Shown one piece after another: positions 1 through 64,000 of a stretch of 64,000 nucleotides of DNA. Under the pieces are notes generated by a model. It did no database searches, was not told where the DNA came from, and saw only the letters and a program-made list of their open reading frames with translations. Made by a program: the position numbers and the translations under genes. Origin of the DNA: Candidatus Peregrinibacteria bacterium CG10_big_fil_rev_8_21_14_0_10_55_24 (lineage in GTDB: Bacteria; Patescibacteriota; Gracilibacteria; Peribacterales; Peribacteraceae); assembly GCA_002772745.1 (NCBI GenBank), contig PFDV01000001.1, forward strand, positions 62,001-126,000, written 5' to 3'. Positions within the stretch are counted from its first letter, which is position 1, and each line of letters starts with the position of its first letter.

Positions 1-188
1 AGGGCAATGCTGTGCTGCAAACCTTGAGCGAGAGTATCAACGCAGTCACCAAGGGATTCGAAGAACTCCTGGAGAGAACCGAGCGCGCTATGCGCGGACT
101 CACGCGCGACGAGAGGGAGGAAGAGGAGCATGAAAAAGATTTGCAATCGATTGAGGAACAACTCACCACTCCCCCGTTGCAGCAATGA
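1..188 (+). CDS. C-terminal end of an unknown helical protein (5' truncated)
   Basis: An open frame enters from the left edge (first full codon at 3) and ends at TGA 186-188. The visible 61 residues are highly charged: a Glu/Arg-rich helix with a run of acidic residues, then a short Pro/Gln tail, which suggests a coiled coil. No domain is recognisable. The stop overlaps the start of the next gene (ATG at 185), so the two are translationally coupled and probably belong to one operon. Function unknown. Confidence 0.7.
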   Translation, partial: GNAVLQTLSESINAVTKGFEELLERTERAMRGLTRDEREEEEHEKDLQSIEEQLTTPPLQQ

Positions 189-2047
189 TTCCCTCTGCGT
201 ACGACCCTGCACCGGAGTTTAAGCCGCGATCCCCCGACGGAAGCAAGGAAACTGTTTCCGATACGCAGCGCGGCATCAACCAAGTGGACCAGGTGCGCGA
301 GGACTTCCGGAGAATGAATGAGCTCAAACCGCGCTTCGAGGAGATCCGTAACACCATCCAACGACACGCCGGAATGGCTGTTCCCGAGAAGGCGGCACAG
401 TGGCGCACCCTCGGACAGAAATTCGAACAGGAGGCGAATATCCTCTGGCAGCAGTACCTCGCTGCCGGGGATGCCATTGGGTCACACTCCGAAGCAGCGA
501 CGCGTCACCTCAAACCCATTCTCGACAGTGGCGGGTACGACCGGAACTGGAGCGGAGAGCGTTTCCACGACGCACGGGCGCTCCTCATTGCCGAACACAC
601 GGCGGCCATTGATCGCATGGAGCAGGCGCTTACACGCTACGAGCAGATGCTCGCGAGACCCGCAGAGCCCAAGGAAACGCGCGCGCCCGAAACGAGGAAG
701 GTAAGGCGGATGCAACCTAGACCACAGGCCACACAGGAAGAAAACCCGACCGTGATTCCCGCACCCAGAGCACCGTCGGCACCACAACAGGTTACACCGG
801 CACCCAAAACTCAACCGCAGGCTGCTACACCAGCGCAAAAGACTGAGCCAATACATGCCGTACCAGCACCGAAAGCTGCGGTTCCAATGCGTCCAACGCC
901 AATACCTTCAAAGCAACCTCGGCAACCGACGAAGAACGTGTTACCCCCTATACGCCCCGCACAGAAACCTAGGCCACCGCAGAAACGAAGCGTAGAACCG
1001 ATACCCGCACAGGAGTCACCCCTTCGCGCTCCGCGTGCTCCTGCACCAAAGCCTGACCTCTCCGGCGCCGACGAGGAGATTCGTGCCGAGCAGGAAAAGC
1101 TGGATAAGGAAGAGGATCGCCGCATTGAGAGTAACTGGCGAGACTCCGTGCTCATCGTTCAGATAATTAGAGGCTACCACAGCGGGATGCCTTTTAGCAG
1201 GGAGAAGATGACTCCTGATCAAGTACGGCTCAGCACTGTCGTTGACCACTTGCAAACCTGGGCACCGAATCGCATCACCGAACCGGTGATTGCTCTCAAT
1301 AGCAGTGAAGCAGTGAAAGCATTCGCAGAGCTCTTGCACCAGGACGATTCGCTCTTTGTGCAAGTCAAGGGACATCCCAACTTCTGGCGCTACTCTGGAT
1401 CACCGGAGAACTTCTTCTCCATTATGGAAGGATTACGTAAACAGCATACGGACATCCCTGATTTTGGAACTCCTGAGCACGATGCCTACCTTGATAAGCT
1501 GCAGAAGGACGCGGGGAAGATTCTGGGTAAACCCGCAGGAGCATATGAAGTGAAACCATTTGAAGAAGTACCTGCGGAGAAGCTTCAGGAAATACCCAAG
1601 CCCAAACCAGCAGTAGACGATGTTCCCCAGGAGCAACCTGCGCCACCCAAGGAGGAAGAGCAAAGAGCAGTACAACCGAAGGAATTGCTTTTACAATCCT
1701 TGATGGGCGCCGATCTCGATGCCATCGACAGCATGCTCAAACAGCTTTCGCCGGAGGAGATACGAACCGTACTCTCCACGCTCCCACCGATAGACGACTG
1801 GCAGCGACAGCATCTTTTTCATAAACCTGAGCACGCGCAATTCTGGTCTCAGGAAACCGATACGTTGATTGAGGACGCATCTCACAATCCTGCGATGATC
1901 CCCGATCTCCTCCGGCAAATGGAGAAAAAAGGAGGATACACGGCAATCGTTGAGGATGCCTCTACATCGGAGACACTGCGCAGAGAACTCATGGTGCGCT
2001 ACCTGAGCCTTGCAGCACTCGTAGGACCCGAGAAGGAGAACGCATAG
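185..2047 (+). CDS. Hypothetical protein with proline/alanine-rich linker
   Basis: 620 residues, not recognised as a known family. About residues 35-165 look like a helical, charged region. Residues 170-300 form a low-complexity Pro/Ala/Lys/Gln linker. A globular segment follows at about 310-440 (around VLIVQIIRGYHSG and FWRYSGSPENFF), then an acidic/proline stretch and a helical C-terminal domain. There is no signal peptide or membrane segment, so it is probably cytoplasmic. The ATG overlaps the stop of the upstream gene by 4 nt, which indicates coupling. The build resembles cytoplasmic scaffold proteins found beside secretion or surface systems in this lineage, but that is only inference. 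Confidence 0.75.
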   Translation: MIPSAYDPAPEFKPRSPDGSKETVSDTQRGINQVDQVREDFRRMNELKPRFEEIRNTIQRHAGMAVPEKAAQWRTLGQKFEQEANILWQQYLAAGDAIGSHSEAATRHLKPILDSGGYDRNWSGERFHDARALLIAEHTAAIDRMEQALTRYEQMLARPAEPKETRAPETRKVRRMQPRPQATQEENPTVIPAPRAPSAPQQVTPAPKTQPQAATPAQKTEPIHAVPAPKAAVPMRPTPIPSKQPRQPTKNVLPPIRPAQKPRPPQKRSVEPIPAQESPLRAPRAPAPKPDLSGADEEIRAEQEKLDKEEDRRIESNWRDSVLIVQIIRGYHSGMPFSREKMTPDQVRLSTVVDHLQTWAPNRITEPVIALNSSEAVKAFAELLHQDDSLFVQVKGHPNFWRYSGSPENFFSIMEGLRKQHTDIPDFGTPEHDAYLDKLQKDAGKILGKPAGAYEVKPFEEVPAEKLQEIPKPKPAVDDVPQEQPAPPKEEEQRAVQPKELLLQSLMGADLDAIDSMLKQLSPEEIRTVLSTLPPIDDWQRQHLFHKPEHAQFWSQETDTLIEDASHNPAMIPDLLRQMEKKGGYTAIVEDASTSETLRRELMVRYLSLAALVGPEKENA

Positions 2048-2056
2048 GTCGCTAAG

Positions 2057-3502
2057 CTACTGGATCACCAGCGTTGCAGTCGCCGGTGAGGAGAGCAGAG
2101 CTCCCCCTGTGGGATTGGAGATACGCAGGTTGATGAGTTCACCAGAGTCGTTGTACTCGTCGTCAAAAATCTGCACCGGGAACACCTTCTTGGCTTCGCC
2201 TGGAACGAACGTGAGTATCCCTGAGGTCGCCGTGTAATCCTGGACAATAATAGCCGTTCCTCCGGTGGTTGCGTACTCGACCGTCACCGTCCCCTTCGTC
2301 CCTCCGGAGCGAATGACCGTGACGTACGCGGTGGTATCGGCTTCTTCGACCTCGAAGGACGACTGCGCAAACTTGAGCGCCCCTGTGCCAAACGTCACCA
2401 CCTCATCGTCAATAATCGTGAGCAGGACTTCCTTGGCGTACCCCAGCACGGCACTCGCAGAGGGAGACTGCAGTTTGAGTGTGACAGTTTTGCTCCCGTT
2501 GATTTGGGAGTTATCTGCGATGGAAACCGTGAATGTTTTGGAGGTCTCTCCGGATGCGAACTCGAGCGTCCCGTTGGCCGCCGTGTACTGCGTTCCCGAT
2601 GTCGCTGTTCCATTCTGCGTTGCGTACTGCACCGATGCAGTGCCACTGGGATTCTTGCGCACGACGCTGATCGTAATCTGTCCTGCATTCTCCGCAACAT
2701 CGTATCCCACAGCGGAGAATTCGATGGTGTTCTGCGCATCCGACGATGCCGCTGAGGAGGAAGAGGAGGAAGAGGAACTACCACCGTCATCATCAATGAT
2801 GGTGATGGTCGCCGTACTGGGCATGTTGAGTACTGCACTGCCTGTAGGACCAGAGAGTGTGAGCGTGATGGTTTCATTCGCCTCTCCAGTTGTATCATCC
2901 AAAATGCGTACGGAGAACATCTCGCTCGTATCATGATTGGCAAATGTAAGCGTGCCTGACACAACTTCAAAATCCTGCTCGTTCGTTGCCGTGCTGGCCG
3001 TTGCCGCGTACTGAACCGAGACGCTGCCTTCGTTCCCTCCAACCCGTACGACACTGATAGTTGCGTACTCCTTATCTTCATCCACGGTATAGTTACTCAA
3101 CGTAAAGCGGAATGAGCCTGCTGAGGTAACGGAAATGGACGAGCTTGAGGAGGATGTTGAAGATGACGTGGATGTTGACGTGGAAGAGCTTGATGACGAC
3201 GAACTCGACGATGATGTACTCGAAGAGGAGACGTTCCCCATGAGGTCGTCACGCAAGCGCTGCATGAGTACTGCCACCTGTCCCCGTGTGACGTAATCGT
3301 TTGGGCCGAATCGTCCGTCCGCATAGCCATGGATAATTCCCGCCTGACTCAACTCCCCTACGGCTTCATCGTAGAAGGAACCACTGCGCACGTCAGGGAA
3401 GAGTGAGGAACCCAGCACACCGGCACCGATACTCGTGCCGGCAACGCCCAGGAGCGCACCGAAGAGAACAAGGAGAGAAGGAGTGAGTGAGCGCAGCCGC
3501 AT
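2057..3502 (-). CDS. Secreted SLH-domain protein with three Calx-beta repeats
   Basis: 481 residues. An N-terminal signal/anchor helix (about 8-28) is followed by one S-layer homology domain (about 34-88, with FPDV, GIIHGYADGRFGPNDYVTR and a QVAVLMQRL helix). A serine/threonine spacer of about 35 residues follows, then three Calx-beta repeats of about 115 residues, each with the FxVxE..G...ISVVR, VQYAT..GTA and TFxxGExxKxFxVxIxDD signatures. SLH domains bind cell-wall polymers and Calx-beta domains bind Ca2+ or act in adhesion, so this is probably a cell-surface stalk or adhesin. Start is the ATG with a clean signal peptide. It converges with the upstream gene, with 9 nt between stops. Confidence 0.9.
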   Translation of the reverse strand: MRLRSLTPSLLVLFGALLGVAGTSIGAGVLGSSLFPDVRSGSFYDEAVGELSQAGIIHGYADGRFGPNDYVTRGQVAVLMQRLRDDLMGNVSSSSTSSSSSSSSSSSTSTSTSSSTSSSSSSISVTSAGSFRFTLSNYTVDEDKEYATISVVRVGGNEGSVSVQYAATASTATNEQDFEVVSGTLTFANHDTSEMFSVRILDDTTGEANETITLTLSGPTGSAVLNMPSTATITIIDDDGGSSSSSSSSSAASSDAQNTIEFSAVGYDVAENAGQITISVVRKNPSGTASVQYATQNGTATSGTQYTAANGTLEFASGETSKTFTVSIADNSQINGSKTVTLKLQSPSASAVLGYAKEVLLTIIDDEVVTFGTGALKFAQSSFEVEEADTTAYVTVIRSGGTKGTVTVEYATTGGTAIIVQDYTATSGILTFVPGEAKKVFPVQIFDDEYNDSGELINLRISNPTGGALLSSPATATLVIQ

Positions 3503-3598
3503 TGTGGAGGGGGAAAGTTCGCATCAGTATGGCCCCCACGGGAGCACAGGTGCAAGGTCTCGTTGCGTTGAGGACCGGATAAGGTTCTTATCACAAAT

Positions 3599-3627
3599 TA
3601 GACAAAAAAACATATTTATCATATAAT
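3599..3627 (+). promoter_or_regulatory. Sigma70-type promoter for the DMT transporter gene, leaderless
   Basis: TAGACA (3599-3604), a 17-nt spacer and a perfect TATAAT (3622-3627). The ATG at 3636 is 8 nt after the hexamer, so the predicted transcription start is at or beside the start codon. No Shine-Dalgarno sequence can fit. Confidence 0.75.
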
Positions 3628-3635
3628 AAAGAGAA

Positions 3636-4637
3636 ATGTACTCGATTGACGCTGCGTTCCACCCCATCCAGGCACACCGCAGAATGCGCTTGCATTCGCG
3701 CACTATTGGGTGGGCTTCCCTGGCCGTTATGATCCCTGCGGCGTCCACGTACGCCGCATTCGCCAAGGTACTTACCGGCGTGTTCTCTCCGCTCTCGATG
3801 CTCTTCTTGAGTGAATCGATGCTGCTCATCTTCGCCATTCTCTCCTTTGGACTTCTTCCCCTCCTCCATTCACTGTTCCGACTCAAGCGGTCACTCCTCC
3901 CTCAGTTGCTCCTCTTGGGAACACTCAATGGAGCACTCGCTCCCCTGCTGCTCTTTATCGGATTGCAGCACACGACGGCAATTAACACCGAACTCTTCGG
4001 CAGAACGGAAACGATCTTTATCATGCTCCTGGGAGCGAACGTTCTCCATCAACGCATCGATCGCCCCCACATCGTCGGCGGTGCCGTCATCCTTCTGGGA
4101 ATCTTAACCGCCACGCTAGAAGGATTTTCCAACGGCATTACCTTACACAGCGGAGATGTCTTCATTCTGCTCTCCGCCCTGACGTTCAGCATTGGTGGAA
4201 CGGTCGTGCGCAAGTCGCTCCTGCGCGTTGATCCTGCGCTCCTCATTATCGCACGCTCGGGCATGGCGCTTTGCGTTTTCTTCCTCGTATCACCCTTCAT
4301 CGCACATCCCTTTATCGATGAAGTACGCCTGTTCCCGCTGACCCTCCTGCCCGCACTGATCGGATTCGGCTTCATTGCGCGCTTTGTGGCGGTCTTTACC
4401 TGTTACCAGGCGATCGAGAGGCTCCCCGTGCACACGTACGCCCTGATGGCCACAACGACCGTGGCCGGCTCTATCTTCTTCTCTCATCTCTACCTGGGTG
4501 AACCGCTCCACTGGTACCACGGCGTGGGCACGCTCTGCATCATTCTGGGAGCCGGTCTCGTGCACATGAAAGGACTCTATGCCTCTGAACAGCACTTCCG
4601 TACCCACATCCACGCACAGCACCAGCAACGGGTGTGA
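3636..4637 (+). CDS. EamA/DMT-superfamily transporter
   Basis: 333 residues with about ten hydrophobic helices arranged as two EamA repeats (about 20-155 and 170-305), ending in a short hydrophilic His-rich tail. DMT-family 10-TM proteins export metabolites, amino acids or drugs across the cytoplasmic membrane. The substrate cannot be told from sequence. Family features include the conserved short helix around TTAINTELFGRTETIF in the first repeat and LPVHTYALMATTT in the second. The start is fixed by the promoter 8 nt upstream. It converges with the SLH gene at 4685. Confidence 0.85.
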   Translation: MYSIDAAFHPIQAHRRMRLHSRTIGWASLAVMIPAASTYAAFAKVLTGVFSPLSMLFLSESMLLIFAILSFGLLPLLHSLFRLKRSLLPQLLLLGTLNGALAPLLLFIGLQHTTAINTELFGRTETIFIMLLGANVLHQRIDRPHIVGGAVILLGILTATLEGFSNGITLHSGDVFILLSALTFSIGGTVVRKSLLRVDPALLIIARSGMALCVFFLVSPFIAHPFIDEVRLFPLTLLPALIGFGFIARFVAVFTCYQAIERLPVHTYALMATTTVAGSIFFSHLYLGEPLHWYHGVGTLCIILGAGLVHMKGLYASEQHFRTHIHAQHQQRV

Positions 4638-4658
4638 GGCTGTGGATAGTACGTGAGA

Positions 4659-4685
4659 AGTATCGACAGGAGGTTTCTCGATACT
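4659..4685. other. Short hairpin between convergent genes
   Basis: Inverted repeat AGTATCGA (4659-4666) / TCGATACT (4678-4685) with an 11-nt loop lies between the two convergent stop codons. It lacks a T-run, so it is at best a weak bidirectional terminator. The same GTATCGA word is used in the array at 5.6 kb. Confidence 0.35.
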
Positions 4686-5536
4686 CAGTACACCTGCAAT
4701 GCCAGCGAGAGAATCTTCGCCATCTGCGCCCGGTTCACCGGATCGAGCGGACCAAATGTGCCCGTGGCATTTCCCTCGGCATCCGTGTACCCGCCGACCA
4801 TGCCATTGAGTGCCGCTGTCTCAATCGCTGCGGCAAATTCCGTGGAGAGTGAAACATCCTCAAAACGATCACCCGTCGGCGTTTCGATATCCGCACCAAA
4901 GCCCTGGAGCACTGTCGCTACGACCTGGGCACGGTTTGCTGGGGACTCCACGTTAATAGAGCCGTCGGAGAAGACCGCCCATCCCAACATTTCCGCGCAG
5001 GTAATGTAGGACTGAGACCAGCGTCCCGCCGCTGAGACGTTCTTTGCCTCTTCTTCGCATTTCTCCTTGTCGACATCTATGGCTTCGATGACCACTTTTG
5101 CCAGTTGCTCAATGGTAATGCTGTCCTGCGGACCAAAGAATCCCGTAGGCAATCCCTGTGCATCCTGATAGCCCGAGACAATCCCCCGTTGGGCGATATC
5201 CCGAATGTACGGTGCAAACCATGAATCGATTGGCACGTCATTGAGCGCAGTGGGAACGCCGTTGACCCGGATCACCAGCGTCGATTCCTCACCCTGGGGT
5301 GCGGCTCCCCGCACGTTTTGCAGCTCCTGAGAATCAACCGGGGGGAAAAGCTCCTGCGCAGTTTGACGTACTCTACGGCCGGAAAGCTCATGCTGCTCGA
5401 CTTCCGCCGTCTCCAGAGCACTATGCAGATACAACAAATCCTGTTCCATGGCGTACTGCGCATGGAGTACAACCCCAACGCCCGCCGCAGCGAAGACGAT
5501 CAGACCGGCCAGGGCGAGATGGGTCGTTCGTGCCAT
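4685..5536 (-). CDS. Secreted protein with three SLH domains
   Basis: 283 residues from the ATG at 5536: signal peptide/anchor (about 5-28), a short helical stretch, then three S-layer homology domains filling the rest (around DVPIDSWFAPYIRDIAQRG, SQSYITCAEMLGW and FEDVSLSTEFAAAIETAALN, with GFFGPQDSIT and GTFGPLDPVNRAQMAK turns). It is probably an S-layer or wall-associated protein. The frame stays open further upstream to 5767, but that extension is encoded by the tandem GAGTATC-type array, so I reject it. A TAGTAT hexamer at 5545-5550 (minus strand) sits 8 nt before the chosen ATG, supporting this start and a leaderless mRNA. Confidence 0.88.
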   Translation of the reverse strand: MARTTHLALAGLIVFAAAGVGVVLHAQYAMEQDLLYLHSALETAEVEQHELSGRRVRQTAQELFPPVDSQELQNVRGAAPQGEESTLVIRVNGVPTALNDVPIDSWFAPYIRDIAQRGIVSGYQDAQGLPTGFFGPQDSITIEQLAKVVIEAIDVDKEKCEEEAKNVSAAGRWSQSYITCAEMLGWAVFSDGSINVESPANRAQVVATVLQGFGADIETPTGDRFEDVSLSTEFAAAIETAALNGMVGGYTDAEGNATGTFGPLDPVNRAQMAKILSLALQVY

Positions 5537-5588
5537 TGGCAGAAATACTAGCAATGTTGCCGGTGGACGGCAACGTGGAGCTGCACGG

Positions 5589-5672
5589 GAGTATCGAGTA
5601 TTAAGTATTAAGTATGCATACTGGATACTCCATACTCGATACTCCATACTGGATACTCCATACTCGATACTC
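5589..5672. repeat. Inverted word array (GAGTATC/ATACTCC)
   Basis: About 85 bp built from a 7-10-bp word. GAGTATCGAGTAT at 5589-5601 has perfect reverse complements at 5632-5644 and 5660-5672, joined by ATACTGG/ATACTCC units. It lies in the divergent intergenic space between the SLH gene and carB and could fold into alternative hairpins. Confidence 0.8.
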
Positions 5673-5720
5673 CGTAGATGTCTTGCGTGGCTACTGGCAA
5701 TCACGTAGTCTCCTGCGGAC

Positions 5721-8700
5721 ATGACAGCACGGAATGCCGGCGGCTCCCGCATGCCTGACCGAGGCACGGGGAGGCGTTTTTCAAGAATCGGCGAAGTAAA
5801 GACCGTCCTCCTCCTGGGATCCGGCGCTCTGAAGATCGGCGAAGCGGGTGAATTTGACTACTCGGGAAGCCAGGCAATTAAAGCACTTAAGGAAGAAGGA
5901 GCTCGCGTCATTCTCGTGAACCCCAATATCGCCACGAATCAGACGAGTTGGAACCTTGCAGATACCGTGTACTTCCTCCCCGTGACCCCCGCATTCGTGG
6001 AGCGAGTGATCGTTGCGGAGAAGCCCGATGCCATCCTCTTAGGCTTTGGAGGCCAAACCGCGCTCAACTGCGGGTTGCAACTCAGTGACATGGGTCTCTT
6101 GCGCAAGTACGGCATCACGGTCTTGGGAACCCCCATCGAGAGCATTCGCAATACCGAAGACAGAGCACTCTTTAACCGCGAACTCCTGGGCATCAGCGTA
6201 GATGTCCCCCGTTCCATCCCCTGTGAGAGCCTGGAAGAAGCGCTGCGTGCAGCCTTGGACATTGGGTTCCCGGTGATCGTGCGCGGAGCGTTTGCGTTAG
6301 GAGGCAAAGGCAGCGGCCGCGCCAAAGACGAACGGGAACTCAAAGAAATCTGCAAAGTCGCCTTCGTCGAATCTCCGCAAATCCTGGTCGAAGAAGATCT
6401 GACAGGGTGGAAAGAGATAGAGTACGAGGTCGTTCGCGATATCACCGATAACTGCATCACGGTATGCAATATGGAGAACGTCGACCCCTTGGGAATCCAC
6501 ACGGGCGAATCCATCGTCGTCGCCCCCAGCCAAACCCTGGATAACACTGATTACCAGATGCTGCGCTCCATTTCACTCAAGGTCATCCGACACCTTGGAA
6601 TCATCGGTGAGTGCAATATCCAATTCGCACTGGATCCCCATTCGCGCAACTACCGCGTGATCGAGGTCAACGCGCGACTGAGCCGCAGTTCCGCACTCGC
6701 ATCGAAGGCGACCGGATACCCCCTCGCCTTCATTGCCGCAAAGCTCGCCTGGGGGTACACCTTGCCTGAGCTCACGAATGCCATCACACGCGTGACGTGC
6801 GCGGACTTTGAACCCTCGCTCGACTACGTCGCCGTAAAGATCCCCCGGTGGGATTTGCAGAAGTTCCGCTTCGTCTCGCAACAGGTGACCAGTGAGATGA
6901 AATCTGTGGGAGAGGTGATGGCACTCGGACGCACGTTTGAAGAAGCTCTGCAGAAAGCCATTCGCATGCTCAATATCGGTGCAGAGGGGCTCTTCCCCAT
7001 GCCGTTTTCCTTCGCAGATGCCGGCGAAGAGGCATGTCGCCCGACCCCGCGGCGCATGTTCGCCGTCGCCGAAGCCCTGCGCACTGGCATGAGTGCGAAG
7101 GAACTCAACAAGAACACCGGAATCGATTGCTGGTTTCTGGAGCGTATCCGCACCTGCGCGATACTCGCGGATACACTGAGCAAACAACGCGATCCCCTCT
7201 CGCCGACGCAAATGCTTGCAGTCAAACGCGCCGGGTTCTCCGACCGTGGGATAGCGCTGCAGATGCACCAGGACATGGCAACCATTCGCTCACTGCGCCT
7301 TGCGCAGGGGGTGACACCCGTCGTAAAACAGGTGGACACGCTGGCCGGCGAGTTCCCCGCCCAGACCAACTACCTCTACCTCACCTATCACGGAACGGAA
7401 CACGACATCTGTTTCGACACCCAGAAAGAGCAGCGTGCCATCGTTTTAGGAGGAGGTCCGTACTCCATCGGTTCCTCCGTGGAATTTGACTGGTGCTGCG
7501 TTCAGGCTACGCATGAGTTGCAGCGCCAAGGCTTTTCCGTCGCCATGGTGAACAGCAATCCCGAAACCGTCAGCACCGATTACGACGAGTGCGATTACCT
7601 GTTCTTTGAGGAACTGAGCGAAGAGCGCGTTCGCGATATCGTGGATTTGCTCCACCCCGATGGTGTTGTCGTTTCGATGGGCGGCCAGATCCCCAACTCA
7701 CTCGCTTCCAAACTTGCCGCAGCAAAGATCCCCATCTTAGGAACAAATCCGCGCGACATTGACCGCGCGGAAGACCGGCACAAGTTCAGTTCACTCCTGG
7801 ATGAGCTCTGCGTCGACCAACCTGAATGGCGGGAATTCAGCGACGTCCGCTCCGCCACGAGCTTTGCCAACAGCGTGGGATACCCCGTCATCGTGCGCCC
7901 CAGCTACGTGCTCTCCGGAGCCTCGATGGCCGTGGTGCACTCGGACACGGACCTGGAAGCCTACGTGAACGAATCCGCATTCATTAATAAGGAAGCTCCG
8001 ATCGTCGTTTCTAAATTCGAACAGGGGGCCAAGGAGATTGAGTTCGACGGCGTTGCGCAGGGCGGACAGCTCCTCCTCTATGCCGTATCGGAGCATATCG
8101 AGAATGCCGGCGTGCACTCCGGCGATGCAACGATCGTGCTCCCCCCACAGCGGGTGAATTTGGAAACGCTCCGTCGGATCAAATCCGTAGCGAAGAAGAT
8201 CTCCGCCAACCTCTCGATTTCGGGACCTTTTAACATCCAGTTCCTGGCGCGGAATAACCGCATCAAGGTCATTGAATGCAACCTGCGTGCCAGCAGGAGC
8301 TTCCCTTTTGCCAGCAAAGTGACTGGTGAAAACTTCATCACGATTGCTACCCAGGCACTCCTCAAGCGCGCCGAGGAGAATCAGCGCTACCAGACGCTTG
8401 ATCTCGATCACGTCGGCGTGAAGGCCGCACAGTTCAGCTTCAGTCGCTTAAAGGGTGCCGACCCACGTTTGGGAGTAGAGATGGCAAGCACCGGAGAGGT
8501 GGCATGCTTCGGTTTGGATGCCGAACAAGCTCTGTTGACTGCGCTCATCGCCGTGGGGTTTAAGCCGCCGAAGAAGAGCATCCTCCTGACGGTGGGCACC
8601 ATCGAGGACAAGTTGGACCTGTTCCCCTCCGTCCAGCAACTGCGCGATAAGGGTTTTGCATTCTTTGCAACCAAACACACGCACGAGTTTTTGGAATCCC

Positions 8701-9011
8701 GCGGGATTCCCTCCGCGCTCCTCCATAAGGTTTCGGAGCCGAGGAGCCCCAACATCCAGGAGTACCTGGAGAAGCGCCGCATCGACCTCGTCATCAACAT
8801 CCCCACGCACTCAAGCGGAGACGAGCAAACCGACGGGTACTTCATCCGGCGCATCGCCACCGACCAGGGCATCCCCCTGATCACGAACGTGCAGCTTGCG
8901 AAACGCATTATCGAAACACTCTGTCGGATCGAGAAACCGGAAGATCTGCCGCTCCTCCCCTGGCCGAAACTGCTGGGAATCAGCCGCTCGTGCGCACCAA
9001 AAACCCCATAA
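5721..9011 (+). CDS. carB: Carbamoyl-phosphate synthase large subunit, CPSase I/CAD-like
   Basis: 1096 residues (E. coli CarB is 1073). It makes carbamoyl phosphate from bicarbonate, ammonia (delivered by CarA) and 2 ATP for pyrimidine and arginine synthesis. Order: N-terminal ATP-grasp half (from VLLLGSG, about residue 30), oligomerisation region, second ATP-grasp half (from AIVLGGGPYSIGSSVEFDW, about 573) and a C-terminal MGS-like allosteric domain (from about 950). The sequence resembles animal CPSase I/CAD more than E. coli CarB: GEAGEFDYSGSQAIKALKEE, CNMENVDPLGIHTGESIVVA, and LVINIPTHSS in the MGS domain. The N-terminus is uncertain: ATG 5721 or 5751. No carA is seen in the window. Confidence 0.95.
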   Translation: MTARNAGGSRMPDRGTGRRFSRIGEVKTVLLLGSGALKIGEAGEFDYSGSQAIKALKEEGARVILVNPNIATNQTSWNLADTVYFLPVTPAFVERVIVAEKPDAILLGFGGQTALNCGLQLSDMGLLRKYGITVLGTPIESIRNTEDRALFNRELLGISVDVPRSIPCESLEEALRAALDIGFPVIVRGAFALGGKGSGRAKDERELKEICKVAFVESPQILVEEDLTGWKEIEYEVVRDITDNCITVCNMENVDPLGIHTGESIVVAPSQTLDNTDYQMLRSISLKVIRHLGIIGECNIQFALDPHSRNYRVIEVNARLSRSSALASKATGYPLAFIAAKLAWGYTLPELTNAITRVTCADFEPSLDYVAVKIPRWDLQKFRFVSQQVTSEMKSVGEVMALGRTFEEALQKAIRMLNIGAEGLFPMPFSFADAGEEACRPTPRRMFAVAEALRTGMSAKELNKNTGIDCWFLERIRTCAILADTLSKQRDPLSPTQMLAVKRAGFSDRGIALQMHQDMATIRSLRLAQGVTPVVKQVDTLAGEFPAQTNYLYLTYHGTEHDICFDTQKEQRAIVLGGGPYSIGSSVEFDWCCVQATHELQRQGFSVAMVNSNPETVSTDYDECDYLFFEELSEERVRDIVDLLHPDGVVVSMGGQIPNSLASKLAAAKIPILGTNPRDIDRAEDRHKFSSLLDELCVDQPEWREFSDVRSATSFANSVGYPVIVRPSYVLSGASMAVVHSDTDLEAYVNESAFINKEAPIVVSKFEQGAKEIEFDGVAQGGQLLLYAVSEHIENAGVHSGDATIVLPPQRVNLETLRRIKSVAKKISANLSISGPFNIQFLARNNRIKVIECNLRASRSFPFASKVTGENFITIATQALLKRAEENQRYQTLDLDHVGVKAAQFSFSRLKGADPRLGVEMASTGEVACFGLDAEQALLTALIAVGFKPPKKSILLTVGTIEDKLDLFPSVQQLRDKGFAFFATKHTHEFLESRGIPSALLHKVSEPRSPNIQEYLEKRRIDLVINIPTHSSGDEQTDGYFIRRIATDQGIPLITNVQLAKRIIETLCRIEKPEDLPLLPWPKLLGISRSCAPKTP

Positions 9012-9095
9012 TCCCCTCTGATTTTCTCCGATCACCCCATTGCGCCACCTGCGTGTTCCTCGTAGAATGCGCCGCACTCCTCTCCCCATTTCTCC

Positions 9096-9620
9096 ATGGA
9101 TGATTTTACGCAGGACGACGACCAGGGCGCACCCTACAGTGACGAGCAGACGCTCGTGACGAAGGAAGGCCTCAAAAAGCTCAAGGAGGAACTCCAGCAT
9201 CTCAAAACCGTCCGTCGCCAGGAAGTCGCTCAACGTCTGAAGGAAGCCATCTCCTATGGAGATCTCTCGGAGAACGCCGAGTACGAGGAGGCAAAGAACG
9301 AACAGGCATTCGTCGAAGGACGCATTCTGGAGCTGGAGCAGAAGATCAAGAACGCCCGGATTATCAGCGAGAAGAAGTTGGACTTGCGCATCGGCAAGGA
9401 AGTCGAGATCGGCTCCACGGTTCTGGTGCGCAACAAGACCGACCGTGACGAACCTGAGGAGTACACGATCGTCGGTTCCACTGAGGCCGATCCCCTGGAA
9501 CATAAGATCAGTAATGAATCTCCTATCGGCAAGGCGCTCCTGGGAACCAAGAAGGGAGACCTCGTACAGGTTTCCACACCGGCCGGCATGCTGAAGTACG
9601 AGGTCCTCAAGGTGTCGTGA
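9096..9620 (+). CDS. greA: Transcription elongation factor GreA
   Basis: 174 residues. GreA enters the secondary channel of RNA polymerase and stimulates cleavage of backtracked RNA. The N-terminal coiled coil (about 20-90) carries the conserved acidic tip region SYGDLSENAEYEEAKNEQ, followed by the C-terminal FKBP-like domain (EYTIVGSTEADP, ISNESPIGKALLGTKKGD). It has about 17 extra N-terminal residues compared with E. coli GreA, rich in Asp. It follows carB after 84 nt. A TAGAAT hexamer at 9063-9068 may be its own -10, giving a leader of about 20 nt. Confidence 0.96.
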   Translation: MDDFTQDDDQGAPYSDEQTLVTKEGLKKLKEELQHLKTVRRQEVAQRLKEAISYGDLSENAEYEEAKNEQAFVEGRILELEQKIKNARIISEKKLDLRIGKEVEIGSTVLVRNKTDRDEPEEYTIVGSTEADPLEHKISNESPIGKALLGTKKGDLVQVSTPAGMLKYEVLKVS

Positions 9621-9665
9621 GCACCGTCTTCCTGTCAACACAGAGAACCTGTACCATGGGAATGT

Positions 9666-10067
9666 ATGGCTGATGCCGACCATGCTGGTACTCCGGCCGC
9701 CCAAGCGCGCGGACTTGTCATCCCCAAGGAAACGCGCGCGCAGTTTTCTGAACTCATTGAGTTGATTCTGAAATCAGAGAGCATGAACGACGAAGAGCGG
9801 CAGTACTGGATTAACATCCTCCCTGTGATGACCCAAGAGCAACGCACTTCGCTCACGGACATTCTGGTCACAGAGAAGAAACAACTCAAAGCCATCGATG
9901 AGAAGTACGCCAAAGAAATTGAGCGTATCGGTGCCAAGAACCTGGTGCATAAAACGGAACAGCAACACCGGAAGATGACCGCTGAACGTACGCAGGTGGA
10001 ACGGAGTTCCGCAGCAAAGGATGAGGAGATTGCGCAGGAACTTCTCGCGCAGATTGAGAAGGCCTAA
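9666..10067 (+). CDS. Hypothetical small helical protein
   Basis: 133 residues, mostly charged helix and probably cytoplasmic. Around residues 40-70 it has a helical segment (MNDEERQYWINILPVMTQEQ) similar in feel to short helical-repeat proteins, then a Lys/Glu/Gln coiled-coil-like tail. No family recognised. A TACCAT hexamer at 9652-9657 lies 8 nt before the ATG, the spacing seen across the window. Its stop overlaps the stop of convergent holA by 4 nt. Confidence 0.7.
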   Translation: MADADHAGTPAAQARGLVIPKETRAQFSELIELILKSESMNDEERQYWINILPVMTQEQRTSLTDILVTEKKQLKAIDEKYAKEIERIGAKNLVHKTEQQHRKMTAERTQVERSSAAKDEEIAQELLAQIEKA

Positions 10068-11044
10068 GCCGCAAACGAAAGGATACACGCCTCCAGAGCC
10101 ACCGTGAGTTCCTCCGGAGCCTCTCCTGTTGCACGCAAGACCCCTGTCTTGAGGTCACGATCCGTACGTGCGACACGATCGGTTATGCGCAGGAGATCAT
10201 GACGCTTGATTGTGCGCGCGAAGGGAAGGAGAGCGCGCGCCGCCGACGGACGTACTCCGACGTGTTTCACGATAGCGGTCGGGTGACTGACGCCGTCTTC
10301 CAGTGCCGACCATACAAGAACGAGCTGGGAAACCATCCAGAGAAACTGTGTCCATATTCCCGAGGGGCTACTGCCGCGCTCTAGAGCGGACTCGAGGTAC
10401 CTAAGAGCCGACCGTACGTCTCCCGTACCCAGCACATCCATGAGCGGCCAAATTTCACGCTCCCCAGCACAGACGCCCGCCGCAAGGACGTGGTCGCGTT
10501 CGATGGGCTTTCCTGCGGCAAAGAGACTTAATTTGATGATCTCCTGCCGCAGCATGCCCTGATCCTCCCCTACCATCTCCAGAAGACAATCGCGCGCGGC
10601 GTTGGTGATGGAGACTCCGTGTTCCTGCGCACAGGCGGCAACCCACTGGAGAAGCTCGGTACGTCTGAGGAGGGGGAACGTTTTTTGCTCAGCGACCTTG
10701 GCGTACTCCTTCATCGTCGCGGGCAATTTTCCGTACTTGTCGGACTCAAGGTGCACCACCGTCAAAAGCACCACCTGGGGATGGATTTGTTCACGCAGTT
10801 GTTCCACATCCGCCTTGAGCCAGCGCAGAGGCCCATCGACAACAACGAGACGGCTCTGAGCAATAAAGGGGGCCACGGCGACCTCCCGCAGGATATCCAG
10901 CGTCGTCAACCCCTTTGCTTCTATGCGCAGCAGGTTCTCCTCCCCATGCTTCTCACGAAAGTGACGAATCCACCGAGAACACTCCTCACCGATGGCGAAG
11001 CGGTTCTCCCCGGAGAAAAGGAAAATCTGCGGCACAGGGCGCAT
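10064..11044 (-). CDS. holA: DNA polymerase III delta subunit
   Basis: 326 residues from the ATG at 11044. HolA is the wrench subunit of the clamp loader that opens the beta clamp. The sequence fits the family: N-terminal P-loop-fold start IFLFSGENRFAIGEE (a degenerate Walker region, as in other delta subunits), LVVVDGPLRW, LLRRTELLQWVAACAQEHG, a lid domain and a C-terminal helical collar (LRITDRVARTDRDLKTG). The frame is open to 11080, but the ATG at 11044 places the conserved start correctly. Confidence 0.88.
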   Translation of the reverse strand: MRPVPQIFLFSGENRFAIGEECSRWIRHFREKHGEENLLRIEAKGLTTLDILREVAVAPFIAQSRLVVVDGPLRWLKADVEQLREQIHPQVVLLTVVHLESDKYGKLPATMKEYAKVAEQKTFPLLRRTELLQWVAACAQEHGVSITNAARDCLLEMVGEDQGMLRQEIIKLSLFAAGKPIERDHVLAAGVCAGEREIWPLMDVLGTGDVRSALRYLESALERGSSPSGIWTQFLWMVSQLVLVWSALEDGVSHPTAIVKHVGVRPSAARALLPFARTIKRHDLLRITDRVARTDRDLKTGVLRATGEAPEELTVALEACILSFAA

Positions 11045-11141
11045 TCTACAGATGAAAAGCACCTGCTGGCAAAGTGCCATTTACATACTTGAAATATGCT
11101 TTGTCAATGACTCCCCATGGCCCAAAAACGCGCTTTGCTCT

Positions 11142-11147
11142 ATAATG
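11142..11147 (+). promoter_or_regulatory. TATAAT -10 element for the dockerin operon
   Basis: Perfect TATAAT ending 7 nt before the ATG at 11155. No good -35 hexamer is seen at the usual distance. The predicted transcript is leaderless. Confidence 0.65.
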
Positions 11148-11154
11148 AGAGGAA

Positions 11155-11487
11155 ATGTACACCTCTATCCGTTCCCTCTTTCCCTCGCGTAGGAACCTCC
11201 GCGCCCTTGCGCTGGGGGCCGTGTGTATCGTGAGTTCCTTCGCGATCGGCATTCAGAGCGTTGGCGAGGTGCAACCGGTCACGCTCATCGAGGCCGGAAG
11301 CATCGAGCAGCCGGGGGACATCGACGGTGATGGTGACATTGATCTGCAGGATGTGATTCACATCTTGGAGATTGCACAGGGGTATGAACCCGTGACCCCT
11401 GCAAACCTCATGGCCGATCCCAACAGGGACGGCGCACTCACCGTCGACGATGCCCTGCGCATCCTCACTGTCCTCTCCCTTCGCTAA
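11155..11487 (+). CDS. Secreted dockerin type I domain protein
   Basis: 110 residues: signal peptide or membrane anchor (about 15-35), then a C-terminal dockerin domain with two Ca2+-binding loop-helix repeats, DIDGDGDIDLQDVIHILEIA and DPNRDGALTVDDALRILTVL. Dockerins bind cohesin modules with high affinity, classically in cellulosomes. The next gene 3 nt downstream encodes a cohesin-like protein, so the pair may assemble on the cell surface. No catalytic domain is attached, so it may serve as a minimal plug or adaptor. Confidence 0.85.
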   Translation: MYTSIRSLFPSRRNLRALALGAVCIVSSFAIGIQSVGEVQPVTLIEAGSIEQPGDIDGDGDIDLQDVIHILEIAQGYEPVTPANLMADPNRDGALTVDDALRILTVLSLR

Positions 11488-11490
11488 CCC

Positions 11491-13161
11491 ATGACGCACC
11501 GCGGAATCAAGACGTGGATGACGCGCACTGCACTCCTGCAGATGCTCCTCGTATCAACGAACCTTGCCGGAATTCCCTCCGCAAGCGCGCAGGAAACCAC
11601 GGATCAAGTCACACTGGAATTACGACCGCACTGCGCCTCGCAACACCTCGCCGACGATACGCTCTTTGGACCCGTTCCCTCGCCAGAGCCGATGATCGAG
11701 TTGGGAGAAGGGCGCTGCAGCTCTTTTGCCGTGGAAGACCCTCAAACTCTGCGCACCGCACCGCTCAAACTCAACGATACCCTGGACATAGACCTCATTG
11801 TCCACAATCCTCCCGAATACGAAATTTCGCGCGTTCGCGCGTGGATCTCCTACGACCCGGAAGTCCTCCAAGGGGTCGACATCCAGGTGCATGAGGACTT
11901 TCCCACCGTGACTCCGGGGGAGGAAGATTTCGATGAGGAAGAGGGATACGTGATGATCGACGCGAGTGCCGAAGAGGGCGAAGAGCCCGACTATACGGAG
12001 ACGGTCGTCGTCAGGATCCAATTTCGCGTCATCGCCGATCCTTCCGGCGGAACCGTGCTGTCGTTCTACGATGTTCAGCCGGGTGGACACACCTTCGTTG
12101 AGCGCCTCAGCGACGCATCGGGCGCAGCGATCTCTGCGCTGGAAACCGACCCCAGTTCTCTCCTGGTGATTGTTGCCCAAGACGAGGGCGGTGACTGCGA
12201 AAGTGATCTGGATTGCGCTGCAGGCCGGTGTATTGACAATACATGTACCACCGGTGCAAGTCTGCTCCCTGACGGCGCCAGCTGCTTACTCAGCAGCCAG
12301 TGCGAGAATGCAAGCTGCATCAACGGCATCTGTGCAAGCGATGGCGAAACAATGCAAAAGCTCCCCGCAGGAAGTGCTTGCTCAAGCAATGACGCATGCG
12401 CATCGGGCCAATGTACCAATGGCGTGTGCACGGTGGAAGAGAGGCTGCCTCTGCTCCCCAACGGCAGCGCCTGTACGCTGGGGAACGAATGCGAGAGCGG
12501 CATCTGCACCTCCGGTGTTTGCAGCGCCGATGCGGCAAGTCTCCTGGCACCCAACGGTGCGCTCTGCACGGAATCCAGCGAGTGCCGCAGCGGTACCTGC
12601 AGCTCCGACGGCGTCTGCGGCGAACCGCAGGAGGAAGAGCCGACGCCTCCGCCCACGGGCGGCGAACAGACGGCATTCTCTCTGCTCCAGGTACGCAACC
12701 TGCGTGTAACCACCCAAGGAGACGCCGCTTACTTGGCCTGGGACCCGCTGCAATCCTCGCAACTCAAGGCATACAACGTGTACTACGGAACCACGACGGG
12801 ACAGTACATCCAGAGAAAAACCGTGGATGGTGCCATGCAGAGCCTGACGATCCGTCCCCTCACAGAAGGGGTCACGGAGTACTTCGCGATTCGCGCGGTG
12901 AGCCAGAGTGATGAGGAAAGCGCATTCAGCCAAGAAGTCGCCGTGATGATCGGCAATCCCGCAACCTCCAGCTCACCGTTGATGCTGGAGGGAACGAGTG
13001 GGCTGGATGCTTCGGTCTCCAATCCGCTGGAAGGCGGAGTGAGTGTTCCGGGAGAAACGGGTCCTGCCACGATTCTCGCGCTGCTCATTGTTGCCTCCGC
13101 GGTCATCGGAACATTCTTCGCAGCACGGCGCCAGATGCTGGTCACGACACAGCAACCCTGA
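11491..13161 (+). CDS. Cell-surface protein: cohesin-like, Cys-rich repeats, FN3, C-terminal TM
   Basis: 556 residues. Order: signal peptide (about 1-34); cohesin-like beta domain (about 85-215, with LDIDLIVHNPPEYEISRVRA, ISYDPEVLQGVDI and VVRIQFRVIADPSGGTVLSF); five Cys-rich repeats of about 35-45 residues each ending CxxGxC (about 228-390); a fibronectin type III domain (about 410-490); and one membrane helix near 530-550 with a short basic tail. It is probably displayed outside, anchored at the C-terminus. It begins 3 nt after the dockerin gene and ends 2 nt before the cupredoxin gene, so the three form one operon. The cohesin assignment rests on fold signatures only. Confidence 0.8.
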   Translation: MTHRGIKTWMTRTALLQMLLVSTNLAGIPSASAQETTDQVTLELRPHCASQHLADDTLFGPVPSPEPMIELGEGRCSSFAVEDPQTLRTAPLKLNDTLDIDLIVHNPPEYEISRVRAWISYDPEVLQGVDIQVHEDFPTVTPGEEDFDEEEGYVMIDASAEEGEEPDYTETVVVRIQFRVIADPSGGTVLSFYDVQPGGHTFVERLSDASGAAISALETDPSSLLVIVAQDEGGDCESDLDCAAGRCIDNTCTTGASLLPDGASCLLSSQCENASCINGICASDGETMQKLPAGSACSSNDACASGQCTNGVCTVEERLPLLPNGSACTLGNECESGICTSGVCSADAASLLAPNGALCTESSECRSGTCSSDGVCGEPQEEEPTPPPTGGEQTAFSLLQVRNLRVTTQGDAAYLAWDPLQSSQLKAYNVYYGTTTGQYIQRKTVDGAMQSLTIRPLTEGVTEYFAIRAVSQSDEESAFSQEVAVMIGNPATSSSPLMLEGTSGLDASVSNPLEGGVSVPGETGPATILALLIVASAVIGTFFAARRQMLVTTQQP

Positions 13162-13163
13162 CC

Positions 13164-14057
13164 ATGGATTCCTCTCTCCATCCTGATTGGCTTTCCACTG
13201 ATGATGAGGACATTGTCCCCGTCCGCTCCAAAGCAGGAGAGAAAGAGACAGGAGTGCCGGTGGATGCCCGTCTCGTATCGCGCAAACCGGCTGCAATCGT
13301 GGGTATTACGATGGTGCTCCTCCTGGGTCTCTCCTTCTTCGGAGGACTGCAGACCCTCACAGGACAACTCACCGGTAGCAATGTGGTCGTCCACATCACT
13401 GAAAGCGGGATGGTTCCTGCTTCCATTCATGTTGAACAAGGAACGACCGTACAGTGGATCAACGATCACAGTGATCCGCAAATCCTGGAATCCCGCGACC
13501 TGTGCAACGACGCAGGCGAATGCCTGTTCACACCGACAATTTTCCCGGGTGACAACGTGGAGTTTACGGTAACCAAGGATATCGCTGCAGGGAACTACAC
13601 CTACGGGTCGGTAACGCACACAGAGCTCATGGGGCAGGTGACCGTCGAAACCGCACAGAGCGCACCTTCGGGTATCGGATCTATGGAACATACCGTTCTG
13701 GACGAACTCGCTCGCGTAGCAGAGGAAGTTGTTGCCGATGATCTCCCCGCCCAACGCACGGCCGCTGTCCTGCCATCCACACAACCCACGATGGCACAGG
13801 AGAATGTGGAAGTTCCTACCGCCGAGACAGCACCGGTGCCTACGCAGAATGTGCAGAAGCAGAGCATCCCCACGAACACCAATACGGTTGCCGGGCGCAC
13901 AGCCCATACCGGCGCCCCGAGCGAGGTGCCATTGGCCCAACAGGGCTACAAGCCCTTCACGCAACCGCAGACCGGTCCCAGCACATGGGTCGCCGCCGTT
14001 CTTCTCCTCGTGAGCATCAGTATCCTCACCTGGAGGACACGCAGGACTGTGGCATAG
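13164..14057 (+). CDS. Membrane-anchored cupredoxin-like protein with degenerate copper site
   Basis: 297 residues. A TM helix at about 43-63 is followed by a cupredoxin/plastocyanin-like domain (about 72-162, VVVHITESGMVPASIHVEQG ... LMGQVTV). A long Thr/Pro/Ala linker and a second TM helix near the C-terminus (about 273-290) complete it. In copper cupredoxins the last loop reads C-x-x-H-x(3-5)-M. Here the Cys position appears to be Ser149, before His152 and Met156, and His102 may be the upstream ligand, so a normal blue-copper site is unlikely. Two cysteines (114, 120) could form a disulfide. It is the third gene of the dockerin/cohesin operon. Confidence 0.75.
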   Translation: MDSSLHPDWLSTDDEDIVPVRSKAGEKETGVPVDARLVSRKPAAIVGITMVLLLGLSFFGGLQTLTGQLTGSNVVVHITESGMVPASIHVEQGTTVQWINDHSDPQILESRDLCNDAGECLFTPTIFPGDNVEFTVTKDIAAGNYTYGSVTHTELMGQVTVETAQSAPSGIGSMEHTVLDELARVAEEVVADDLPAQRTAAVLPSTQPTMAQENVEVPTAETAPVPTQNVQKQSIPTNTNTVAGRTAHTGAPSEVPLAQQGYKPFTQPQTGPSTWVAAVLLLVSISILTWRTRRTVA

Positions 14058-14093
14058 CTCGTACAGAGAGATACACGCACTTTCCTCCACTCC

Positions 14094-14345
14094 ATGACTC
14101 CCCTGTCCCCCACCGGCCCGGAAGCGTTGCCGTTTACGCCGCAGACGACCGAACTCCCCCTCACCTCGCCGGAAGGCCTGAAGGCCGCCGTGGGAGAAAG
14201 GCTTGCTACAACGGGTAATGTGGCAGAAAAACTCCTCCATACCAGTTGGGGCGTTGTCATCAAGGCGCTCCCGTACGCGCTGGGATTTGGTGTGATTTCG
14301 TGGCTGGCAAAAAAAGTTTGGCGAGGTGTAACGGGCAAGGCATAG
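14094..14345 (+). CDS. Small hypothetical membrane protein
   Basis: 83 residues. A Pro/Thr-rich N-terminus is followed by one hydrophobic helix (VVIKALPYALGFGVISWLA) and a basic end (KKVWRGVTGKA). No family recognised. It follows the cupredoxin gene by 36 nt and may be the last gene of that operon. The 222 nt after it, up to 14567, show no convincing gene. Confidence 0.5.
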   Translation: MTPLSPTGPEALPFTPQTTELPLTSPEGLKAAVGERLATTGNVAEKLLHTSWGVVIKALPYALGFGVISWLAKKVWRGVTGKA

Positions 14346-14567
14346 ACACTGCGATACGCAACACACAGGAACATCGGGAGTTTTTTCATGCAACCTGTCA
14401 TGGAAACGGACAGTTTCATGGCCTCGATCTCTCTGTCGAGAGCGAACACGCACAGCAGGGAAACGTGATCTGTTAGCAGATGTAACAGTCATGAGCTTGA
14501 GCGCACCGGGCATGTTGACGCTCGCCTGCGCGCGTTCTAAAACGAGACATCGTTCCCCCTCCCACAC

Positions 14568-14906
14568 ATGTCATTGGATGCTCCAAGCAATGAGCAAGCC
14601 GATCCTCCGCACAACGGCGACCCCATCCCTTTCCCCACTGATTACCGCCAAGCACGCATCGCGCTCGGCCGCACGTACGCCACCAACGGGTACGCGCTGT
14701 TCCGTCGGCATCTTGATGCATGGACTCTCCGGGCGCTTGAGCAGCGCGAGCGGCCGGTGCTCGCCGCATCGGAACCCATCGCCACTCGCAAAGAACCTCT
14801 GACAGAAGAGCACAGCCAATTCATGAGAGAAATTTTTGAGCTCATGCATGTCCCCGGTGCACAGCAAACGGGACTCTCTGAACGCGTACGATCACAGGTG
14901 CGTTGA
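14568..14906 (+). CDS. Hypothetical protein
   Basis: 112 residues, hydrophilic and probably cytoplasmic. The first 25 residues are Pro/Asp-rich and likely disordered. The rest is helical (DYRQARIALGRTYATNGYALF; HSQFMREIFELMHV). No known domain. The competing frames over the same stretch have poorer composition. It lies 68 nt upstream of the kinase/deaminase fusion. Confidence 0.5.
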   Translation: MSLDAPSNEQADPPHNGDPIPFPTDYRQARIALGRTYATNGYALFRRHLDAWTLRALEQRERPVLAASEPIATRKEPLTEEHSQFMREIFELMHVPGAQQTGLSERVRSQVR

Positions 14907-14974
14907 GGGCGGCAACGTACGGCGCAATTTTGCACCTTGTGTCCATGGGAGTCCGCGCCATACACTGAGCGCCT

Positions 14975-16006
14975 ATGGCACAGGTCATCGGACTCACAGG
15001 GAGCCTGGGGAGCGGCAAGGGCGAGGTGGTGAAGATGCTCTCTTCGCGCGGGTTTCGCGCAATCTCGCTCTCGGACATCGTGCGTGAGGAAGCCACGAAG
15101 CGCGGTCTTGAACATACGCGCGAAAACCTGCAGAACACGGGGAATGCACTGCGGGAGAAGCACGGCCCCGGGGCATTGGGAAAACGCGTCCGTGAGACGA
15201 TCGAACATGATTCCTCCGCTCAGTGGATTGTGGATGGAATCCGCAACCCGGGGGAAGCCGAGGAATTGAGGAGGATTCCCGGATTCAAGATGGTTGGGCT
15301 AAGCGCCGACCGTGAGATCATCATCCGTCGCGTGATGGAGCGCCAACGCGAAGGAGCAAACGCTTTGAGCCGTGAGAGCATTATCGAAAAGCTTGAGCGC
15401 GAGATGGGCAAAGGCGAGCCCCCCGAGGGACAGCAGGTCGGCAAGTGCTTGAACAATGTGGATTACATCTTCCTCAACGAGAGCACCCTTGAGGATCTTG
15501 AGAGGAAACTCGACCATGTGCTCAAGCTCGAGAGCGGCGCAGATCGTCCCACCTTTGACGAGATCTTCATGGAGATCGCCTACACCTGGGCCAAGCGCGC
15601 GACCTGCCTGCGGCGCAGGGTGGGCGCCGTGATCGCCAAAGATAAGCAACAACTCACCGCAGGCTACAACGGCGCCCCGCGCGGCGTGCCGCACTGCATA
15701 GAGCTCGGCGGCTGCCTGCGCGAGAAACTGAAGATTCCCTCCGGCCAGCGCCACGAAATCTGCCGCGGCACGCACGCGGAGCAGAACGCCATCACGCAGG
15801 CGGCAAAGTTCGGGATCTCGATCGAAGGCTCCACGCTCTACTGCAACACGTTCCCCTGTGTGATCTGCACGAAGATGATCCTCAACGCAGGGATCACCAC
15901 CGTGGTGTACGACAGTGATTATGACGATCCCTTAAGCAAGGAAATCCTGGGGCAGCAGAACCTGCTCACCCTGCGCCGGTACGAGGGGAGACGGATGCGG
16001 ATCTGA
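14975..16006 (+). CDS. Fusion of a dephospho-CoA-kinase-like P-loop kinase and dCMP deaminase
   Basis: 343 residues. The N-terminal half (1-185) is a P-loop NMP-kinase/dephospho-CoA-kinase-like domain: Walker A GLTGSLGSGKGE, SDIVREEATKRG and a DGIRNPGEAEEL motif. The C-terminal half is a zinc-dependent deoxycytidylate deaminase: H267-A-E269 supplies the Zn ligand and catalytic Glu, and P-C295-V-I-C298 the other two ligands. It probably converts dCMP to dUMP for dTMP synthesis; the kinase domain's substrate is unknown. A TACACT hexamer at 14961-14966 ends 8 nt before the ATG. The last 48 nt are repeated 3.1 kb downstream. Confidence 0.88.
   Translation: MAQVIGLTGSLGSGKGEVVKMLSSRGFRAISLSDIVREEATKRGLEHTRENLQNTGNALREKHGPGALGKRVRETIEHDSSAQWIVDGIRNPGEAEELRRIPGFKMVGLSADREIIIRRVMERQREGANALSRESIIEKLEREMGKGEPPEGQQVGKCLNNVDYIFLNESTLEDLERKLDHVLKLESGADRPTFDEIFMEIAYTWAKRATCLRRRVGAVIAKDKQQLTAGYNGAPRGVPHCIELGGCLREKLKIPSGQRHEICRGTHAEQNAITQAAKFGISIEGSTLYCNTFPCVICTKMILNAGITTVVYDSDYDDPLSKEILGQQNLLTLRRYEGRRMRI
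15957..16004 (+). repeat. Left copy of 48-bp direct repeat (3' end of dCMP deaminase gene)
   Basis: 46 of 48 positions match 19053-19100. It encodes the last residues NLLTLRRYEGRRMRI of the deaminase and ends at the stop codon. With its partner it brackets the RNA-helicase islet, like attL/attR of an element that restores its target gene's 3' end. Confidence 0.85.
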
Positions 16007-16059
16007 CCAACAGAGATTGCGGCGCGATGTTCTTGCACCCCCGCCGGGAGACGCCTATC

Positions 16060-16346
16060 GTTGACTTTAGGAGTAAGTGTTGCTTACTCCTAAGCCCCTT
16101 TGTCCCCCCTACAGGGTGTCGGACTAAGGTTATCCGTCCTGGTTGGACGGGTAACGCGGGGCGTTCGGGTGCCGCTTGCGGTACCCGAACAAACGACCCT
16201 TCTGATTTCTCTCAACGAAGGACGCCGATCGTGTCGACAATCCGCGCGCCTCCCTGAGGGAGGCAGGAGGCCGGCGGTAGATCCGCCGGCATGTCAACCA
16301 GAGGCCCCTCTCGCCCCAGCGCGAGACGGGGCCTCTTCTCTTTACT
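16060..16346 (+). ncRNA. Candidate structured noncoding RNA with six hairpins and an intrinsic terminator
   Basis: No convincing ORF is present, but there are successive strong hairpins: 16067-16093 (11 bp), 16129-16155 (11 bp with one G-U), 16163-16190 (12 bp with one G-U), 16198-16221 (5 bp), 16248-16264 (7 bp), 16270-16290 (8 bp), then a terminator hairpin at 16300-16338. GTTGAC (about 16060-16065) can pair with GTCAAC (16293-16298), closing the whole structure. Unpaired linkers are A/G-rich, as in folded RNAs. It lacks the signature sequences of RNase P RNA, tmRNA, SRP RNA and 6S RNA that I can recall. It could instead be a DNA-level structured end of a mobile element. Confidence 0.55.
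16300..16346 (+). terminator. Intrinsic terminator after the RNA candidate
   Basis: AGAGGCCCC (from 16300) pairs with GGGGCCTCT, extended inward by CTCGC/GCGAG with a small bulge, and is followed by TCTCTTTACT. It is strong and lies just upstream of the helicase gene's likely promoter (TTTACT 16341-16346, TATGAT 16363-16368). Confidence 0.75.
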
Positions 16347-16389
16347 AGTACAGAAACACTTGTATGATCACATTCCGTACAGAAACCGT

Positions 16390-19014
16390 ATGCCTACGCA
16401 ACTCCCCCACCCCGCACTGGCTCAGCTCGACGTGGAATTCAACCTCCCGCGGCAGCTCACGACCGAGGAGATCGACCAGGCGCGCAGGAGCACACTCCTG
16501 GAGGTGTACAGGATCGTCAGCCCGAACCTGCTATGGCAATACCAGGATGACGACGCGCAGGAATCGCCCTCCGCAGAACCGATCGTAGAAGAACACGAGG
16601 AAACGCAGATGCGGCGCCTTCTCCTGGAACGACAGCTGAGAGTCTCCCTGCGCCACATCGACCAGCAGCTGGAACTCGATACGGAGATCTGCGGCAACAA
16701 GGACCTAGGCACGCTGGGCGTGCGTCTGCCCGTCCTCAACGTGCGCCACCACGGCAAGCACCACATCACGATCATCACGCGCAACGCATGGGGGAGCACG
16801 GATTACCGAGACCCCGCCATGCAGCGCACGCTCAGAGAGCGATTCACGACGACGGATGCAGCGGGGGAAACGCACGTCGATGAGGAAGCCTACGAAAGAA
16901 CGCTCGCATCCTTCCTTGAGGATCGCGTAGATGCCAGCGCGGACATGCCCGTCCTCAATGAGGAGGACTACGTGGACATCTTCGACCAGCAGGGGAACTT
17001 CGTCGGGAGAGCCGTTGTGAGCGACGTCGCGGGGAACGAGGTGCGGCTCCACCTGCGTTCCGGCGTTCGGCTGCGCACGGGGTTCACCATGCGCAAGAAG
17101 TCCAACCGCACCGCCCTCATGGAGTACAAGCGGTGTGTGCAGCGCACCTGCGGGAAGCTCGACTGCGAGGAAACCCTCAAAGATCGCGCGGGCGCAGCGT
17201 ACCAATGGGGAGAACTCGCAGAAGAGGATGACGCCCCGTACAGGGACCCGTACGGGAGCATGTACACCTACGACCGCCTCGTGCAGAGACTCTCGCTGGT
17301 TGAGGAGGCGTTCTTCGGCACGAACCCCGATGAGGTCGAACGGCGTACACGGAATCAAGCGTACGACAGATCGTTCTCCCCTCAGTACATCCCGCGCACG
17401 ATCGTGGATGACCCCGAGCAGTGTGCCGCCTTCGGCTTGGGTGCCGCGGGGCACCCCTGCTACCTGATCCAGGGCCCCCCGGGGACGGGCAAGACGACGG
17501 TGGCGAGCCACCTGACGCGGCACCTGCAGCAACAGGGTCTCAAGACCCTCATCCTCTCGCACAGCAACCGTGGTCTTGACGTACTGCTCCTCGCGGCCCG
17601 CAAGTGCGGCGCGCGCGTGCACCGCGGCGGCACGGAGATGGGGGTCTGCGACCGCGAACTCCACGACACGTTCATCCGCCGCGGGCTTGCGCACCCCCAC
17701 AGGAGCGATTTCCTGGTGAGCTCTTTCGATGAGGAGGATTTCTCTGCGGCCCAGGCGCGCCACGCGCAAGACCCCACCGTCGCAGCCCCGCGGCGCGAGG
17801 ACTACGTTTCGTACACGCTCGATAGTAAAGCATGGAAAGAAGCGTGGCGGGAGTTCGACGCGCAGAAGAGGATGATCCTCGAAGAGCTGCAACAGGAGAG
17901 TGGTCTGGTTGCCGGCGTCACGCTCAACTCGCTCATCTCGGATGAGATCATCCAGGAACTCGACTTCGACGTCGTCATCGTGGACGAGGCCACCAAAGGG
18001 CACCTCTACGAATTTCTCCCGGCTCTCGCGAAGGCGGGGAAGCAAATCATCTTCATCGGAGATCACAAGCAATTGGGAAACATGGATTTGCCGCCGCACC
18101 TCAAGCGGTTTCTGGAAGACAACGGCGCACGCGATCCGCTGACTGCTCCCCGCCGCGATCGCTGGTGGGAAGGCATCGGTCCTCAGGACGTCGCAGCCTA
18201 CGAACGAGGACTCTTCACGCTCCTGGCGGAGCAGACCGACATCCCCCAGGTCATGCTGCGGACAAACAGGCGATCGCTCCCCGCAATCGTCGAGCTCGTC
18301 AGCAAGACGGCGTACGATGGAAAATTGAAAGCGGGGCGCATCGACCACACGAACCCAGAGAACATCGGCGAACTCGTCTGGGTTGATACCTCAACGCGTC
18401 CGGATAGAATCGAGCAGCGGTCCGGCACTTCCAAAGTGAATCCCCTGGAAGCGCGACTTGTCGCCAGAAGGTTGCATCGGGATTTCCGTAAAGGCCACAT
18501 TGGAGGAGAGAGCTCCTTCGGTGTCATCACCATGTACAGACCGCAAGGGAAGAAGATACGCGAACAGGCAAGAAAGATACCTATCGCAGATCCGGCGGAA
18601 CGCGATGCATACCTCAAATGTCTCGCGGGGAATATCTCCACCGTTGATGCTTTCCAAGGATCACAGAGAGCACACATCTACATGGCAACAACCAGGAGCA
18701 ACGACCAGGAAGCCATTGGATTCTTGGACAGAGTGGAGCGAGGGAATGTCGGATGTTCACGCGCCGAGGACTCCCTTGTAATCTACGGAGACAAAGCAAC
18801 GCTCATCGACAACAATCCGGACCCCGAAAGCCGGGCGTTCTATGCAATCGCATACGAATGCTGCAAAACACACGGGCGAGTGGTCGATGCATTCTCCGAT
18901 GTGCCTGTGAACGTAAAACCTGAGGAACAGAAGAGCCAAACGCACAACGCAAAACGCCAACGAGCAAGGAGAACATGGAAACGCGCAGCGCAAGCAACCC
19001 AGGATGTTGAATAG
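16390..19014 (+). CDS. Upf1/Dna2-like superfamily 1 helicase (COG1112 type)
   Basis: 874 residues from ATG 16390 (the frame is open to 16291, but that part overlaps the terminator). The first 350 residues are family-specific with no recognised nuclease. Helicase motifs: Walker A GPPGTGKTT (about 361), motif II VDEAT (about 530), motif III GDHKQL (about 556), RTNRRS (motif IV), DAFQGSQ (motif V, about 750) and CSRAEDSLVIYGD (motif VI, about 790). Related enzymes unwind RNA, DNA or hybrids, and stand-alone members occur in phage-defence loci. It sits alone with the RNA candidate between direct repeats, so it is probably an acquired accessory gene. The substrate is unknown. Confidence 0.85.
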   Translation: MPTQLPHPALAQLDVEFNLPRQLTTEEIDQARRSTLLEVYRIVSPNLLWQYQDDDAQESPSAEPIVEEHEETQMRRLLLERQLRVSLRHIDQQLELDTEICGNKDLGTLGVRLPVLNVRHHGKHHITIITRNAWGSTDYRDPAMQRTLRERFTTTDAAGETHVDEEAYERTLASFLEDRVDASADMPVLNEEDYVDIFDQQGNFVGRAVVSDVAGNEVRLHLRSGVRLRTGFTMRKKSNRTALMEYKRCVQRTCGKLDCEETLKDRAGAAYQWGELAEEDDAPYRDPYGSMYTYDRLVQRLSLVEEAFFGTNPDEVERRTRNQAYDRSFSPQYIPRTIVDDPEQCAAFGLGAAGHPCYLIQGPPGTGKTTVASHLTRHLQQQGLKTLILSHSNRGLDVLLLAARKCGARVHRGGTEMGVCDRELHDTFIRRGLAHPHRSDFLVSSFDEEDFSAAQARHAQDPTVAAPRREDYVSYTLDSKAWKEAWREFDAQKRMILEELQQESGLVAGVTLNSLISDEIIQELDFDVVIVDEATKGHLYEFLPALAKAGKQIIFIGDHKQLGNMDLPPHLKRFLEDNGARDPLTAPRRDRWWEGIGPQDVAAYERGLFTLLAEQTDIPQVMLRTNRRSLPAIVELVSKTAYDGKLKAGRIDHTNPENIGELVWVDTSTRPDRIEQRSGTSKVNPLEARLVARRLHRDFRKGHIGGESSFGVITMYRPQGKKIREQARKIPIADPAERDAYLKCLAGNISTVDAFQGSQRAHIYMATTRSNDQEAIGFLDRVERGNVGCSRAEDSLVIYGDKATLIDNNPDPESRAFYAIAYECCKTHGRVVDAFSDVPVNVKPEEQKSQTHNAKRQRARRTWKRAAQATQDVE

Positions 19015-19052
19015 ATGCCCTAAACAAGGCTACCAAGGGAAACACGGTTGGG

Positions 19053-19100
19053 AGAACCTGCTCACCCTGCGCCGGTACGAGGGGAGACAGATGCGGATTT
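19053..19100 (+). repeat. Right copy of 48-bp direct repeat (displaced 3' end of dCMP deaminase gene)
   Basis: 46/48 identity to 15957-16004. It still reads in frame as NLLTLRRYEGRQMRI followed by TAG, with the two changes giving R to Q and a synonymous ATC/ATT. The upstream frame does not resemble the deaminase. The antisense strand encodes the last residues of the radical SAM gene. Confidence 0.85.
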
Positions 19101-19937
19101 AGTGAGGTACTCTACCGTCCTGCGTGATTGTGCGAATGCTCTGCGACCAGAATGCACGATGTACTGCATGATGCTCCGGACCCTGGGATCGGCATAGACA
19201 TGCCAGTCGGTGTCTTTCTCCTGCTCTGCAAGGGCGAGTGAGCGGCGATGCGTCGTGTGCGGGGCAATCGCAGGAGACGCAGGATCTATCCCAAGCCGCT
19301 GGGCAATGGCTTCGGTAAAGACGAAGCGCCGAGCGACGGTGTAGGCACGGATGGCTCCCATGGTCCGTTCGATGAGCGACTCGATCTCCTGTGTAGGTAC
19401 GATGCTCTCGGGCAGTACGGGACTGATGCAAATACCCACGGGAATTCCCTGTTGCGCCATTCCCTCCACCGAGACGATCCGATCACGCGTTTTGGGAGCA
19501 CAGGGCTCGAGATCCGGGCGCTCTACGCCGGATGTGAAAGAGACTTCCACCACCACATGATTGCCCTGTGCGGAAAGCTCCTGATCGATAGCGGCGAGTT
19601 CGCTGATGGCCTCCGGCGGGAGTGCGGCCTTGGTGAGTACGGAGACATTCTTGCCGTAGCGAGCCAGGGCGCGGATGTGGGCGAGTCCTCTGTGGACTCC
19701 GCGTGCGAAGATCTCGTGGAGACGGGAGGAAAAGATCGTACGGATTGCCCCTCCCGCCGCATCGAGCGTCGCACGAATACGCCCGTCTATGCGTTCCTGT
19801 TCCTCCGCGGTCTTCCCCTGCTCAAAACCCGTCTCCTGCGCGAAGCAGTACGCACATTCGTAGGGACAGGAAGGCTCATCCCCCAGGATCGGCATGATGC
19901 ACCCGCCATAGGCACTCAGTTGGTCTTCTTCAACCAT
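19062..19937 (-). CDS. Radical SAM protein, spore-photoproduct-lyase-like
   Basis: 291 residues from ATG 19937. A CxxxCxxC cluster motif (C24, C28, C31 in SCPYECAYCFA) binds the [4Fe-4S] cluster that cleaves S-adenosylmethionine. The following layout (FSSRLHEIFARGVHRGL, SVLTKAAL, VEVSFTS, GIPVGICISPVLP) matches the SplB-like branch, whose members include DNA photoproduct lyases and unassigned enzymes. The start is fixed by a strong promoter: TTGACA, 17 nt, TTGAAT, then 8 nt to the ATG. The final dozen residues come from the antisense of the 48-bp repeat, so the original C-terminus may have been altered by the insertion. Confidence 0.82.
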   Translation of the reverse strand: MVEEDQLSAYGGCIMPILGDEPSCPYECAYCFAQETGFEQGKTAEEQERIDGRIRATLDAAGGAIRTIFSSRLHEIFARGVHRGLAHIRALARYGKNVSVLTKAALPPEAISELAAIDQELSAQGNHVVVEVSFTSGVERPDLEPCAPKTRDRIVSVEGMAQQGIPVGICISPVLPESIVPTQEIESLIERTMGAIRAYTVARRFVFTEAIAQRLGIDPASPAIAPHTTHRRSLALAEQEKDTDWHVYADPRVRSIMQYIVHSGRRAFAQSRRTVEYLTKSASVSPRTGAG

Positions 19938-20023
19938 TGAAAGCCATTCAAGTTCCAATCATTGCACTTGTCAATGGTCAGAGAGATCCAGACGATTGCC
20001 CGGCGAAGAGCGGCGCCATCGTT

Positions 20024-20485
20024 CTATTCAATGACAATTTCGCCGACCATATCCATGTGCCCCTCGCCACACGGAACCATGCAGCGGAAACTGAACGTGC
20101 CCGCTTTGTCCGTGGGAATCTCGATGTCCTTGGTCTCCCCGGGATTAATCGTCACGTTGATGCCCATGTCACTCACGCCGAAACTGTGCACTCCGGAGAT
20201 GCCGCGCAGGCGCACGAGGATCTTCTCCCCCTGCTTCGCCGTAATCGTCGCGGGCGTAAAGACCCAGTTCTGCGCCGTCACCTCAATCACACGCGGCTCG
20301 TCTTCCGCCATCATCGGTTCATCGTGCACCATGGGCTTGCCGGAATCATCCTCCATCATCGCATCGGGAGAAGACATCTGCTGGTTGGTCTCCTCCATTT
20401 TCGGCTGAGTAACGCTGGACGTCGTCTGACAGGCAATGAGCAAAAGAAGCGGAGCACTGACGGCGATAAGGGTGCGCATGCGCAT
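20024..20485 (-). CDS. Lipoprotein with CuA-type cupredoxin domain
   Basis: 153 residues. Lipoprotein signal peptide with lipobox LIAC (Cys19), a Met/Asp/Glu-rich spacer (30-65, possibly metal-binding) and a cupredoxin domain (66-153). The last loop is an exact CuA motif: C135-x3-C139-x3-H143-x2-M146, with His100 as the second His ligand. This is the binuclear copper site of cytochrome oxidase subunit II and N2O reductase. No oxidase genes are in the window, so it may act as an electron shuttle, copper carrier or nitric-oxide/oxygen-related protein on the outer face of the membrane. Function beyond copper binding is inference. Confidence 0.85.
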   Translation of the reverse strand: MRMRTLIAVSAPLLLLIACQTTSSVTQPKMEETNQQMSSPDAMMEDDSGKPMVHDEPMMAEDEPRVIEVTAQNWVFTPATITAKQGEKILVRLRGISGVHSFGVSDMGINVTINPGETKDIEIPTDKAGTFSFRCMVPCGEGHMDMVGEIVIE

Positions 20486-20627
20486 ACGAATGGGGGAGAA
20501 AGAAAAAGAAGGAGAGAAAAATCGGGCGCAGTGGAGAGACGTCTACCTCGCCTGTCGAAGAACATCGCCAAGCGCATGGTACAGCACGTGCCGCTGCCGG
20601 GAAAGTATCCCCCTCTCATTTCTCGCT

Positions 20628-20945
20628 CTACCTCCTGCACATTTCCGTCAGAGTCTTCACATCGAAGAGTGGCAATCCGTTGAGAGCCCTCGCTCCCCTC
20701 AACTGCGCGTCAGTCTTTGCAATGTGCTCTGCCGGGGCTGCGATTTGGACGGTGCGCGGCGTGGGGATTCCGCTGCTTTGTCCGTAGCCGGTCCCCTGAA
20801 GATTGTAAACGGTCTCCGCCATGATGACCCCGCAACGCTGGGCGCAGTAGTCGCCATGCTTAAAACACCCTTCGCCGTTGAACTCACACTCCACGGCAGC
20901 GGGATTGATCGTTGCGTAGAAGTTCTCGGAAGTGTGCTGGGACAT
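20628..20945 (-). CDS. Hypothetical cysteine-containing protein
   Basis: 105 residues from the ATG at 20945. The N-terminal third has a CEFNGEGCFKHGDYCAQRCG cluster (four Cys and one His in 20 residues), which could bind metal or form disulfides. The rest is soluble (YNLQGTGYGQSSGIPTPRTV, HIAKTDAQLRG). No signal peptide and no family recognised. It lies between the CuA lipoprotein gene and the ABC exporter. The frame is uncertain; the composition and Cys spacing are the main support. Confidence 0.5.
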   Translation of the reverse strand: MSQHTSENFYATINPAAVECEFNGEGCFKHGDYCAQRCGVIMAETVYNLQGTGYGQSSGIPTPRTVQIAAPAEHIAKTDAQLRGARALNGLPLFDVKTLTEMCRR

Positions 20946-21103
20946 GCAGAGAGAAGGGAAACGGACAAAGGAAAGCAAGATACCCGTTTTGATTGGTATG
21001 TCAAACGCCCGGCAAACTCCACTGCAGCGCCCTTACAAACACCCAAAATCCCGTCATTCTCCGTGCCAGAGAGCGCTTTTGCTGTATTCTGTGTCTTCAA
21101 TTC

Positions 21104-22882
21104 ATGCATCCTCGCAGCAGCCCCCAACGGCCCCCCGCAAACCCGCTCGCCTTCGTGTGGTACATGACGCAGCAGCACCGCTGGCCTGCGATCATCGCGG
21201 TCACCTGCGTCATCATCGCAGAGGCACTGGGCGGACTCCTCACGCTGGAACTCAAGTTCCTGATCGACGGCGCTCAACTTGCAGTAGAGAACGGCTTCCA
21301 GGACGTCACGGCGATGTGGCTCTGGGGAATGGCATACCCCCTCACCTTCTTCATGGACGAGAACATCTGGCGGTGCAGCGGGTTTAGCGGCATGCGCTGG
21401 ATCACGAGTATGCGCGCCAGCATCAGTCGCACGTTGTTCGCCTACCTGACCGGACACAGCAGCACGTACTTCAACGACCGGTTTGCAGGAGCACTGACGA
21501 ATAAAATCACCAATGCCTCCACTGGGGCGGCAGACATGGTTTCCACCGTGCTCTGGGAATTCCTGCCGTTGATCGTCGGATTCCTGTGGAGTTTTCTGCT
21601 GGCATTGTGGTCCAACGCCTGGCTGGGACTGATCCTTGGCGGATGGGTGGTGCTCTTCCTGGTCATCAACGTGTACCTGGTCGTGCGCAAGCTCAAGTTC
21701 GCGTTCGCCGTTGCGGCGCAGTCTTCCGTCCTCAAAGGCAAGATGGTTGATGCGACCTCTAACATTTCCGCCATCCACCAGTACGCGCGCCACATGCACG
21801 AACGCGAGTACCTGGATCAGTACATTGAGAGCCACCGTGAAGCGGACCGCTACAACTGGTGGCTTTCGGAGTGGATTCTGTTCCTGAACGGAGGACTGAT
21901 CTCCATCTTCATCGCCGGAATGATCGCCATGTCGCTCCTGCTTTTGCAGAGCGGCACCATCACCATCGGCACGGTGGTCATGATCACCACGATCATCATC
22001 GGCATCATGCGCTCGCTCTTCTTCATCGGATTTAAAATGACCGACTTCATGGACAAGTACGGCCAGATCAGCGAAGGACTCCAGGAACTTCTGCAACCGC
22101 ATCAGATCGTGGACGCGCCCGATGCCAAAGAGTTCGCCCCCAAGGAGGGGAACCTCTCCTTTGACGCCGTCAGCTTCAGTTACGGCAGAAAGCCTGTGTT
22201 CACCGGCTTGAATCTGGAGATTCCCGCAGGGCAGAAGGTGGGGCTGGTGGGCATGAGCGGTGCGGGGAAAACCACGCTCACGGCGCTCCTCTTACGCCAG
22301 TACGACGTGCAGGGAGGCTCCATCCGCATCGACGACCAGGACATCCGCAGCGTGAAGAAGGAGAACCTGCTTAAGAACATCGCCATGGTTCCGCAGGACG
22401 TGACCCTGTTCCACCGAACGATCCGCGACAACATCGCGTACGGAAAACTCGACGCCTCGCCGGAGGATGTGGAACGCGCGGCAAAGCTCGCGCAGGCGCA
22501 CACCTTCATCCGCGAACTCCCCGCCGGGTACAACACGTTCGTCGGCGAACGCGGCGTTAAACTCTCCGGCGGCCAGCGCCAGCGCATCGCTATCGCACGC
22601 GCGATGCTCAAGAACGCGCAAATCCTGGTCTTAGACGAAGCGACAAGCTCGCTGGATAGCGAGAGCGAAACGTTGATCCAGCAGGCGCTTGCAGAGCTGA
22701 TGAAGGGCAAGACCGTGCTTGCGGTCGCCCACCGCCTCTCTACACTCCAGGCGATGGATCGCCTGATCGTCTTGGAGAACGGCACGATCATCGAAGACGG
22801 CACGCACGCAGAGCTCCTTACACACGCAGGTATGTACGCCAGACTCTGGCAAAGCCAGGTCAGAGGGTTCATTCAGGAGTAG
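21104..22882 (+). CDS. ABC exporter, fused membrane and ATPase domains
   Basis: 592 residues from ATG 21104. The N-terminal domain (about 20-330) has six membrane helices of the type I exporter fold. The C-terminal nucleotide-binding domain carries Walker A GMSGAGKTT (about 382), Q-loop VPQDVTLF, signature LSGGQRQR (about 487), Walker B ILVLDEATSSLD and the H-loop AHRLST. It would work as a homodimer or with a partner half-transporter to export lipids, peptides or drugs. The upstream frame (20993-21103) is rejected because it is Cys-rich and lacks family sequence. Confidence 0.93.
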   Translation: MHPRSSPQRPPANPLAFVWYMTQQHRWPAIIAVTCVIIAEALGGLLTLELKFLIDGAQLAVENGFQDVTAMWLWGMAYPLTFFMDENIWRCSGFSGMRWITSMRASISRTLFAYLTGHSSTYFNDRFAGALTNKITNASTGAADMVSTVLWEFLPLIVGFLWSFLLALWSNAWLGLILGGWVVLFLVINVYLVVRKLKFAFAVAAQSSVLKGKMVDATSNISAIHQYARHMHEREYLDQYIESHREADRYNWWLSEWILFLNGGLISIFIAGMIAMSLLLLQSGTITIGTVVMITTIIIGIMRSLFFIGFKMTDFMDKYGQISEGLQELLQPHQIVDAPDAKEFAPKEGNLSFDAVSFSYGRKPVFTGLNLEIPAGQKVGLVGMSGAGKTTLTALLLRQYDVQGGSIRIDDQDIRSVKKENLLKNIAMVPQDVTLFHRTIRDNIAYGKLDASPEDVERAAKLAQAHTFIRELPAGYNTFVGERGVKLSGGQRQRIAIARAMLKNAQILVLDEATSSLDSESETLIQQALAELMKGKTVLAVAHRLSTLQAMDRLIVLENGTIIEDGTHAELLTHAGMYARLWQSQVRGFIQE

Positions 22883-22936
22883 ATTCCGTTCATCGCACAC
22901 AACATTCCGCCCTGATGGTGTATCATTTACTTTGCT

Positions 22937-23725
22937 ATGACTGAGTCGGAGATGCCAAGACGGCTAAGTAGATTCCTAACCGATGCAATCATAATTGCCT
23001 TCATAACTGCATGGGCATATGTCCTAGCATATTTGTATGAGTTTGGTTATTTATCCCAATATAAGATTCCAGCAGACTTAATCAATATTCAAGTTACTAG
23101 CATTATTTCGTCGATTCTTCTTCTTGCTTTTTTCCTAGCCTCGATCGGCTTATTAGGTCTGTGGTTTTTTGATCTTTTTCTGAAGAGATCATATTCCCCA
23201 CTTGGCTTGTTTTTCATACAGTGGTTTATTGCGTTTTTAATTATTGTTGGTATTCCTCTTTTTGTTGGCGTCATATTCCATGCACTAACCGCATTCTTTT
23301 GCTATCTTGTTTGGTTTATTAGTGACCTTGTAAGCCTCACAAGAACCAAAGGTAACGATTTTAGCGAAAAGGCACGAAACCTAAGAACAATCCAGGTGCG
23401 ACAGAATGATTTTATTGACAGGGTCTCCAAGAGAATTGGCTTTGGGTGGTTTCTTACAATTGCGATTATTGTCGGAATTTCATATTCGGGTTATGCGATT
23501 GGCTATGGCAGTGCAGCAAGAAAAACTGACTATCTGATTATAACTATCAATGAAAAAGAATTTGCCGTTGTCGCAATTCGCCAAAATAATGCAATTGCAC
23601 TGCCTATCAACAAAGAAACTGAAGAATTGGGTAAAGAAATTTATATCTATAATCTTGAAAAGCTTTCGGAGTCTGGGATTGGTATGAAGATTGAAAGCAT
23701 CGGCAAACTCAAGGTAGCTGATTAA
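22937..23725 (+). CDS. AT-rich hypothetical membrane protein, probably acquired
   Basis: 262 residues with about five hydrophobic helices (near 15-35, 50-75, 90-120, 120-135, 170-190) and a soluble C-terminal domain containing YLIITINEKEFAVVAI. No family recognised. Base composition is much more AT-rich than neighbours (AT-ending codons, poly-Ile/Phe), pointing to recent transfer. TATCAT (22921-22926) lies 10 nt before the ATG. It sits between the ABC exporter and the rearranged tRNA-Tyr locus, a typical place for integrated DNA. Confidence 0.8.
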   Translation: MTESEMPRRLSRFLTDAIIIAFITAWAYVLAYLYEFGYLSQYKIPADLINIQVTSIISSILLLAFFLASIGLLGLWFFDLFLKRSYSPLGLFFIQWFIAFLIIVGIPLFVGVIFHALTAFFCYLVWFISDLVSLTRTKGNDFSEKARNLRTIQVRQNDFIDRVSKRIGFGWFLTIAIIVGISYSGYAIGYGSAARKTDYLIITINEKEFAVVAIRQNNAIALPINKETEELGKEIYIYNLEKLSESGIGMKIESIGKLKVAD

Positions 23726-23762
23726 ATTGGGGAAACTTTCACCGAGCGAAATACAAAAACAT

Positions 23763-23781
23763 GGTGGGCCGGGAGGGATTT
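23763..23781 (-). repeat. Truncated copy of the tRNA-Tyr 3' end
   Basis: 19 nt identical to the CCA end of the intact tRNA-Tyr gene (23894-23912). The copy stops abruptly and is followed by TACTTCGACTCC and a CCCCTCGGC...GGGG-type palindrome, a REP-like sequence. Confidence 0.75.
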
Positions 23782-23893
23782 ACTTCGACTCCTCCCCCTC
23801 GGCTCCGCTCGGGGTCGTCGCTCAGCATAAACTTCTCATCCCTCCCAAGAACTGTTTCTCAATTCTAGAGGGGCTGAGTTCGTCATTCTATTC

Positions 23894-23981
23894 TGGTGGG
23901 CCGGGAGGGATTCGAACCCCCGAAGGCATAAGCCACCTGATTTACAGTCAGGCCCGTTTGACCGCTTCGGTACCGACCCAC
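23894..23981 (-). tRNA. tRNA-Tyr (GTA)
   Basis: Minus-strand cloverleaf: acceptor stem GTGGGTC / GGCCCAC, D-arm, anticodon stem CCTGA/TCAGG with loop CTGTAAA (anticodon GTA), a long variable arm typical of bacterial tRNA-Tyr, T-arm GGGGGTTCGAATCCCTC and an encoded CCA. It is complete and probably functional. Broken copies of its 3' end (left) and 5' half (right) flank it. Confidence 0.95.
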
Positions 23982-24017
23982 AATACAATGCGATGAGAAG
24001 AAATGAGCGAAGGGCCT

Positions 24018-24093
24018 GGCCCGTTTGCCTGCCCGTCCGTAGCCCCGAGCGTAGTCGAGGGGCGAAGGCGGGACCGCTTCGGTACCGACCCAC
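24018..24093 (-). repeat. Broken copy of the tRNA-Tyr 5' half, split by a REP-like insert
   Basis: 24018-24027 and 24073-24093 together match 23951-23981 of the intact tRNA gene (5' half through the anticodon stem). A 45-bp insert (24028-24072) containing the palindromic CCCCGAGCGTAGTCGAGGGG splits them. Confidence 0.75.
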
Positions 24094-24218
24094 GTGAACG
24101 CAAATTGACAAAAGAGCTTGGACCCCACGCTCCACAGAGAGCGAAAGGACGGTTGAAGTCTAGTGATCCGGCGCATAGAATTCAACGCGGAAGCGCGCAA
24201 ATCCCCTCCCACCTACAC

Positions 24219-24539
24219 ATGGCATGGATGTACCTCTTCGTCGCCGTCTTTGCTGAGATTGCCTGGGCAACGAGCCTCAAGGCTACGGCCGGACTCACCA
24301 AACTGGGACCGACGCTCTTCAACTTCGCCGCAGCGCTCGCAGGCATCTACCTCCTCTCCATGGCCATGAAGAGTCTCCCCACGGGAACCGCGTACGCCGT
24401 GTGGACAGGGCTCGGCGCTGTGGGAGTCACCATCCTGGGCATCGTGCTCTACCACGAGAGCATCGACGCCGTGCGCATCGGGTGCATTGCCCTCATCATT
24501 CTGGGAGTCGTGGGCCTGCGGTTCTTCTCCGCCGCCTAA
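24219..24539 (+). CDS. sugE: SMR-family exporter, SugE/Gdx (guanidinium) type
   Basis: 106 residues, four membrane helices. The essential glutamate is in helix 1 (FAEIAWATSLKAT, Glu13). MKSLPTGTAYAVWTGLGAVG is the hallmark of the SugE/Gdx branch, which exports guanidinium in exchange for protons as an antiparallel dimer; QacE/EmrE relatives export quaternary amines. Start at ATG 24219 gives the usual family length. I see no clear guanidine riboswitch in the short upstream region. The stop codon directly precedes, in the same frame, the remnant of a YibE/F gene. Confidence 0.9.
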   Translation: MAWMYLFVAVFAEIAWATSLKATAGLTKLGPTLFNFAAALAGIYLLSMAMKSLPTGTAYAVWTGLGAVGVTILGIVLYHESIDAVRIGCIALIILGVVGLRFFSAA

Positions 24540-24839
24540 CTCACGGAGCAAACGTCGTACGATTTCCAGAAGCTCTACCGTTCCGGTCTTTCCGTGGGCC
24601 ATGAGCATATCGCCTCGATGATCAATACCCTGGCACTGGCGTACATCGGTGCCTCGCTGCCGCTCTTCCTCCTCTTCTACTTTGGCGGCGGTATCCCCTA
24701 CTGGGTGACCCTCAATAGCGCATTCCTTGCAGAGGAGATTGTCCGCACGCTGGTGGGGAGCACCGCGCTGCTCCTGGCCATCCCCACGTCCACGGTGTTT
24801 GCGGCGTACGCCTTCTCAAACCGCAGGGCAGCGGATTGA
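24540..24839 (+). pseudogene. C-terminal remnant of a YibE/F-like membrane protein
   Basis: Reading on in frame right after the sugE stop gives about 99 residues ending at 24839. They contain KLYRSGLSVGHEHIASMINT, LALAYIGASLPLFLLF and EEIVRTLVGSTALLLAIPTS, which resemble the last two helices of YibE/F-like multi-pass proteins. The N-terminal bulk is absent, and sugE occupies its place. It is probably a decayed gene end. A GTG at 24594 could restart a short 81-residue membrane peptide. Confidence 0.65.
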
Positions 24840-24858
24840 GATGCGGGAACGCGGGTTC

Positions 24859-25146
24859 TTAGGAACGCGTTTCGTTCTGAATACGGATGGCGCACCCCTC
24901 GACCAGTGCGGCGCTGAGCTTTGTATGCGCGCTCTTGAGGATGCGCTGGAACGTGCTCTGGGACGTCTTCATCTCTTTCGCAGCTTGCTGCTGCTTGAGC
25001 CCCACAACGTTCTTCAGGCGCAATGCTTCCATTTCCTCCGGGGTTAATTCCACAACCCTGAGCGTACGCAGGGGTACACCCTGCGGCTTGTAGTACGTCA
25101 CCAGAGGGGAAAAACGGATGCGGCGCAGTCCTCGCGGACGGGGCAT
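24859..25146 (-). CDS. DUF134 (UPF0251) predicted DNA-binding protein
   Basis: 95 residues. Starts MPRPRGLRRI like the family and carries the sigma-4-like helix-turn-helix: VELTPEEMEALRLKNVVGLK, QQQAAKEMKTSQSTFQRIL. Family members are usually encoded with NifX/NifB-type (dinitrogenase Fe-Mo cofactor) proteins and DUF5320 proteins and are presumed regulators of metal or redox genes. Here only the DUF5320 partner follows, 31 nt upstream on the same strand, so the two form a pair. Confidence 0.88.
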   Translation of the reverse strand: MPRPRGLRRIRFSPLVTYYKPQGVPLRTLRVVELTPEEMEALRLKNVVGLKQQQAAKEMKTSQSTFQRILKSAHTKLSAALVEGCAIRIQNETRS

Positions 25147-25177
25147 GAGTGCAGAAGGAAGATACTGCAGAAGTATA

Positions 25178-25429
25178 CTACGACTTTTTCTGCTCCTTGC
25201 GCGCTTTGCGGATTGCCTGGAGCTCGGCCTCCAGCGCCTGCTCCTGCTCCTCCAGAGTGGTGGGCGCCTCCGCAGCGAACCACGGGAAACGCCTTCCCAA
25301 TCCCCTCCTCATCCCTCCTCTTCCAAACCATCCGCGTGCAGGTGCTCCTTGTCCTCCTGCACAGGGACCCGCGCCGCGCCCTGTCATCGGGCCCTGCCCT
25401 GCCGGTCCTGTTCCGTCGAATGCTGGCAT
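25178..25429 (-). CDS. DUF5320-like small Gly-rich protein
   Basis: 83 residues starting MPAFDGTGPAGQGPMTGRG, the hallmark of the DUF5320 family. A Gly/Arg/Cys-rich N-terminal half (GPCAGGQGAPARG) is followed by a Trp/Phe segment and a Glu/Lys coiled-coil tail. The role is unknown; proteins of this type are regularly linked to DUF134 and NifX-like genes. It precedes the DUF134 gene in the same direction. The start is the ATG at 25429; the upstream open frame is AT-rich and unrelated. Confidence 0.78.
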   Translation of the reverse strand: MPAFDGTGPAGQGPMTGRGAGPCAGGQGAPARGWFGRGGMRRGLGRRFPWFAAEAPTTLEEQEQALEAELQAIRKARKEQKKS

Positions 25430-25691
25430 AGCATAGTGGGGTAAAAAGTAATCTGTTTTGAATATATACCCAAAATAGAACGCAGTCAAGAGAAACGTCA
25501 ACAGAATTCCACTCTTACTCCTACGATCACTGTTGAAGAACGTTTCGGCTTCTGTGAAGTGCGTGGCGGTATACTGTTACTGCGGAGCGAGGTTACCGCC
25601 GAAGCATTTGGAAAAGGAGCAGCGACGAACCGTACAAGGCGTGTTATGTGCTGTGCCAATGATATTTCTATACAATAATTAATGCATTACT

Positions 25692-26180
25692 TTAATCATT
25701 CGAATAAAAGTCGAAATCAAAATAGTGTCTCTTTTTATTAGCCAATATTGAACCAATAAGTCCTTTTTCGCATTTATCTACAGGTATGGCATTTGAACCA
25801 TTTAATTCAGATAATGAGCCAAAATATATTGAAAAACTGTCTTTCTCAAATTGGATTGCCATCCAATAAGCCGTAGCCTTATATTTTAACTCTGCATTTT
25901 TTGCTTTTTGATAGGCGTTTGTTCCGAGATTATAGCGTGAGTTAATTTTCCCATTCTTTTGATATTTGTTTCTCGCTTTTACACTAATGATATATCTCTT
26001 GTTGTTTTTTTCACATTTTAAATCTGCAAAAGCTTCATTATAGCTGTCATCATTGAGATTTCTGATTTTATCAAACTCATTATCAACTAAAGCTTTTATC
26101 GCAAATAATTCACCAAGTTCTCCTAGTGATTTTTTTCTCGCTGCCTCTTTCCTGTTGGCTTTGCTTAAAGAATTCGTCAT
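25692..26180 (-). CDS. AT-rich hypothetical protein, possible PD-(D/E)XK nuclease fold
   Basis: 162 residues from ATG 26180. Pattern LGELGELFAIKALVDNEFDK ... ADLKCEKNNKRYIISVKARN resembles the Glu / Asp / x-x-Lys spacing of PD-(D/E)XK endonucleases and archaeal Holliday-junction resolvases, but the usual acidic residue before the final Lys is Ser-Val here. Nuclease activity is therefore uncertain. Very AT-rich with Asn/Lys/Tyr bias, unlike its neighbours, so it was probably acquired. The promoter is excellent: TTGACT (26211-26216), 18 nt, TATCAT (26187-26192), 6 nt, ATG. Confidence 0.72.
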   Translation of the reverse strand: MTNSLSKANRKEAARKKSLGELGELFAIKALVDNEFDKIRNLNDDSYNEAFADLKCEKNNKRYIISVKARNKYQKNGKINSRYNLGTNAYQKAKNAELKYKATAYWMAIQFEKDSFSIYFGSLSELNGSNAIPVDKCEKGLIGSILANKKRHYFDFDFYSND

Positions 26181-26186
26181 GAGAAA

Positions 26187-26216
26187 ATGATATAATTTTA
26201 AGTACAATACAGTCAA
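26187..26216 (-). promoter_or_regulatory. Promoter of the AT-rich nuclease-like gene, leaderless
   Basis: On the minus strand: TTGACT (26216-26211), 18-nt spacer, TATCAT (26192-26187), then TTTCTC and the ATG at 26180. The predicted mRNA starts at the start codon. Confidence 0.7.
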
Positions 26217-26258
26217 AATAGACCTAAAACTGTATATCATTGACATTTCACATAACTC

Positions 26259-26915
26259 TCAATTCTCCAACACCTGCCCCATGGCAGAGCGCAGCGTCGT
26301 TTCGATCCCTTTGATCCTCTCCCTGCTCATCCGCACACCGGCGCTGTCAATGACGACCTCCACCACTTCCGTGGCGCCATTGGCATCCTCGGGCACGGGC
26401 AACACTTTGGCCCCTTCCATGCCAATGGTTTTCAGGTGATCTTCCCAAACCGTCGGCGGTTTTTTGACCACCGTCTTGACCGCCCATACAAGGTGCTCAC
26501 CGTCCTCACGCATAGGATGAATGAGGGAGAGCTCTCTATGGTACTCCAGCGAAGCTCAGGGATACAGAGCTTCTTCCTGTAAAGGAACTTCCCCGGCAGA
26601 CCCCTCAGCCCTGCAGAGATTAGGACATCCGACGATGCTGGCTGTTTCCCTGCCTTGCAGCCTCTCCATGACCCCACGGACATCGTCTTCCCTGCCAACC
26701 GGATGACAAATTGCCACATGACGCACCCCCATGCCCAAGTGCGTAAGGAGACGCAGATGGAATGCATCGCCAAGAGCCGATACCGCCTCGCGCACGCTCC
26801 CGACACTCTGCGTGGTATTGAACGCGGTGATCGTCCGCCGTTCCCCGTTGAGCCTGAGCTCCTGCGAACATTCGCTGATGTCCCCGTTTCGACCGAAATT
26901 TTCCGGATATGGCAT
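26259..26915 (-). pseudogene. Unknown gene interrupted by one in-frame TGA
   Basis: One continuous minus-strand frame of about 218 codons is broken only by TGA at 26556-26558. Before it: MPYPENFGRNG ... PLQEEALYP (119 residues). After it, in the same frame: ASLEYHRELSLIHPMREDGE ... SAMGQVLEN (about 98 residues). Both halves have the composition of real protein. No family recognised. Other genes here (greA, TraG-like, cohesin) end in TGA, so the code is standard. This is probably a nonsense mutation, a sequencing error, read-through, or an import from a UGA-recoding relative. The downstream half could restart at ATG 26513. Confidence 0.6.
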
Positions 26916-27069
26916 GGAGTGAGAGGAAAAATACAGGGAGAACGTATGCCAGTTTGTCCCCCTGCTCCATGGACAGAGATTGATGAAGTGCCTTCGATAC
27001 GATTTTATGGCTTATTGAAGACTAAAAATCTATGTAGATGAAGTCTATCCAATCCGGGATATCCCCTAC

Positions 27070-27912
27070 TCATCGAAGCATTTCGAGCGCTTCCTCCACC
27101 GCCTCCTCACCAGTCCGAAAAACGTTGCCGGTTTCGCGCTGGATTTTGGAGCTATTGAGCACGCAGTTGCTGCGCACCGCACGGGCAACCTGAGGAAGAT
27201 CTCCCAGCGTCAACCGTTCAAACTGATGCGATGGATCAACGATCTCCCTGTACCGCTCCATAATGGCATACGGAGAGATGGGTCCCGGGTTGACGGCGTT
27301 GAAGACTCCCTTCGCCCGCTTCTCAACGAGGATGGAAAGCGCGCGGAAGAAGTCAGGCAGGTACGTGAGGGAATTGGGAGTATCGAGCACGCGCGCGTAG
27401 CCTGAAATTTTCGTGAGAAGGTTGCGGGGACTCTTCGTACCTTCAAAGGGCATGCGCAGGCGCAGGAGGAGGATTCCCCCGGGGTGCGAGGGGTCCTGCG
27501 CAAACTCGCGCAGGGCACCATCGGCCCAGGACTTGGTGCGCGAGTAGGTGCTGCCCATGAAGTTGGGCGTGTCCTCCTCCGTGAATCCCGCTCCCCCATT
27601 ATCCCCCGCGTAGATACATCCCGAACCGAAGTGCACCCAGTAGATGCTGCGCTCAGCACAAGCCTTGAGGAGCACGAGCGGCCCCAAGGTGTTACTCGAG
27701 AGCGTCTCCAATTTGTGGTCCTCGCACCAGTCGACGTTCGGGCGCCCGGTCTTGCCCGCGGCATTGATGACGACGTCAGGCTTGTATTGATCGAGGGCGG
27801 CACACACTGCAGCCGAGTCTGCGATATCCACCGATGGCGCAAGTGCGCCAGGGTAGAGTGCTTTGACAGCACCCCCCAAGTACCCCCGTGCACCGAAGAC
27901 GAGGACAGTCAT
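27070..27912 (-). CDS. dTDP/UDP-4-keto-rhamnose 3,5-epimerase/4-reductase-like (NRS/ER type)
   Basis: 280 residues, SDR fold. NAD(P)-binding VLVFGARGYLGG at the N-terminus, INAAGKTGRPNVDWCEDHK, GSGCIYAGD, and the catalytic YSRTK (Tyr-x3-Lys). The GRPNVDWCE block and MPFEGTKSPRNLLTKI segment match plant NRS/ER and RHM C-terminal domains, which perform both epimerisation and reduction to make nucleotide-rhamnose, rather than typical RmlD. It probably supplies a deoxysugar for surface glycans. TACCAT (27919-27924) lies 6 nt before the ATG. Confidence 0.82.
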   Translation of the reverse strand: MTVLVFGARGYLGGAVKALYPGALAPSVDIADSAAVCAALDQYKPDVVINAAGKTGRPNVDWCEDHKLETLSSNTLGPLVLLKACAERSIYWVHFGSGCIYAGDNGGAGFTEEDTPNFMGSTYSRTKSWADGALREFAQDPSHPGGILLLRLRMPFEGTKSPRNLLTKISGYARVLDTPNSLTYLPDFFRALSILVEKRAKGVFNAVNPGPISPYAIMERYREIVDPSHQFERLTLGDLPQVARAVRSNCVLNSSKIQRETGNVFRTGEEAVEEALEMLR

Positions 27913-27975
27913 GTGTGCATGGTAGCACGAGGAACCCGACGAGAGGCAAACAAAGATGGGAACGAAAAACGACTA

Positions 27976-28040
27976 GGGAGGTCAAGGAGGTTTGGAGGGT
28001 TTCAAAACCTTCCTGACCTCCCTTCCCTGCCAAACCTCCT
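27976..28040. repeat. Inverted word array (GGAGGTTTGG type)
   Basis: GGGAGGTCA (27976-27984) pairs with TGACCTCCC (28014-28022), and AGGAGGTTTGG (27985-27995) with CCAAACCTCCT (28030-28040), all perfect. More CCTTCCGCACC words follow to about 28075. Lies between the divergent epimerase gene and ftsK. Related word use occurs at 52.9 and 54.2 kb. Confidence 0.75.
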
Positions 28041-28116
28041 GCACCTTCCGCACCTACCGCACACGCACCTCTCCCCCTCCTTCCCATCCCCCCCAGACTG
28101 TCCTACAATACAATCC

Positions 28117-30348
28117 ATGTCCCGCAAGAGCAGCAGAAAGAGCGCACGCAAGCGCATCGCGCGACGGAAAAAAGCCCCCATGCTCAACCTGGAGGAATCC
28201 ACGCGCCGCCATATCGGCGGCATCGTGCAGGTGACGGCGGGGATTCTCCTCTTCCTCGTCCTGCAGCAGAAAGCGGGGCTCATCGGCAACAGTTTGCATC
28301 AGGCACTCACGTTCTTCTTCGGGAGCTACGGAGCGATCTTCCCCCTCTTCCTGATCGCCTCGGGGGTGCTCCACTGGTTCTCGGCCAAGAGCGCCTTCGA
28401 GCTCAAGCGGTCGGTGGGGTTGTTACTCTGCGTGTTGGCATTCCTGGGAGGCATGCACATGCGCGCACCCATAGAAGATCTTGCGTCGCACAGGGACGAG
28501 CTCGCCGGAGCCATAGGGTTTACCGTCAGTCTTCCCTTCGTGCTCTTCATGAGCTCAACCGTGGGCTACACCATCCTCATTGCGGGGTTTCTGATCGGTC
28601 TGGTTATCGCCTTTGAACCGGACTTCGGGGCTATAGGACGATTGCTGATGAGACTGGTAATCCGCAAAAAGCACCCTGCTTTGCGCAGCGCCGCACGCAG
28701 GGCAGTCGAGGAGGAATGGGAAGATGACGAAGAAGAGGAGAGCGCGCAGACAGAAGAATCGCAGGACGACTTCTACGAGGAAGCTCCGGAGCTCAACATC
28801 ATTCGTCCCACATTCGCCAAGCAGGTGCTCAAGGAGAAAGCGGCCAAGAACATTGCCGAGAAGATCAAGGACACGCTCCAGATGAAGGACACGCGCTTTG
28901 AGGAATGGACGTTCCCGGGCTTCGACCTTTTGGATAATTCCCACAGCGAACTCACCGTGGATGATGAGGAGCTTAAAAAGCAAGCCAAGCTCATCGAGGA
29001 AAAACTCGAAGAGTTTGAGGTGGAAGTAACGGTGCGCGACGCCCGGCCGGGACCCACGGTCACTCAGTTCACGCTGCAACCCGCAGAGGGCGTAAAACTG
29101 AGCCGCATCGGTGCGCTCAAGGATGATTTGGCTCTTGCGCTTGCCGCGCAGAGTCTGCGTATAGAAGCCCCCATTCCCGGCAAAGCACTCGTCGGCGTGG
29201 AAATGCCCAATGCCAAGCGTGCGCTCGTCTACCTCAAGGAAATTTTAGACAGCCCGGAGTTCTCCCAGAGCACATCGAATCTTACGCTCCCCTTAGGCCG
29301 AGGCGTTTCGGGTGATGCGATGGTTGCGGATCTCTGCGACATGCCGCACCTGCTCATCGCCGGTGCCACGGGATCGGGGAAATCCGTGTGCATGAACACT
29401 TTCCTTACGGGCCTCCTCTTCCAGAACGCTCCCCATGAGCTCAAGTTCATTTTGATTGACCCCAAGCGCGTGGAGCTGATGCCCTACGACGGCATCCCGC
29501 ATCTTTTGACCCCGGTGATCACCGAAGCGGAGAAAGCCCTGCAGGCCCTGCGTTGGTCCGTTGCGGAGATGGGACGCAGGCTCCACCGCTTCTCCGAAGC
29601 GGGAGTCCGCAACATCGACGAATATAACGAGCAACAGATGGAGGAGGAGAACGTCCTGCCGCGCGTCGTGATCGTGGTGGATGAGCTGGCCGACCTCATG
29701 ATGCGACAATTCCGCCGCGATACCGAAACGATGATCGCCCGTATCGCACAGATGGCCCGCGCCACGGGCATGCACCTGATCATCGCCACCCAGCGCCCGA
29801 GCGTGGACGTGATCACAGGTCTCATCAAAGCCAACATTCCCACACGCATCGCTTTCCGTACCGTGAGCGCCGTGGACAGCCGCACGATCCTCGATTCGAT
29901 TGGTGCCGAGGACCTTTTGGGGAAAGGCGACATGCTCTATATGACAGCAAGTACGCCCAAGCCAATGCGCGTACAAGGCATCTACATCTCCACCAAGGAG
30001 GTAGAGCGCGTCATCAACGCAGTCAAGATTGCCGGAGGCGGAAAGATCACCGAGCAAATCGGCCTCTCCGGTGATGAAGAGGAGGAAGAAACTGCCGGCA
30101 ATGACGGAACCGCCTACGACTCCATTGATCTGGAAGCGGACGACAACGGCGGAGACGATCTCTTCTTCGAGGCCGTACGCGTGGTCCAGGAAACGGGCAG
30201 AGCTTCGGCAAGCCTCCTGCAGCGCCAGCTCAAAGTTGGTTACGCGCGGGCAGCGCGACTCCTCGACATTATGGAGGAGAAGGGACTGGTGAGTCCGGCA
30301 GAGGGGGCGAAAGCGCGGAAGATCTACATGGAGAAGACGAGAGTGTGA
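28117..30348 (+). CDS. ftsK: DNA translocase FtsK/SpoIIIE
   Basis: 743 residues from ATG 28117. Basic N-terminus, four to five membrane helices (about 30-180), an acidic linker, then the motor: FtsK alpha domain, Walker A AGATGSGKSV, Walker B VVIVVDELADLMM, ATQRPSVDVITGLIKANIPT, and a C-terminal winged-helix gamma domain (LLQRQLKVGYARAARLLDIM) that reads KOPS-like DNA sites. It pumps chromosome termini through the division septum. TACAAT (28104-28109) ends 7 nt before the ATG, so leaderless. The frame open to 27484 runs antisense over the neighbouring gene and is rejected. Confidence 0.96.
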   Translation: MSRKSSRKSARKRIARRKKAPMLNLEESTRRHIGGIVQVTAGILLFLVLQQKAGLIGNSLHQALTFFFGSYGAIFPLFLIASGVLHWFSAKSAFELKRSVGLLLCVLAFLGGMHMRAPIEDLASHRDELAGAIGFTVSLPFVLFMSSTVGYTILIAGFLIGLVIAFEPDFGAIGRLLMRLVIRKKHPALRSAARRAVEEEWEDDEEEESAQTEESQDDFYEEAPELNIIRPTFAKQVLKEKAAKNIAEKIKDTLQMKDTRFEEWTFPGFDLLDNSHSELTVDDEELKKQAKLIEEKLEEFEVEVTVRDARPGPTVTQFTLQPAEGVKLSRIGALKDDLALALAAQSLRIEAPIPGKALVGVEMPNAKRALVYLKEILDSPEFSQSTSNLTLPLGRGVSGDAMVADLCDMPHLLIAGATGSGKSVCMNTFLTGLLFQNAPHELKFILIDPKRVELMPYDGIPHLLTPVITEAEKALQALRWSVAEMGRRLHRFSEAGVRNIDEYNEQQMEEENVLPRVVIVVDELADLMMRQFRRDTETMIARIAQMARATGMHLIIATQRPSVDVITGLIKANIPTRIAFRTVSAVDSRTILDSIGAEDLLGKGDMLYMTASTPKPMRVQGIYISTKEVERVINAVKIAGGGKITEQIGLSGDEEEEETAGNDGTAYDSIDLEADDNGGDDLFFEAVRVVQETGRASASLLQRQLKVGYARAARLLDIMEEKGLVSPAEGAKARKIYMEKTRV

Positions 30349-30364
30349 TTGTGCACCGAGTACC

Positions 30365-30506
30365 GTGTCATCCTGAGGAGGGGCGGCTTGTCCATGCTTC
30401 GAGACGTCGTCCGCCGAAGGCGGACTCCTCCTCAGCATGACACGCCGACCCGTCTCGAAGGGGGACGCAGCAGGTGTCATGGTGAGCGGAGTCGAACCAT
30501 GACACC
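30365..30506. repeat. REP-like palindromes upstream of rdgB
   Basis: A 16-bp inverted repeat (30365-30380 / 30428-30443, one mismatch) encloses a second hairpin GTCCGCC-GAA-GGCGGAC (30409-30425). A further perfect 11-bp pair, GGTGTCATGGT (30473-30483) / ACCATGACACC (30496-30506), follows. It fills the ftsK-rdgB gap and may also stop ftsK transcription. Confidence 0.75.
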
Positions 30507-30525
30507 ATTTTGGTATACTTTGGTA

Positions 30526-31128
30526 ATGAAACTCCTACTCGGAACCAACAACAAAGGGAAGGTGGTTGAAATCGCCGAGGTGCTCTCGGGGTTGGAGCTT
30601 GATCTTGTTACGCCCAGGCACCTCAACATTGAGGAGCCACCGAAGGAGAGCGGAATGTCCTTTGCACAGAATGCTCTGCAGAAAGCACGCTATTTCTACG
30701 TGCATTCCGGGGGAATTCCTACCGTTGCAGATGACTCGGGGATCATCGTAGAGGCGCTTGAGAACGAGCTAGGCCTCCACACCCGACGCTGGGGGGCAGG
30801 TCCTACCGCGAGTGATGAGGAATGGATCGCGTACTTCCTTAAACGCATGGAGAAAGAATCGAACAAACGCGCCGCCTTCGTCTGCACACTGGCGCACATC
30901 GATGCACGGGGCCAGATCCACTTCTTCGAGGGACGGTGCGAGGGGGAGATCACCCCAACACTTGAGGCCGCGTACCTCCCGGGCCTCCCCATCTCCGCAT
31001 GCTTCAAGCCCGATGGCAGTTCTTACGTATTCTCAGCCCTCCCTATTGAACAAAAAAATAGTACAAGCCATAGGGGTCAGGCAACGCGAAAACTCAGGCA
31101 GTACCTGGAGAAAGATACGGGGGAATAG
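30526..31128 (+). CDS. rdgB: Non-canonical purine NTP pyrophosphatase (RdgB/HAM1)
   Basis: 200 residues. Hydrolyses dITP, dXTP and ITP to monophosphates and keeps deaminated bases out of DNA. Family motifs: TNNKGKVVEIAEVL at the N-terminus, SFAQNALQKARYFY, VADDSGIIVEAL and PDGSSYVFSAL near the end. The final SHRGQATRKLRQYL corresponds to the usual SHRxxAL motif. ATG 30526 is preceded by an extended -10 (TGGTATACT, 30511-30519) with 6 nt spacing. Intrinsic terminator just after the stop. Confidence 0.93.
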   Translation: MKLLLGTNNKGKVVEIAEVLSGLELDLVTPRHLNIEEPPKESGMSFAQNALQKARYFYVHSGGIPTVADDSGIIVEALENELGLHTRRWGAGPTASDEEWIAYFLKRMEKESNKRAAFVCTLAHIDARGQIHFFEGRCEGEITPTLEAAYLPGLPISACFKPDGSSYVFSALPIEQKNSTSHRGQATRKLRQYLEKDTGE

Positions 31129-31140
31129 GACGGAAACAAG

Positions 31141-31182
31141 AAGGGCGCCCACGTTGAGGCGCCCTTCTGCTCCACCCTTTTT
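31141..31182. terminator. Bidirectional intrinsic terminator
   Basis: AAGGGCGCC (31141-31149) / GGCGCCCTT (31158-31166) with an 8-nt loop, followed by CTGCTCCACCCTTTTT on the plus strand. It lies between the convergent rdgB and ENGDYAAWK-repeat genes. Confidence 0.8.
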
Positions 31183-31201
31183 CATAAGGTCTGCATCGGA
31201 G

Positions 31202-31900
31202 TTATTCGTCCGTGTCCTCACTCACACCCCACGGCCCGCGACCTTCGCGGCAGGGGGACATCTCACCACGTCCGCGCATACCGCCGCGGCCAAACCCGTG
31301 GGCGGGACCTTTGGGCAAGCCGAGCTCCTCGGCAATAGCCTGGGCACCGTCACGATCATTAGACTGCATGAGCTCATGCATTTCTACGAACCGATCGAAG
31401 TTTTCTTCCGTGATGATATCGAGCATGCCGGCGGGACGACCGCTTTCCTCCATGGCAGATTTCCACGCGGCGTAGTCACCGTTTTCGATGGCTTCCTGCG
31501 CTGCCTGGAATTGCTCATTATCCGGAGGAGTGCCTTTCGGGCCACGACCACCCTGGCGCGGACCCATCATGGGGAATCCGAGTTCTTCCATGATCGCGCT
31601 CGCTTCCTCAAAGTTTCCTTCCTGCATTAAAAGGTGCGCCTGCGCAAACTCACTGAAGTTCTCTTCGCTCACGGAGTCGAGGAGAGGCATGTTCGAGTTT
31701 CTCTCCTCCATGAGCGCCTTCCATGCGGCGTAATCGCCGTTCTCGAAGGTTTGCTCTACGGCTTCGCGATTCGCAGGATCAAAACGCGGACCTTGGGGGT
31801 TCTGTGTGGTTTTCTGTGCGAATGCAGCAGTACCGATCAGGAGCGCTCCTGTAGTAAGGAGAGCAGTCGTTACGCCGCCGAGTGTGGTACGAATGGACAT
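31202..31900 (-). CDS. Secreted protein with two ENGDYAAWK repeats
   Basis: 232 residues from ATG 31900. Signal peptide (about 5-29, ending AFAQ), then two helical repeats of about 65 residues: EAVEQTFENGDYAAWKALM ... FAQAHLLMQEGNFEEASAI and AQEAIENGDYAAWKSAME ... FVEMHELMQSNDRDGAQAI. A Gly/Arg/Met-rich tail ends in acidic residues. Function unknown; it is probably exported. It is divergent from an ECF sigma factor gene 120 bp away, so it is a plausible target or sensor of that sigma module. Confidence 0.8.
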   Translation of the reverse strand: MSIRTTLGGVTTALLTTGALLIGTAAFAQKTTQNPQGPRFDPANREAVEQTFENGDYAAWKALMEERNSNMPLLDSVSEENFSEFAQAHLLMQEGNFEEASAIMEELGFPMMGPRQGGRGPKGTPPDNEQFQAAQEAIENGDYAAWKSAMEESGRPAGMLDIITEENFDRFVEMHELMQSNDRDGAQAIAEELGLPKGPAHGFGRGGMRGRGEMSPCREGRGPWGVSEDTDE

Positions 31901-32020
31901 ATGGGGAAGGGGTAAGAAAGAAGTAGAGGTGTGCACGCCGCTTTTCACACCTGTAAAGCAAAAGAGTTTCATGAAACTTTTGTTTCCCTGCGTTGTGTAC
32001 AAGAATGCTGTGGACTACCC

Positions 32021-32599
32021 ATGCCTCCAGAATCTCTCCCCCCCTCGGACGCAGATCTCGGCCGTCGCGCACTCGCAGGGGAATCCGACGCCTTCACGGC
32101 GCTCGTGGAACGGTACGCGCCGGGACTTCTGCGCTACGCGCGCAGGCTCACCCGCAACGACGAGGATGCGCAAGACATCGTGCAGGAAACGCTGGTACGC
32201 CTGCATCAGAATCTTGCAAAGCTGGATTTTTCCGATCCGCTCAAACCATGGCTCTACCGCGTCTGCACCAACCTTTGCCGCAACCTGGCCAAGCGCAAAC
32301 GAACCATCGCGTTTAGCGACCTGGAGAGCGATGAGGAGGACAGTTCGTTTGTGGAGCTCCAGGAATCCCAGGAGCCCACTCCGTCGGAAATTCTCCTCGC
32401 ATCGGTCCGCGCTGAAGTCGTGGCGAAAGCAGTCGCCGCTCTCCCGCAGAAGTACCAAGCGGTGGTGGCTCTCTACTACTGGGAAGGCCTCTCGTACGAG
32501 GAGATCGCGGATGTACTTCGTATCCCGATCAACACGGTTCGTACGCACCTCAAACGTGCAAAAGACCGCCTGGGCTCTTCCCTCTCCGCACTGGTCTGA
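32021..32599 (+). CDS. ECF-type RNA polymerase sigma factor
   Basis: 192 residues. Sigma70 region 2 (about 20-85: FTALVERYAPGLLRYARRL, DAQDIVQETLVRLHQNL, WLYRVCTNLCRNLAKRKR) and region 4 (about 135-185: LPQKYQAVVALYYWEGLSYE, IADVLRIPINTVRTHLKRAK), with no region 3. Such factors answer envelope signals and are held by a membrane anti-sigma. The next gene, 17 nt downstream, is a small membrane protein that fits this role. The ENGDYAAWK-repeat gene is divergent upstream. Confidence 0.92.
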   Translation: MPPESLPPSDADLGRRALAGESDAFTALVERYAPGLLRYARRLTRNDEDAQDIVQETLVRLHQNLAKLDFSDPLKPWLYRVCTNLCRNLAKRKRTIAFSDLESDEEDSSFVELQESQEPTPSEILLASVRAEVVAKAVAALPQKYQAVVALYYWEGLSYEEIADVLRIPINTVRTHLKRAKDRLGSSLSALV

Positions 32600-32616
32600 T
32601 ACGCTGGAACTCCACC

Positions 32617-33009
32617 ATGGATAACCTCGACGCTCTCATTGGCTCCTGCGCACCGCGCGAAACTCTCCCCGAGGGGTTCGTCTCTGCCGTGTGGGAACAC
32701 ATCCACGCCAGACAGCAACGGCAACTGTTTTGGAGGGGATTGTTCCTTGCAGGATCTCTCATCCTCCTCTTCGCATGCGCCGCATGGTTCATCATAGACC
32801 TCCTGGCGGCCCGCACGGTGGACTTCGTCACGCTGGCACTGAGCGAGCCGACGATGCTCGCAATGCACGAGGGTTGGATGGCGCTTCTGGAATCCATTCC
32901 GCTCATGAGCATCAGTGTCCTTCTCGCAACACTGATTCTCAACACCTTAGAAATTCGAGCCTACCTGCGTTCGATCCACTTCTTCTTCCCCCTGCGCCAT
33001 GCCCACTAG
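32617..33009 (+). CDS. Small membrane protein, candidate anti-sigma factor
   Basis: 130 residues. A soluble N-terminal helix pair (about 1-35, DALIGSCAPRETLPEGFVSA) is followed by two or three membrane helices (about 42-65, 85-120) and a short basic end. The layout (cytoplasmic helix then membrane segments, directly after an ECF sigma gene) is that of anti-sigma factors, but no zinc-binding HxxxCxxC motif is present. Overlaps the next gene by 11 nt. Anti-sigma role inferred from position. Confidence 0.7.
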   Translation: MDNLDALIGSCAPRETLPEGFVSAVWEHIHARQQRQLFWRGLFLAGSLILLFACAAWFIIDLLAARTVDFVTLALSEPTMLAMHEGWMALLESIPLMSISVLLATLILNTLEIRAYLRSIHFFFPLRHAH

Positions 33010-33454
33010 CATTCCTCAGCGCAACTCCGCGCTCTTCATCGTGATGTCAGTGATCTTGGGATGCGTCGTGATTGGCGGAACATTCACCCTGGGAACCATT
33101 GTCGGCGAACGACTCTGTGAACGCGCATGCCTTGCCCCGCTCCACCAGATGGGGTTCCCCCCAAACGCCCTTCGTGGCCCGCAATTCATGGGAGAAGACC
33201 TGGGACGCAGGTTCTTCCGCGAGGGTCATGGGTTTGCCGGGGAAGTCCTGCGCAAGGATGCGGAGAAACTCACGATTCTTGATCGCGGCGGAGAGGAGCG
33301 CGTGCTCTTCCTGGACCCGGAAATGAGCTTTGGTCCTCCACACAATCCCCAATCCCCCGAGGATCTTTCTGTCGGCGCCTCTGTCATGGGCTTTGGTATT
33401 CCACAATCGGGCGGAGCCTTGCGTATCCGCCACCTGGTGATTGAACCCAACTGA
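32999..33454 (+). CDS. Hypothetical membrane-anchored protein of the sigma operon
   Basis: 151 residues. One N-terminal TM helix (about 11-32), then an extracytoplasmic region with a small beta domain at the C-terminus (AEKLTILDRGGEERVLFLD ... LSVGASVMGFGIPQSGGALR) resembling DUF5666-like OB-type folds. It carries two Cys near the membrane (CERACLAP). Translationally coupled to the candidate anti-sigma gene by an 11-nt overlap. Probably senses or buffers an envelope condition; function unknown. Confidence 0.7.
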   Translation: MPTSIPQRNSALFIVMSVILGCVVIGGTFTLGTIVGERLCERACLAPLHQMGFPPNALRGPQFMGEDLGRRFFREGHGFAGEVLRKDAEKLTILDRGGEERVLFLDPEMSFGPPHNPQSPEDLSVGASVMGFGIPQSGGALRIRHLVIEPN

Positions 33455-33471
33455 ACAAAAATTTTGTTCAG
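33451..33471. promoter_or_regulatory. Perfect 21-bp palindrome at the sigma operon end
   Basis: CTGAACAAAA-A-TTTTGTTCAG overlaps the stop codon of the upstream gene and lies immediately before a promoter (TGGACA 33474-33479, 16 nt, TACACT 33496-33501). It could be an operator for a dimeric regulator or a weak terminator. Confidence 0.5.
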
Positions 33472-33473
33472 TT

Positions 33474-33501
33474 TGGACAGAGGGGGCAACATCCCTACAC
33501 T
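33474..33501 (+). promoter_or_regulatory. Promoter for the Ser/Pro-rich protein gene
   Basis: TGGACA, 16-nt spacer, TACACT. The hexamer ends 7 nt before ATG 33509, so the transcript is predicted to be leaderless. Confidence 0.6.
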
Positions 33502-33508
33502 ACGCTGC

Positions 33509-33958
33509 ATGCTCACGACGACTCTCCTCTTCGCACAGGCAGTCTGCTACTCCCCCAGTGACTGTGTTCCTCCGTTCGTCTGCTCCTCTCTGGAGGATGG
33601 CGTCATTCCCGGAACGTGCGTTCCCCCCGCCCAAACATCACCCGCATCGTCATCCACATCCTCCAGCTCTATAGCTGAGCCCCTGGCTCCCCCGGCCGCA
33701 CCTCCTGCACCTTCCGCACCTTCCACACCTCCCCCACCACCACCCAGAAGCACGTCCTCCTCGTCTTCAAACTCCCCCACCGTCCACCGCACCGAAGAGC
33801 TTGTCGGCGCTCCGTTTCTACCGGAAGAGGAATCCTCGGGTACGCTCCCTCTCATCGGGCCTGCATGGAACGCGTGGAACAGCGTGATTCAGCAAACGAT
33901 CGTCCAGCCGGTCCACGCGGTCTTGTGTCTCTTCTTCCGCTGCACCGACGATCAATGA
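33509..33958 (+). CDS. Secreted Ser/Pro-rich protein with C-terminal hydrophobic segment
   Basis: 149 residues. A short signal-like start (MLTTTLLFAQAV), a Cys-containing segment (CYSPSDCVPPFVCSS, GTC) and a low-complexity Ser/Pro/Ala linker (about 45-90). A C-terminal amphipathic/hydrophobic stretch (VIQQTIVQPVHAVLCLFFRC) may touch the membrane. No domain recognised. Its stop overlaps the stop of the convergent ZIP transporter gene by 7 nt. The start is set by the promoter spacing. Confidence 0.65.
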   Translation: MLTTTLLFAQAVCYSPSDCVPPFVCSSLEDGVIPGTCVPPAQTSPASSSTSSSSIAEPLAPPAAPPAPSAPSTPPPPPPRSTSSSSSNSPTVHRTEELVGAPFLPEEESSGTLPLIGPAWNAWNSVIQQTIVQPVHAVLCLFFRCTDDQ

Positions 33959-34755
33959 TCGTGCATTTCTTCGCCGTGGAGATCCGCGCTTTCGGGAACC
34001 GTATGGCTGTGCCCCAGTGTCATGGCAAACATGATGGCGATCCCCGCGAGCATCGCGACAAGTTGCAGCAGTGACCAGCGTACACGCGTCTCTTTGTGAA
34101 GCTCTGGAATGAGATCAACTCCTGCAATGTAGAGAAAGTGCCCCGCAGCTACGGCAACGAGTGTGGATTCTACGTGGGCAATATATTGCACGAGAAAGAG
34201 CGCCGCACCAGCTCCCAGGAATGCCGTAAGCGCGGAGAGCAGGTTGAGCATGAGCGCACGCATGCGTGAGAATCCACTGTGGAGAAGGACGGCAAAATCG
34301 CCGAGTTCCTGAGGGATTTCATGGAGGAGAACAGCCATGGTTGTCGCTATTCCCAACCGCATATCCACGACAAAGCTCGATGCAATGAGCATACCATCGA
34401 GCACGTTGTGCACACCGTCGCCGATGAGGATTAAATACCCTACCGGATGCACGTGCTCCTCACAGGTGAGTGAATGGCAGTGTCGCCAGTGAATGAACTG
34501 CTCAATGACAAACGAGAAGAGGATTCCACCCAGAACCATGGGGAAGCCTGTCCATATGCCTTCTGCGTTATGCGCCACTTCGGGTAAGAGGTGGAGCACC
34601 GCATTCCCCAAGAGCGCACCCGTGGAGAAACTCACGAGGATCCATAAGATCTTTCTCAGTAGCCGCTCTCCCAGTGACAGAACGGCAACACCGACAAGAG
34701 AAGAAAAACTTACAATTGTGATACTGATGAAAATGGCGAGAACGGTTGTTGACAT
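33952..34755 (-). CDS. ZIP-family metal (zinc/iron) transporter
   Basis: 267 residues, about eight membrane helices. The metal-binding motifs are present: helix IV GDGVHNVLDGM (HNxxDG) and helix V LLHEIPQELGD (HExPxE-like). A His-rich segment lies before helix IV (HWRHCHSLTCEEHVHPV), and the C-terminus is also His/Glu/Asp-rich. It imports divalent cations into the cytoplasm. CATACT lies 9 nt before the ATG. Confidence 0.92.
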   Translation of the reverse strand: MSTTVLAIFISITIVSFSSLVGVAVLSLGERLLRKILWILVSFSTGALLGNAVLHLLPEVAHNAEGIWTGFPMVLGGILFSFVIEQFIHWRHCHSLTCEEHVHPVGYLILIGDGVHNVLDGMLIASSFVVDMRLGIATTMAVLLHEIPQELGDFAVLLHSGFSRMRALMLNLLSALTAFLGAGAALFLVQYIAHVESTLVAVAAGHFLYIAGVDLIPELHKETRVRWSLLQLVAMLAGIAIMFAMTLGHSHTVPESADLHGEEMHDH

Positions 34756-34838
34756 GGTACGGGGAGTATGGGGATGGAGGCTCGCGCGCGCAAGTCAAAG
34801 CGCTTGGCAGTTGTACGCCACACCCTTACCATACAGCC

Positions 34839-35336
34839 ATGCGTGCCACGGCGATCCTCCTCTGTACTCTCACCGTAAGTGCCTGTTCGCAAACGGGTTC
34901 TGTCACCTCGTTTGAGGACTGTGTCGCGGCGGGATACCCCGTGATGGAGAGTTACCCCGAACAGTGCAGGACTCCCGATGGGAGAACCTTCGTCCGTGAG
35001 ATTCCTTCGGATCATGCAGACGTGATCCGCGTCAACATTCCGGAGCCCTATAGCATCGTCGAATCACCGGTGGAAGTGGAGGGAGAAGCACGCGGTACGT
35101 GGTTCTTCGAAGGTACGTTCCCCCTGACCGCAGAGAATGCCTCAGGCGAGGTGATCGCTCAGTCGTATGCAACAGCAAACGGGGACTGGATGACCGAGGA
35201 CTTTGTTCCCTTTACGGGCACGATTTCCATCGACGGATTCGACGGCGAGGCCATCACGCTCGTGCTCCACAAGGATAACCCCTCAGGGCTTAAGGAGTAC
35301 GATGATGCCATCCGCATTCCCGTGCTTCTGAAGTAA
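34839..35336 (+). CDS. Lipoprotein with Gmad2-like immunoglobulin domain
   Basis: 165 residues from ATG 34839. Lipobox VSAC (Cys16), a short Cys-bearing motif (FEDCVAAGYPVMESYPEQCR) widely seen at the start of exported small proteins, then a Gmad2-type beta-sandwich (about 65-163: VNIPEPYSIVESPVEVEGEA, GTWFFEGTFPLTAENASGEV, RIPVLLK). Gmad2 domains occur on the cell surface, for example in spore-germination proteins; the ligand is unknown. TACCAT (34827-34832) is 6 nt before the ATG. Only 15 nt separate it from the next lipoprotein gene. Confidence 0.82.
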   Translation: MRATAILLCTLTVSACSQTGSVTSFEDCVAAGYPVMESYPEQCRTPDGRTFVREIPSDHADVIRVNIPEPYSIVESPVEVEGEARGTWFFEGTFPLTAENASGEVIAQSYATANGDWMTEDFVPFTGTISIDGFDGEAITLVLHKDNPSGLKEYDDAIRIPVLLK

Positions 35337-35351
35337 CATTCCCCCCTCTTT

Positions 35352-35747
35352 ATGGCCTCATTGCGATCTCTCCTCACCTGCTCTTGCGCGCTCTTTCTCC
35401 TTGCTTCCTGCACACCCGAAACGCCGGGGGGTTCTCCCGGTTCACCGCAAGGCGAAGAGGATTCGACGATTTCCGTCGACGTGGATGCAACGTTCGAGAT
35501 CACGCTCGAGAGTAATCTCACGACAGGCTACTCCTGGAGTCCGCAGTACGATGAGGAAGTCATAGAAATCACGGATGAAGTCTACGTCCCTTCAAGCGAG
35601 AAGAATGTGGTCGGCGCAGGCGGAACCCAGACCTTTACCTTCCAGGCTCTGGTCCCTGGAACGAGCGAACTCAAATTTTCCTACGCGCGCCCCTGGGAGA
35701 GCGTGCAACCGATAGAGACGCGAATCTATACGGTCATTGTGGAGTAA
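35352..35747 (+). CDS. Chagasin-family (I42) cysteine protease inhibitor lipoprotein
   Basis: 131 residues. Lipobox LASC (Cys20), a Gly/Ser/Pro linker, then a chagasin domain. The three inhibitory loops are visible: NLTTGYSW (usual NPTTGY), VVGAGGTQTFTF (GxGG) and YARPWE (RPW). Chagasin-like proteins block papain-family proteases. On a surface-attached cell it may protect against host or neighbour proteases. It shares an operon-like layout with the Gmad2 lipoprotein and converges with the helicase-nuclease gene. Confidence 0.9.
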   Translation: MASLRSLLTCSCALFLLASCTPETPGGSPGSPQGEEDSTISVDVDATFEITLESNLTTGYSWSPQYDEEVIEITDEVYVPSSEKNVVGAGGTQTFTFQALVPGTSELKFSYARPWESVQPIETRIYTVIVE

Positions 35748-35762
35748 TCAGCACACGATCGC

Positions 35763-38732
35763 TCAACTGTTTCCAATCGGCCGAAAGTCGAGCGCGGTGA
35801 TGCGCGACCAGACCTGTGCAACCAAAGCTCGAAGTTCCTTCACTTCCGTTTCCGTAATTTCGAACGTGATCTCTCTCCTCTCCTCGTTCTCGTTACCGAT
35901 AAAATCAAGAGTAAAGCTTACGGCTTCGTGAATGAATTTTGGATCTGCATCACAGAGCATCTTATAAAACACGAGTTGTCGGAATAATTTTTCTTCTTTT
36001 CTCACTGCGTCTTCCGTCTTTCTGGTCTGTCCTGTCTTGTAGTCCAGTATGCGACATGTTCCGCCATTCGGCTCAAACAGATCGATACGATCGACCTTTC
36101 CTTTGATCGGGATGTCGTCAATGACTGCGTGGAATGTCCGTTCCGTGGAAAGGACAAGGGGAATATCCGAGGAAGTCTTCTCCCCGTATTTCCGTACGAT
36201 GTCTTCCCCCACCAACGTGTAATGCTCAAGTTCTTCGACGGTGAGGATTTCTTTTTTGAGGTGTTCCTGGAACGCCTGGACCAATGCATCGACGGAGAAT
36301 GTTTCTCCGTGCTGCCATGCAGAATTCCTCTCTTCCAGGGCGGCATGCACTGCGGTTCCAAAGGCTAAAGCTGGCTTTTTCTCGCTCGGTTTCTGCAACA
36401 ATTGTTCCCAGAGAAACTCCTGCGGATCTTTCAAAAATGCATTGAGTGCGGTAACGGAAAGCTCGTAGTCAGCCAGCCGATCCAGCAGAAATGCACGGAA
36501 TGCTGTATCAATGTGGAGTGGGGGCATGCGCAATGTTTCAATGGGTGACGGGATGCGCTCTTGTGCCAGCGTCACTTCGTCCGCGTATTCTCCTGCCTCT
36601 GCTACGAAACTGCTCACCTGCGCATCGCGCATTTGTTCCCCACTGCGGTACGTTTCCGGGAAGGTGAGGAAGAGTTCCTGTCTCGCCCGGGTCATCGCCA
36701 CATAGAAGAGTCTGCGCTCATCTTCCTGCGCAGCCCTCTTCTCCACCTCCTTGTCCATTCCCAGGATGAGATGATCGGGAAGTGCGAGTGCATTACCGTT
36801 GTTTCTGTTGCCCCAGTTGCGGTACCGGACGCCCGACATGACCACGACATCGAACTCCAGCCCTTTGGCTCCGTGCCCCGTCATGAGTTGCACACCATCC
36901 TGCACCAGATGCGGGAGGTCATACTCCAACTTGAGTTTCTTTTCTTGCATGTACTGATCGATATCGGACAGCAATGTCATGAGCGATGTGGTTTGTACTT
37001 CATAGCAACGGTTCTTTACGTACTCATAGAACGCGTGCAGACCGGCAATGGCGCGAGGGTCCGCCTCTCTGGCTTCCATAGGAGGCAAGAGGCCAGATTC
37101 TGTGAGAACAGCAGCAAGGAGCGCGGTGAGTGTGACACTCGGAATGCCTTGATGCTTCGCCATGATGAACTCATGCGCACTCTTGATTGCCGCAGGAAGT
37201 GACGGCTCGTTGAGCAAATACTCATACAGACAAATCTTCTCCTTCGTGCGTTTGTAGGTTCGAAAATGTATGAACAACCTTCCTAATTCTGCCGGAGAGC
37301 ATCCGAAGCACGGAAGAGCGAGTGCGCCGGCAAGCGCGCTGGAACTCTCCGGTTCATAAATCGCGCGCAGAAGCGTAATGAGCTGCAAAACCTGCGGATG
37401 CTGGACCAAGTCCTGCTTGGCAGCAACCACATTGGGGATGCCGGCAGCAGTGAGCGTGTCTGAGAGCTCGAGCACCTCCTCGTTTCTGCGACAAATGACT
37501 GCCATTTCCCTCCAGGGAATCTTCCGTTTCTGTGCATCCCGGAGAAGACCGACAATTCCCGCATACTCCGTACTCGTATCGGGATAGCGGATAAACTGGG
37601 GTTTCATTCCGTCCTTTTTCCGACCTGCGATTAAATCCTTCTCGATACCGTTGGCTACGTTGACCAGGCGCTCCTGATTGACGGCAATCACGGCAGAGGC
37701 CGCATCCAAAATCGGCTGGATTGAACGATAATTCGTTTTTAGTGTTACGATTACCGTACTCGGAAACCGCTTGAGGAAAGACAGCATATTGCCGATGTTT
37801 GCCCCCTGGAATCGGAAAATCGCTTGGTCGTCGTCTCCGACGACGAAAATATTGGGTTCCTGCTCAATGTATGCATACGTTGTGAGAAGATCCAGGATAC
37901 GGTTCTGCGCACCGTTTAGATCCTGGAACTCATCGACCAGAATGTACTGGTAGCGCACCTGTAAGGATTCGAGAAGCCATTCGTGTTCTTTCAGCGCCTC
38001 CAGTGCAACCAACACCATATCATCAAAATCGTACCGGTGCGTTGCCGCCAACTCCCCGATATACGCCCGATAGACCGTAATGAACTCCTTGAACTGTTGC
38101 ACTTTCTTCAGATCATCTTTGTACGCCTTACTGGCGAAATCTCTCTCTCTTCCAGTGGGTGTCTTCTTGATTTCCTCGACGAATGCATCCACGTACTTCG
38201 TAAGATCGTCAGGGGCAATCCCCTCTTTCTTCATCTGTGTAATGCGATCCAGTACATCTGCAGCCCGGTCATGCTCCGCAACGGGCATGTAGAGTTCCGA
38301 TCGCTGCCCAAGCCCTTTGATTGCCCTACGGACGATCTGCAACCGTTCAATGTTGCTGACCTGCTCCAGTGCGCGGAAATCCACGAAGAGTTGCGGGTGC
38401 TGCTGGATCAAATCGTTACAGAAACTATGAATCGTGCTCACCGTGACGCCGTAGGCGTCAGGACCGATGATCTGGCGCAGGCGTTCCCGCATCGCCTTGG
38501 CCCCGGATGTGGAGAATGTGAGGCAGAGGATATTGCTCGGTCGCATCTGCGTTTTTCTTAAGATCGTAGCCGTGCGCAGCGCCACAACCTCGGTTTTGCC
38601 CGTTCCTGGCCCCGCAACCACCATCACGGGACCCTCAATCGTCTCAGCAGCCAAGCGCTGGTCGGTATTGAGCGCACGCATACGCTCTTCGTATGCAGAC
38701 GTGGTCCGACGATGGAGAGACCCCTTTGTCAT
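35763..38732 (-). CDS. UvrD-like helicase with C-terminal RecB-type nuclease
   Basis: 989 residues. SF1A helicase: Walker A VVAGPGTGKTEV, motif II VDEFQDLNG, motif III GDDDQAIFRFQGA, TNYRS, GAKGLEFDVVVMSG and VAMTRARQELFLTF. The last 200 residues form a PD-(D/E)XK nuclease: FGTAVHAALEE (His), KVDRIDL with the metal Asp, ILDYKTGQ (DxK) and QLVFYKML (QxxxY). This is the AddA/AdnB-like architecture for processing DNA double-strand breaks. No separate AddB is seen nearby. TATCAT (38739-38744) is 6 nt before the ATG. About 39 bp separate the C-terminal side from no other gene: the chagasin stop is 15 nt away. Confidence 0.93.
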   Translation of the reverse strand: MTKGSLHRRTTSAYEERMRALNTDQRLAAETIEGPVMVVAGPGTGKTEVVALRTATILRKTQMRPSNILCLTFSTSGAKAMRERLRQIIGPDAYGVTVSTIHSFCNDLIQQHPQLFVDFRALEQVSNIERLQIVRRAIKGLGQRSELYMPVAEHDRAADVLDRITQMKKEGIAPDDLTKYVDAFVEEIKKTPTGRERDFASKAYKDDLKKVQQFKEFITVYRAYIGELAATHRYDFDDMVLVALEALKEHEWLLESLQVRYQYILVDEFQDLNGAQNRILDLLTTYAYIEQEPNIFVVGDDDQAIFRFQGANIGNMLSFLKRFPSTVIVTLKTNYRSIQPILDAASAVIAVNQERLVNVANGIEKDLIAGRKKDGMKPQFIRYPDTSTEYAGIVGLLRDAQKRKIPWREMAVICRRNEEVLELSDTLTAAGIPNVVAAKQDLVQHPQVLQLITLLRAIYEPESSSALAGALALPCFGCSPAELGRLFIHFRTYKRTKEKICLYEYLLNEPSLPAAIKSAHEFIMAKHQGIPSVTLTALLAAVLTESGLLPPMEAREADPRAIAGLHAFYEYVKNRCYEVQTTSLMTLLSDIDQYMQEKKLKLEYDLPHLVQDGVQLMTGHGAKGLEFDVVVMSGVRYRNWGNRNNGNALALPDHLILGMDKEVEKRAAQEDERRLFYVAMTRARQELFLTFPETYRSGEQMRDAQVSSFVAEAGEYADEVTLAQERIPSPIETLRMPPLHIDTAFRAFLLDRLADYELSVTALNAFLKDPQEFLWEQLLQKPSEKKPALAFGTAVHAALEERNSAWQHGETFSVDALVQAFQEHLKKEILTVEELEHYTLVGEDIVRKYGEKTSSDIPLVLSTERTFHAVIDDIPIKGKVDRIDLFEPNGGTCRILDYKTGQTRKTEDAVRKEEKLFRQLVFYKMLCDADPKFIHEAVSFTLDFIGNENEERREITFEITETEVKELRALVAQVWSRITALDFRPIGNS

Positions 38733-38878
38733 GGGAGCATGATAGCGCAGAATGTGCTCAACTCACCGGAAAGAAAAAGGATGCGCAATTACGTTCTTTA
38801 TGGTTTACCGTGCTTTCCTCCTTGAAAAGGGTGGTAGAGTAGAAAGAAGCCTCTTTCATCCTTTCCCCCTTTTCTTCC

Positions 38879-39079
38879 ATGCAGCAACTCGGCCCCATAG
38901 CCAAATTGCTCGTCCTCGTCGGTGCTCTTAACTGGGGACTCGTCGGCATTGGGTACTTCTTTAACCAGGACCTCAACGTCGTCCGTCTCCTCGTAGGCAC
39001 ATGGCCCATCGTCGAGGCTGTCGTCTACGTCCTCGTTGGCCTGAGCGCAGTCTACATGCTCGTGAACTCAAAGAAGTAG
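38879..39079 (+). CDS. DUF378 small membrane protein
   Basis: 66 residues, two membrane helices. Matches the DUF378 pattern: LLVLVGALNWGLVGIGYFF, ..WPIVEAVVYVLVGLSAVYML, then a short Lys tail. Function unknown; such proteins are widespread small inner-membrane proteins. A strong intrinsic terminator follows 27 nt after the stop, so it is a monocistronic gene. Confidence 0.88.
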   Translation: MQQLGPIAKLLVLVGALNWGLVGIGYFFNQDLNVVRLLVGTWPIVEAVVYVLVGLSAVYMLVNSKK

Positions 39080-39105
39080 AGACCCACTTCAAGAGGTATG
39101 TATTG

Positions 39106-39136
39106 AGCGCCCGGGCAACCGGGCGCTTTCTGTTTG
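39106..39136 (+). terminator. Intrinsic terminator of the DUF378 gene
   Basis: AGCGCCCGG (39106-39114), GCAA loop, CCGGGCGCT (39119-39127), followed by TTCTGTTT. A stable tetraloop hairpin. Confidence 0.88.
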
Positions 39137-39213
39137 GAAGGCCTGTAAAATCAGAGAGACAGAGGAGGCGCAACAATAAACCGAACTTCGAATCTGCCTG
39201 ACTTTTCAACACG

Positions 39214-40707
39214 CTATTTGTTGAGCTCGTACGCGCAGTGGTCGCACTTGTAGAGCGCCTTGCCTTGTTTCACCACTTCAATGAGCGTGCCCCTGCGGCA
39301 TTCGGGACAGAGTTTGCCTTGGCTGAAAACCTGCACCGGGGAAAAACCCACGCGCTTGGGGGAACCTCCGTGTTCCCGAATGGTCATGGAACGGGGATGA
39401 TCACGCATCTTCTGGAGCACCTTTGCCTCAATCTGGCGGATGCGCTCGCGCGTGACACCGAATTCTTTACCCACTTCTTCCAAGGTATGCCCGATGCCGT
39501 CCTTGAGGCCGAAGCGCATCTCGATGATTTTGCGCTCTCGCGGTGTGAGGAATTCGAGCATGGCGTGCACGTTCTCCTTGCGCAGCTGTCGATTGGTGGA
39601 ATCGAAGGGGTTGATGGCGTCCTCGTCCTCAATGAAGTCTCCCAGTTTGCTGTCCTCCTCCGAACCCACCGGAGATTCCAAGGAGATGATATCCTGCGAG
39701 ATCTTCTGGATGTGTCGAACCTTCTTGATGTCCATCTCCATTTCCACGGAGAGTTCTTCGACTGTTGGTTCTCGCCCCAGTTCCTGCACCAAGCGGCGTT
39801 GCGTGTGCGTGAGTTTGTTGATCGTCTCCACCATGTGCACGGGGATGCGAATCGTACGCGCTTGGTCGGCAATCGCGCGCGTGATGGCCTGGCGGATCCA
39901 CCAGGTTGCGTAGGTGGAGAACTTGAAACCCCGCTCCGGGTCGAACTTCTCCACGGCACGGAAGAGTCCGATGTTCCCCTCCTGGATGAGATCAAGGAAA
40001 GAGAGACCTCGACCGATGTACTTTTTGGCGATACTCACCACAAGGCGCAGGTTCGCCTCCGCAAGCTGCTGCTTTGCTGACGCATCGCCCTTGCGAATGC
40101 GGCGGGCCAGCTCGACTTCCTTGCGCGCATCAATGAGCGGGACACGCCCGATCTCGGATAGGTACATGCGCACAGAGTCGTTGCTGATCTCCAGCAAATC
40201 CACTTCGCGCTCCCGGCGGCGCTTGCCCTTCTCTTCTTCGCTGAGATCTTTTTCGTCGAGGACGATCCCTGCAGTGGCAACGACATCCAACATGTCAGAC
40301 TCATCCTTATCTACCTTGGTAACACTGCTTTCGTCATCATCGTCCTCATCTTCATCCCCTTCTTCCTCGTCATCTGTACCTCCCACTTCTTCACCTTCTC
40401 CAAAGGAAGCAACTTCCGTAAGATCTTGCGTTGGCTCGGGAATGTCGAGTTCGCTTTTCCCTTTCTTCTCCCAAATGAGCGCATCCTTCACATCAATGAC
40501 CTGGATACCCAGTTCCACGAGGAGTGTGTAGATGTCATCGAGCAGGTCGACGTTCTCCTCCGCACTGGGCACGGCCGCCATGATCTCCTGGTGCGTGACA
40601 TAGCGCTGCTCACGCCCTTTTTTTATGAGATGCTTAACAGCCTCGGGAAATTTCTTGAGATCCTCGTCCGTCGGCTGAGAGATAAACTTACGCGGATGGG
40701 AAGCCAT
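39214..40707 (-). CDS. rpoD: Primary sigma factor RpoD with extra C-terminal zinc ribbon
   Basis: 497 residues from ATG 40707. Sigma 1.1-like N-terminus ([20 protein letters not shown]), an acidic linker of about 20 Asp/Glu, then regions 1.2-4: [69 protein letters not shown] and [20 protein letters not shown]. After region 4 there is an added 60-residue tail with a zinc ribbon, C467-x2-C470 ... C488-x2-C491, absent from standard RpoD. TATACT (40716-40721) is 8 nt before the ATG. It is downstream of dnaG, as in the classic macromolecular synthesis operon. Confidence 0.95.
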
Positions 40708-40715
40708 GCAAGAGC

Positions 40716-40743
40716 AGTATAGGCAAATAGAAGCGCACGCCAA
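40716..40743 (-). promoter_or_regulatory. rpoD promoter, leaderless
   Basis: Minus strand: TTGGCG (40743-40738), 16-nt spacer, TATACT (40721-40716), then 8 nt to the rpoD ATG. rpoD thus has its own promoter in the 193-nt gap after dnaG. Confidence 0.65.
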
Positions 40744-40900
40744 GCGTCACGGGTGTACAGCCTAAACCTGCAATTGCCCCTTGCAAAGCAAAAATCTTGA
40801 TCTTACTACGAATGCGCAATGGAGGTGGCGAGCCATTTTTTTGAATGCAGTCGTTATTCAGCGTAGCCCCGTGATGCAGGACGAAGCAGCATTCGATGGC

Positions 40901-42649
40901 TCATGCCGCCATTTTCGCGAGTTTCAGAAGCTGTTGGTACTGGTTGGAGAGCTGCTGTGCCTCGGCCGTTTTGCCCTCTTTATTAGCCAGGAGGAGCTGT
41001 TGAGAAATCTCATTCTGCTTCTGCTTGAGGAAATCACGATTGGCTCGCTGGCAGTTGTGGCGCAGTTCCCGCACGGCCACAGACTGGGACCACTCGCGAA
41101 ATCCGTGGTGCTCGCAGAAGAGCAGGAGAATCGCTGCGCGTTCCATGTACTCCGGAGGAAGAGGGAGCGCTTCTAGGCTCAGCAACGCATCCTGAGGAAG
41201 ATCACGGATCGCTTCAAAGAGAACGAGCGAAAATCCCTCCTCCGGAGGAATGAGTTCAAAGAGCGACGCCCGTAGTTGCGGATGGAGCACGATGATCCCC
41301 AAGGCGATATCAATCGGCAAGAATGTCTCCGATTTGCGATGCGCGCCTTGTTCTTCTGTAACTGCAGCCTGAGGACGCGTCATCTGCAGACTAAAGCGTT
41401 CCATATCCTCCTGAAGAGCCGTCGGCGTGGTGGCAAGAGCTTCCGCGGCACGTTTGAGCTCATGCTCGCGCTCTACGGACGAGGCAATCGCCTGCAGGAG
41501 CGGCACAATGCGTTCCATCGCAACGCGCTTTCCTGCAGCGGAACCGACGTCTCCTGCGGCGATTTCTTTAAGCACCGTGTCAAAGTAGGGCACGGCTCCT
41601 GCGTTGAGCAATTGCCTGAGAAGATCTGGGTCTTTGGTCGCCGCTTCGTCGGGATCCTTGAAGGGTAACACCACGCTGCGCACGTTCATGCCCTCCGCTG
41701 CGCACAATCGGAAGGCGCGCTCGGAAGCGTCGCGGCCTGCCTGATCCTGATCAAGACACAGAACCAGAGTATCTGCCGTGCGCTTGAGGAGTTTGACATG
41801 CTGCTCGGTGAGCGCGGTTCCGCTGACGGCCACGACATTCGTGATACCCACGCGATGACAACCGATGACGTCGAAGTACCCTTCCACCAGAATAGTCGTC
41901 CGCTTTTCACGGATGGTTTCCCGCGCGGAATCGAGTCCGTAGAGCACAGCGGACTTGCTGTAGAGGATGCCCTCCGCCGAGTTGATGTACTTCGCATCAT
42001 CTTCACCCAGAGTACGGCCGCCGAACCCCACCAGACGACCCTGGTGATCGGCAATGGGGAACATGATGCGATTGCGGAAGCGATCGTAAATCTTCTCCTC
42101 TCTGAGATCTTTCTGCACACCCATACCCGCCGCCATGATCTCCTTGCGCGAGTACCCCGATTTGAGGAGGTGTTCGTAGGTTTGAGAGAAGGAATCCGGC
42201 GCATACCCAAGGCCGAAGGCTTCGATAAGTGCTTCGGGGATTTTGCGTTGCTCCAGGTACGCACGAGCCTTCTGCGATGCGCGCAACTGATCCTGGAAGA
42301 ATTGTCGAGCGTTTTCCAAGCAAGCACGTACGTTCTCCTTCTCGTCTTTGTGGATTACAGGAGTCTGTGCGACATCAATCGTCACACCCGTGCGCTCAGC
42401 AAGATCCATAAGCGCCTGGCGGAAGTCCACGCCCTCGATCTGCTGGTAGAAGCTGAAGATGTCCCCGCCGGAATTACACGCGAAGCAGTACGCAATCCCC
42501 TTGTCCGGCGACACCAGCATGCTGGGGTGTGTATCGTTGTGAAAAGGACACAGACATACAAAGTGTCGCCCTTTCTTGGTGAGCTGACGGTACTGCCCGA
42601 CGAGCTCATCGATGGAGAGCCGTGCCTTGATCTCTGTTGCGGGGTCCAT
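40901..42649 (-). CDS. dnaG: DNA primase DnaG
   Basis: 582 residues. Synthesises RNA primers at the replication fork. Zinc-binding domain at the N-terminus (CLCPFHNDTHPSM ... YCFACNSGGD), RNA polymerase core with FGGRTLGEDDAKYINS, TOPRIM domain with the metal residues (ILVEGYFDVIGCHRVGITN; LCLDQDQAGRDASERAF), and a C-terminal helicase-binding region that looks short. It precedes rpoD on the same strand. Its upstream side is a GAATGCAGAATT word array rather than a normal promoter region. Confidence 0.96.
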   Translation of the reverse strand: MDPATEIKARLSIDELVGQYRQLTKKGRHFVCLCPFHNDTHPSMLVSPDKGIAYCFACNSGGDIFSFYQQIEGVDFRQALMDLAERTGVTIDVAQTPVIHKDEKENVRACLENARQFFQDQLRASQKARAYLEQRKIPEALIEAFGLGYAPDSFSQTYEHLLKSGYSRKEIMAAGMGVQKDLREEKIYDRFRNRIMFPIADHQGRLVGFGGRTLGEDDAKYINSAEGILYSKSAVLYGLDSARETIREKRTTILVEGYFDVIGCHRVGITNVVAVSGTALTEQHVKLLKRTADTLVLCLDQDQAGRDASERAFRLCAAEGMNVRSVVLPFKDPDEAATKDPDLLRQLLNAGAVPYFDTVLKEIAAGDVGSAAGKRVAMERIVPLLQAIASSVEREHELKRAAEALATTPTALQEDMERFSLQMTRPQAAVTEEQGAHRKSETFLPIDIALGIIVLHPQLRASLFELIPPEEGFSLVLFEAIRDLPQDALLSLEALPLPPEYMERAAILLLFCEHHGFREWSQSVAVRELRHNCQRANRDFLKQKQNEISQQLLLANKEGKTAEAQQLSNQYQQLLKLAKMAA

Positions 42650-42657
42650 GGAAGGGA

Positions 42658-42703
42658 ATGCAGAATGCAGAATTCAGAATGCAGAATTCAGAATGCAGAA
42701 TTA
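42658..42703. repeat. Left GAATGCAGAATT word array
   Basis: Four GAATGCAG/GAATTCAG units in a row. The last unit encodes the final residues (NNSAF) and the TGA stop of the four-helix-bundle gene on the minus strand. Inverted counterpart at 43085-43117. Confidence 0.85.
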
Positions 42704-43065
42704 TTCTTGGGTCGTTTGGAAGATGTAATGATAGCAACAAGAAGCGAAATAATCTCCTCAATCTCTGCCAGAAGTGGCTCAATATCTCCACTTTGAGCAT
42801 ACATACCGTCCAATAGCAATCGAAGCCAATACTTGCTTTCTCGCGCTTCCTTCAAAGCAATATTGAGTTTATGAACAAAATCGCTCTTGCTTTCCGCTGA
42901 CTGCGCTTCTGTTACGTTCGCGCCGATGCTCGTACCCGAACGAAGAAGCTGCTTACTTAGAATATATTCCTTCTGTTCTTCCGTGAGCTTTTTACAGAGT
43001 CGTATGGCCAGAAGCGCAAACTCATACGACTTCTTCAGCACTGCATTGTCATCATCTCTATTCAT
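42688..43065 (-). CDS. Four-helix-bundle protein (S23 / rRNA intervening-sequence family)
   Basis: 125 residues. Family signature LLRSGTSIGANVTEAQSAES, FVHKLNIALKEARESKYWLR and a helical C-terminus. Members were first found in 23S rRNA intervening sequences; related proteins (avd) act in diversity-generating retroelements by binding nucleic acid. Here the gene is alone and framed by inverted GAATGCAGAATT arrays; the left array supplies its last codons and stop. No reverse transcriptase is near. TAGAAT (43072-43077) is 6 nt before the ATG. It probably belongs to a small mobile cassette inserted between dnaG and leuS. Confidence 0.88.
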   Translation of the reverse strand: MNRDDDNAVLKKSYEFALLAIRLCKKLTEEQKEYILSKQLLRSGTSIGANVTEAQSAESKSDFVHKLNIALKEARESKYWLRLLLDGMYAQSGDIEPLLAEIEEIISLLVAIITSSKRPKNNSAF

Positions 43066-43084
43066 GGGTTCATTCTACATTTAT

Positions 43085-43117
43085 CACTCTGCATTCTGCA
43101 TTCCAAATTCTGCATTC
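43085..43117. repeat. Right word array (inverted copy)
   Basis: ACTCTGCATTCTGCATTCC and AATTCTGCATTCAT are the reverse complement of the array at 42658-42703. Together they form inverted termini around the four-helix-bundle gene. Confidence 0.8.
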
Positions 43118-45518
43118 ATACGACGAAGTTGATGAGTCTCCCTGGCACGTAGACCTCCTTTACCACCTCCTTTCCGCTGAGGTACTTGGCAACGTTCTCG
43201 AGCTCCTTCGCCTGTGCGATAACCTCCTGACTTGGAGAATCCGCGGAAATTGTGAGCTCCGCGCGAACCTTGCCGTTCACCTGTACGGCGATCTTCACCG
43301 TGCTCAGTGTGGTGAGCGCAGGATCGAAGGATGGCCAGTGCTGCTCCATAACGAACCCCTTGCCTCCAAGCTGCGACCAGAGTTCTTCACTGAGATGAGG
43401 AGCGAGCGGACCCAAGAGCAGTGCGAACGTGCGTGCGGTTTCGAGCGCAATCCCATCCTCTTTCTCCAAGAGGTTGAGGAGTTCCATGAGGGCGGCAATT
43501 GCCGTATTGAAGTGGAAACGCCCGATATCCTCGGTGACGCGCTTAATCGTCCTATGGAGCGCAGCCGTAAGCTCTTCTTTTTGAACAATTTTTTTATTCA
43601 CCTTGGTGGTAAGCAGTGTGTATGCGCGCTGCACGAAACGATCGATGCCCTTAATCCCCGTGTCGCTCCAGTCCCCTCCTTCGCTGTAGGGACCCATGAA
43701 CATCAGGTACATGCGGAAGACGTCGGAGCCATAGCGCTCCACGAATGCATCGGGGCTTACCACATTGCCCTTGCTCTTGCTCATCTTCGCGCCCTGGTTG
43801 GTGATCGTGCCCTGGTGAAAGAGCCGATCAAAAGGTTCTTCGTGTCCCACGATCCCAAAGTCCTTGAGCGCCCGCATGACGAAGCGCGCGTAAATGAGGT
43901 GCATGCACGCGTGTTCCGCTCCGCCGATGTACATGTCGACAGGCATCCACGTTTTTTCTGTGGTGGGATCGACCAACCGTTCATCATCGTCCTGAGCCAG
44001 ATAACGCAGATAGTAGAAACTCGAGCACACGAAGGTATCCATCGTGTCGTACTCAGGAATCCACCCCTTGCCAAAAATTTTCTCTACGCGCTCAAGGAGC
44101 TCCTGTGACTGCGTGAGCGGTGACTTGCCCGTTGGCTTAAAGGAGACATCTGTCGGCAGCATCCACGGCAAGTGTTCCTCGGGAATCGGATGCGGCTTGC
44201 CCTGAGGGTCGTAGACGATCGGGATGGGCGCACCCCAGTAACGCTGGCGAGATACGAGCCAGTCCCGCAGACGGTACTGCGTTTTTGCCTGACCCAACCC
44301 CTCATCCTCAAGCCACGCAATCATGCGCTTTTTCGCTTCGGGTGTTTTGAGTCCATCGAGGAAACCCGAATGGACGTTCACTCCTTCTTCAGCGTACACA
44401 CCTTCCGTAGGCTCTCCTTCTTTATCAGGAGCGACAACGGTAACCATGGGGAGTTGGAATGTCTGAGCGAATGAAAAATCCCGCTCATCGTGCGCCGGGA
44501 CGGCCATGATGGCTCCCGTGCCATACGAAAGGAGCACGTAATCGGCGATCCAAATGGGAATCCTCTCCTTGGTCGCCGGGTTAATCGCGTGCGCACCCGT
44601 GGGAACACCGGTCTTCGTTTTGTTGAGGTCGGTGCGTTCGAGTTCCGTTTTCTTGGCCACTGCTTCGCGATACGCCTCAACAGCACCCCAGTGATCCTTT
44701 GGCGTGATCTTCTCCACCAGCGGATGCTCCGGCGCGAGCACCATGTACGTCGCACCGAAGAGCGTGTCGGGCCGCGTAGTGAAGACAGTGAGCGTTTCCT
44801 TGTGCCCGTCGAGCGCGAAGTGAATCTCCGCGCCTTCGCTCCTCCCGATCCAGTTTCTCTGCATTGTCTTCGTCTTCTCGGGCCAGTCGAGATCATCGAG
44901 TCCCTCCAGGAGCGCATCGGCGTACTGGGTGATCTTCCAGAACCACTGCGTGAGCGGCTTCTGGATGACGGTCGTTGAGCAGCGCTCGCAGGTGCCATCC
45001 TGCGCCTGCTCGTTGGCCAGCACCGTCTGACAGCTTGGGCAGTAGTTGACCGGGGCCTCCTTGCGGTATGCCAGTCCCTTCTCATACATCTTCAGGAAGA
45101 GCCACTGCGTCCAGCGGTAGTACTCGGGACGCGAGGTCATGACGAGCTTGTCCCAGTCGTACATGCATCCCATGCGCTTGAGTTGCTTGACCATGGTTTG
45201 CACATTCTCTTCGGTGGATGCCTCGGGCGGCGTGCCGGTCTTAATGGCAAAGTTCTCCGCAGGGAGTCCGAAAGCATCGAACCCGATTGGCTCGAAGACA
45301 TCCTTGCCACGCATCCGCATGAAGCGCGCATGCGTATCGGGCGGCCCGTACGCAAACCAGTGCCCTACGTGGAGCTTTGCACCACTGGGATACGGGAACA
45401 TTACGAGCGCATAGTAGGGATCTTTTGACCTTTTGAGGTCGGCTGAGAAAAGACTCTTCTTCTCCCATGCTTTCTGCCATTTAGCCTCTATGACCCCGGG
45501 GTTGTACTCCTTGGACAT
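43116..45518 (-). CDS. leuS: Leucyl-tRNA synthetase
   Basis: 800 residues from ATG 45518. Class I synthetase charging tRNA-Leu. HIGH motif as LHVGH (in MFPYPSGAKLHVGHWFAYGP), zinc-finger-like CPSCQTVLANEQAQDGTC, CP1 editing domain (YGTGAIMAVPAHDERDFSFA, with the conserved Asp), KMSKS as KMSKSKGNVV, then anticodon-binding and C-terminal domains (FVVEQHWP-type end, VQVNGKVRAELTIS). TATGCT (45525-45530) is 6 nt before the ATG. The frame open to 45554 is rejected. Confidence 0.97.
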   Translation of the reverse strand: MSKEYNPGVIEAKWQKAWEKKSLFSADLKRSKDPYYALVMFPYPSGAKLHVGHWFAYGPPDTHARFMRMRGKDVFEPIGFDAFGLPAENFAIKTGTPPEASTEENVQTMVKQLKRMGCMYDWDKLVMTSRPEYYRWTQWLFLKMYEKGLAYRKEAPVNYCPSCQTVLANEQAQDGTCERCSTTVIQKPLTQWFWKITQYADALLEGLDDLDWPEKTKTMQRNWIGRSEGAEIHFALDGHKETLTVFTTRPDTLFGATYMVLAPEHPLVEKITPKDHWGAVEAYREAVAKKTELERTDLNKTKTGVPTGAHAINPATKERIPIWIADYVLLSYGTGAIMAVPAHDERDFSFAQTFQLPMVTVVAPDKEGEPTEGVYAEEGVNVHSGFLDGLKTPEAKKRMIAWLEDEGLGQAKTQYRLRDWLVSRQRYWGAPIPIVYDPQGKPHPIPEEHLPWMLPTDVSFKPTGKSPLTQSQELLERVEKIFGKGWIPEYDTMDTFVCSSFYYLRYLAQDDDERLVDPTTEKTWMPVDMYIGGAEHACMHLIYARFVMRALKDFGIVGHEEPFDRLFHQGTITNQGAKMSKSKGNVVSPDAFVERYGSDVFRMYLMFMGPYSEGGDWSDTGIKGIDRFVQRAYTLLTTKVNKKIVQKEELTAALHRTIKRVTEDIGRFHFNTAIAALMELLNLLEKEDGIALETARTFALLLGPLAPHLSEELWSQLGGKGFVMEQHWPSFDPALTTLSTVKIAVQVNGKVRAELTISADSPSQEVIAQAKELENVAKYLSGKEVVKEVYVPGRLINFVV

Positions 45519-45613
45519 GGGCGCAGCATAGCCTTTCTGCGTACGGAGGAGCAATGGAGAGATCCGGAGAAAAGTGGAACAGAAACCAGGAATACGCTAC
45601 ACTCACTGTCTCC

Positions 45614-45715
45614 ATGGCGCGGCTCCCTACGGTCGCCATCATCCTTCGGCTCTCCCTCGGCCCATTCAACAAATTCAGGGCCGCCCTGAGTTTATCGAAG
45701 GGCGGCAAGCTCGGG
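45614..45715 (+). repeat. Truncated copy of the der 5' end joined to a REP-like sequence
   Basis: 45614-45643 matches der 45759-45788 at 25/30 positions and encodes MARLPTVAII (der starts MPRLPTVAII). It breaks off into CTTCGGCTCTCCC and a palindrome-rich REP-like stretch with GGGCCGCCCTGAG ... CGAAGGGCGGC to about 45715. A TACACT hexamer 12 nt upstream of the fossil ATG may be the old promoter. Confidence 0.8.
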
Positions 45716-45758
45716 ATCGCTCAGGACGAGATTGCCATTGCTACGTACAATCGGATGT

Positions 45759-47093
45759 ATGCCTAGGCTGCCTACCGTCGCCATCATCGGGAAACCCAAT
45801 ACCGGAAAATCCACGCTCTTCAATCGGTTGTATGGTCGACGTAAGGCTATCGTGAGCGAGGTGCCGGGTACCACTCGCGACCATGTCGCCGGGAGGGTTG
45901 AGGCGCCTATCCCCTATCTCCTCGTAGATACGGGCGGCATGGGGCGCGGCACAGAGGACAAGGAACTGGAGGACGATGTCCATGCCCAGTCGCTCTTGGC
46001 GTTGGAGCATGCCGATCTCATCCTCTTCACAATCAATAGCCGGGACGAACTGACAGCGAGTGATTTTGAGATTGCCGACCTCCTGAGGAAGAAGCGCAAA
46101 AACCATGTCCCCGTGATTCTGGTTCCCACCAAATGTGACAATCCTGAAGCCACCGATGAGGTGTTGCCGCGCGCGTATGAATTCGGTATAGCCGAGAGTG
46201 TCATCCCCGTGAGCGCTACGCATCGTATCGGTATCGACGATCTGCAAACGGAGATCGAGAAGCTTCTTGCCTCCCTGCACTTCCAAGCGCAGGAGGAGGA
46301 GAAGAGTACGTCTCCGCATATCGCCATTGTTGGAAAACCCAACGTCGGCAAGAGCTCGTTCGTCAATGCCCTGATGTCCGATACGCAGCGGGAACGCTCG
46401 GCGCTCCTGGTTTCCGATTTGCCGGGGACAACGCGCGATGCCGTAGACATCACACTCAAGTACCAAACGAAGGAGTTTATTTTTATCGATACCGCAGGAC
46501 TCCACCGGCATCGTAAAGATGAGCCCGTTGCCGCGCTCGCGGAGCTGCGCAGTATCCGCGCGCTGGAAATGGCGGATATTGTCGTTCTCATCGTCGATGC
46601 TCATGAACCCGTTAGCAAACATGACAAGCGCATCGCCTCGATGGCCGTTGAAGAAGGAAAAGGTCTCATCATCCTCCTCAATAAGATTGACCTTGTCCCC
46701 TCTGTGGAACGTCCCCGCATTGTTGCGGAAGCACGCAGCGCATTCGCTTTTTGTCGCTTCGCTCCCCTGCTCCCCTGCTCTGCCAAAACACGGTCGGACA
46801 TCATCAAGATTTTTGATCTCATCACCCTCGCCCACGAGAGCCGCACGCGGCGCATCACCACAAAAGCACTCCACGAATGGTATCAGGACGCAGTGGAAGA
46901 CAAACCCTTGGGCACACTATCCAAGACGAAACACCTCACACAGGCCGAGGATATTCCCCCGACCTTCGTCCTCTTCGTCCGCGACCCCAAGCAGGTGCAG
47001 TTGAGCCAGCTTCGGTATTTGGAAAACACCCTCAGGAAAACTTTCGGTTTTGAGGGAACACCCGTGCGCTGGATTACCAAAGCCGCACGATGA
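45759..47093 (+). CDS. der: Ribosome-assembly GTPase Der (EngA)
   Basis: 444 residues, two GTPase domains in tandem plus a KH-like C-terminal domain. G1 motifs GKPNTGKST (first) and GKPNVGKSS (second); G3 DTGGMG and DTAGLH; G4 TKCD and NKID. Der acts in 50S subunit maturation. The start ATG 45759 is set by TACAAT (45746-45751) 7 nt upstream. The last codons overlap a perfect 18-bp inverted repeat. A displaced copy of its own first ten codons lies 145 bp upstream. Confidence 0.96.
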   Translation: MPRLPTVAIIGKPNTGKSTLFNRLYGRRKAIVSEVPGTTRDHVAGRVEAPIPYLLVDTGGMGRGTEDKELEDDVHAQSLLALEHADLILFTINSRDELTASDFEIADLLRKKRKNHVPVILVPTKCDNPEATDEVLPRAYEFGIAESVIPVSATHRIGIDDLQTEIEKLLASLHFQAQEEEKSTSPHIAIVGKPNVGKSSFVNALMSDTQRERSALLVSDLPGTTRDAVDITLKYQTKEFIFIDTAGLHRHRKDEPVAALAELRSIRALEMADIVVLIVDAHEPVSKHDKRIASMAVEEGKGLIILLNKIDLVPSVERPRIVAEARSAFAFCRFAPLLPCSAKTRSDIIKIFDLITLAHESRTRRITTKALHEWYQDAVEDKPLGTLSKTKHLTQAEDIPPTFVLFVRDPKQVQLSQLRYLENTLRKTFGFEGTPVRWITKAAR

Positions 47094-47131
47094 TGCCGTA
47101 GAGACGAACCGACGGTTCGTCTCTACGGCAT
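47093..47131. repeat. Perfect 18-bp inverted repeat after der
   Basis: ATGCCGTAGAGACGAACC (47093-47110), GAC loop, exact complement 47114-47131. Overlaps the der stop codon. No T-run, but it lies between convergent genes and could end transcription or be a mobile palindrome. Confidence 0.85.
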
Positions 47132-47143
47132 ATGTCCCATTAT

Positions 47144-47791
47144 TTATCCCCGTCTCCCCTTCTCCTGCCACCACCAGTCGCTGCGACGCGGTTCGGGTTT
47201 GTCCTGGTCAACGACACGACCATCCTCATGAATCGGGAGCGGGTACTTTGCGACGGCCGCCTCGAGCTTATCCATGAGTGTTTTGGGGTCGGAGTCGAAC
47301 ACCATGTTCGGTGCCACCTTGCGTCTGCAGAGTTCTTCGACGATGTAGGGAATGGAATCACTGATGCCACCGCTCTCGGTCAGGATAGCGATGGAACGGC
47401 CTTCCTCGTACGCAATCGTGAACTCGTTGAGGGACCCGATTCCTCCTGCAATAATCACAATGCCATCGGAAGAGCGGATATTGATGATATCGCGCTCCAT
47501 GAACCCAAGCCCCGTATAGATGAGGAGGTCGTGTCCCACCGGGGAACGGTATTCGGCAACATGCTCATGTTCGGAGAATGCGGGTGATACGCCCAAGGTA
47601 AACGCACCCGCTTCCTTCGCACCGAGAAATGCATCGTGCGGCAAACCGGGGCACGCACCATTGATGAAAATATGTCCCCGGCGACCGATTTCCTTCCCGA
47701 GTTCTCTCGCCCGCTCTCGGACAGATTCGTCTTCGATTTGGGGGCCGCTGGCAGAACCCATGACGCCGATTTTGAGCCTCTTGTGAGCCAT
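47144..47791 (-). CDS. LOG-family/TIGR00725-like Rossmann protein
   Basis: About 215 residues from ATG 47791 (or GTG one codon earlier). Rossmann start IGVMGSASG, then GGHIF-like segments and VIIAGGIGSLNEFTIAYEEG, which corresponds to the PGGxGTxxE motif of lysine-decarboxylase-like (LOG) proteins. The classic members are cytokinin riboside-monophosphate phosphoribohydrolases; this branch may hydrolyse or bind nucleotides. The basic WWWQEKGRRG tail is unusual. Converges with der. Confidence 0.8.
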   Translation of the reverse strand: MAHKRLKIGVMGSASGPQIEDESVRERARELGKEIGRRGHIFINGACPGLPHDAFLGAKEAGAFTLGVSPAFSEHEHVAEYRSPVGHDLLIYTGLGFMERDIINIRSSDGIVIIAGGIGSLNEFTIAYEEGRSIAILTESGGISDSIPYIVEELCRRKVAPNMVFDSDPKTLMDKLEAAVAKYPLPIHEDGRVVDQDKPEPRRSDWWWQEKGRRG

Positions 47792-47836
47792 CACTTACGG
47801 TAGTGTACGGGAAGGAGCCCTGTAGGGGAACCGATA

Positions 47837-48043
47837 CTAATTGTCGTCCTCCGTGGAAGTAGCACCTGCGCTCTGCGCAGAGGAAGAGGAATCCAGTTGC
47901 TCCACACGAAGTTTGATCTGGCCGTTCTCTCGGCTGTACTGGAACTTTACGTTGACTGCGGGGAGCTTGGACATTCCCTCAGGCGGGACAAAGGAGACCC
48001 AGATGAATCCGACGAGGAAGAGCAGGAAGAGTATGTGTTTCAC
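47837..48043 (-). CDS. Small secreted or membrane-anchored protein
   Basis: 68 residues starting at GTG 48043: KHILFLLFLVGFIWVSF is a single N-terminal helix, then a polar tail ending in Ser/Asp residues. No family. A perfect TATAAT (48050-48055) stands 6 nt before the GTG, the same spacing as ATG genes here, and this decides the start. Confidence 0.65.
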   Translation of the reverse strand: MKHILFLLFLVGFIWVSFVPPEGMSKLPAVNVKFQYSRENGQIKLRVEQLDSSSSAQSAGATSTEDDN

Positions 48044-48091
48044 ATAGATATTATACTATATTTTAATATTTTTGCAAATGCTGTCCTTTGC

Positions 48092-49132
48092 CTATTCCTC
48101 CGCTTCGGGAGGCGGTTCTCCCGATCCCCCTCGGATGTACCTCCACCGGTTGATGTTGTGCTCCTCATTCGTCACCGCATAGCGGATTTGCCCATCGGTG
48201 CCATGGAGGTAGTACCAGTAGGAGCTTTCCTGAGGGTGCAGTGCAGCCAGGATACTCGCGAAACCAGGACTCGCGATCGGGCCCGGCGGGAGCCCCTTAA
48301 ACTTACGCGTGTTGTAGGGGGAATTGACATTGAGATCCTTGGTTGTGATCTCGTCCGATGGATTCCCTGTGATGTACCGCACTGTTGCATCCACTCCCAA
48401 TCCCCTTCCGTCGTCGTAGCGCTTCCATAGGATGCCCGAAACAACGGAGCGTTCTTCATCGGTGAGAGTTTCCTCCTCAATGAGCGATGCCATCGTGACG
48501 ATCTCGTGGAGCGATCTTCCGCCGCGTCCGATCTCCTCACCCAGCGCTTCTACCACGCGATGCTTAAACGTGGTGAGAAGCCGCTCGAGGAAAAATTTGT
48601 CGACGAAGCCGTCCACCTCCACGTAGTACGTATCCGGGAAGAGATATCCCTCCAATTTTCCTCCACGCTCTGCGAGCCCCTCGACAGCCGGAAGAAACTC
48701 AAAGGAAGAAAAATCGCACGTCTGCGCACACGCAATGATGTCCCCTTCTTCGATGAGACCCTTCTCCGTCAAAAGTGCATCCATATCCCGAACGGTAAAC
48801 CCTTCCGGAATGGTGATGAGCATCTCTTCGGCTTTTCCCTCCTGCAGCACAATGATGATTTCGCCGACACTCATGGACGGACGCAGCACGAATTTGCCCG
48901 CCTGGAGATCTGACTCTTTTCCGGAAAACCGCACCGCGAGCACAAACGCCAAAGGCGAACGAATGAGGTGCTTCTCTGTAAGGAGCTGAGCAATTTGCCG
49001 TACGGACGTACCGGATTCGATTTTCACCGCCAGGCGCTCCTCACTCGCGCGATCCACGGGGGAGACAGACCACACATACCAAGCGGAAGCTACGGAGAGA
49101 ACCACGACAATGGCGAGAAAGATTTTTCGCAT
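48092..49132 (-). CDS. mltG: Endolytic murein transglycosylase MltG (YceG-like)
   Basis: 346 residues from ATG 49132. One N-terminal membrane helix (about 4-22), a LysM-like region and the YceG catalytic domain: IVTMASLIEEETLTDEE contains the catalytic Glu, followed by GVDATVRYITG, SPYNTRKFKGLPPGPIASPG and a YYLHGTDGQIRYAVTNEEHN end. It cuts nascent glycan strands and sets their length. An upstream extension of the frame is encoded by a GGAGAATTGAAAATGG word array and is rejected. Confidence 0.93.
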   Translation of the reverse strand: MRKIFLAIVVVLSVASAWYVWSVSPVDRASEERLAVKIESGTSVRQIAQLLTEKHLIRSPLAFVLAVRFSGKESDLQAGKFVLRPSMSVGEIIIVLQEGKAEEMLITIPEGFTVRDMDALLTEKGLIEEGDIIACAQTCDFSSFEFLPAVEGLAERGGKLEGYLFPDTYYVEVDGFVDKFFLERLLTTFKHRVVEALGEEIGRGGRSLHEIVTMASLIEEETLTDEERSVVSGILWKRYDDGRGLGVDATVRYITGNPSDEITTKDLNVNSPYNTRKFKGLPPGPIASPGFASILAALHPQESSYWYYLHGTDGQIRYAVTNEEHNINRWRYIRGGSGEPPPEAEE

Positions 49133-49137
49133 GGAAG

Positions 49138-49172
49138 GAGAGAATGGAGAATTGAAAATGGAGAATGAGCAT
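49138..49172. repeat. Short word array (GGAGAATTGAAAATGGAGAA)
   Basis: Repeated GGAGAAT/GAAAAT words between mltG and ybaB. Same style as the arrays at 5.6 and 42.7 kb but with another word. Confidence 0.55.
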
Positions 49173-49226
49173 TGCAACCTCATGATTCAGCAGACGCATT
49201 ATCAGGGATTCAATCTTCCTGATCAA

Positions 49227-49541
49227 TTACTGACTCATTCCCCGCATCCCTTGCTCACCGGTAGGCAGCCCCATCTCCCCCATCACGCCCTGCATTTTTT
49301 CGGAGGCCACGACCTGCGCCTTTTTGAGCGCACGGTTGAGCGCGTCCTTGAGGAGTTCGGGAAGCCTGGCATGATCGGCCTCAGGACTGATTTCTATAGA
49401 GAGAACTTCCTGTTCGGCATTGACGATGACCTTCACCCCCTGCGCCTCGGCTTCCACCTGGATTTTCTTGAGCTCCTTCTTCACGCGTTTTGCCTCGCGC
49501 TGGAGACGGAAGAGATCACGAGCCTGAGAGAAGGAGACCAT
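49227..49541 (-). CDS. ybaB: YbaB/EbfC nucleoid-associated protein
   Basis: 104 residues. Helical N-terminus (QARDLFRLQREAKRVKKELK), then the beta core VEAEAQGVKVIVNAEQEVLS with IEISPEA, and a C-terminal helix (ALNRALKKAQVVASEKMQGV). Family members are small DNA-binding dimers, often next to dnaX/recR. A Gly/Met-rich tail ends the protein. It lies just upstream of mltG on the same strand. Confidence 0.88.
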   Translation of the reverse strand: MVSFSQARDLFRLQREAKRVKKELKKIQVEAEAQGVKVIVNAEQEVLSIEISPEADHARLPELLKDALNRALKKAQVVASEKMQGVMGEMGLPTGEQGMRGMSQ

Positions 49542-49661
49542 AGAAAACGGGGAACGGGGACACTAGCGTACTGGTGCAGTGGCACAGGGACAAGGGATCC
49601 CCTCGTATCTTGACATATCACCTCAAAAAGGAAGAGCATCACTCCCTTTCCTCTTCCCATC

Positions 49662-50030
49662 ATGGATGAACGCAGAGCACACGAACGTTACATGCGTATG
49701 CCCCTCGGGGAATTAAGACAGCGCAGCGCCGAACTGCACGCTCAACAAGAAGCCGACGGCCGCCTCACCAGAGGCCAGCGCACCTATCGCAAACGCCTGA
49801 AAAGAGCTCTTGAGACGAGCAAGGGGATGCAAGACTACGCCAAAGCGAGGGGCATTGCATCGAAGGGAAAATTCCGGCTGACTCCTGAGCAACGGTACGA
49901 CGAGGGATATGACATGGGAACAGATGATGCAATTTTTGGGCATCCATCAAAGGAAACCACAATTATGGACGAAATGAAACGGAAAGGATACCACTGCGGA
50001 TACGTGGACCATCGCATGGTAGATGTCTGA
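49662..50030 (+). CDS. Hypothetical basic protein
   Basis: 122 residues, soluble. Arg/Glu-rich helical N-terminal half (MRMPLGELRQRSAELHAQQE) and a C-terminal half with RYDEGYDMGTDDAIFGHPSK and KGYHCGYVDHRMVDV. No family recognised and no membrane segment. The ATG is the first in frame. Transcribed toward the displaced tails of the TraG-like gene. Confidence 0.6.
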   Translation: MDERRAHERYMRMPLGELRQRSAELHAQQEADGRLTRGQRTYRKRLKRALETSKGMQDYAKARGIASKGKFRLTPEQRYDEGYDMGTDDAIFGHPSKETTIMDEMKRKGYHCGYVDHRMVDV

Positions 50031-50057
50031 TCGTTCCGTTTTGATTACTCTTCTGCT

Positions 50058-50099
50058 CTACCGAACAATCCCGATCCGATCTTCGATTTCTCGGTCGAC
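50058..50099 (-). repeat. Displaced copy 2 of the TraG-like gene's 3' end
   Basis: Encodes VDREIEDRIGIVR and TAG on the minus strand, the tail of the gene at 50246 (VDQEIEDRIGIVR, TGA) with mostly synonymous changes. The internal edge joins CCTTCGGCGAATC. Confidence 0.85.
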
Positions 50100-50162
50100 C
50101 CTTCGGCGAATCACACCGCTCGCGATCGACGTAACAAACTCAGGGTATCTCTGAGGTAATCT

Positions 50163-50204
50163 CTATCTTACTATGCCGATTCTATCTTCGATTTCTCGGT
50201 CGAC
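50163..50204 (-). repeat. Displaced copy 1 of the TraG-like gene's 3' end
   Basis: Encodes VDREIEDRIGIVR and TAG again. Shares the 21-bp stretch for VDREIED exactly with the other copy but differs from it at later codons. The internal edge joins CCTTCGCCAAGCTCAGAGC. Confidence 0.85.
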
Positions 50205-50245
50205 CCTTCGCCAAGCTCAGAGCAGGCTTCTTCCCTGGTGCACCA

Positions 50246-52855
50246 TCATCGTACAATCCCAATTCTGTCCTCGATCTCCTGGTCGACGAAGACCTTTTTC
50301 CTGCCGTACTTCATGCGGCTGTACTCCTTGATGAGCTGAGCAAGCTTTTCGTTGCGGTTGGTTTCGTCGTAGATCGTGGTTAGGTTGAACGGACGCGAAG
50401 GGACATTGTTGATGTTCAGTTTGCAGTAACAGCTGAAGTTCGGGATGCCGATAACATCCTGTTCGGAGAGCACCGGCGCGTACTCCTTGGCCATGTACTC
50501 AGCATCTTCGGCGCCGACTTTAAAGCTCATGATCGTGCCAACGTTACCGAAGATTGCGTCGCGCATCTGGCTACTGGCTTCGCCGTACGCCTCAGTTTTT
50601 CCCACCAACTGTCCGATGTACTGGTGCGCCATGATGAGTGCGAGCTCATACTTGCGCGCCTCGGAGAGGATGGTGACGAAGGCATCGGTGACGAAGTTTT
50701 GGAATTCGTCTACGTACAAGTAGAAACGGCGACGCTGCTCCTTGGGGACATCGGCACGCGAGAGCGCGGCCATGTTCACCTTGTTCACGAAAATGAGTCC
50801 CAGGAGCTGAGCGTTGATGTCGCCGATCTTTCCTTTGCTCAGGTTGACCAGGAGCACCTTGCCGTTATCCATGACATCACGAATGTGGAATGCGCTTTTG
50901 GGCTGCCCGATGATGTTGCGCATCGTGGTATTCGTTATGAAGGGACCGAACTTGGAACTGAAGTACGGGATCATCTCCTCCTTCTCGCGTGCGCCGGTTT
51001 TGGCCATTTCGTGCTCCCAGAACGTGCGCACAACGGGGTTGCGGCACTTGCTCACCTTATAACGCTGGAACTCGTCGTCCACGAAGAGACGCGGGACGTC
51101 GATGAGCGTCGCCCCTTCCTCCTCATCATCCATGAGTGTTAGGCAACCGTTGCGGAAGTAGTGCTGAATCCTGGGTCCGAAGATCTCATTGCCAAAGAGC
51201 TTGAGGAAAATCTGCATCGCATCCAAGGACGCGCGATCCTTTTCCTCGTCAGTTTTGGCTTCGAGCAAATTGAGCCCCATAGGTCGCTCGAGATCCGCAG
51301 GATCGAAGACGATGATGTCCTTCACACGCTCTTTGGGCGCATGGGCCAATGCATCTTCAATCAGATCTCCGTGCGGATCCACAATGCACACTCCCTGGCC
51401 ATTCGCGATGTCCTGGCGCGACATGTACGAGAGGAGCGTTGATTTACCTGAACCGGATTTTCCGATGATATACTGATGACGTGTACGATCCTTATCGAGG
51501 AAGTGGATCTCCGTTCCCACGCCACGGTGATTGTTGATGCCCAAGAGAATGCCCTCCTGCGGAGCATTGGGCGGCGGCGGAAGCACCTTGTACGTGCTCC
51601 ACTGGATGATGGGAATACGGTTGTAGCGGCTGTCCGGGAAGTGATAAATCCCTGCTAGCTCCCTCTCAACGAGCAAATTTTCCTTGTGCACGTATCCGTT
51701 GAGACGCTTTTTCCACAACTGGTAAATGAGCGGCGCGTTCCATGAAAGTGGCAGGAAGTCGACGAACATCCGCCTGTTGGCGAAGTGGTTGCCGTAGAGA
51801 TCTTTGAATGCATTAAAAGCCACCTGCATGTTGTTGGTGACCTCCATGGAACGCTGGTAGCTCTTGCTCGCTGCAAGGATGCGGATAGACGCATGGTAAA
51901 AACTCATGCCTGCCTTCTCGCCCATGCGTTTGTAAAGTTCTTCTTCCGGCTGAATCATGCGCACGTAGGAGTCTCCGCTCGAAGCCCCCGGGGCAAAGGT
52001 CTTCCCCTCGGTACCGCCCATCACACCACCGAAGATCCTGAAGAGAGTACCCACGATGGGAATACGCGACATCCACCAGTCCTTCTTGCCCTTAAAGCTC
52101 ATTGTCGCTTTGCGCTTCGCAATCACTCCCCACCTTGCGGAAAACGACGGCGTGAGCACGACTTGTACGGCCGCCGTTTCGTCATCCGTCATTTTGGAAA
52201 GCACGTTGGCGATTCCGTTGAGCGGATCATCCTGCATCTGCTCATAGAACCGGATAGGAAACATGAAATCCTTCTTACACACCAGGTTGTACCCCACGAG
52301 CTTTGATCCTTTAGGCCATACATCCGGTGTCGGGCTCGGCGAAACTTCGGCATCCGAATAAAATGCGGTGATCTGTTTTTCGACGATCGAAGCGAGATGC
52401 GGACTTGTAACGACGTAGAACATCAGCTGTCCCCGGTCTACAAAGAGCTCGAAGCTCAAGACGATGTGCCGGAAGAACCAGAAATGGAGCATCTGCCAGA
52501 AGTTGAGGTTTCTGACTTCCCACAGTGCTCGGTAGAGTTGCTCCATCACCGCAACCTTCTCCTTAAAATCTTTCTCCGTACGCTTCTCCTGGTCCATTTT
52601 GCTGTCGTCACGCGGGAGAATAACCTTGAGAGAAACGAGGGTCTTCGACTTCCACAGCGCATACGCGAAACGGCCCCAGTGTCTGAAGAGACGCCAACAG
52701 AGGTAGATCGTGAGGAGGAGGAGAACTCGCTGGAACGGTGCATCGATGAACCACCGCCAGAGTATTCCCCATACACCCGCATGGACTACCGTAGTGACGA
52801 CGGCCACAGTTATCCAGATGATCGGCCAGAGGAAGAAGCGGAGAAACGTGATCAC
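50246..52855 (-). CDS. TraG/VirD4-like membrane ATPase with DUF87-type helicase core
   Basis: 869 residues, GTG start. Two N-terminal membrane helices (about 5-60), a 350-residue central region, then a HerA/TraG-like P-loop ATPase: Walker A IIGKSGSGKSTLLSYM, VDPHGDLIEDALAH, Walker B YLYVDEFQNFVTDAF and a glutamine finger region LIMAHQYIGQL. Such proteins couple substrates to type IV secretion or pilus machines. In this lineage they occur with small VirB2-like pilins, three of which lie at 55.9-58 kb. The C-terminal 13 residues exist in two more displaced copies next door. Confidence 0.88.
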   Translation of the reverse strand: MITFLRFFLWPIIWITVAVVTTVVHAGVWGILWRWFIDAPFQRVLLLLTIYLCWRLFRHWGRFAYALWKSKTLVSLKVILPRDDSKMDQEKRTEKDFKEKVAVMEQLYRALWEVRNLNFWQMLHFWFFRHIVLSFELFVDRGQLMFYVVTSPHLASIVEKQITAFYSDAEVSPSPTPDVWPKGSKLVGYNLVCKKDFMFPIRFYEQMQDDPLNGIANVLSKMTDDETAAVQVVLTPSFSARWGVIAKRKATMSFKGKKDWWMSRIPIVGTLFRIFGGVMGGTEGKTFAPGASSGDSYVRMIQPEEELYKRMGEKAGMSFYHASIRILAASKSYQRSMEVTNNMQVAFNAFKDLYGNHFANRRMFVDFLPLSWNAPLIYQLWKKRLNGYVHKENLLVERELAGIYHFPDSRYNRIPIIQWSTYKVLPPPPNAPQEGILLGINNHRGVGTEIHFLDKDRTRHQYIIGKSGSGKSTLLSYMSRQDIANGQGVCIVDPHGDLIEDALAHAPKERVKDIIVFDPADLERPMGLNLLEAKTDEEKDRASLDAMQIFLKLFGNEIFGPRIQHYFRNGCLTLMDDEEEGATLIDVPRLFVDDEFQRYKVSKCRNPVVRTFWEHEMAKTGAREKEEMIPYFSSKFGPFITNTTMRNIIGQPKSAFHIRDVMDNGKVLLVNLSKGKIGDINAQLLGLIFVNKVNMAALSRADVPKEQRRRFYLYVDEFQNFVTDAFVTILSEARKYELALIMAHQYIGQLVGKTEAYGEASSQMRDAIFGNVGTIMSFKVGAEDAEYMAKEYAPVLSEQDVIGIPNFSCYCKLNINNVPSRPFNLTTIYDETNRNEKLAQLIKEYSRMKYGRKKVFVDQEIEDRIGIVR

Positions 52856-52943
52856 TGTGGAAGTACAGTGTAACGAAATAGACTCGAAATTCGCTTTATT
52901 ATAGCAGAAAACTCATGTTGGTGATAGTTCCAAGCCATGGTGC

Positions 52944-53020
52944 TTGGCAGGTTGGCGAGTGCGAAGAAGTCCGGATAATTGCCAAACTCCCAAATTTCTA
53001 TGGCCTTCCTGACCTGCCAA
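52944..53020. repeat. Inverted word array (TTGGCAGGT type)
   Basis: TTGGCAGGT (52944-52952) / ACCTGCCAA (53012-53020), with intermediate TTGCCAAACTCCC words. Lies between the TraG-like gene and the RlpA-like gene. Confidence 0.65.
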
Positions 53021-53029
53021 ATTCTCCCT

Positions 53030-54073
53030 TTACTGTTGCCCCCCACATTGCTGCACAATCATGCGCATTTCTCTTCTGCGCCCGTCCGCAGTACCAACAA
53101 GGAATATGTAGGTTCCCGCAATGGCAGGTGTGAAATGGAAACGCTCGTCGGTGCCCACCCAATCCTGGGTACGCATGTGTGTCCCATCGGGATACGTGAC
53201 ACCGCGAACGACAAAGAATCTGTTTGCGCCCAGCGAGAGCTTCTTTCCTACTTGCCAGACATGGGGAATGCCCCTGTGGAAACGCACATCCCGAGTGATG
53301 CGCTTCTGAAAGCGCTGCGCTTCTTGCGTGCACATGTCGACGAGTGATTGGTCTCCTAGACGCTGGAATCGCGCGCGAATAACACCGTTCGAACGATCCG
53401 CAACTTCCTCGAACGCCGCAAGCGAGAGATCCATGTCCCTCCCTTCTACGTAGGGACCGCGGTCATTGACGCGCACCGTAACCGTGAGACCGTTGTCCTG
53501 ATTGATCACGCGTACCAACGTGTCGGGCGGGAATGTGCGATGTGCAGCGGTCAGTGCATTCATGTCAAACGTCTCACCAAATGCCGTCCCATTCCCGTGA
53601 AAATCATCGGCGTAGAAGCTGACCTCATGGATTTCCTCTGCGAGCATGGCATCGAGCGAGCGAATCATTTGGAAAAGCATATCGCGCGAGAGGCGGGCGG
53701 AGAGATCGGCATCGGGCTCAACAAGAGGATAGCGTGCAAGGAGCACGGGCAGATCCCCTTCCTCCATGGCATCAAGCTCGTCCACATTGCGTGTTCGGTA
53801 GAGCCACACGAGCGCATCACTGAGGAGAAGCGGATCGTTGGGGCGGAAGTTCTCGGCATCATCGAGGATGTGCCGCTCACAGGCGTAGGAAATCTCGGTA
53901 AAACCCAAATCCCCCAGTTGAACATCGTCAAACTCCGGCGTGATCTGCTCCTCGGCAGGGCGGCGGATGCTCTCCCAAATCAGGAGGAACCCGTCCCTCC
54001 TGGGGACCCACCCCTCTGCCGCGCATGGCATGGCTATGAGGAGCGCAAAGAGAACGGTAAGTGCCCGACGCAT
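53030..54073 (-). CDS. RlpA-like double-psi beta-barrel protein, secreted
   Basis: 347 residues. Signal peptide (1-19). Residues 25-145 resemble weak SLH-like helical repeats. The DPBB/RlpA domain follows at about 150-235: VSFYADDFHGNGTAFGETFD, HRTFPPDTLVRVINQDNG, VRVNDRGPYVEGRDMDLSLA (with the NDRGP motif and catalytic-type Asp). A beta-rich C-terminal domain (VGKKLSLGANRFFVVRG ... TYIFLVGTADG) follows. RlpA enzymes cleave glycan strands lacking stem peptides. It probably acts on the wall at division or near the pilus machinery. Confidence 0.85.
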   Translation of the reverse strand: MRRALTVLFALLIAMPCAAEGWVPRRDGFLLIWESIRRPAEEQITPEFDDVQLGDLGFTEISYACERHILDDAENFRPNDPLLLSDALVWLYRTRNVDELDAMEEGDLPVLLARYPLVEPDADLSARLSRDMLFQMIRSLDAMLAEEIHEVSFYADDFHGNGTAFGETFDMNALTAAHRTFPPDTLVRVINQDNGLTVTVRVNDRGPYVEGRDMDLSLAAFEEVADRSNGVIRARFQRLGDQSLVDMCTQEAQRFQKRITRDVRFHRGIPHVWQVGKKLSLGANRFFVVRGVTYPDGTHMRTQDWVGTDERFHFTPAIAGTYIFLVGTADGRRREMRMIVQQCGGQQ

Positions 54074-54173
54074 CTTCCGTAGCTTGAACGAGGTTCACAC
54101 GACATGCAATGCCGCTCGTCTCTGGAACGTTTGGAAGATCAGGAAGGTACGGCAGGTTTGGCAAGTGCAGAAT

Positions 54174-54226
54174 GTGCGGAAGGTACACGGGAGTTCGACA
54201 ATATTCGCCATTCATACTTTCCGCAC
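54174..54226. repeat. Inverted word array (GTGCGGAAGGT type)
   Basis: GTGCGGAAGGTA (54174-54185) pairs with TACTTTCCGCAC (54215-54226, one G-U). Flanking AGGAAGGTAC, GGCAGGTTTGG and CACCTTCC words extend from about 54120 to 54260. Intergenic between the two wall-enzyme genes. Confidence 0.65.
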
Positions 54227-54261
54227 CTTCCACGCTTCCAGCACCTTCCCCACTTCCCCAC

Positions 54262-55641
54262 TCACACCGCCCCCCAACCGAATGCCCGCACTCTACGATA
54301 GGCTGCAGCGATACGCTCCTCACGCAGGCGCTCGAGCGTCGAAGGTCCTACGCGTCCCGCACCGGGGTCGTCGGCATTCTTGATGATCCCCTTTGCCAGT
54401 TGGTACTGGAGCACCGCCTGTGTTGTCACCGGACCGTAGTACCCGGAGATCCGATCCTCCGGGAAAAAACTCTCCTGCGCCAGGAGTCGCTGAATCGTGC
54501 GTACGTGCTCGTGCGCGTATCCTTCTTCAAAGAAGCGGTCAGGAACTTCTCCCCTTTCGCTCAGGAGTTCCCCCACCTTCTTGCGATCGAGAAGACGCGC
54601 AGCCCGCACAGCCACGAGAGCGCGGTTCCACGCGTGCGTAAGCTTCTGGTTTGTGAGGGGGCCCACGCGCCCCGCACCGGGATCCTGCGCCGTTCCCACC
54701 AGACCGTGATCCTGCTGGAACCGTAGGATGGCCTGCTTGAGCTCATCGGAATACGTCCCATCGGTACGTCCGGCGTAATAGCCAAGGAATCGCAGCGTTC
54801 TCTGCGCTTCCATAATCACCGTCGGCGCCGCACCCTGTTCAATGAACGCACTCACCGGATTTGCCGCTTCCTCACGATCGCGCGCGGCCTGGAGGTACGC
54901 GGCAAGTTCCTCACCAAGTTGATCCGTGGGAGCAGTAAGACCGTAATCTTGTGCAAAGATCCTCAGGCTTTGCTGCGTCTCAGGTCCGAAGAAGCCCGTG
55001 GGTTTGCGATCAAAATATCCCGTACGCTGCAGGTACTCCTGGAGCAGGGTCACGGAAGGACCGCGGTCATTGAGCTGCGGTTGCACTGCGAGGAGATCTC
55101 CTGCATGCACTGCAAACGGTTCCAACCGGTCATAAGCCGCCGGGAGCGTATCGAGCGCCAGCGAAACTGCCGGCTGCTCAATCCCCACGGGATACACCGT
55201 CCCCCGCATACGCTGGACACCGAATGCCAGCGCGCGTGCCAGACCTTCTTCACCGTATCCGGCCCAGAGATCCAACCGATACTCACCGGAATTCAAAACG
55301 CGTATTGCCCCGCCACGGTCGTGCACACCCACCGTCCCGATGCCGGGCAGCAGGATACGCGTCCCGAATGGGATGTCCGCGGGCGCAGCCGCCATGCCGG
55401 GGAACACCGAGGTGCCATCGGCGCCTCTCGCCCCCTCACCATTGAGCACTTTATCCGCCTCGTATCCACCACGGACGTAGCAACATTGTCCCGGTTCGGG
55501 GGAGTAGTACGCCGTGAGTACGAAGTCCACTTCCACCGGCTCTGCCCCTGCGAAGAGATCTGCATTGCCTCGCGACCACGTGGGTACGGTCAGCCCCAGA
55601 ACGCAGAGGAGAACCATGATGTGGCGTGGCATGCGCTTCAT
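54262..55641 (-). CDS. Secreted 3D-domain protein with three peptidoglycan-binding domains
   Basis: 459 residues from ATG 55641. Signal peptide (about 5-27). A 3D (MltA/RlpA-like barrel) domain at about 40-150: VLTAYYSPEPGQCC, GTSVFPGMAAAPADIPFGTR, GVHDRGGAIR, RLDLWAGYGEEG. Then three PG_binding_1 repeats (around PSVTLLQEYLQRTGYFDR, IMEAQRTLRFLGYYAGRTDG and VRTIQRLLAQESFFPEDRIS). A wall-associated lytic or structural protein. An extended -10 (TGCTACAAT, minus strand near 55654-55662) lies 12 nt before the ATG. The open frame further upstream is AT-rich and rejected. Confidence 0.9.
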   Translation of the reverse strand: MKRMPRHIMVLLCVLGLTVPTWSRGNADLFAGAEPVEVDFVLTAYYSPEPGQCCYVRGGYEADKVLNGEGARGADGTSVFPGMAAAPADIPFGTRILLPGIGTVGVHDRGGAIRVLNSGEYRLDLWAGYGEEGLARALAFGVQRMRGTVYPVGIEQPAVSLALDTLPAAYDRLEPFAVHAGDLLAVQPQLNDRGPSVTLLQEYLQRTGYFDRKPTGFFGPETQQSLRIFAQDYGLTAPTDQLGEELAAYLQAARDREEAANPVSAFIEQGAAPTVIMEAQRTLRFLGYYAGRTDGTYSDELKQAILRFQQDHGLVGTAQDPGAGRVGPLTNQKLTHAWNRALVAVRAARLLDRKKVGELLSERGEVPDRFFEEGYAHEHVRTIQRLLAQESFFPEDRISGYYGPVTTQAVLQYQLAKGIIKNADDPGAGRVGPSTLERLREERIAAAYRRVRAFGWGAV

Positions 55642-55866
55642 AGAAATCCTATTATTGTAGCATTCCTCTGTGTTTTCTGCGCCCTTGCGAGTAATGACAT
55701 CGCATTGAAATATCGCGCAATACACGCTTTTGTCGTGTTTCCTTTTCCTATATGGGAATATTTCTGAGCAATCAGTCAAGTGTTCTTCAAACACAGACCT
55801 GATGGAGTACTTGTCAATTTGCTCGCAACTGAGTATGAATAGAGGAAATTTCCTCCTCCCTGCACC

Positions 55867-56211
55867 ATGTTGCACCATGCACGAACCTTCCGTGTTGCCG
55901 TTGGATCACTCTTCCTTTGGATAAGTGCCATCCCTGCGGCCTACGGCATTGATATCGGTGAAGTCCCTCCGGGACTGGGAGGGAGCTCGGACGTCGCGGG
56001 CTCTGTCGTGGACATCGTTATAAAAATCCTGAGCTACATGGCCCTTATCGCGACGATTGTCATTATCATTGCGGGCGTGCGCATGGTGATTTCGATGGGA
56101 GATGAGGGAGCCGTCAGCGGCGCGAAGAAAACTCTACTCTGGGCTCTGATTGGCTTGATCCTGATTCTGCTTGCAGGAGCAATTGTTTCGGTAATCGCCA
56201 ATATCTTCTAA
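55867..56211 (+). CDS. VirB2/TrbC-like pilin 1
   Basis: 114 residues. Signal peptide (about 8-27), a short Gly-rich segment (IGEVPPGLGGSS), then two hydrophobic helices separated by a small loop (VIKILSYMALIATIVIIIAG; ISMGDEGAVSGAKKTLLWAL; IGLILILLAGAIVSVIANIF). This is the fold of VirB2/TrbC pilins of type IV secretion systems. Two close paralogues follow at 57.2 and 57.6 kb. Stop overlaps that of the convergent peptidase gene by 4 nt. Confidence 0.85.
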   Translation: MLHHARTFRVAVGSLFLWISAIPAAYGIDIGEVPPGLGGSSDVAGSVVDIVIKILSYMALIATIVIIIAGVRMVISMGDEGAVSGAKKTLLWALIGLILILLAGAIVSVIANIF

Positions 56212-57206
56212 TCACGTACGATAATTTCCTGCTCTAAGCGCATCCCACACTTGCCAGGGATGTAAATGCCGGGCTCTATCGTCACAATTTCATTCGTGAG
56301 TACGCTGCGCTTTGGGGCGACGCTGCTGAGTGTTATTCCCTCGTGCACCTCCAAGCCTACACCATGCCCCAGCGCATGGGGGAAGTACTCTTCAAGCCCG
56401 TGGCGCTTCAGCACGCGGCGCGCAACGCGATCGAGCTCCCAATTGGTCACTCCTGCACGCACCGCTTGCAACGCCGTACGCTTCGCCTCGTCCACGGCAG
56501 CGTAGATCTTGCATTCGAGCACCGTGGGATTCTTGGGGAGAATGACCATACTCTGGTCACTGCAGTACCCGCCGTAGCGCACGCCGACATCCACCTGCAC
56601 GACATGCCTCCGCTTGAAGCGCCGATCGGTGGGTTGGTGGTGCGGTCGGCTCGTGTGCGTCCCAAAGGCGACAATAGGATCGAACGCGAGATCCTCCGCT
56701 CCAAGTTCATGCGCCCAGGTACGCAACTTCCACGCGAGTTCCCGCTCGGTGGGAATGCCGTTCAGTGCCGATGGAACCCTGCGCAGGAGCTCCTGCGTGA
56801 TGCGCTGAGACCGGCGGAACGCGCTCAGTTCCTGCGCATCTTTCTGGCGGCGGAATTCTTCGATAATCCCCACTGTGCGAACAAATTTTGTATTCTTATA
56901 TTTCCTCTTCCACATACGGAAGCGTTCGATAGTGATACTACGCGACTCCACGCCGCACTGCTCCGTGCGGTCGAGTGCCTTACCGATCATATCCACATCA
57001 TGGACACGCACATGCGCGAATGCCGCCTTCTCAGCAAGTTCCCCGTAGCGGCCGTCTACGAAGAGGTGGAATCCGCTGCGGCGTACTAGGAGTACCCCTG
57101 CCGAGAGACGCACCCCCGAGAGATAGTGAATATTGACAAGATTCGTCACGAGCAAAGCAGAGAGATCACACCGCCTGAGGATTGGAGAAGGAGATTGTGG
57201 ACGCAT
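56208..57206 (-). CDS. pepP: M24 Xaa-Pro aminopeptidase
   Basis: 332 residues from ATG 57206. N-terminal creatinase-like domain (LLVTNLVNIHYLSGVRLSAG) and a pita-bread metallopeptidase domain. Metal ligands: Asp in VQVDVGVRYGGYCSDQSMV (two Asp), His in HALGHGVGLEVHEG, Glu in IVTIEPGIYIPG and the final RLEQEIIV. It removes N-terminal residues preceding proline. It could equally be named pepQ-like. Inserted between pilin 1 and pilin 2 in the opposite direction; its start region faces the pilin 2 promoter. Confidence 0.92.
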   Translation of the reverse strand: MRPQSPSPILRRCDLSALLVTNLVNIHYLSGVRLSAGVLLVRRSGFHLFVDGRYGELAEKAAFAHVRVHDVDMIGKALDRTEQCGVESRSITIERFRMWKRKYKNTKFVRTVGIIEEFRRQKDAQELSAFRRSQRITQELLRRVPSALNGIPTERELAWKLRTWAHELGAEDLAFDPIVAFGTHTSRPHHQPTDRRFKRRHVVQVDVGVRYGGYCSDQSMVILPKNPTVLECKIYAAVDEAKRTALQAVRAGVTNWELDRVARRVLKRHGLEEYFPHALGHGVGLEVHEGITLSSVAPKRSVLTNEIVTIEPGIYIPGKCGMRLEQEIIVRD

Positions 57207-57251
57207 AAGCTCAGGGTAGCGCAAGAAGGCATTTTCTGCTATCATAGAGCC

Positions 57252-57647
57252 ATGAACACACACTTCAATTGGAGAGGTCTCCTGTGCTCCTTTGGGCTCA
57301 CCTTTACAGGGTTGAGCGCACTATTCTTGAGTCTGCCCCAGAGCATTCTTGCTGCTGTCTACGATGGTGGAGGGTTGCAAGAGGGCGTCAACGAGGCGGG
57401 GAACACCGGCATAGGCAGTGCAGATATTCGTACAACAATTATTAAAATCATGTTGGAGATCGTCTCCTACACGGCACTCCTTGCCGTGAGCGTCATCATT
57501 CTTGCCGGACTCTACCTGATCCTCGGTTTCGGGGATGAGGGAGCAAAGGATAAAGCGAAGAAGATCATCCTTTACGTTGGGGTAGGCGTTCTCTTGATCC
57601 TCCTGGCAGGAGCAATCGTGCAATTCATTAAAGGACTTGTCCTATGA
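57252..57647 (+). CDS. VirB2/TrbC-like pilin 2
   Basis: 131 residues. Signal peptide ending near ILAA (about 35), GGGLQEGVNEAGNTGIGSAD, then two hydrophobic helices (IIKIMLEIVSYTALLAVSVI; GDEGAKDKAKKIILYVGVGV, LLILLAGAIVQFIKGLVL). Extended -10 TGCTATCAT (57237-57245) ends 6 nt before the ATG, fixing the start. Its stop overlaps the ATG of pilin 3 by 4 nt, so these two are coupled. Confidence 0.85.
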   Translation: MNTHFNWRGLLCSFGLTFTGLSALFLSLPQSILAAVYDGGGLQEGVNEAGNTGIGSADIRTTIIKIMLEIVSYTALLAVSVIILAGLYLILGFGDEGAKDKAKKIILYVGVGVLLILLAGAIVQFIKGLVL

Positions 57648-58012
57648 CTACGCCTGCACAATCCACAGCACTTTTTCAGCGCTTGCATCGGCTGCTTTCC
57701 TCGTCCGCCATCGCATGTGTGCTCATTCCCACTACCCTTGCTGCCGAAGGAGATCCTCTTGGTGACGCAGGTGAGTTGAGCGGAACCGGAGCAATGGATC
57801 CGCGAGAAGTCATTACCGACGTCATGATCGCGATCGTAAAATTCACGGCGCTCCTGGCCGTGATCGCCATTATTATTGGCGGCGTCTACATGATCGTAGG
57901 GGGAGAATCGGGCGTGGAACGCGGAAAGAGAATCCTCCTCTATACCATCGTCGGCGTGTTGATCATCCTCATCGCAGGAGCCGTTGTCAGTGTCTTTGTC
58001 TCCCTCGCATAA
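57644..58012 (+). CDS. VirB2/TrbC-like pilin 3
   Basis: 122 residues. Signal peptide ending near TLAA (about 34), then VITDVMIAIVKFTALLAVIA, IIIGGVYMIVGGESGVERGK and RILLYTIVGVLIILIAGAVV. Same two-helix plan as pilins 1 and 2, but the loop reads GGESGVERGK instead of GDEGAxxxAKK. Coupled to pilin 2 by a 4-nt overlap and followed after 4 nt by the PKD protein, so the three form one operon. Confidence 0.85.
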   Translation: MTTPAQSTALFQRLHRLLSSSAIACVLIPTTLAAEGDPLGDAGELSGTGAMDPREVITDVMIAIVKFTALLAVIAIIIGGVYMIVGGESGVERGKRILLYTIVGVLIILIAGAVVSVFVSLA

Positions 58013-58016
58013 ATTC

Positions 58017-60116
58017 ATGCACGTCTGTCACTTCCTCCGGCAACTCCTCGTACGCAACGTGCTCACCACAGTCGTCGTGACAAGCGCGGCTATCACCGGA
58101 GGATCGCATCTGCTCGCGCAGACGAGTGGAAACATAGAGCAACTTGTGCTCTCTCGCGGAACCTTCTTTGAAATCATTGCCGACCACGCAATCCCGCAGG
58201 CACAACAGAGCTGGGTACTCACGCAGGATCAAACGTTCCTGGAGGCCGGGAGACAGGCGGTGTACCGCACACGATTCGCCGAGGTCGGCACTTTTGCACT
58301 GCGTTTGGATCTCAAATCAGTCACAACAGAGGAACGTGCTACGCGCACACTCACCATCGAAATCGCCGCAAAGAACGTCCAGGCGGACTCACAGTCTCCT
58401 GACAGCGGGAATCTGGCCCAAACGAGTCCCGCTATCGATGAGCATGGAAGAACCATCCCTGCAGCTTCCCAGAGTGTGATTGCTCTGATTCCGTTACCCG
58501 GGGTCTCAAAGCTCTCACTGGATATGGATATCCTCAGGGACAGCAATGCTGATGGCAACCCCGAAAACGACAACGATACCCAGGAGACGTACTTTTCCCA
58601 GCGATCGACGCCGCTTTACCTCTGGCTGGAGTCTCCCGTGAGGGAGAAGACACTGACCGTGCGCGGGACCGCGGCAGATGGCACCGTGAGCTCTCAGACA
58701 ATCCGCATTGTCGATCAGAGGACTGCTTCCGAGGAAGACGAAGAGGAACGACTCGCACATGGTATCGCCAGCGCAGAACATTCTGGGGGAACCGTCGCAC
58801 TCTCCTACACTCCCACGCGCGGCACGGAGAATCCTCTGCTCTTCCATTGGAACTTCGGCGATGGGCAGGAGAGCCTGCTCGATGCGCCGACACACGTCTA
58901 TACGAAAAACGGCATGTACACCGTGCGGGTACAGGTGCGCAACCTGACCACAGGCGCAGATGTGGAAGAAGCGACAACGAGTGTTTCGGTGACTACAGCG
59001 GAGGGCCTCCCCTCCCCTCTGCCTCCCGAAGGAGAAGAGCAGCCTACAGAAACGCATAAACCCTGGAGCGCACGCATCATTCTTGGAATCAAGATCCTGC
59101 TCGTAGGACTCTTCTCGATTCTCTTAGGTGCCGTGGCCATCTTCATTTTGGCAAAGCTTCGCGGGCGCGCTCCTTCCATTCAAAAAACGCTTGCCAAGGC
59201 AGAGGAGAAACTCGTCGGAGAGAAAGAGAATAATGATACGAGTGGGACGCTCGAAATCCTTGACGCTGAACTGGCCGAAGAGCCAGTCCGTGAACCTCCA
59301 AAGGAAACTCGTCTCTCAAGCAAGGAGGAGCCTCCTCCCCCTCCTCCCGTTCCTGCTCAAGAACCACCAAAAGCTGAGCTCGCGACATCCGCAGAGGAAC
59401 AACCCGAACCAGGCTTGGATGATGACGATGATGTGACGCTCCCTGCATGGCTTAAACCCGAGAAGAACACGCCACCGAAAGCTCTGGAAACTCCTCCTGC
59501 GGCAGCTAAAACTCCTGCTCCCATCAACACTCCTGAACCTTCCCCCTCAAGCACCACCATTCCGCCATGGCTCGCTGCGGAGAAGACCACTGCTCCCATG
59601 GCCACAGCACCGACTGAGCCCTCGCCTATGCCGCAGCAGAAAGAACCTCCCGCATCACCTGCACAGCAACCGCCTGCTGAGATAGCGACCTCTGTGCCCC
59701 CATGGCTGCAACCGGAGCCACAAGCGCCGTCTACGGCTCCAGAGCCAGCTTCTCAACCGCATCCAGTAACCGACGTACCCGCCGTCTCTTCCCCCGTAAT
59801 TCCCGCAGGAGCAGAGGAAGCAATCCCGCAGAGCAAGACGGAGGTGAAACTCCAGTCGTCCGCACCCGAGGGCGCCGGCCAAGCTCCGGTCGCCCCACCT
59901 GCTCCCGTACCACCCTGGCTGCAAAGTGCAGCAATACCGGAACAGAAATCTCCTCCCATAGTGCAAGGAGAGACCGAACCATCCAACGACGATGAACCTG
60001 TTGCGTTCGTCAGCGCGGACAGTCTTACGGAGAATCAGGAACATGACGAGGAAACGCCTCCCCCTCCGCCTACGGATACCTCCGCTCCCCCTCCCAGAAC
60101 ACAGCCGAAGATCTAG
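58017..60116 (+). CDS. PKD-domain membrane protein with PPWL-repeat cytoplasmic tail
   Basis: 699 residues from ATG 58017. Signal peptide (about 12-35), an Ig-like region, a PKD domain (about 255-325: TPTRGTENPLLFHWNFGDGQ, HVYTKNGMYTVRVQVRNL), one TM helix (about 350-375: IILGIKILLVGLFSILLGAV), then a 320-residue Pro/Glu/Ala tail. The tail carries four PxWL motifs: LPAWLKPE, IPPWLAAE, VPPWLQPE, VPPWLQSA. Last gene of the pilin operon. It may link the outside pilus to cytoplasmic partners through the PPWL motifs. Function inferred from context. Confidence 0.82.
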   Translation: MHVCHFLRQLLVRNVLTTVVVTSAAITGGSHLLAQTSGNIEQLVLSRGTFFEIIADHAIPQAQQSWVLTQDQTFLEAGRQAVYRTRFAEVGTFALRLDLKSVTTEERATRTLTIEIAAKNVQADSQSPDSGNLAQTSPAIDEHGRTIPAASQSVIALIPLPGVSKLSLDMDILRDSNADGNPENDNDTQETYFSQRSTPLYLWLESPVREKTLTVRGTAADGTVSSQTIRIVDQRTASEEDEEERLAHGIASAEHSGGTVALSYTPTRGTENPLLFHWNFGDGQESLLDAPTHVYTKNGMYTVRVQVRNLTTGADVEEATTSVSVTTAEGLPSPLPPEGEEQPTETHKPWSARIILGIKILLVGLFSILLGAVAIFILAKLRGRAPSIQKTLAKAEEKLVGEKENNDTSGTLEILDAELAEEPVREPPKETRLSSKEEPPPPPPVPAQEPPKAELATSAEEQPEPGLDDDDDVTLPAWLKPEKNTPPKALETPPAAAKTPAPINTPEPSPSSTTIPPWLAAEKTTAPMATAPTEPSPMPQQKEPPASPAQQPPAEIATSVPPWLQPEPQAPSTAPEPASQPHPVTDVPAVSSPVIPAGAEEAIPQSKTEVKLQSSAPEGAGQAPVAPPAPVPPWLQSAAIPEQKSPPIVQGETEPSNDDEPVAFVSADSLTENQEHDEETPPPPPTDTSAPPPRTQPKI

Positions 60117-60174
60117 CCACAGACCAGACGAGTGCGTACACTCTCCCTGCTTCCATGTAGGAACTTTTTCCCAT

Positions 60175-60252
60175 GGCGGGTGTAGCTCAGTTGGTTAGAG
60201 CGTCTGGTTGTGGCCCAGAAGGTCGAGGGTTCAACTCCCTCCACTCGCCCCA
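60175..60252 (+). tRNA. tRNA-His (GTG)
   Basis: Acceptor GCGGGTG/CACTCGC with the extra G-1 opposite C73, anticodon stem TCTGG/CCAGA, loop TTGTGGC (anticodon GTG), T-arm GAGGGTTCAACTCCCTC, encoded CCA. G-1:C73 is the His identity element. Next to hisS. Confidence 0.95.
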
Positions 60253-60255
60253 CAT

Positions 60256-60350
60256 CACCTATATCGAGGAGAGCTCAGTTGGTTAGAGCGTCTGGTCAGA
60301 GCCCAGAAGGTCGAGGGTTCAACTCCCTCCACTCGCCCCACATATAGGTG
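60256..60350. repeat. Inverted repeat enclosing the tRNA-His copy
   Basis: CACCTATAT (60256-60264) and ATATAGGTG (60342-60350) are perfect complements and enclose the altered tRNA copy. Confidence 0.75.
60263..60340 (+). pseudogene. Altered tRNA-His copy (pseudo-tRNA)
   Basis: Offset 88 nt from tRNA-His and identical over most of 70 nt, including the T-arm and CCA end. The 5' acceptor strand is changed (ATCGAGGAGA instead of GGCGGGTGTA) so it no longer pairs. The anticodon loop is TCAGAGC instead of TTGTGGC, with C33 in place of the invariant U33. It cannot be a normal tRNA. Confidence 0.8.
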
Positions 60351-60468
60351 AACGATTCATCCATTGAGAAATGGCGGGTACTCTCTGCCTGCAAGTGAAC
60401 GTATCCTTGCAATCGGTACCCTTGGCACAGCGCCAACTGGCGTGTACACTCCCTCTTTGCGTACTCCT

Positions 60469-61815
60469 ATGTCGCAACCACAGTACCGCACACCAAAGGG
60501 CACTCATGACGTCCTCCCGGAGGACCACCAGTACATGACCTATATCAAGAAGGCCGTGCGCCACCGCTGCCGACAAGCAGGGTACAAGCGCATTGATACG
60601 CCACTCTTTGAACAAAAGGACATCTTTGAGCGTGGTATCGGCGAGCACACGGACATTGTGGAGAAGGAGCTTTTTCTGGTTTCTTCCAAGCAGAAGGCTG
60701 ACGACGAACCGGAGTTTGCTCTGCGCCCCGAGTTCACTGCCGGCATCTGTCGCTCGTATATTGAGCACGGGATGCAGCAACTCCCGCAACCTGTGGAGCT
60801 CTATGCCATCGGACAATGCTTCCGTCACGACCGTCCACAGAAGGGCCGTTACCGCCAGTTCCATCAGTTCAACTTGGAAGTCATCGGTCTTAAAGACCCC
60901 AGCATCGATGCTCAGCTCATCCATGTGCTCACCAAGGTTTTCAGCGATCTCAAAATCCTCGATCGGCTCACGATGCAAATCAACAACATCGGCACCGCAG
61001 AGAACCGCATTGCATTTGTGGAAGCCCTCAAGGATTTCTTCATCGGCAAGGAACACAGTCTCCCCGAACTCGACCGCGAACGGCTGCAGGAAAACCCTCT
61101 GCGTGTCCTTGATTCCAAGGAGGAGGATACGCAGATCCTGTTAAAGAGCGCTCCCACTCTCGAACAGTTCCTGGATGAGGAGAGTAAGCTCTACCATGCG
61201 ACTCTGCTTGAATACCTTGATGCGCTTGGCGTCGTCTACGAGACGAATCCGTCGTTGGTACGGGGGCTGGATTACTACACACAAACGGTCTTCGAGTTCT
61301 GGGACAGCGAAACGAAGGGGCAGAACGCGGTGGGTGGCGGTGGCCGATACGACGGTTTAATTGAACTTCTGGGAGGTAAATCCACACCAGGCATCGGCTT
61401 CGCCGGCGGAATGGAACGCACGATCTGGCATATGAAACAGGCAGGCGTCCAGGCACCGAATAAGGACCAAGTGGACGTGTTTGTGGCACAACTGGGCAGC
61501 GAAGCCAAGAAGACCTGTCTCAAGCTTATCTCTGACCTTCGGGAGAAGGGCGTGCACACCTTAGGCGCCCTGGGAGAAGCAAGCTTAAAAAGTCAGATGC
61601 GGCTCGCAGATAAATTTGAGGTGCGTTACGCACTGCTCCTGGGCAAAATGGAAGTGAAGAATTCTACGATCATCCTGAGAGACATGGCTGCGGGCAAGCA
61701 GAAAGAGATTCCTCTCGCCAAGGCCATTCCCACGGTCATTGATCTTCTCGGCGGAGCAGAAAGCCTGGATACCTACACGCTCAAGGATCAGTTCGTGGAA
61801 ATCGACGAGGACTAG
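60469..61815 (+). CDS. hisS: Histidyl-tRNA synthetase
   Basis: 448 residues from ATG 60469. Class II synthetase: motif 1 region (GTHDVLPEDHQYMT, RIDTPLFEQKDIF), motif 2 GQCFRHDRPQKGRYRQFHQF, His A/B boxes VRGLDYYTQTVFEF and GGGGRYDGLIELLGG, motif 3 GIGFAGGMERT, C-terminal anticodon-binding domain (DQVDVFVAQLG ... LKSQMRLADKFEVRYALLLG). Charges tRNA-His, encoded just upstream. A TGTACACT -10 (60443-60450) gives a leader of about 12 nt that excludes the pseudo-tRNA. Confidence 0.97.
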   Translation: MSQPQYRTPKGTHDVLPEDHQYMTYIKKAVRHRCRQAGYKRIDTPLFEQKDIFERGIGEHTDIVEKELFLVSSKQKADDEPEFALRPEFTAGICRSYIEHGMQQLPQPVELYAIGQCFRHDRPQKGRYRQFHQFNLEVIGLKDPSIDAQLIHVLTKVFSDLKILDRLTMQINNIGTAENRIAFVEALKDFFIGKEHSLPELDRERLQENPLRVLDSKEEDTQILLKSAPTLEQFLDEESKLYHATLLEYLDALGVVYETNPSLVRGLDYYTQTVFEFWDSETKGQNAVGGGGRYDGLIELLGGKSTPGIGFAGGMERTIWHMKQAGVQAPNKDQVDVFVAQLGSEAKKTCLKLISDLREKGVHTLGALGEASLKSQMRLADKFEVRYALLLGKMEVKNSTIILRDMAAGKQKEIPLAKAIPTVIDLLGGAESLDTYTLKDQFVEIDED

Positions 61816-61832
61816 AAAAGGAATCATTGGTC

Positions 61833-61902
61833 AGGAGTCAGGCATTGGCACAGACCGACTCGAAATCCTCGCATGGTAAATGCGCTCTGCTTCCTGACTC
61901 CT
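61833..61902. repeat. Inverted word pair (AGGAGTCAGG/CCTGACTCCT)
   Basis: 10-bp perfect inverted repeat, 61833-61842 and 61893-61902, between hisS and the gyrB tail copy. Same style as other word arrays. Confidence 0.6.
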
Positions 61903-61934
61903 CAGATATCGAGATTCTTCACTCCCTCTGCGTG
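61902..61934 (-). repeat. Displaced copy of the gyrB 3' end
   Basis: Encodes HAEGVKNLDI and TGA on the minus strand; the functional gyrB end (61981-62013) encodes HAKGVKNLDI and TAA. Changes are two synonymous codons, one K/E and the stop. Its internal edge joins GTCCCTTCGACAGTGCTCAG, a REP-like sequence. Confidence 0.85.
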
Positions 61935-61980
61935 GTCCCTTCGACAGTGCTCAGGACCCTTCGCAGAAAATCCATTCGCA

Positions 61981-64000
61981 TTAGATGTCCAAATTCTTCA
62001 CTCCCTTTGCGTGGGTCTGGATGAACTTTTTGCGCGGAGCGACCTCCGCACCCATGAGCGTGGAGAAAGCGGCATCGGCACGTTCTGCGTCATCTGTCGT
62101 AACACGGAACATACTGCGGCTCTGGGGGTTCATCGTGGTATCCCACAATTGTTCCGGATTCATTTCTCCCAAACCCTTGTAGCGCTGGATGGCAACGCGG
62201 GAACTCTTTTGCACTGCTTTTTTCTCCCCCTCAGATTCCGTTTCTTCAGCTTCTTCAACCTCTTGAGCTTCTTCCGGATTCATCACCTCCTCTGTTGCCT
62301 TAAGATCTACACCAAGCTTCGTGAGTGTCTCCTCTTTTTCCTCATCGGTGTACACGTAGTGCATCTCTTTTCCCTTGGCGATCCTGTAGAGCGGCGGTTG
62401 CGCAATGTAGAGGTGCCCGCCCTCAATGAGCTCCGGGAAATAACGGTAGAAGAGCGTAAGGAGCAGGGTACGGATGTGTGCGCCATCGACATCGGCATCG
62501 GTCATGATCACGATGCGATCGTAGCGAAGTTTGGAGAAATCTTTCACGTCGCCGATGCCGATTCCCAGAGCAATGATCAAGGACTTAATCTCGTTATTCG
62601 CCAACATGCGATCCAGACGTGCCTGCTCTACGTTGAGGATTTTGCCGCGCAGAGGAAGGATGGCCTGGAACTCTCGATTGCGGCCCTGCTTCGCTGAACC
62701 ACCGGCAGAGTCACCCTCGACAATGAAGAGCTCGCACTCGCCGGGGTCCTTGCTGGAGCAGTCGGCGAGTTTTCCGGGGAGTGTCATGCCTTCCAATGCC
62801 CCCTTACGAATCACGCTGTCACGAGCAGCGCGCGCGGCCAAGCGGGCGCGCGAGGCCAGAAGACACTTGCCCACGATATCCCTGCCTTCGCCTGGATGTT
62901 CCTCCAGGTACTCGGCAAGCTTCTCATTGACCACGGTTTCCACGGCGGTCTTCATCTCGGCGTTGCCGAGCTTGGATTTGGTCTGCCCCTCGAACTGCGG
63001 TTCTTTGAGTCGCACGGAGATCACGGCTGTGAGCCCCTCACGCACGTCATCCGCCGTGAGATTCTCTTCTTTCTCTTTGAGAAAACCCTGTGCACGCGCG
63101 TAGGCATTGATAGTCCTCGTGAGCGCCGACTTGAAACCGGTCAGGTGATGGCCGCCCTCAGAGGTGTGAATGTTGTTCGCAAAACTCACCACATGCTCCT
63201 GGAATGCCTTGGTGTACTGCAGAGCGATCTCCACAAAACCGTCATCCGTATCTTTCTCGAACCAGATGGGCGTACCGATGCGCTCCTTGGACTCGTTGAG
63301 GTGCAGCACATAGGCGCTGATTCCCCCTTCGAAGTGGAAACGGTACAGACGTGGATGCAACTGATCTTCCTCAGGACGCACCTTACGCTCATCGAGAATG
63401 GCGATGGTCACTCCACGCGTGAGGTACGCCTGCTGGCGCAGGCGCGTCATGAGCATGTCCATGCTGAAGACCGTCGTGTCAAAGATTTCTTCGTCCGGCG
63501 TGAATCTGATCATGGTACCGCACTTCGTGGTTTTGCCTTCCACGGTGAGTTTTGTCGTGGGTTTCCCCCTGCTGTATTCCTGCACATAAATTTTTCCTTC
63601 GCGATACACCTCCGCGCGCATCTTTATGCTCAACGCATTCACCACGGAAGACCCAACGCCATGCAAACCACCGGAGACTTTGTACCCGCTATCGTCACCG
63701 CCGAATTTACCGCCTGCATGGAGCGTCGTGAGGACGATCTCCAACGCCGGGCGCTTGAGTTTGGGGTGCATATCGACCGGAATGCCGCGTCCGTTATCAT
63801 CCACACTCACCGATCCGTCGTCATGGAGCACGACAATGATCTGTGTGCAGTATCCACCCATGGCCTCGTCGATTGCGTTGTCGACAATCTCATAGACGCA
63901 GTGATGCAATCCACGCGTATCGGTGGACCCGATGTACATGCCTGGACGCTTACGCACGGGTTCCAGACCTTCAAGAACCTGAATCTGTCCTGCGCCGTAG
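61981..64000 (-). CDS. gyrB: DNA gyrase subunit B (5' end beyond the window)
   Basis: 672 residues visible; the frame is open through the right edge and lacks only the first few codons (reads YGAGQIQVLEGLEPVRKRPG at the edge). GHKL ATPase: YEIVDNAIDEA (Glu/Asn), DDNGRGIP, GGLHGVGSSVVNAL. Transducer domain QTKSKLGNAEM. TOPRIM: FIVEGDSAGGSAKQGRNREF, IMTDADVDGAHI. A Glu-rich insert (about 25 residues) precedes QRYKGLGEMNPEQLW. Introduces negative supercoils together with GyrA. Its last ten codons exist as a displaced copy at 61902. Confidence 0.97.
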   Translation of the reverse strand, partial: YGAGQIQVLEGLEPVRKRPGMYIGSTDTRGLHHCVYEIVDNAIDEAMGGYCTQIIVVLHDDGSVSVDDNGRGIPVDMHPKLKRPALEIVLTTLHAGGKFGGDDSGYKVSGGLHGVGSSVVNALSIKMRAEVYREGKIYVQEYSRGKPTTKLTVEGKTTKCGTMIRFTPDEEIFDTTVFSMDMLMTRLRQQAYLTRGVTIAILDERKVRPEEDQLHPRLYRFHFEGGISAYVLHLNESKERIGTPIWFEKDTDDGFVEIALQYTKAFQEHVVSFANNIHTSEGGHHLTGFKSALTRTINAYARAQGFLKEKEENLTADDVREGLTAVISVRLKEPQFEGQTKSKLGNAEMKTAVETVVNEKLAEYLEEHPGEGRDIVGKCLLASRARLAARAARDSVIRKGALEGMTLPGKLADCSSKDPGECELFIVEGDSAGGSAKQGRNREFQAILPLRGKILNVEQARLDRMLANNEIKSLIIALGIGIGDVKDFSKLRYDRIVIMTDADVDGAHIRTLLLTLFYRYFPELIEGGHLYIAQPPLYRIAKGKEMHYVYTDEEKEETLTKLGVDLKATEEVMNPEEAQEVEEAEETESEGEKKAVQKSSRVAIQRYKGLGEMNPEQLWDTTMNPQSRSMFRVTTDDAERADAAFSTLMGAEVAPRKKFIQTHAKGVKNLDI

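Follow-up and report, generated by a model that had tools for sequence, protein, structure and literature searches.

Hairpin-linked units carrying spare gene ends recur at gene borders in a Peregrinibacteria genome and its relatives

Introduction

Several described systems bring small DNA elements to the ends of genes or spread hairpins through genomes. Tyrosine-recombinase elements integrate at tRNA and gene 3' ends. REP sequences (REP/REPIN/BIME with TnpA-REP, or RAYT) are small dispersed palindromes with many copies per genome and a cognate Y1 gene flanked by REPs. MITE and IS insertions leave a target duplication, an identical repeat that is independent of gene borders, and homology-facilitated illegitimate recombination in natural transformation combines one homologous side with one non-homologous joint. 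In IS200/IS605, the cleavage site is paired with a tetranucleotide guide on the 5' side of a hairpin, and such guides can be retargeted (PMC8266576).

Here we describe an architecture consisting of a gene end, a short unrelated spacer, a hairpin and a second gene end. It was analysed in a window of 64,000 nucleotides from Candidatus Peregrinibacteria bacterium CG10_big_fil_rev_8_21_14_0_10_55_24, a member of a Peribacteria-type CPR lineage with a tiny genome, elsewhere in that genome and in its relatives. These hairpin units of 80-130 bases with their spare gene ends point to an undescribed form of gene-border rewriting that leaves the genes unbroken.

Results

The window contains a gene for a TraG/VirD4-like ATPase of the T4SS coupling-protein type (traG below), with Pfam matches to TrwB_AAD_bind (2.5e-12) and T4SS-DNA_transf (7.5e-11) and a homologue in every relative searched. 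Two stacked units lie at its end. In what follows, T is the repeated gene end (T_new native, T_old displaced) and X the spacer.

50246..52855, minus strand: TraG/VirD4-like gene, 869 aa
50246..50287, minus strand: native traG end (T_new), VDQEIEDRIGIVR-TGA
50205..50287, minus strand: inner unit of 83 nt (T_new, spacer X and hairpin core); its 83-nt spacing is of the class found at other loci
50205..50220, minus strand: REP-like core CTGAGCTTGGCGAAGG, the exact core of the dispersed family
50163..50204, minus strand: displaced traG end 1 (inner), VDREIEDRIGIVR-TAG
50100..50204, minus strand: outer unit of 105 nt (displaced end 1, spacer and a core interrupted by extra bases)
50100-50143: interrupted core of the outer unit, CTGAG...CGCCGAAGG
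50058..50099, minus strand: displaced traG end 2 (outer), VDREIEDRIGIVR-TAG

On the coding strand the native tail GTCGACCAG...CGATGA is followed by a spacer, CTGAGCTTGGCGAAGG and a displaced tail GTCGACCGA...AGATAG, and then by a second spacer, the interrupted CTGAG...CGAAGG and a further displaced tail GTCGACCGA...CGGTAG. Both displaced tails comprise the last 14 codons and start at the identical Val codon directly after CGAAGG. The coordinates and peptides given for the native end and both copies by an earlier sequence-only reading of this DNA are confirmed. That reading had also noticed CCTTCG at both copies; CGAAGG does precede each on the coding strand, as the end of a REP-like hairpin and not as an arbitrary hexamer. 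Remnants of full paralogous genes, which it had named as a way to overturn its interpretation, would show homology extending upstream into the gene body. No such upstream remnant is found at traG: homology begins at the Val codon, and the hairpin stands before it.

A 26-nt probe for the copy junction has exactly two matches in the window, with 0.00 expected in shuffles, and the whole 1.29-Mb genome holds no further exact copy of the traG tail. The two copies are identical over 27 nt (CGAAGG+GTCGACCGAGAAATCGAAGAT), including a Gln-to-Arg change that is absent from all native tails read in relatives. Their differences are confined to the last codons and affect five codons, all synonymously. Two wholly independent rounds of the event, as first proposed, are not supported, since the copies have this 27-nt 5' part with its non-synonymous change in common. 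From this shared part and the synonymous 3' differences we infer that a unit-bearing donor and the resident gene recombined by a crossover inside the gene end, which would explain the stacking without two de novo events. An Rfam search of the traG locus gave no match.

Displaced traG tails occur in 8 of about 66 related genomes (10 copies), and all are broken at the same codon after CGAAGG, in agreement with the site specificity proposed from the window alone. The pattern in which AAGG is joined to the Val codon of the traG tail recovered 9 copies in 7/74 family genomes and 0 with the reversed control; a broader traG-tail pattern added genome G081 to the copy-bearing genomes. Stacked traG copies are present in the window genome (G000) and in G070, and stacking recurs at rsmI in G074, so that stacking is not confined to the window. 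Only in G076 are the two ends separated by about 0.9 kb. The same genomes were recovered in the public collection, where they carry independent project names, and the presence of the traG structure in independent public MAGs rules out an assembly artefact.

The region between traG and ybaB (49542-50245 in the window, and its counterparts in relatives) is an insertion hotspot whose accessory genes differ among genera, with a Y1 transposase in G030 and an apparent patatin-like gene in G015, G082 and G084. The traG end of G028 carries a 690-bp insert (L022 4000-4830) that lacks a core. It contains a small gene, another full tail, and a ybaB start fused to a traG tail as a chimera, and is likely a product of homology-assisted illegitimate recombination.

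The hexamer CGAAGG forms the 3' foot of a REP-like hairpin, CTGAGCnnnGTCGAAGG, which is dispersed and has a variable middle. Of the 74 family genomes, 62 contain the strict core, with zero matches for reversed controls. The window genome has 27 pattern matches versus 9 with the reversed pattern, and 6 versus 0 for the strict core. Where an outer stem is present the core folds into a stem closed around its loop, which is not the case at the traG site of the window genome. Among the 14 exact cores in the scanned stretches of this genome, an outer stem of 4 bp or more that can pair with the opening bases of T_old is seen at six (versus 0.46% of random sites), and seven carry a flush direct repeat with a score of 11/14 or higher (versus about 1.5% of random sites). 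Cores with one mismatch have neither outer stem nor flush repeat (0/24). This guide-like complementarity is strong mainly in the window genome and absent at its traG site.

Copies of the core from a single genome (G063, for example) vary almost at random in their three middle bases, while the flanking bases are fixed. REPIN-like inverted pairs of cores occur in relatives; in G064 (L269, G064:C8:8051-8068) the core of such a pair lies in frame inside rsmI, within an open frame of 312 aa. A second core class, cctgtc/cctgcc-CTGAGC...GAAGGg (L162-L187 in G031, L290-L302 in G063, L129 in G070), is associated with flanking repeats of 8-15 nt, mostly 38-nt spacing and low-complexity sequence. The open papers that were searched for the repeat sequence contained no match, which does not prove that it has never been mentioned.

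The structure had been read as a property of the TraG-like gene, a view not supported in light of its presence at rsmI, alaS, atpD and tRNA ends: it is genome-wide and hairpin-linked. Repeats at cores in the window genome are the ends of neighbouring genes, namely CDS tails, the rsmI start and tRNA ends. Further examples in the window are as follows.

61902..62016, minus strand: second unit of the class, at the tail of ORF 61981-63957, spacing 79
61938-61954, minus strand: core of that unit, CTGAGCACTGTCGAAGG
about 61902-61937: displaced tail of the same ORF, HAEGVKNLDI-stop
23762..24093, minus strand: tRNA-Tyr (23894-23979) with both ends displaced beside hairpins
24072-24093 and about 23762-23780, minus strand: displaced copies of the tRNA-Tyr 5' and 3' ends, respectively
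60176..60340, plus strand: tRNA-His (60176-60252), followed at a spacing of 88 by a displaced copy that covers most of it

The rsmI start is displaced at an identical codon in seven genomes (G000, G065, G074, G081, G022, G011 and, in decayed form, G012), twice in G074 at a distance of 79 nt. By eye, the rsmI hairpin of G022 shows a compensatory change from CCT/AGG to CCC/GGG. Displaced starts are also found at alaS in G069 and at atpD in G063, which in addition has a displaced tRNA end and epimerase tail; alaS, atpD, the epimerase and the rsmI of G065 were named by eye from translated ends. In 380 phylum genomes, the rsmI structure was not seen outside the family; the pattern used there was stricter and overlooks even some of the cases known within it. 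One rsmI pattern match, in G031, proved to be a false positive in unrelated sequence.

Displaced tRNA ends lie beyond a hairpin at 12/22 tRNA genes in 464 kb of the window genome, compared with 0.33% per random end; this test followed a core-independent search for closely spaced direct repeats. The same test gave 1/8 in the family member G027 and 0/8 in the outgroup G051, and the statistic thus describes one genome and two comparators with few tRNAs. The hairpins at tRNA genes belong to several families, e.g. CCTGCCGGCAGG and ...CGAAGGCGG, and with few exceptions they directly abut the displaced end. At L257 (G000:C8 398506-399165) two divergent tRNA-Val genes form a large inverted repeat, and both have stacked displaced 5' ends at GACGAAGGCGG hairpins.

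Codon differences between T_new and T_old are overwhelmingly synonymous: 55 synonymous and 5 non-synonymous in total at traG, 24 and 2 at rsmI. Neutral decay of a relic would lead to mostly non-synonymous changes. From the almost exclusively synonymous differences we conclude that the displaced copy still worked as a gene end in the recent past. Decay is visible in several displaced ends (Q3R, G10V, a lost start codon in G065, a lost stop in G022). The sequence-only reading had raised orthologous replacement, and the synonymous divergence of displaced and native ends is what is expected if one end comes from another lineage; T_new is not consistently the more foreign of the two ends, being so in G031 and the less foreign one in G076. 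Lineage-specific traG C-termini (IQR, MVR, ITR) are common to T_new and T_old of one genome, and any donor is thus close. The traG body beside the joint is closest to congeners wherever these are available for comparison. In G031, T_old abuts the convergent ybaB, a gene order that differs in its congeners; this arrangement suggests that T_new, X and the hairpin together may constitute the insert. Several structure assignments were made by eye from printed alignments.

Beyond the gene end, identity is about 26% (97/375) versus 27% in re-paired controls when three exact tandem copies are set aside; the 33.8% of the full set (p 0.0065) is driven by the tandem copies. Successive ends mostly begin 78-91 nt apart; this repeat distance holds irrespective of how much of the gene is involved and is greater with a longer hairpin. 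T plus X is near 65 nt, although T itself can be as short as about 10 nt or as long as 45 nt. Spacers at one locus are homologous across genera (G000, G070 and G068 at traG; G081, G011 and G065 at rsmI), which implies that units travel or are inherited as locus-specific lineages. The displaced rsmI starts of G081 and G011 have homologous outer flanks as well.

Discussion

What we observed, and what an explanation has to cover, is the anatomy of the units, the exact junction at the hairpin foot, its recurrence, the roughly constant length of T_new plus X, the synonymous divergence and the general loss of homology beyond the gene end. We consider it plausible, if somewhat short of an even chance, that these units arise by hairpin-directed joining of incoming orthologous gene-end DNA and are later spread by homologous recombination. 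At a point within its own end, the resident gene would be connected to incoming DNA consisting of T_new, a short foreign flank X and the REP-like hairpin. The 3' foot of the hairpin would be joined to resident sequence, which picks up again where the resident version of that gene end, T_old, begins. As the incoming piece would bring a complete gene end, the gene would stay intact and the resident end would be pushed outward as a relic. The donors would be relatives, probably of the same genus. The joint may be made by an activity that recognises hairpins, either a single-strand (HUH/Y1-like) or a recombination activity, and that uses the guide-like bases before them. Existing units would then spread and stack through ordinary homologous recombination, for which the gene body on one side and T_old on the other would supply the flanking homology.

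A REP/MITE-like insertion with a long target-site duplication would account for the structure differently: X and the hairpin would be a mobile element of 42-55 bp and T the duplicated target, and an insertion would survive only if its duplication takes in the gene end. Three young-looking cases with identical T (L148 45/45, G074 30/30, G070 39/39), some homology past the gene end at the tRNA-Gln, -Pro and -Glu units (by eye) and the separate class in relatives with 38-nt spacing and repeats of 8-15 nt fit such an origin. It is nevertheless unlikely, as homology overall stops at the gene end, neutral decay would be expected where 55:5 synonymous differences are found, and T plus X stays near 65 nt despite the variation in T. 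That both ends are functional and under selection, through reversible excision switching or as a regulatory leader, agrees with the synonymous-only differences, which are also seen when G081 and G011 are compared at their displaced rsmI starts; the decay of several displaced ends makes it highly improbable.

Illegitimate recombination facilitated by homology during DNA uptake, with the hairpin as a passive block or protected end, has a likely example in G028, where the traG/ybaB chimera of the 690-bp insert is joined at a short homology without a core. The ordinary traG copies differ from it: the nucleotide junction at the hairpin foot is identical in 10/10, and the junctions inspected by eye show no microhomology, so that we find this origin quite unlikely for the units at large. 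Integration of tiny non-autonomous elements by a site-specific recombinase, with an attP carrying a gene end, would predict tRNA and gene ends as targets, a restored gene end with a displaced remnant, stacking, and the same codon in many genera, all of which are seen. Yet one genome has many unrelated targets, which share no common core sequence and include both 5' and 3' gene ends, and the usual units of 80-130 bp carry neither cargo nor integrase. This, too, appears very unlikely.

For hairpin-directed joining, RAYT/Y1 genes were the obvious candidate drivers, and we reject them in this role: they are rare in the window genome, which has only one weak Y1 transposase match (PF01797), and they are not near cores in relatives, where three of the 30 Y1 loci examined have core-like matches, none of these within 800 nt of the Y1 match. 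The several hairpin families at tRNA seams also imply that one enzyme may not explain all units. More tentatively, and with less confidence than in the joining itself, we propose a general hairpin-directed process in Peribacteria that inserts replacement gene ends as units of fixed size, with the target set by hairpin-adjacent bases instead of a fixed attachment sequence. The borders of tRNA and conserved genes would thereby be rewritten time and again without harm. If this is true, REP-like hairpins in these ultra-small bacteria are no mere passive repeats and mark joints at which gene ends are exchanged together with their flanks (promoters, terminators, neighbours). In one genome, over half of the sampled tRNA genes would have such a joint. 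They would constitute a readable fossil record of recombination in mostly unculturable lineages, and the activity behind them would be a candidate for a new way of joining single-stranded DNA.

The units share features with several of the described systems. Unlike in MITE and IS target duplications, similarity here stops at the gene ends, and only the tandem copies and a few tRNA units depart from the chance level in the flanks. Tyrosine-recombinase elements in tRNA and gene 3' ends likewise restore the gene end, displace a remnant and stack; unlike them, the units of 80-130 bp are too short for an integrase, carry no cargo, and occupy many targets including 5' ends. One homologous side and one non-homologous joint are found in homology-facilitated illegitimate recombination as well, whereas the joint here is fixed at the hairpin foot. 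The likeness to REP/RAYT systems lies in the short imperfect palindrome with its variable loop, dispersed in many copies per genome, and in the REPIN-like pairs of relatives. In contrast to REPs, the foot of the hairpin is joined to a second version of the end of the neighbouring gene, no GTAG tag is seen, and no RAYT was found adjacent. We claim no membership in IS200/IS605, whose expected transposase neighbourhood was not found among the Y1 loci of relatives examined and from which the units differ by a pairing of up to 9 nt that varies from locus to locus, a single hairpin and the gene-end copy. Their logic nevertheless resembles the scheme of guide, hairpin and cleavage site (PMC8266576): at six of the 14 exact cores scanned in the window genome, but not at traG, sequence on the 5' side of the hairpin can pair with sequence on its 3' side, in the manner of guide and cleavage site in these elements.
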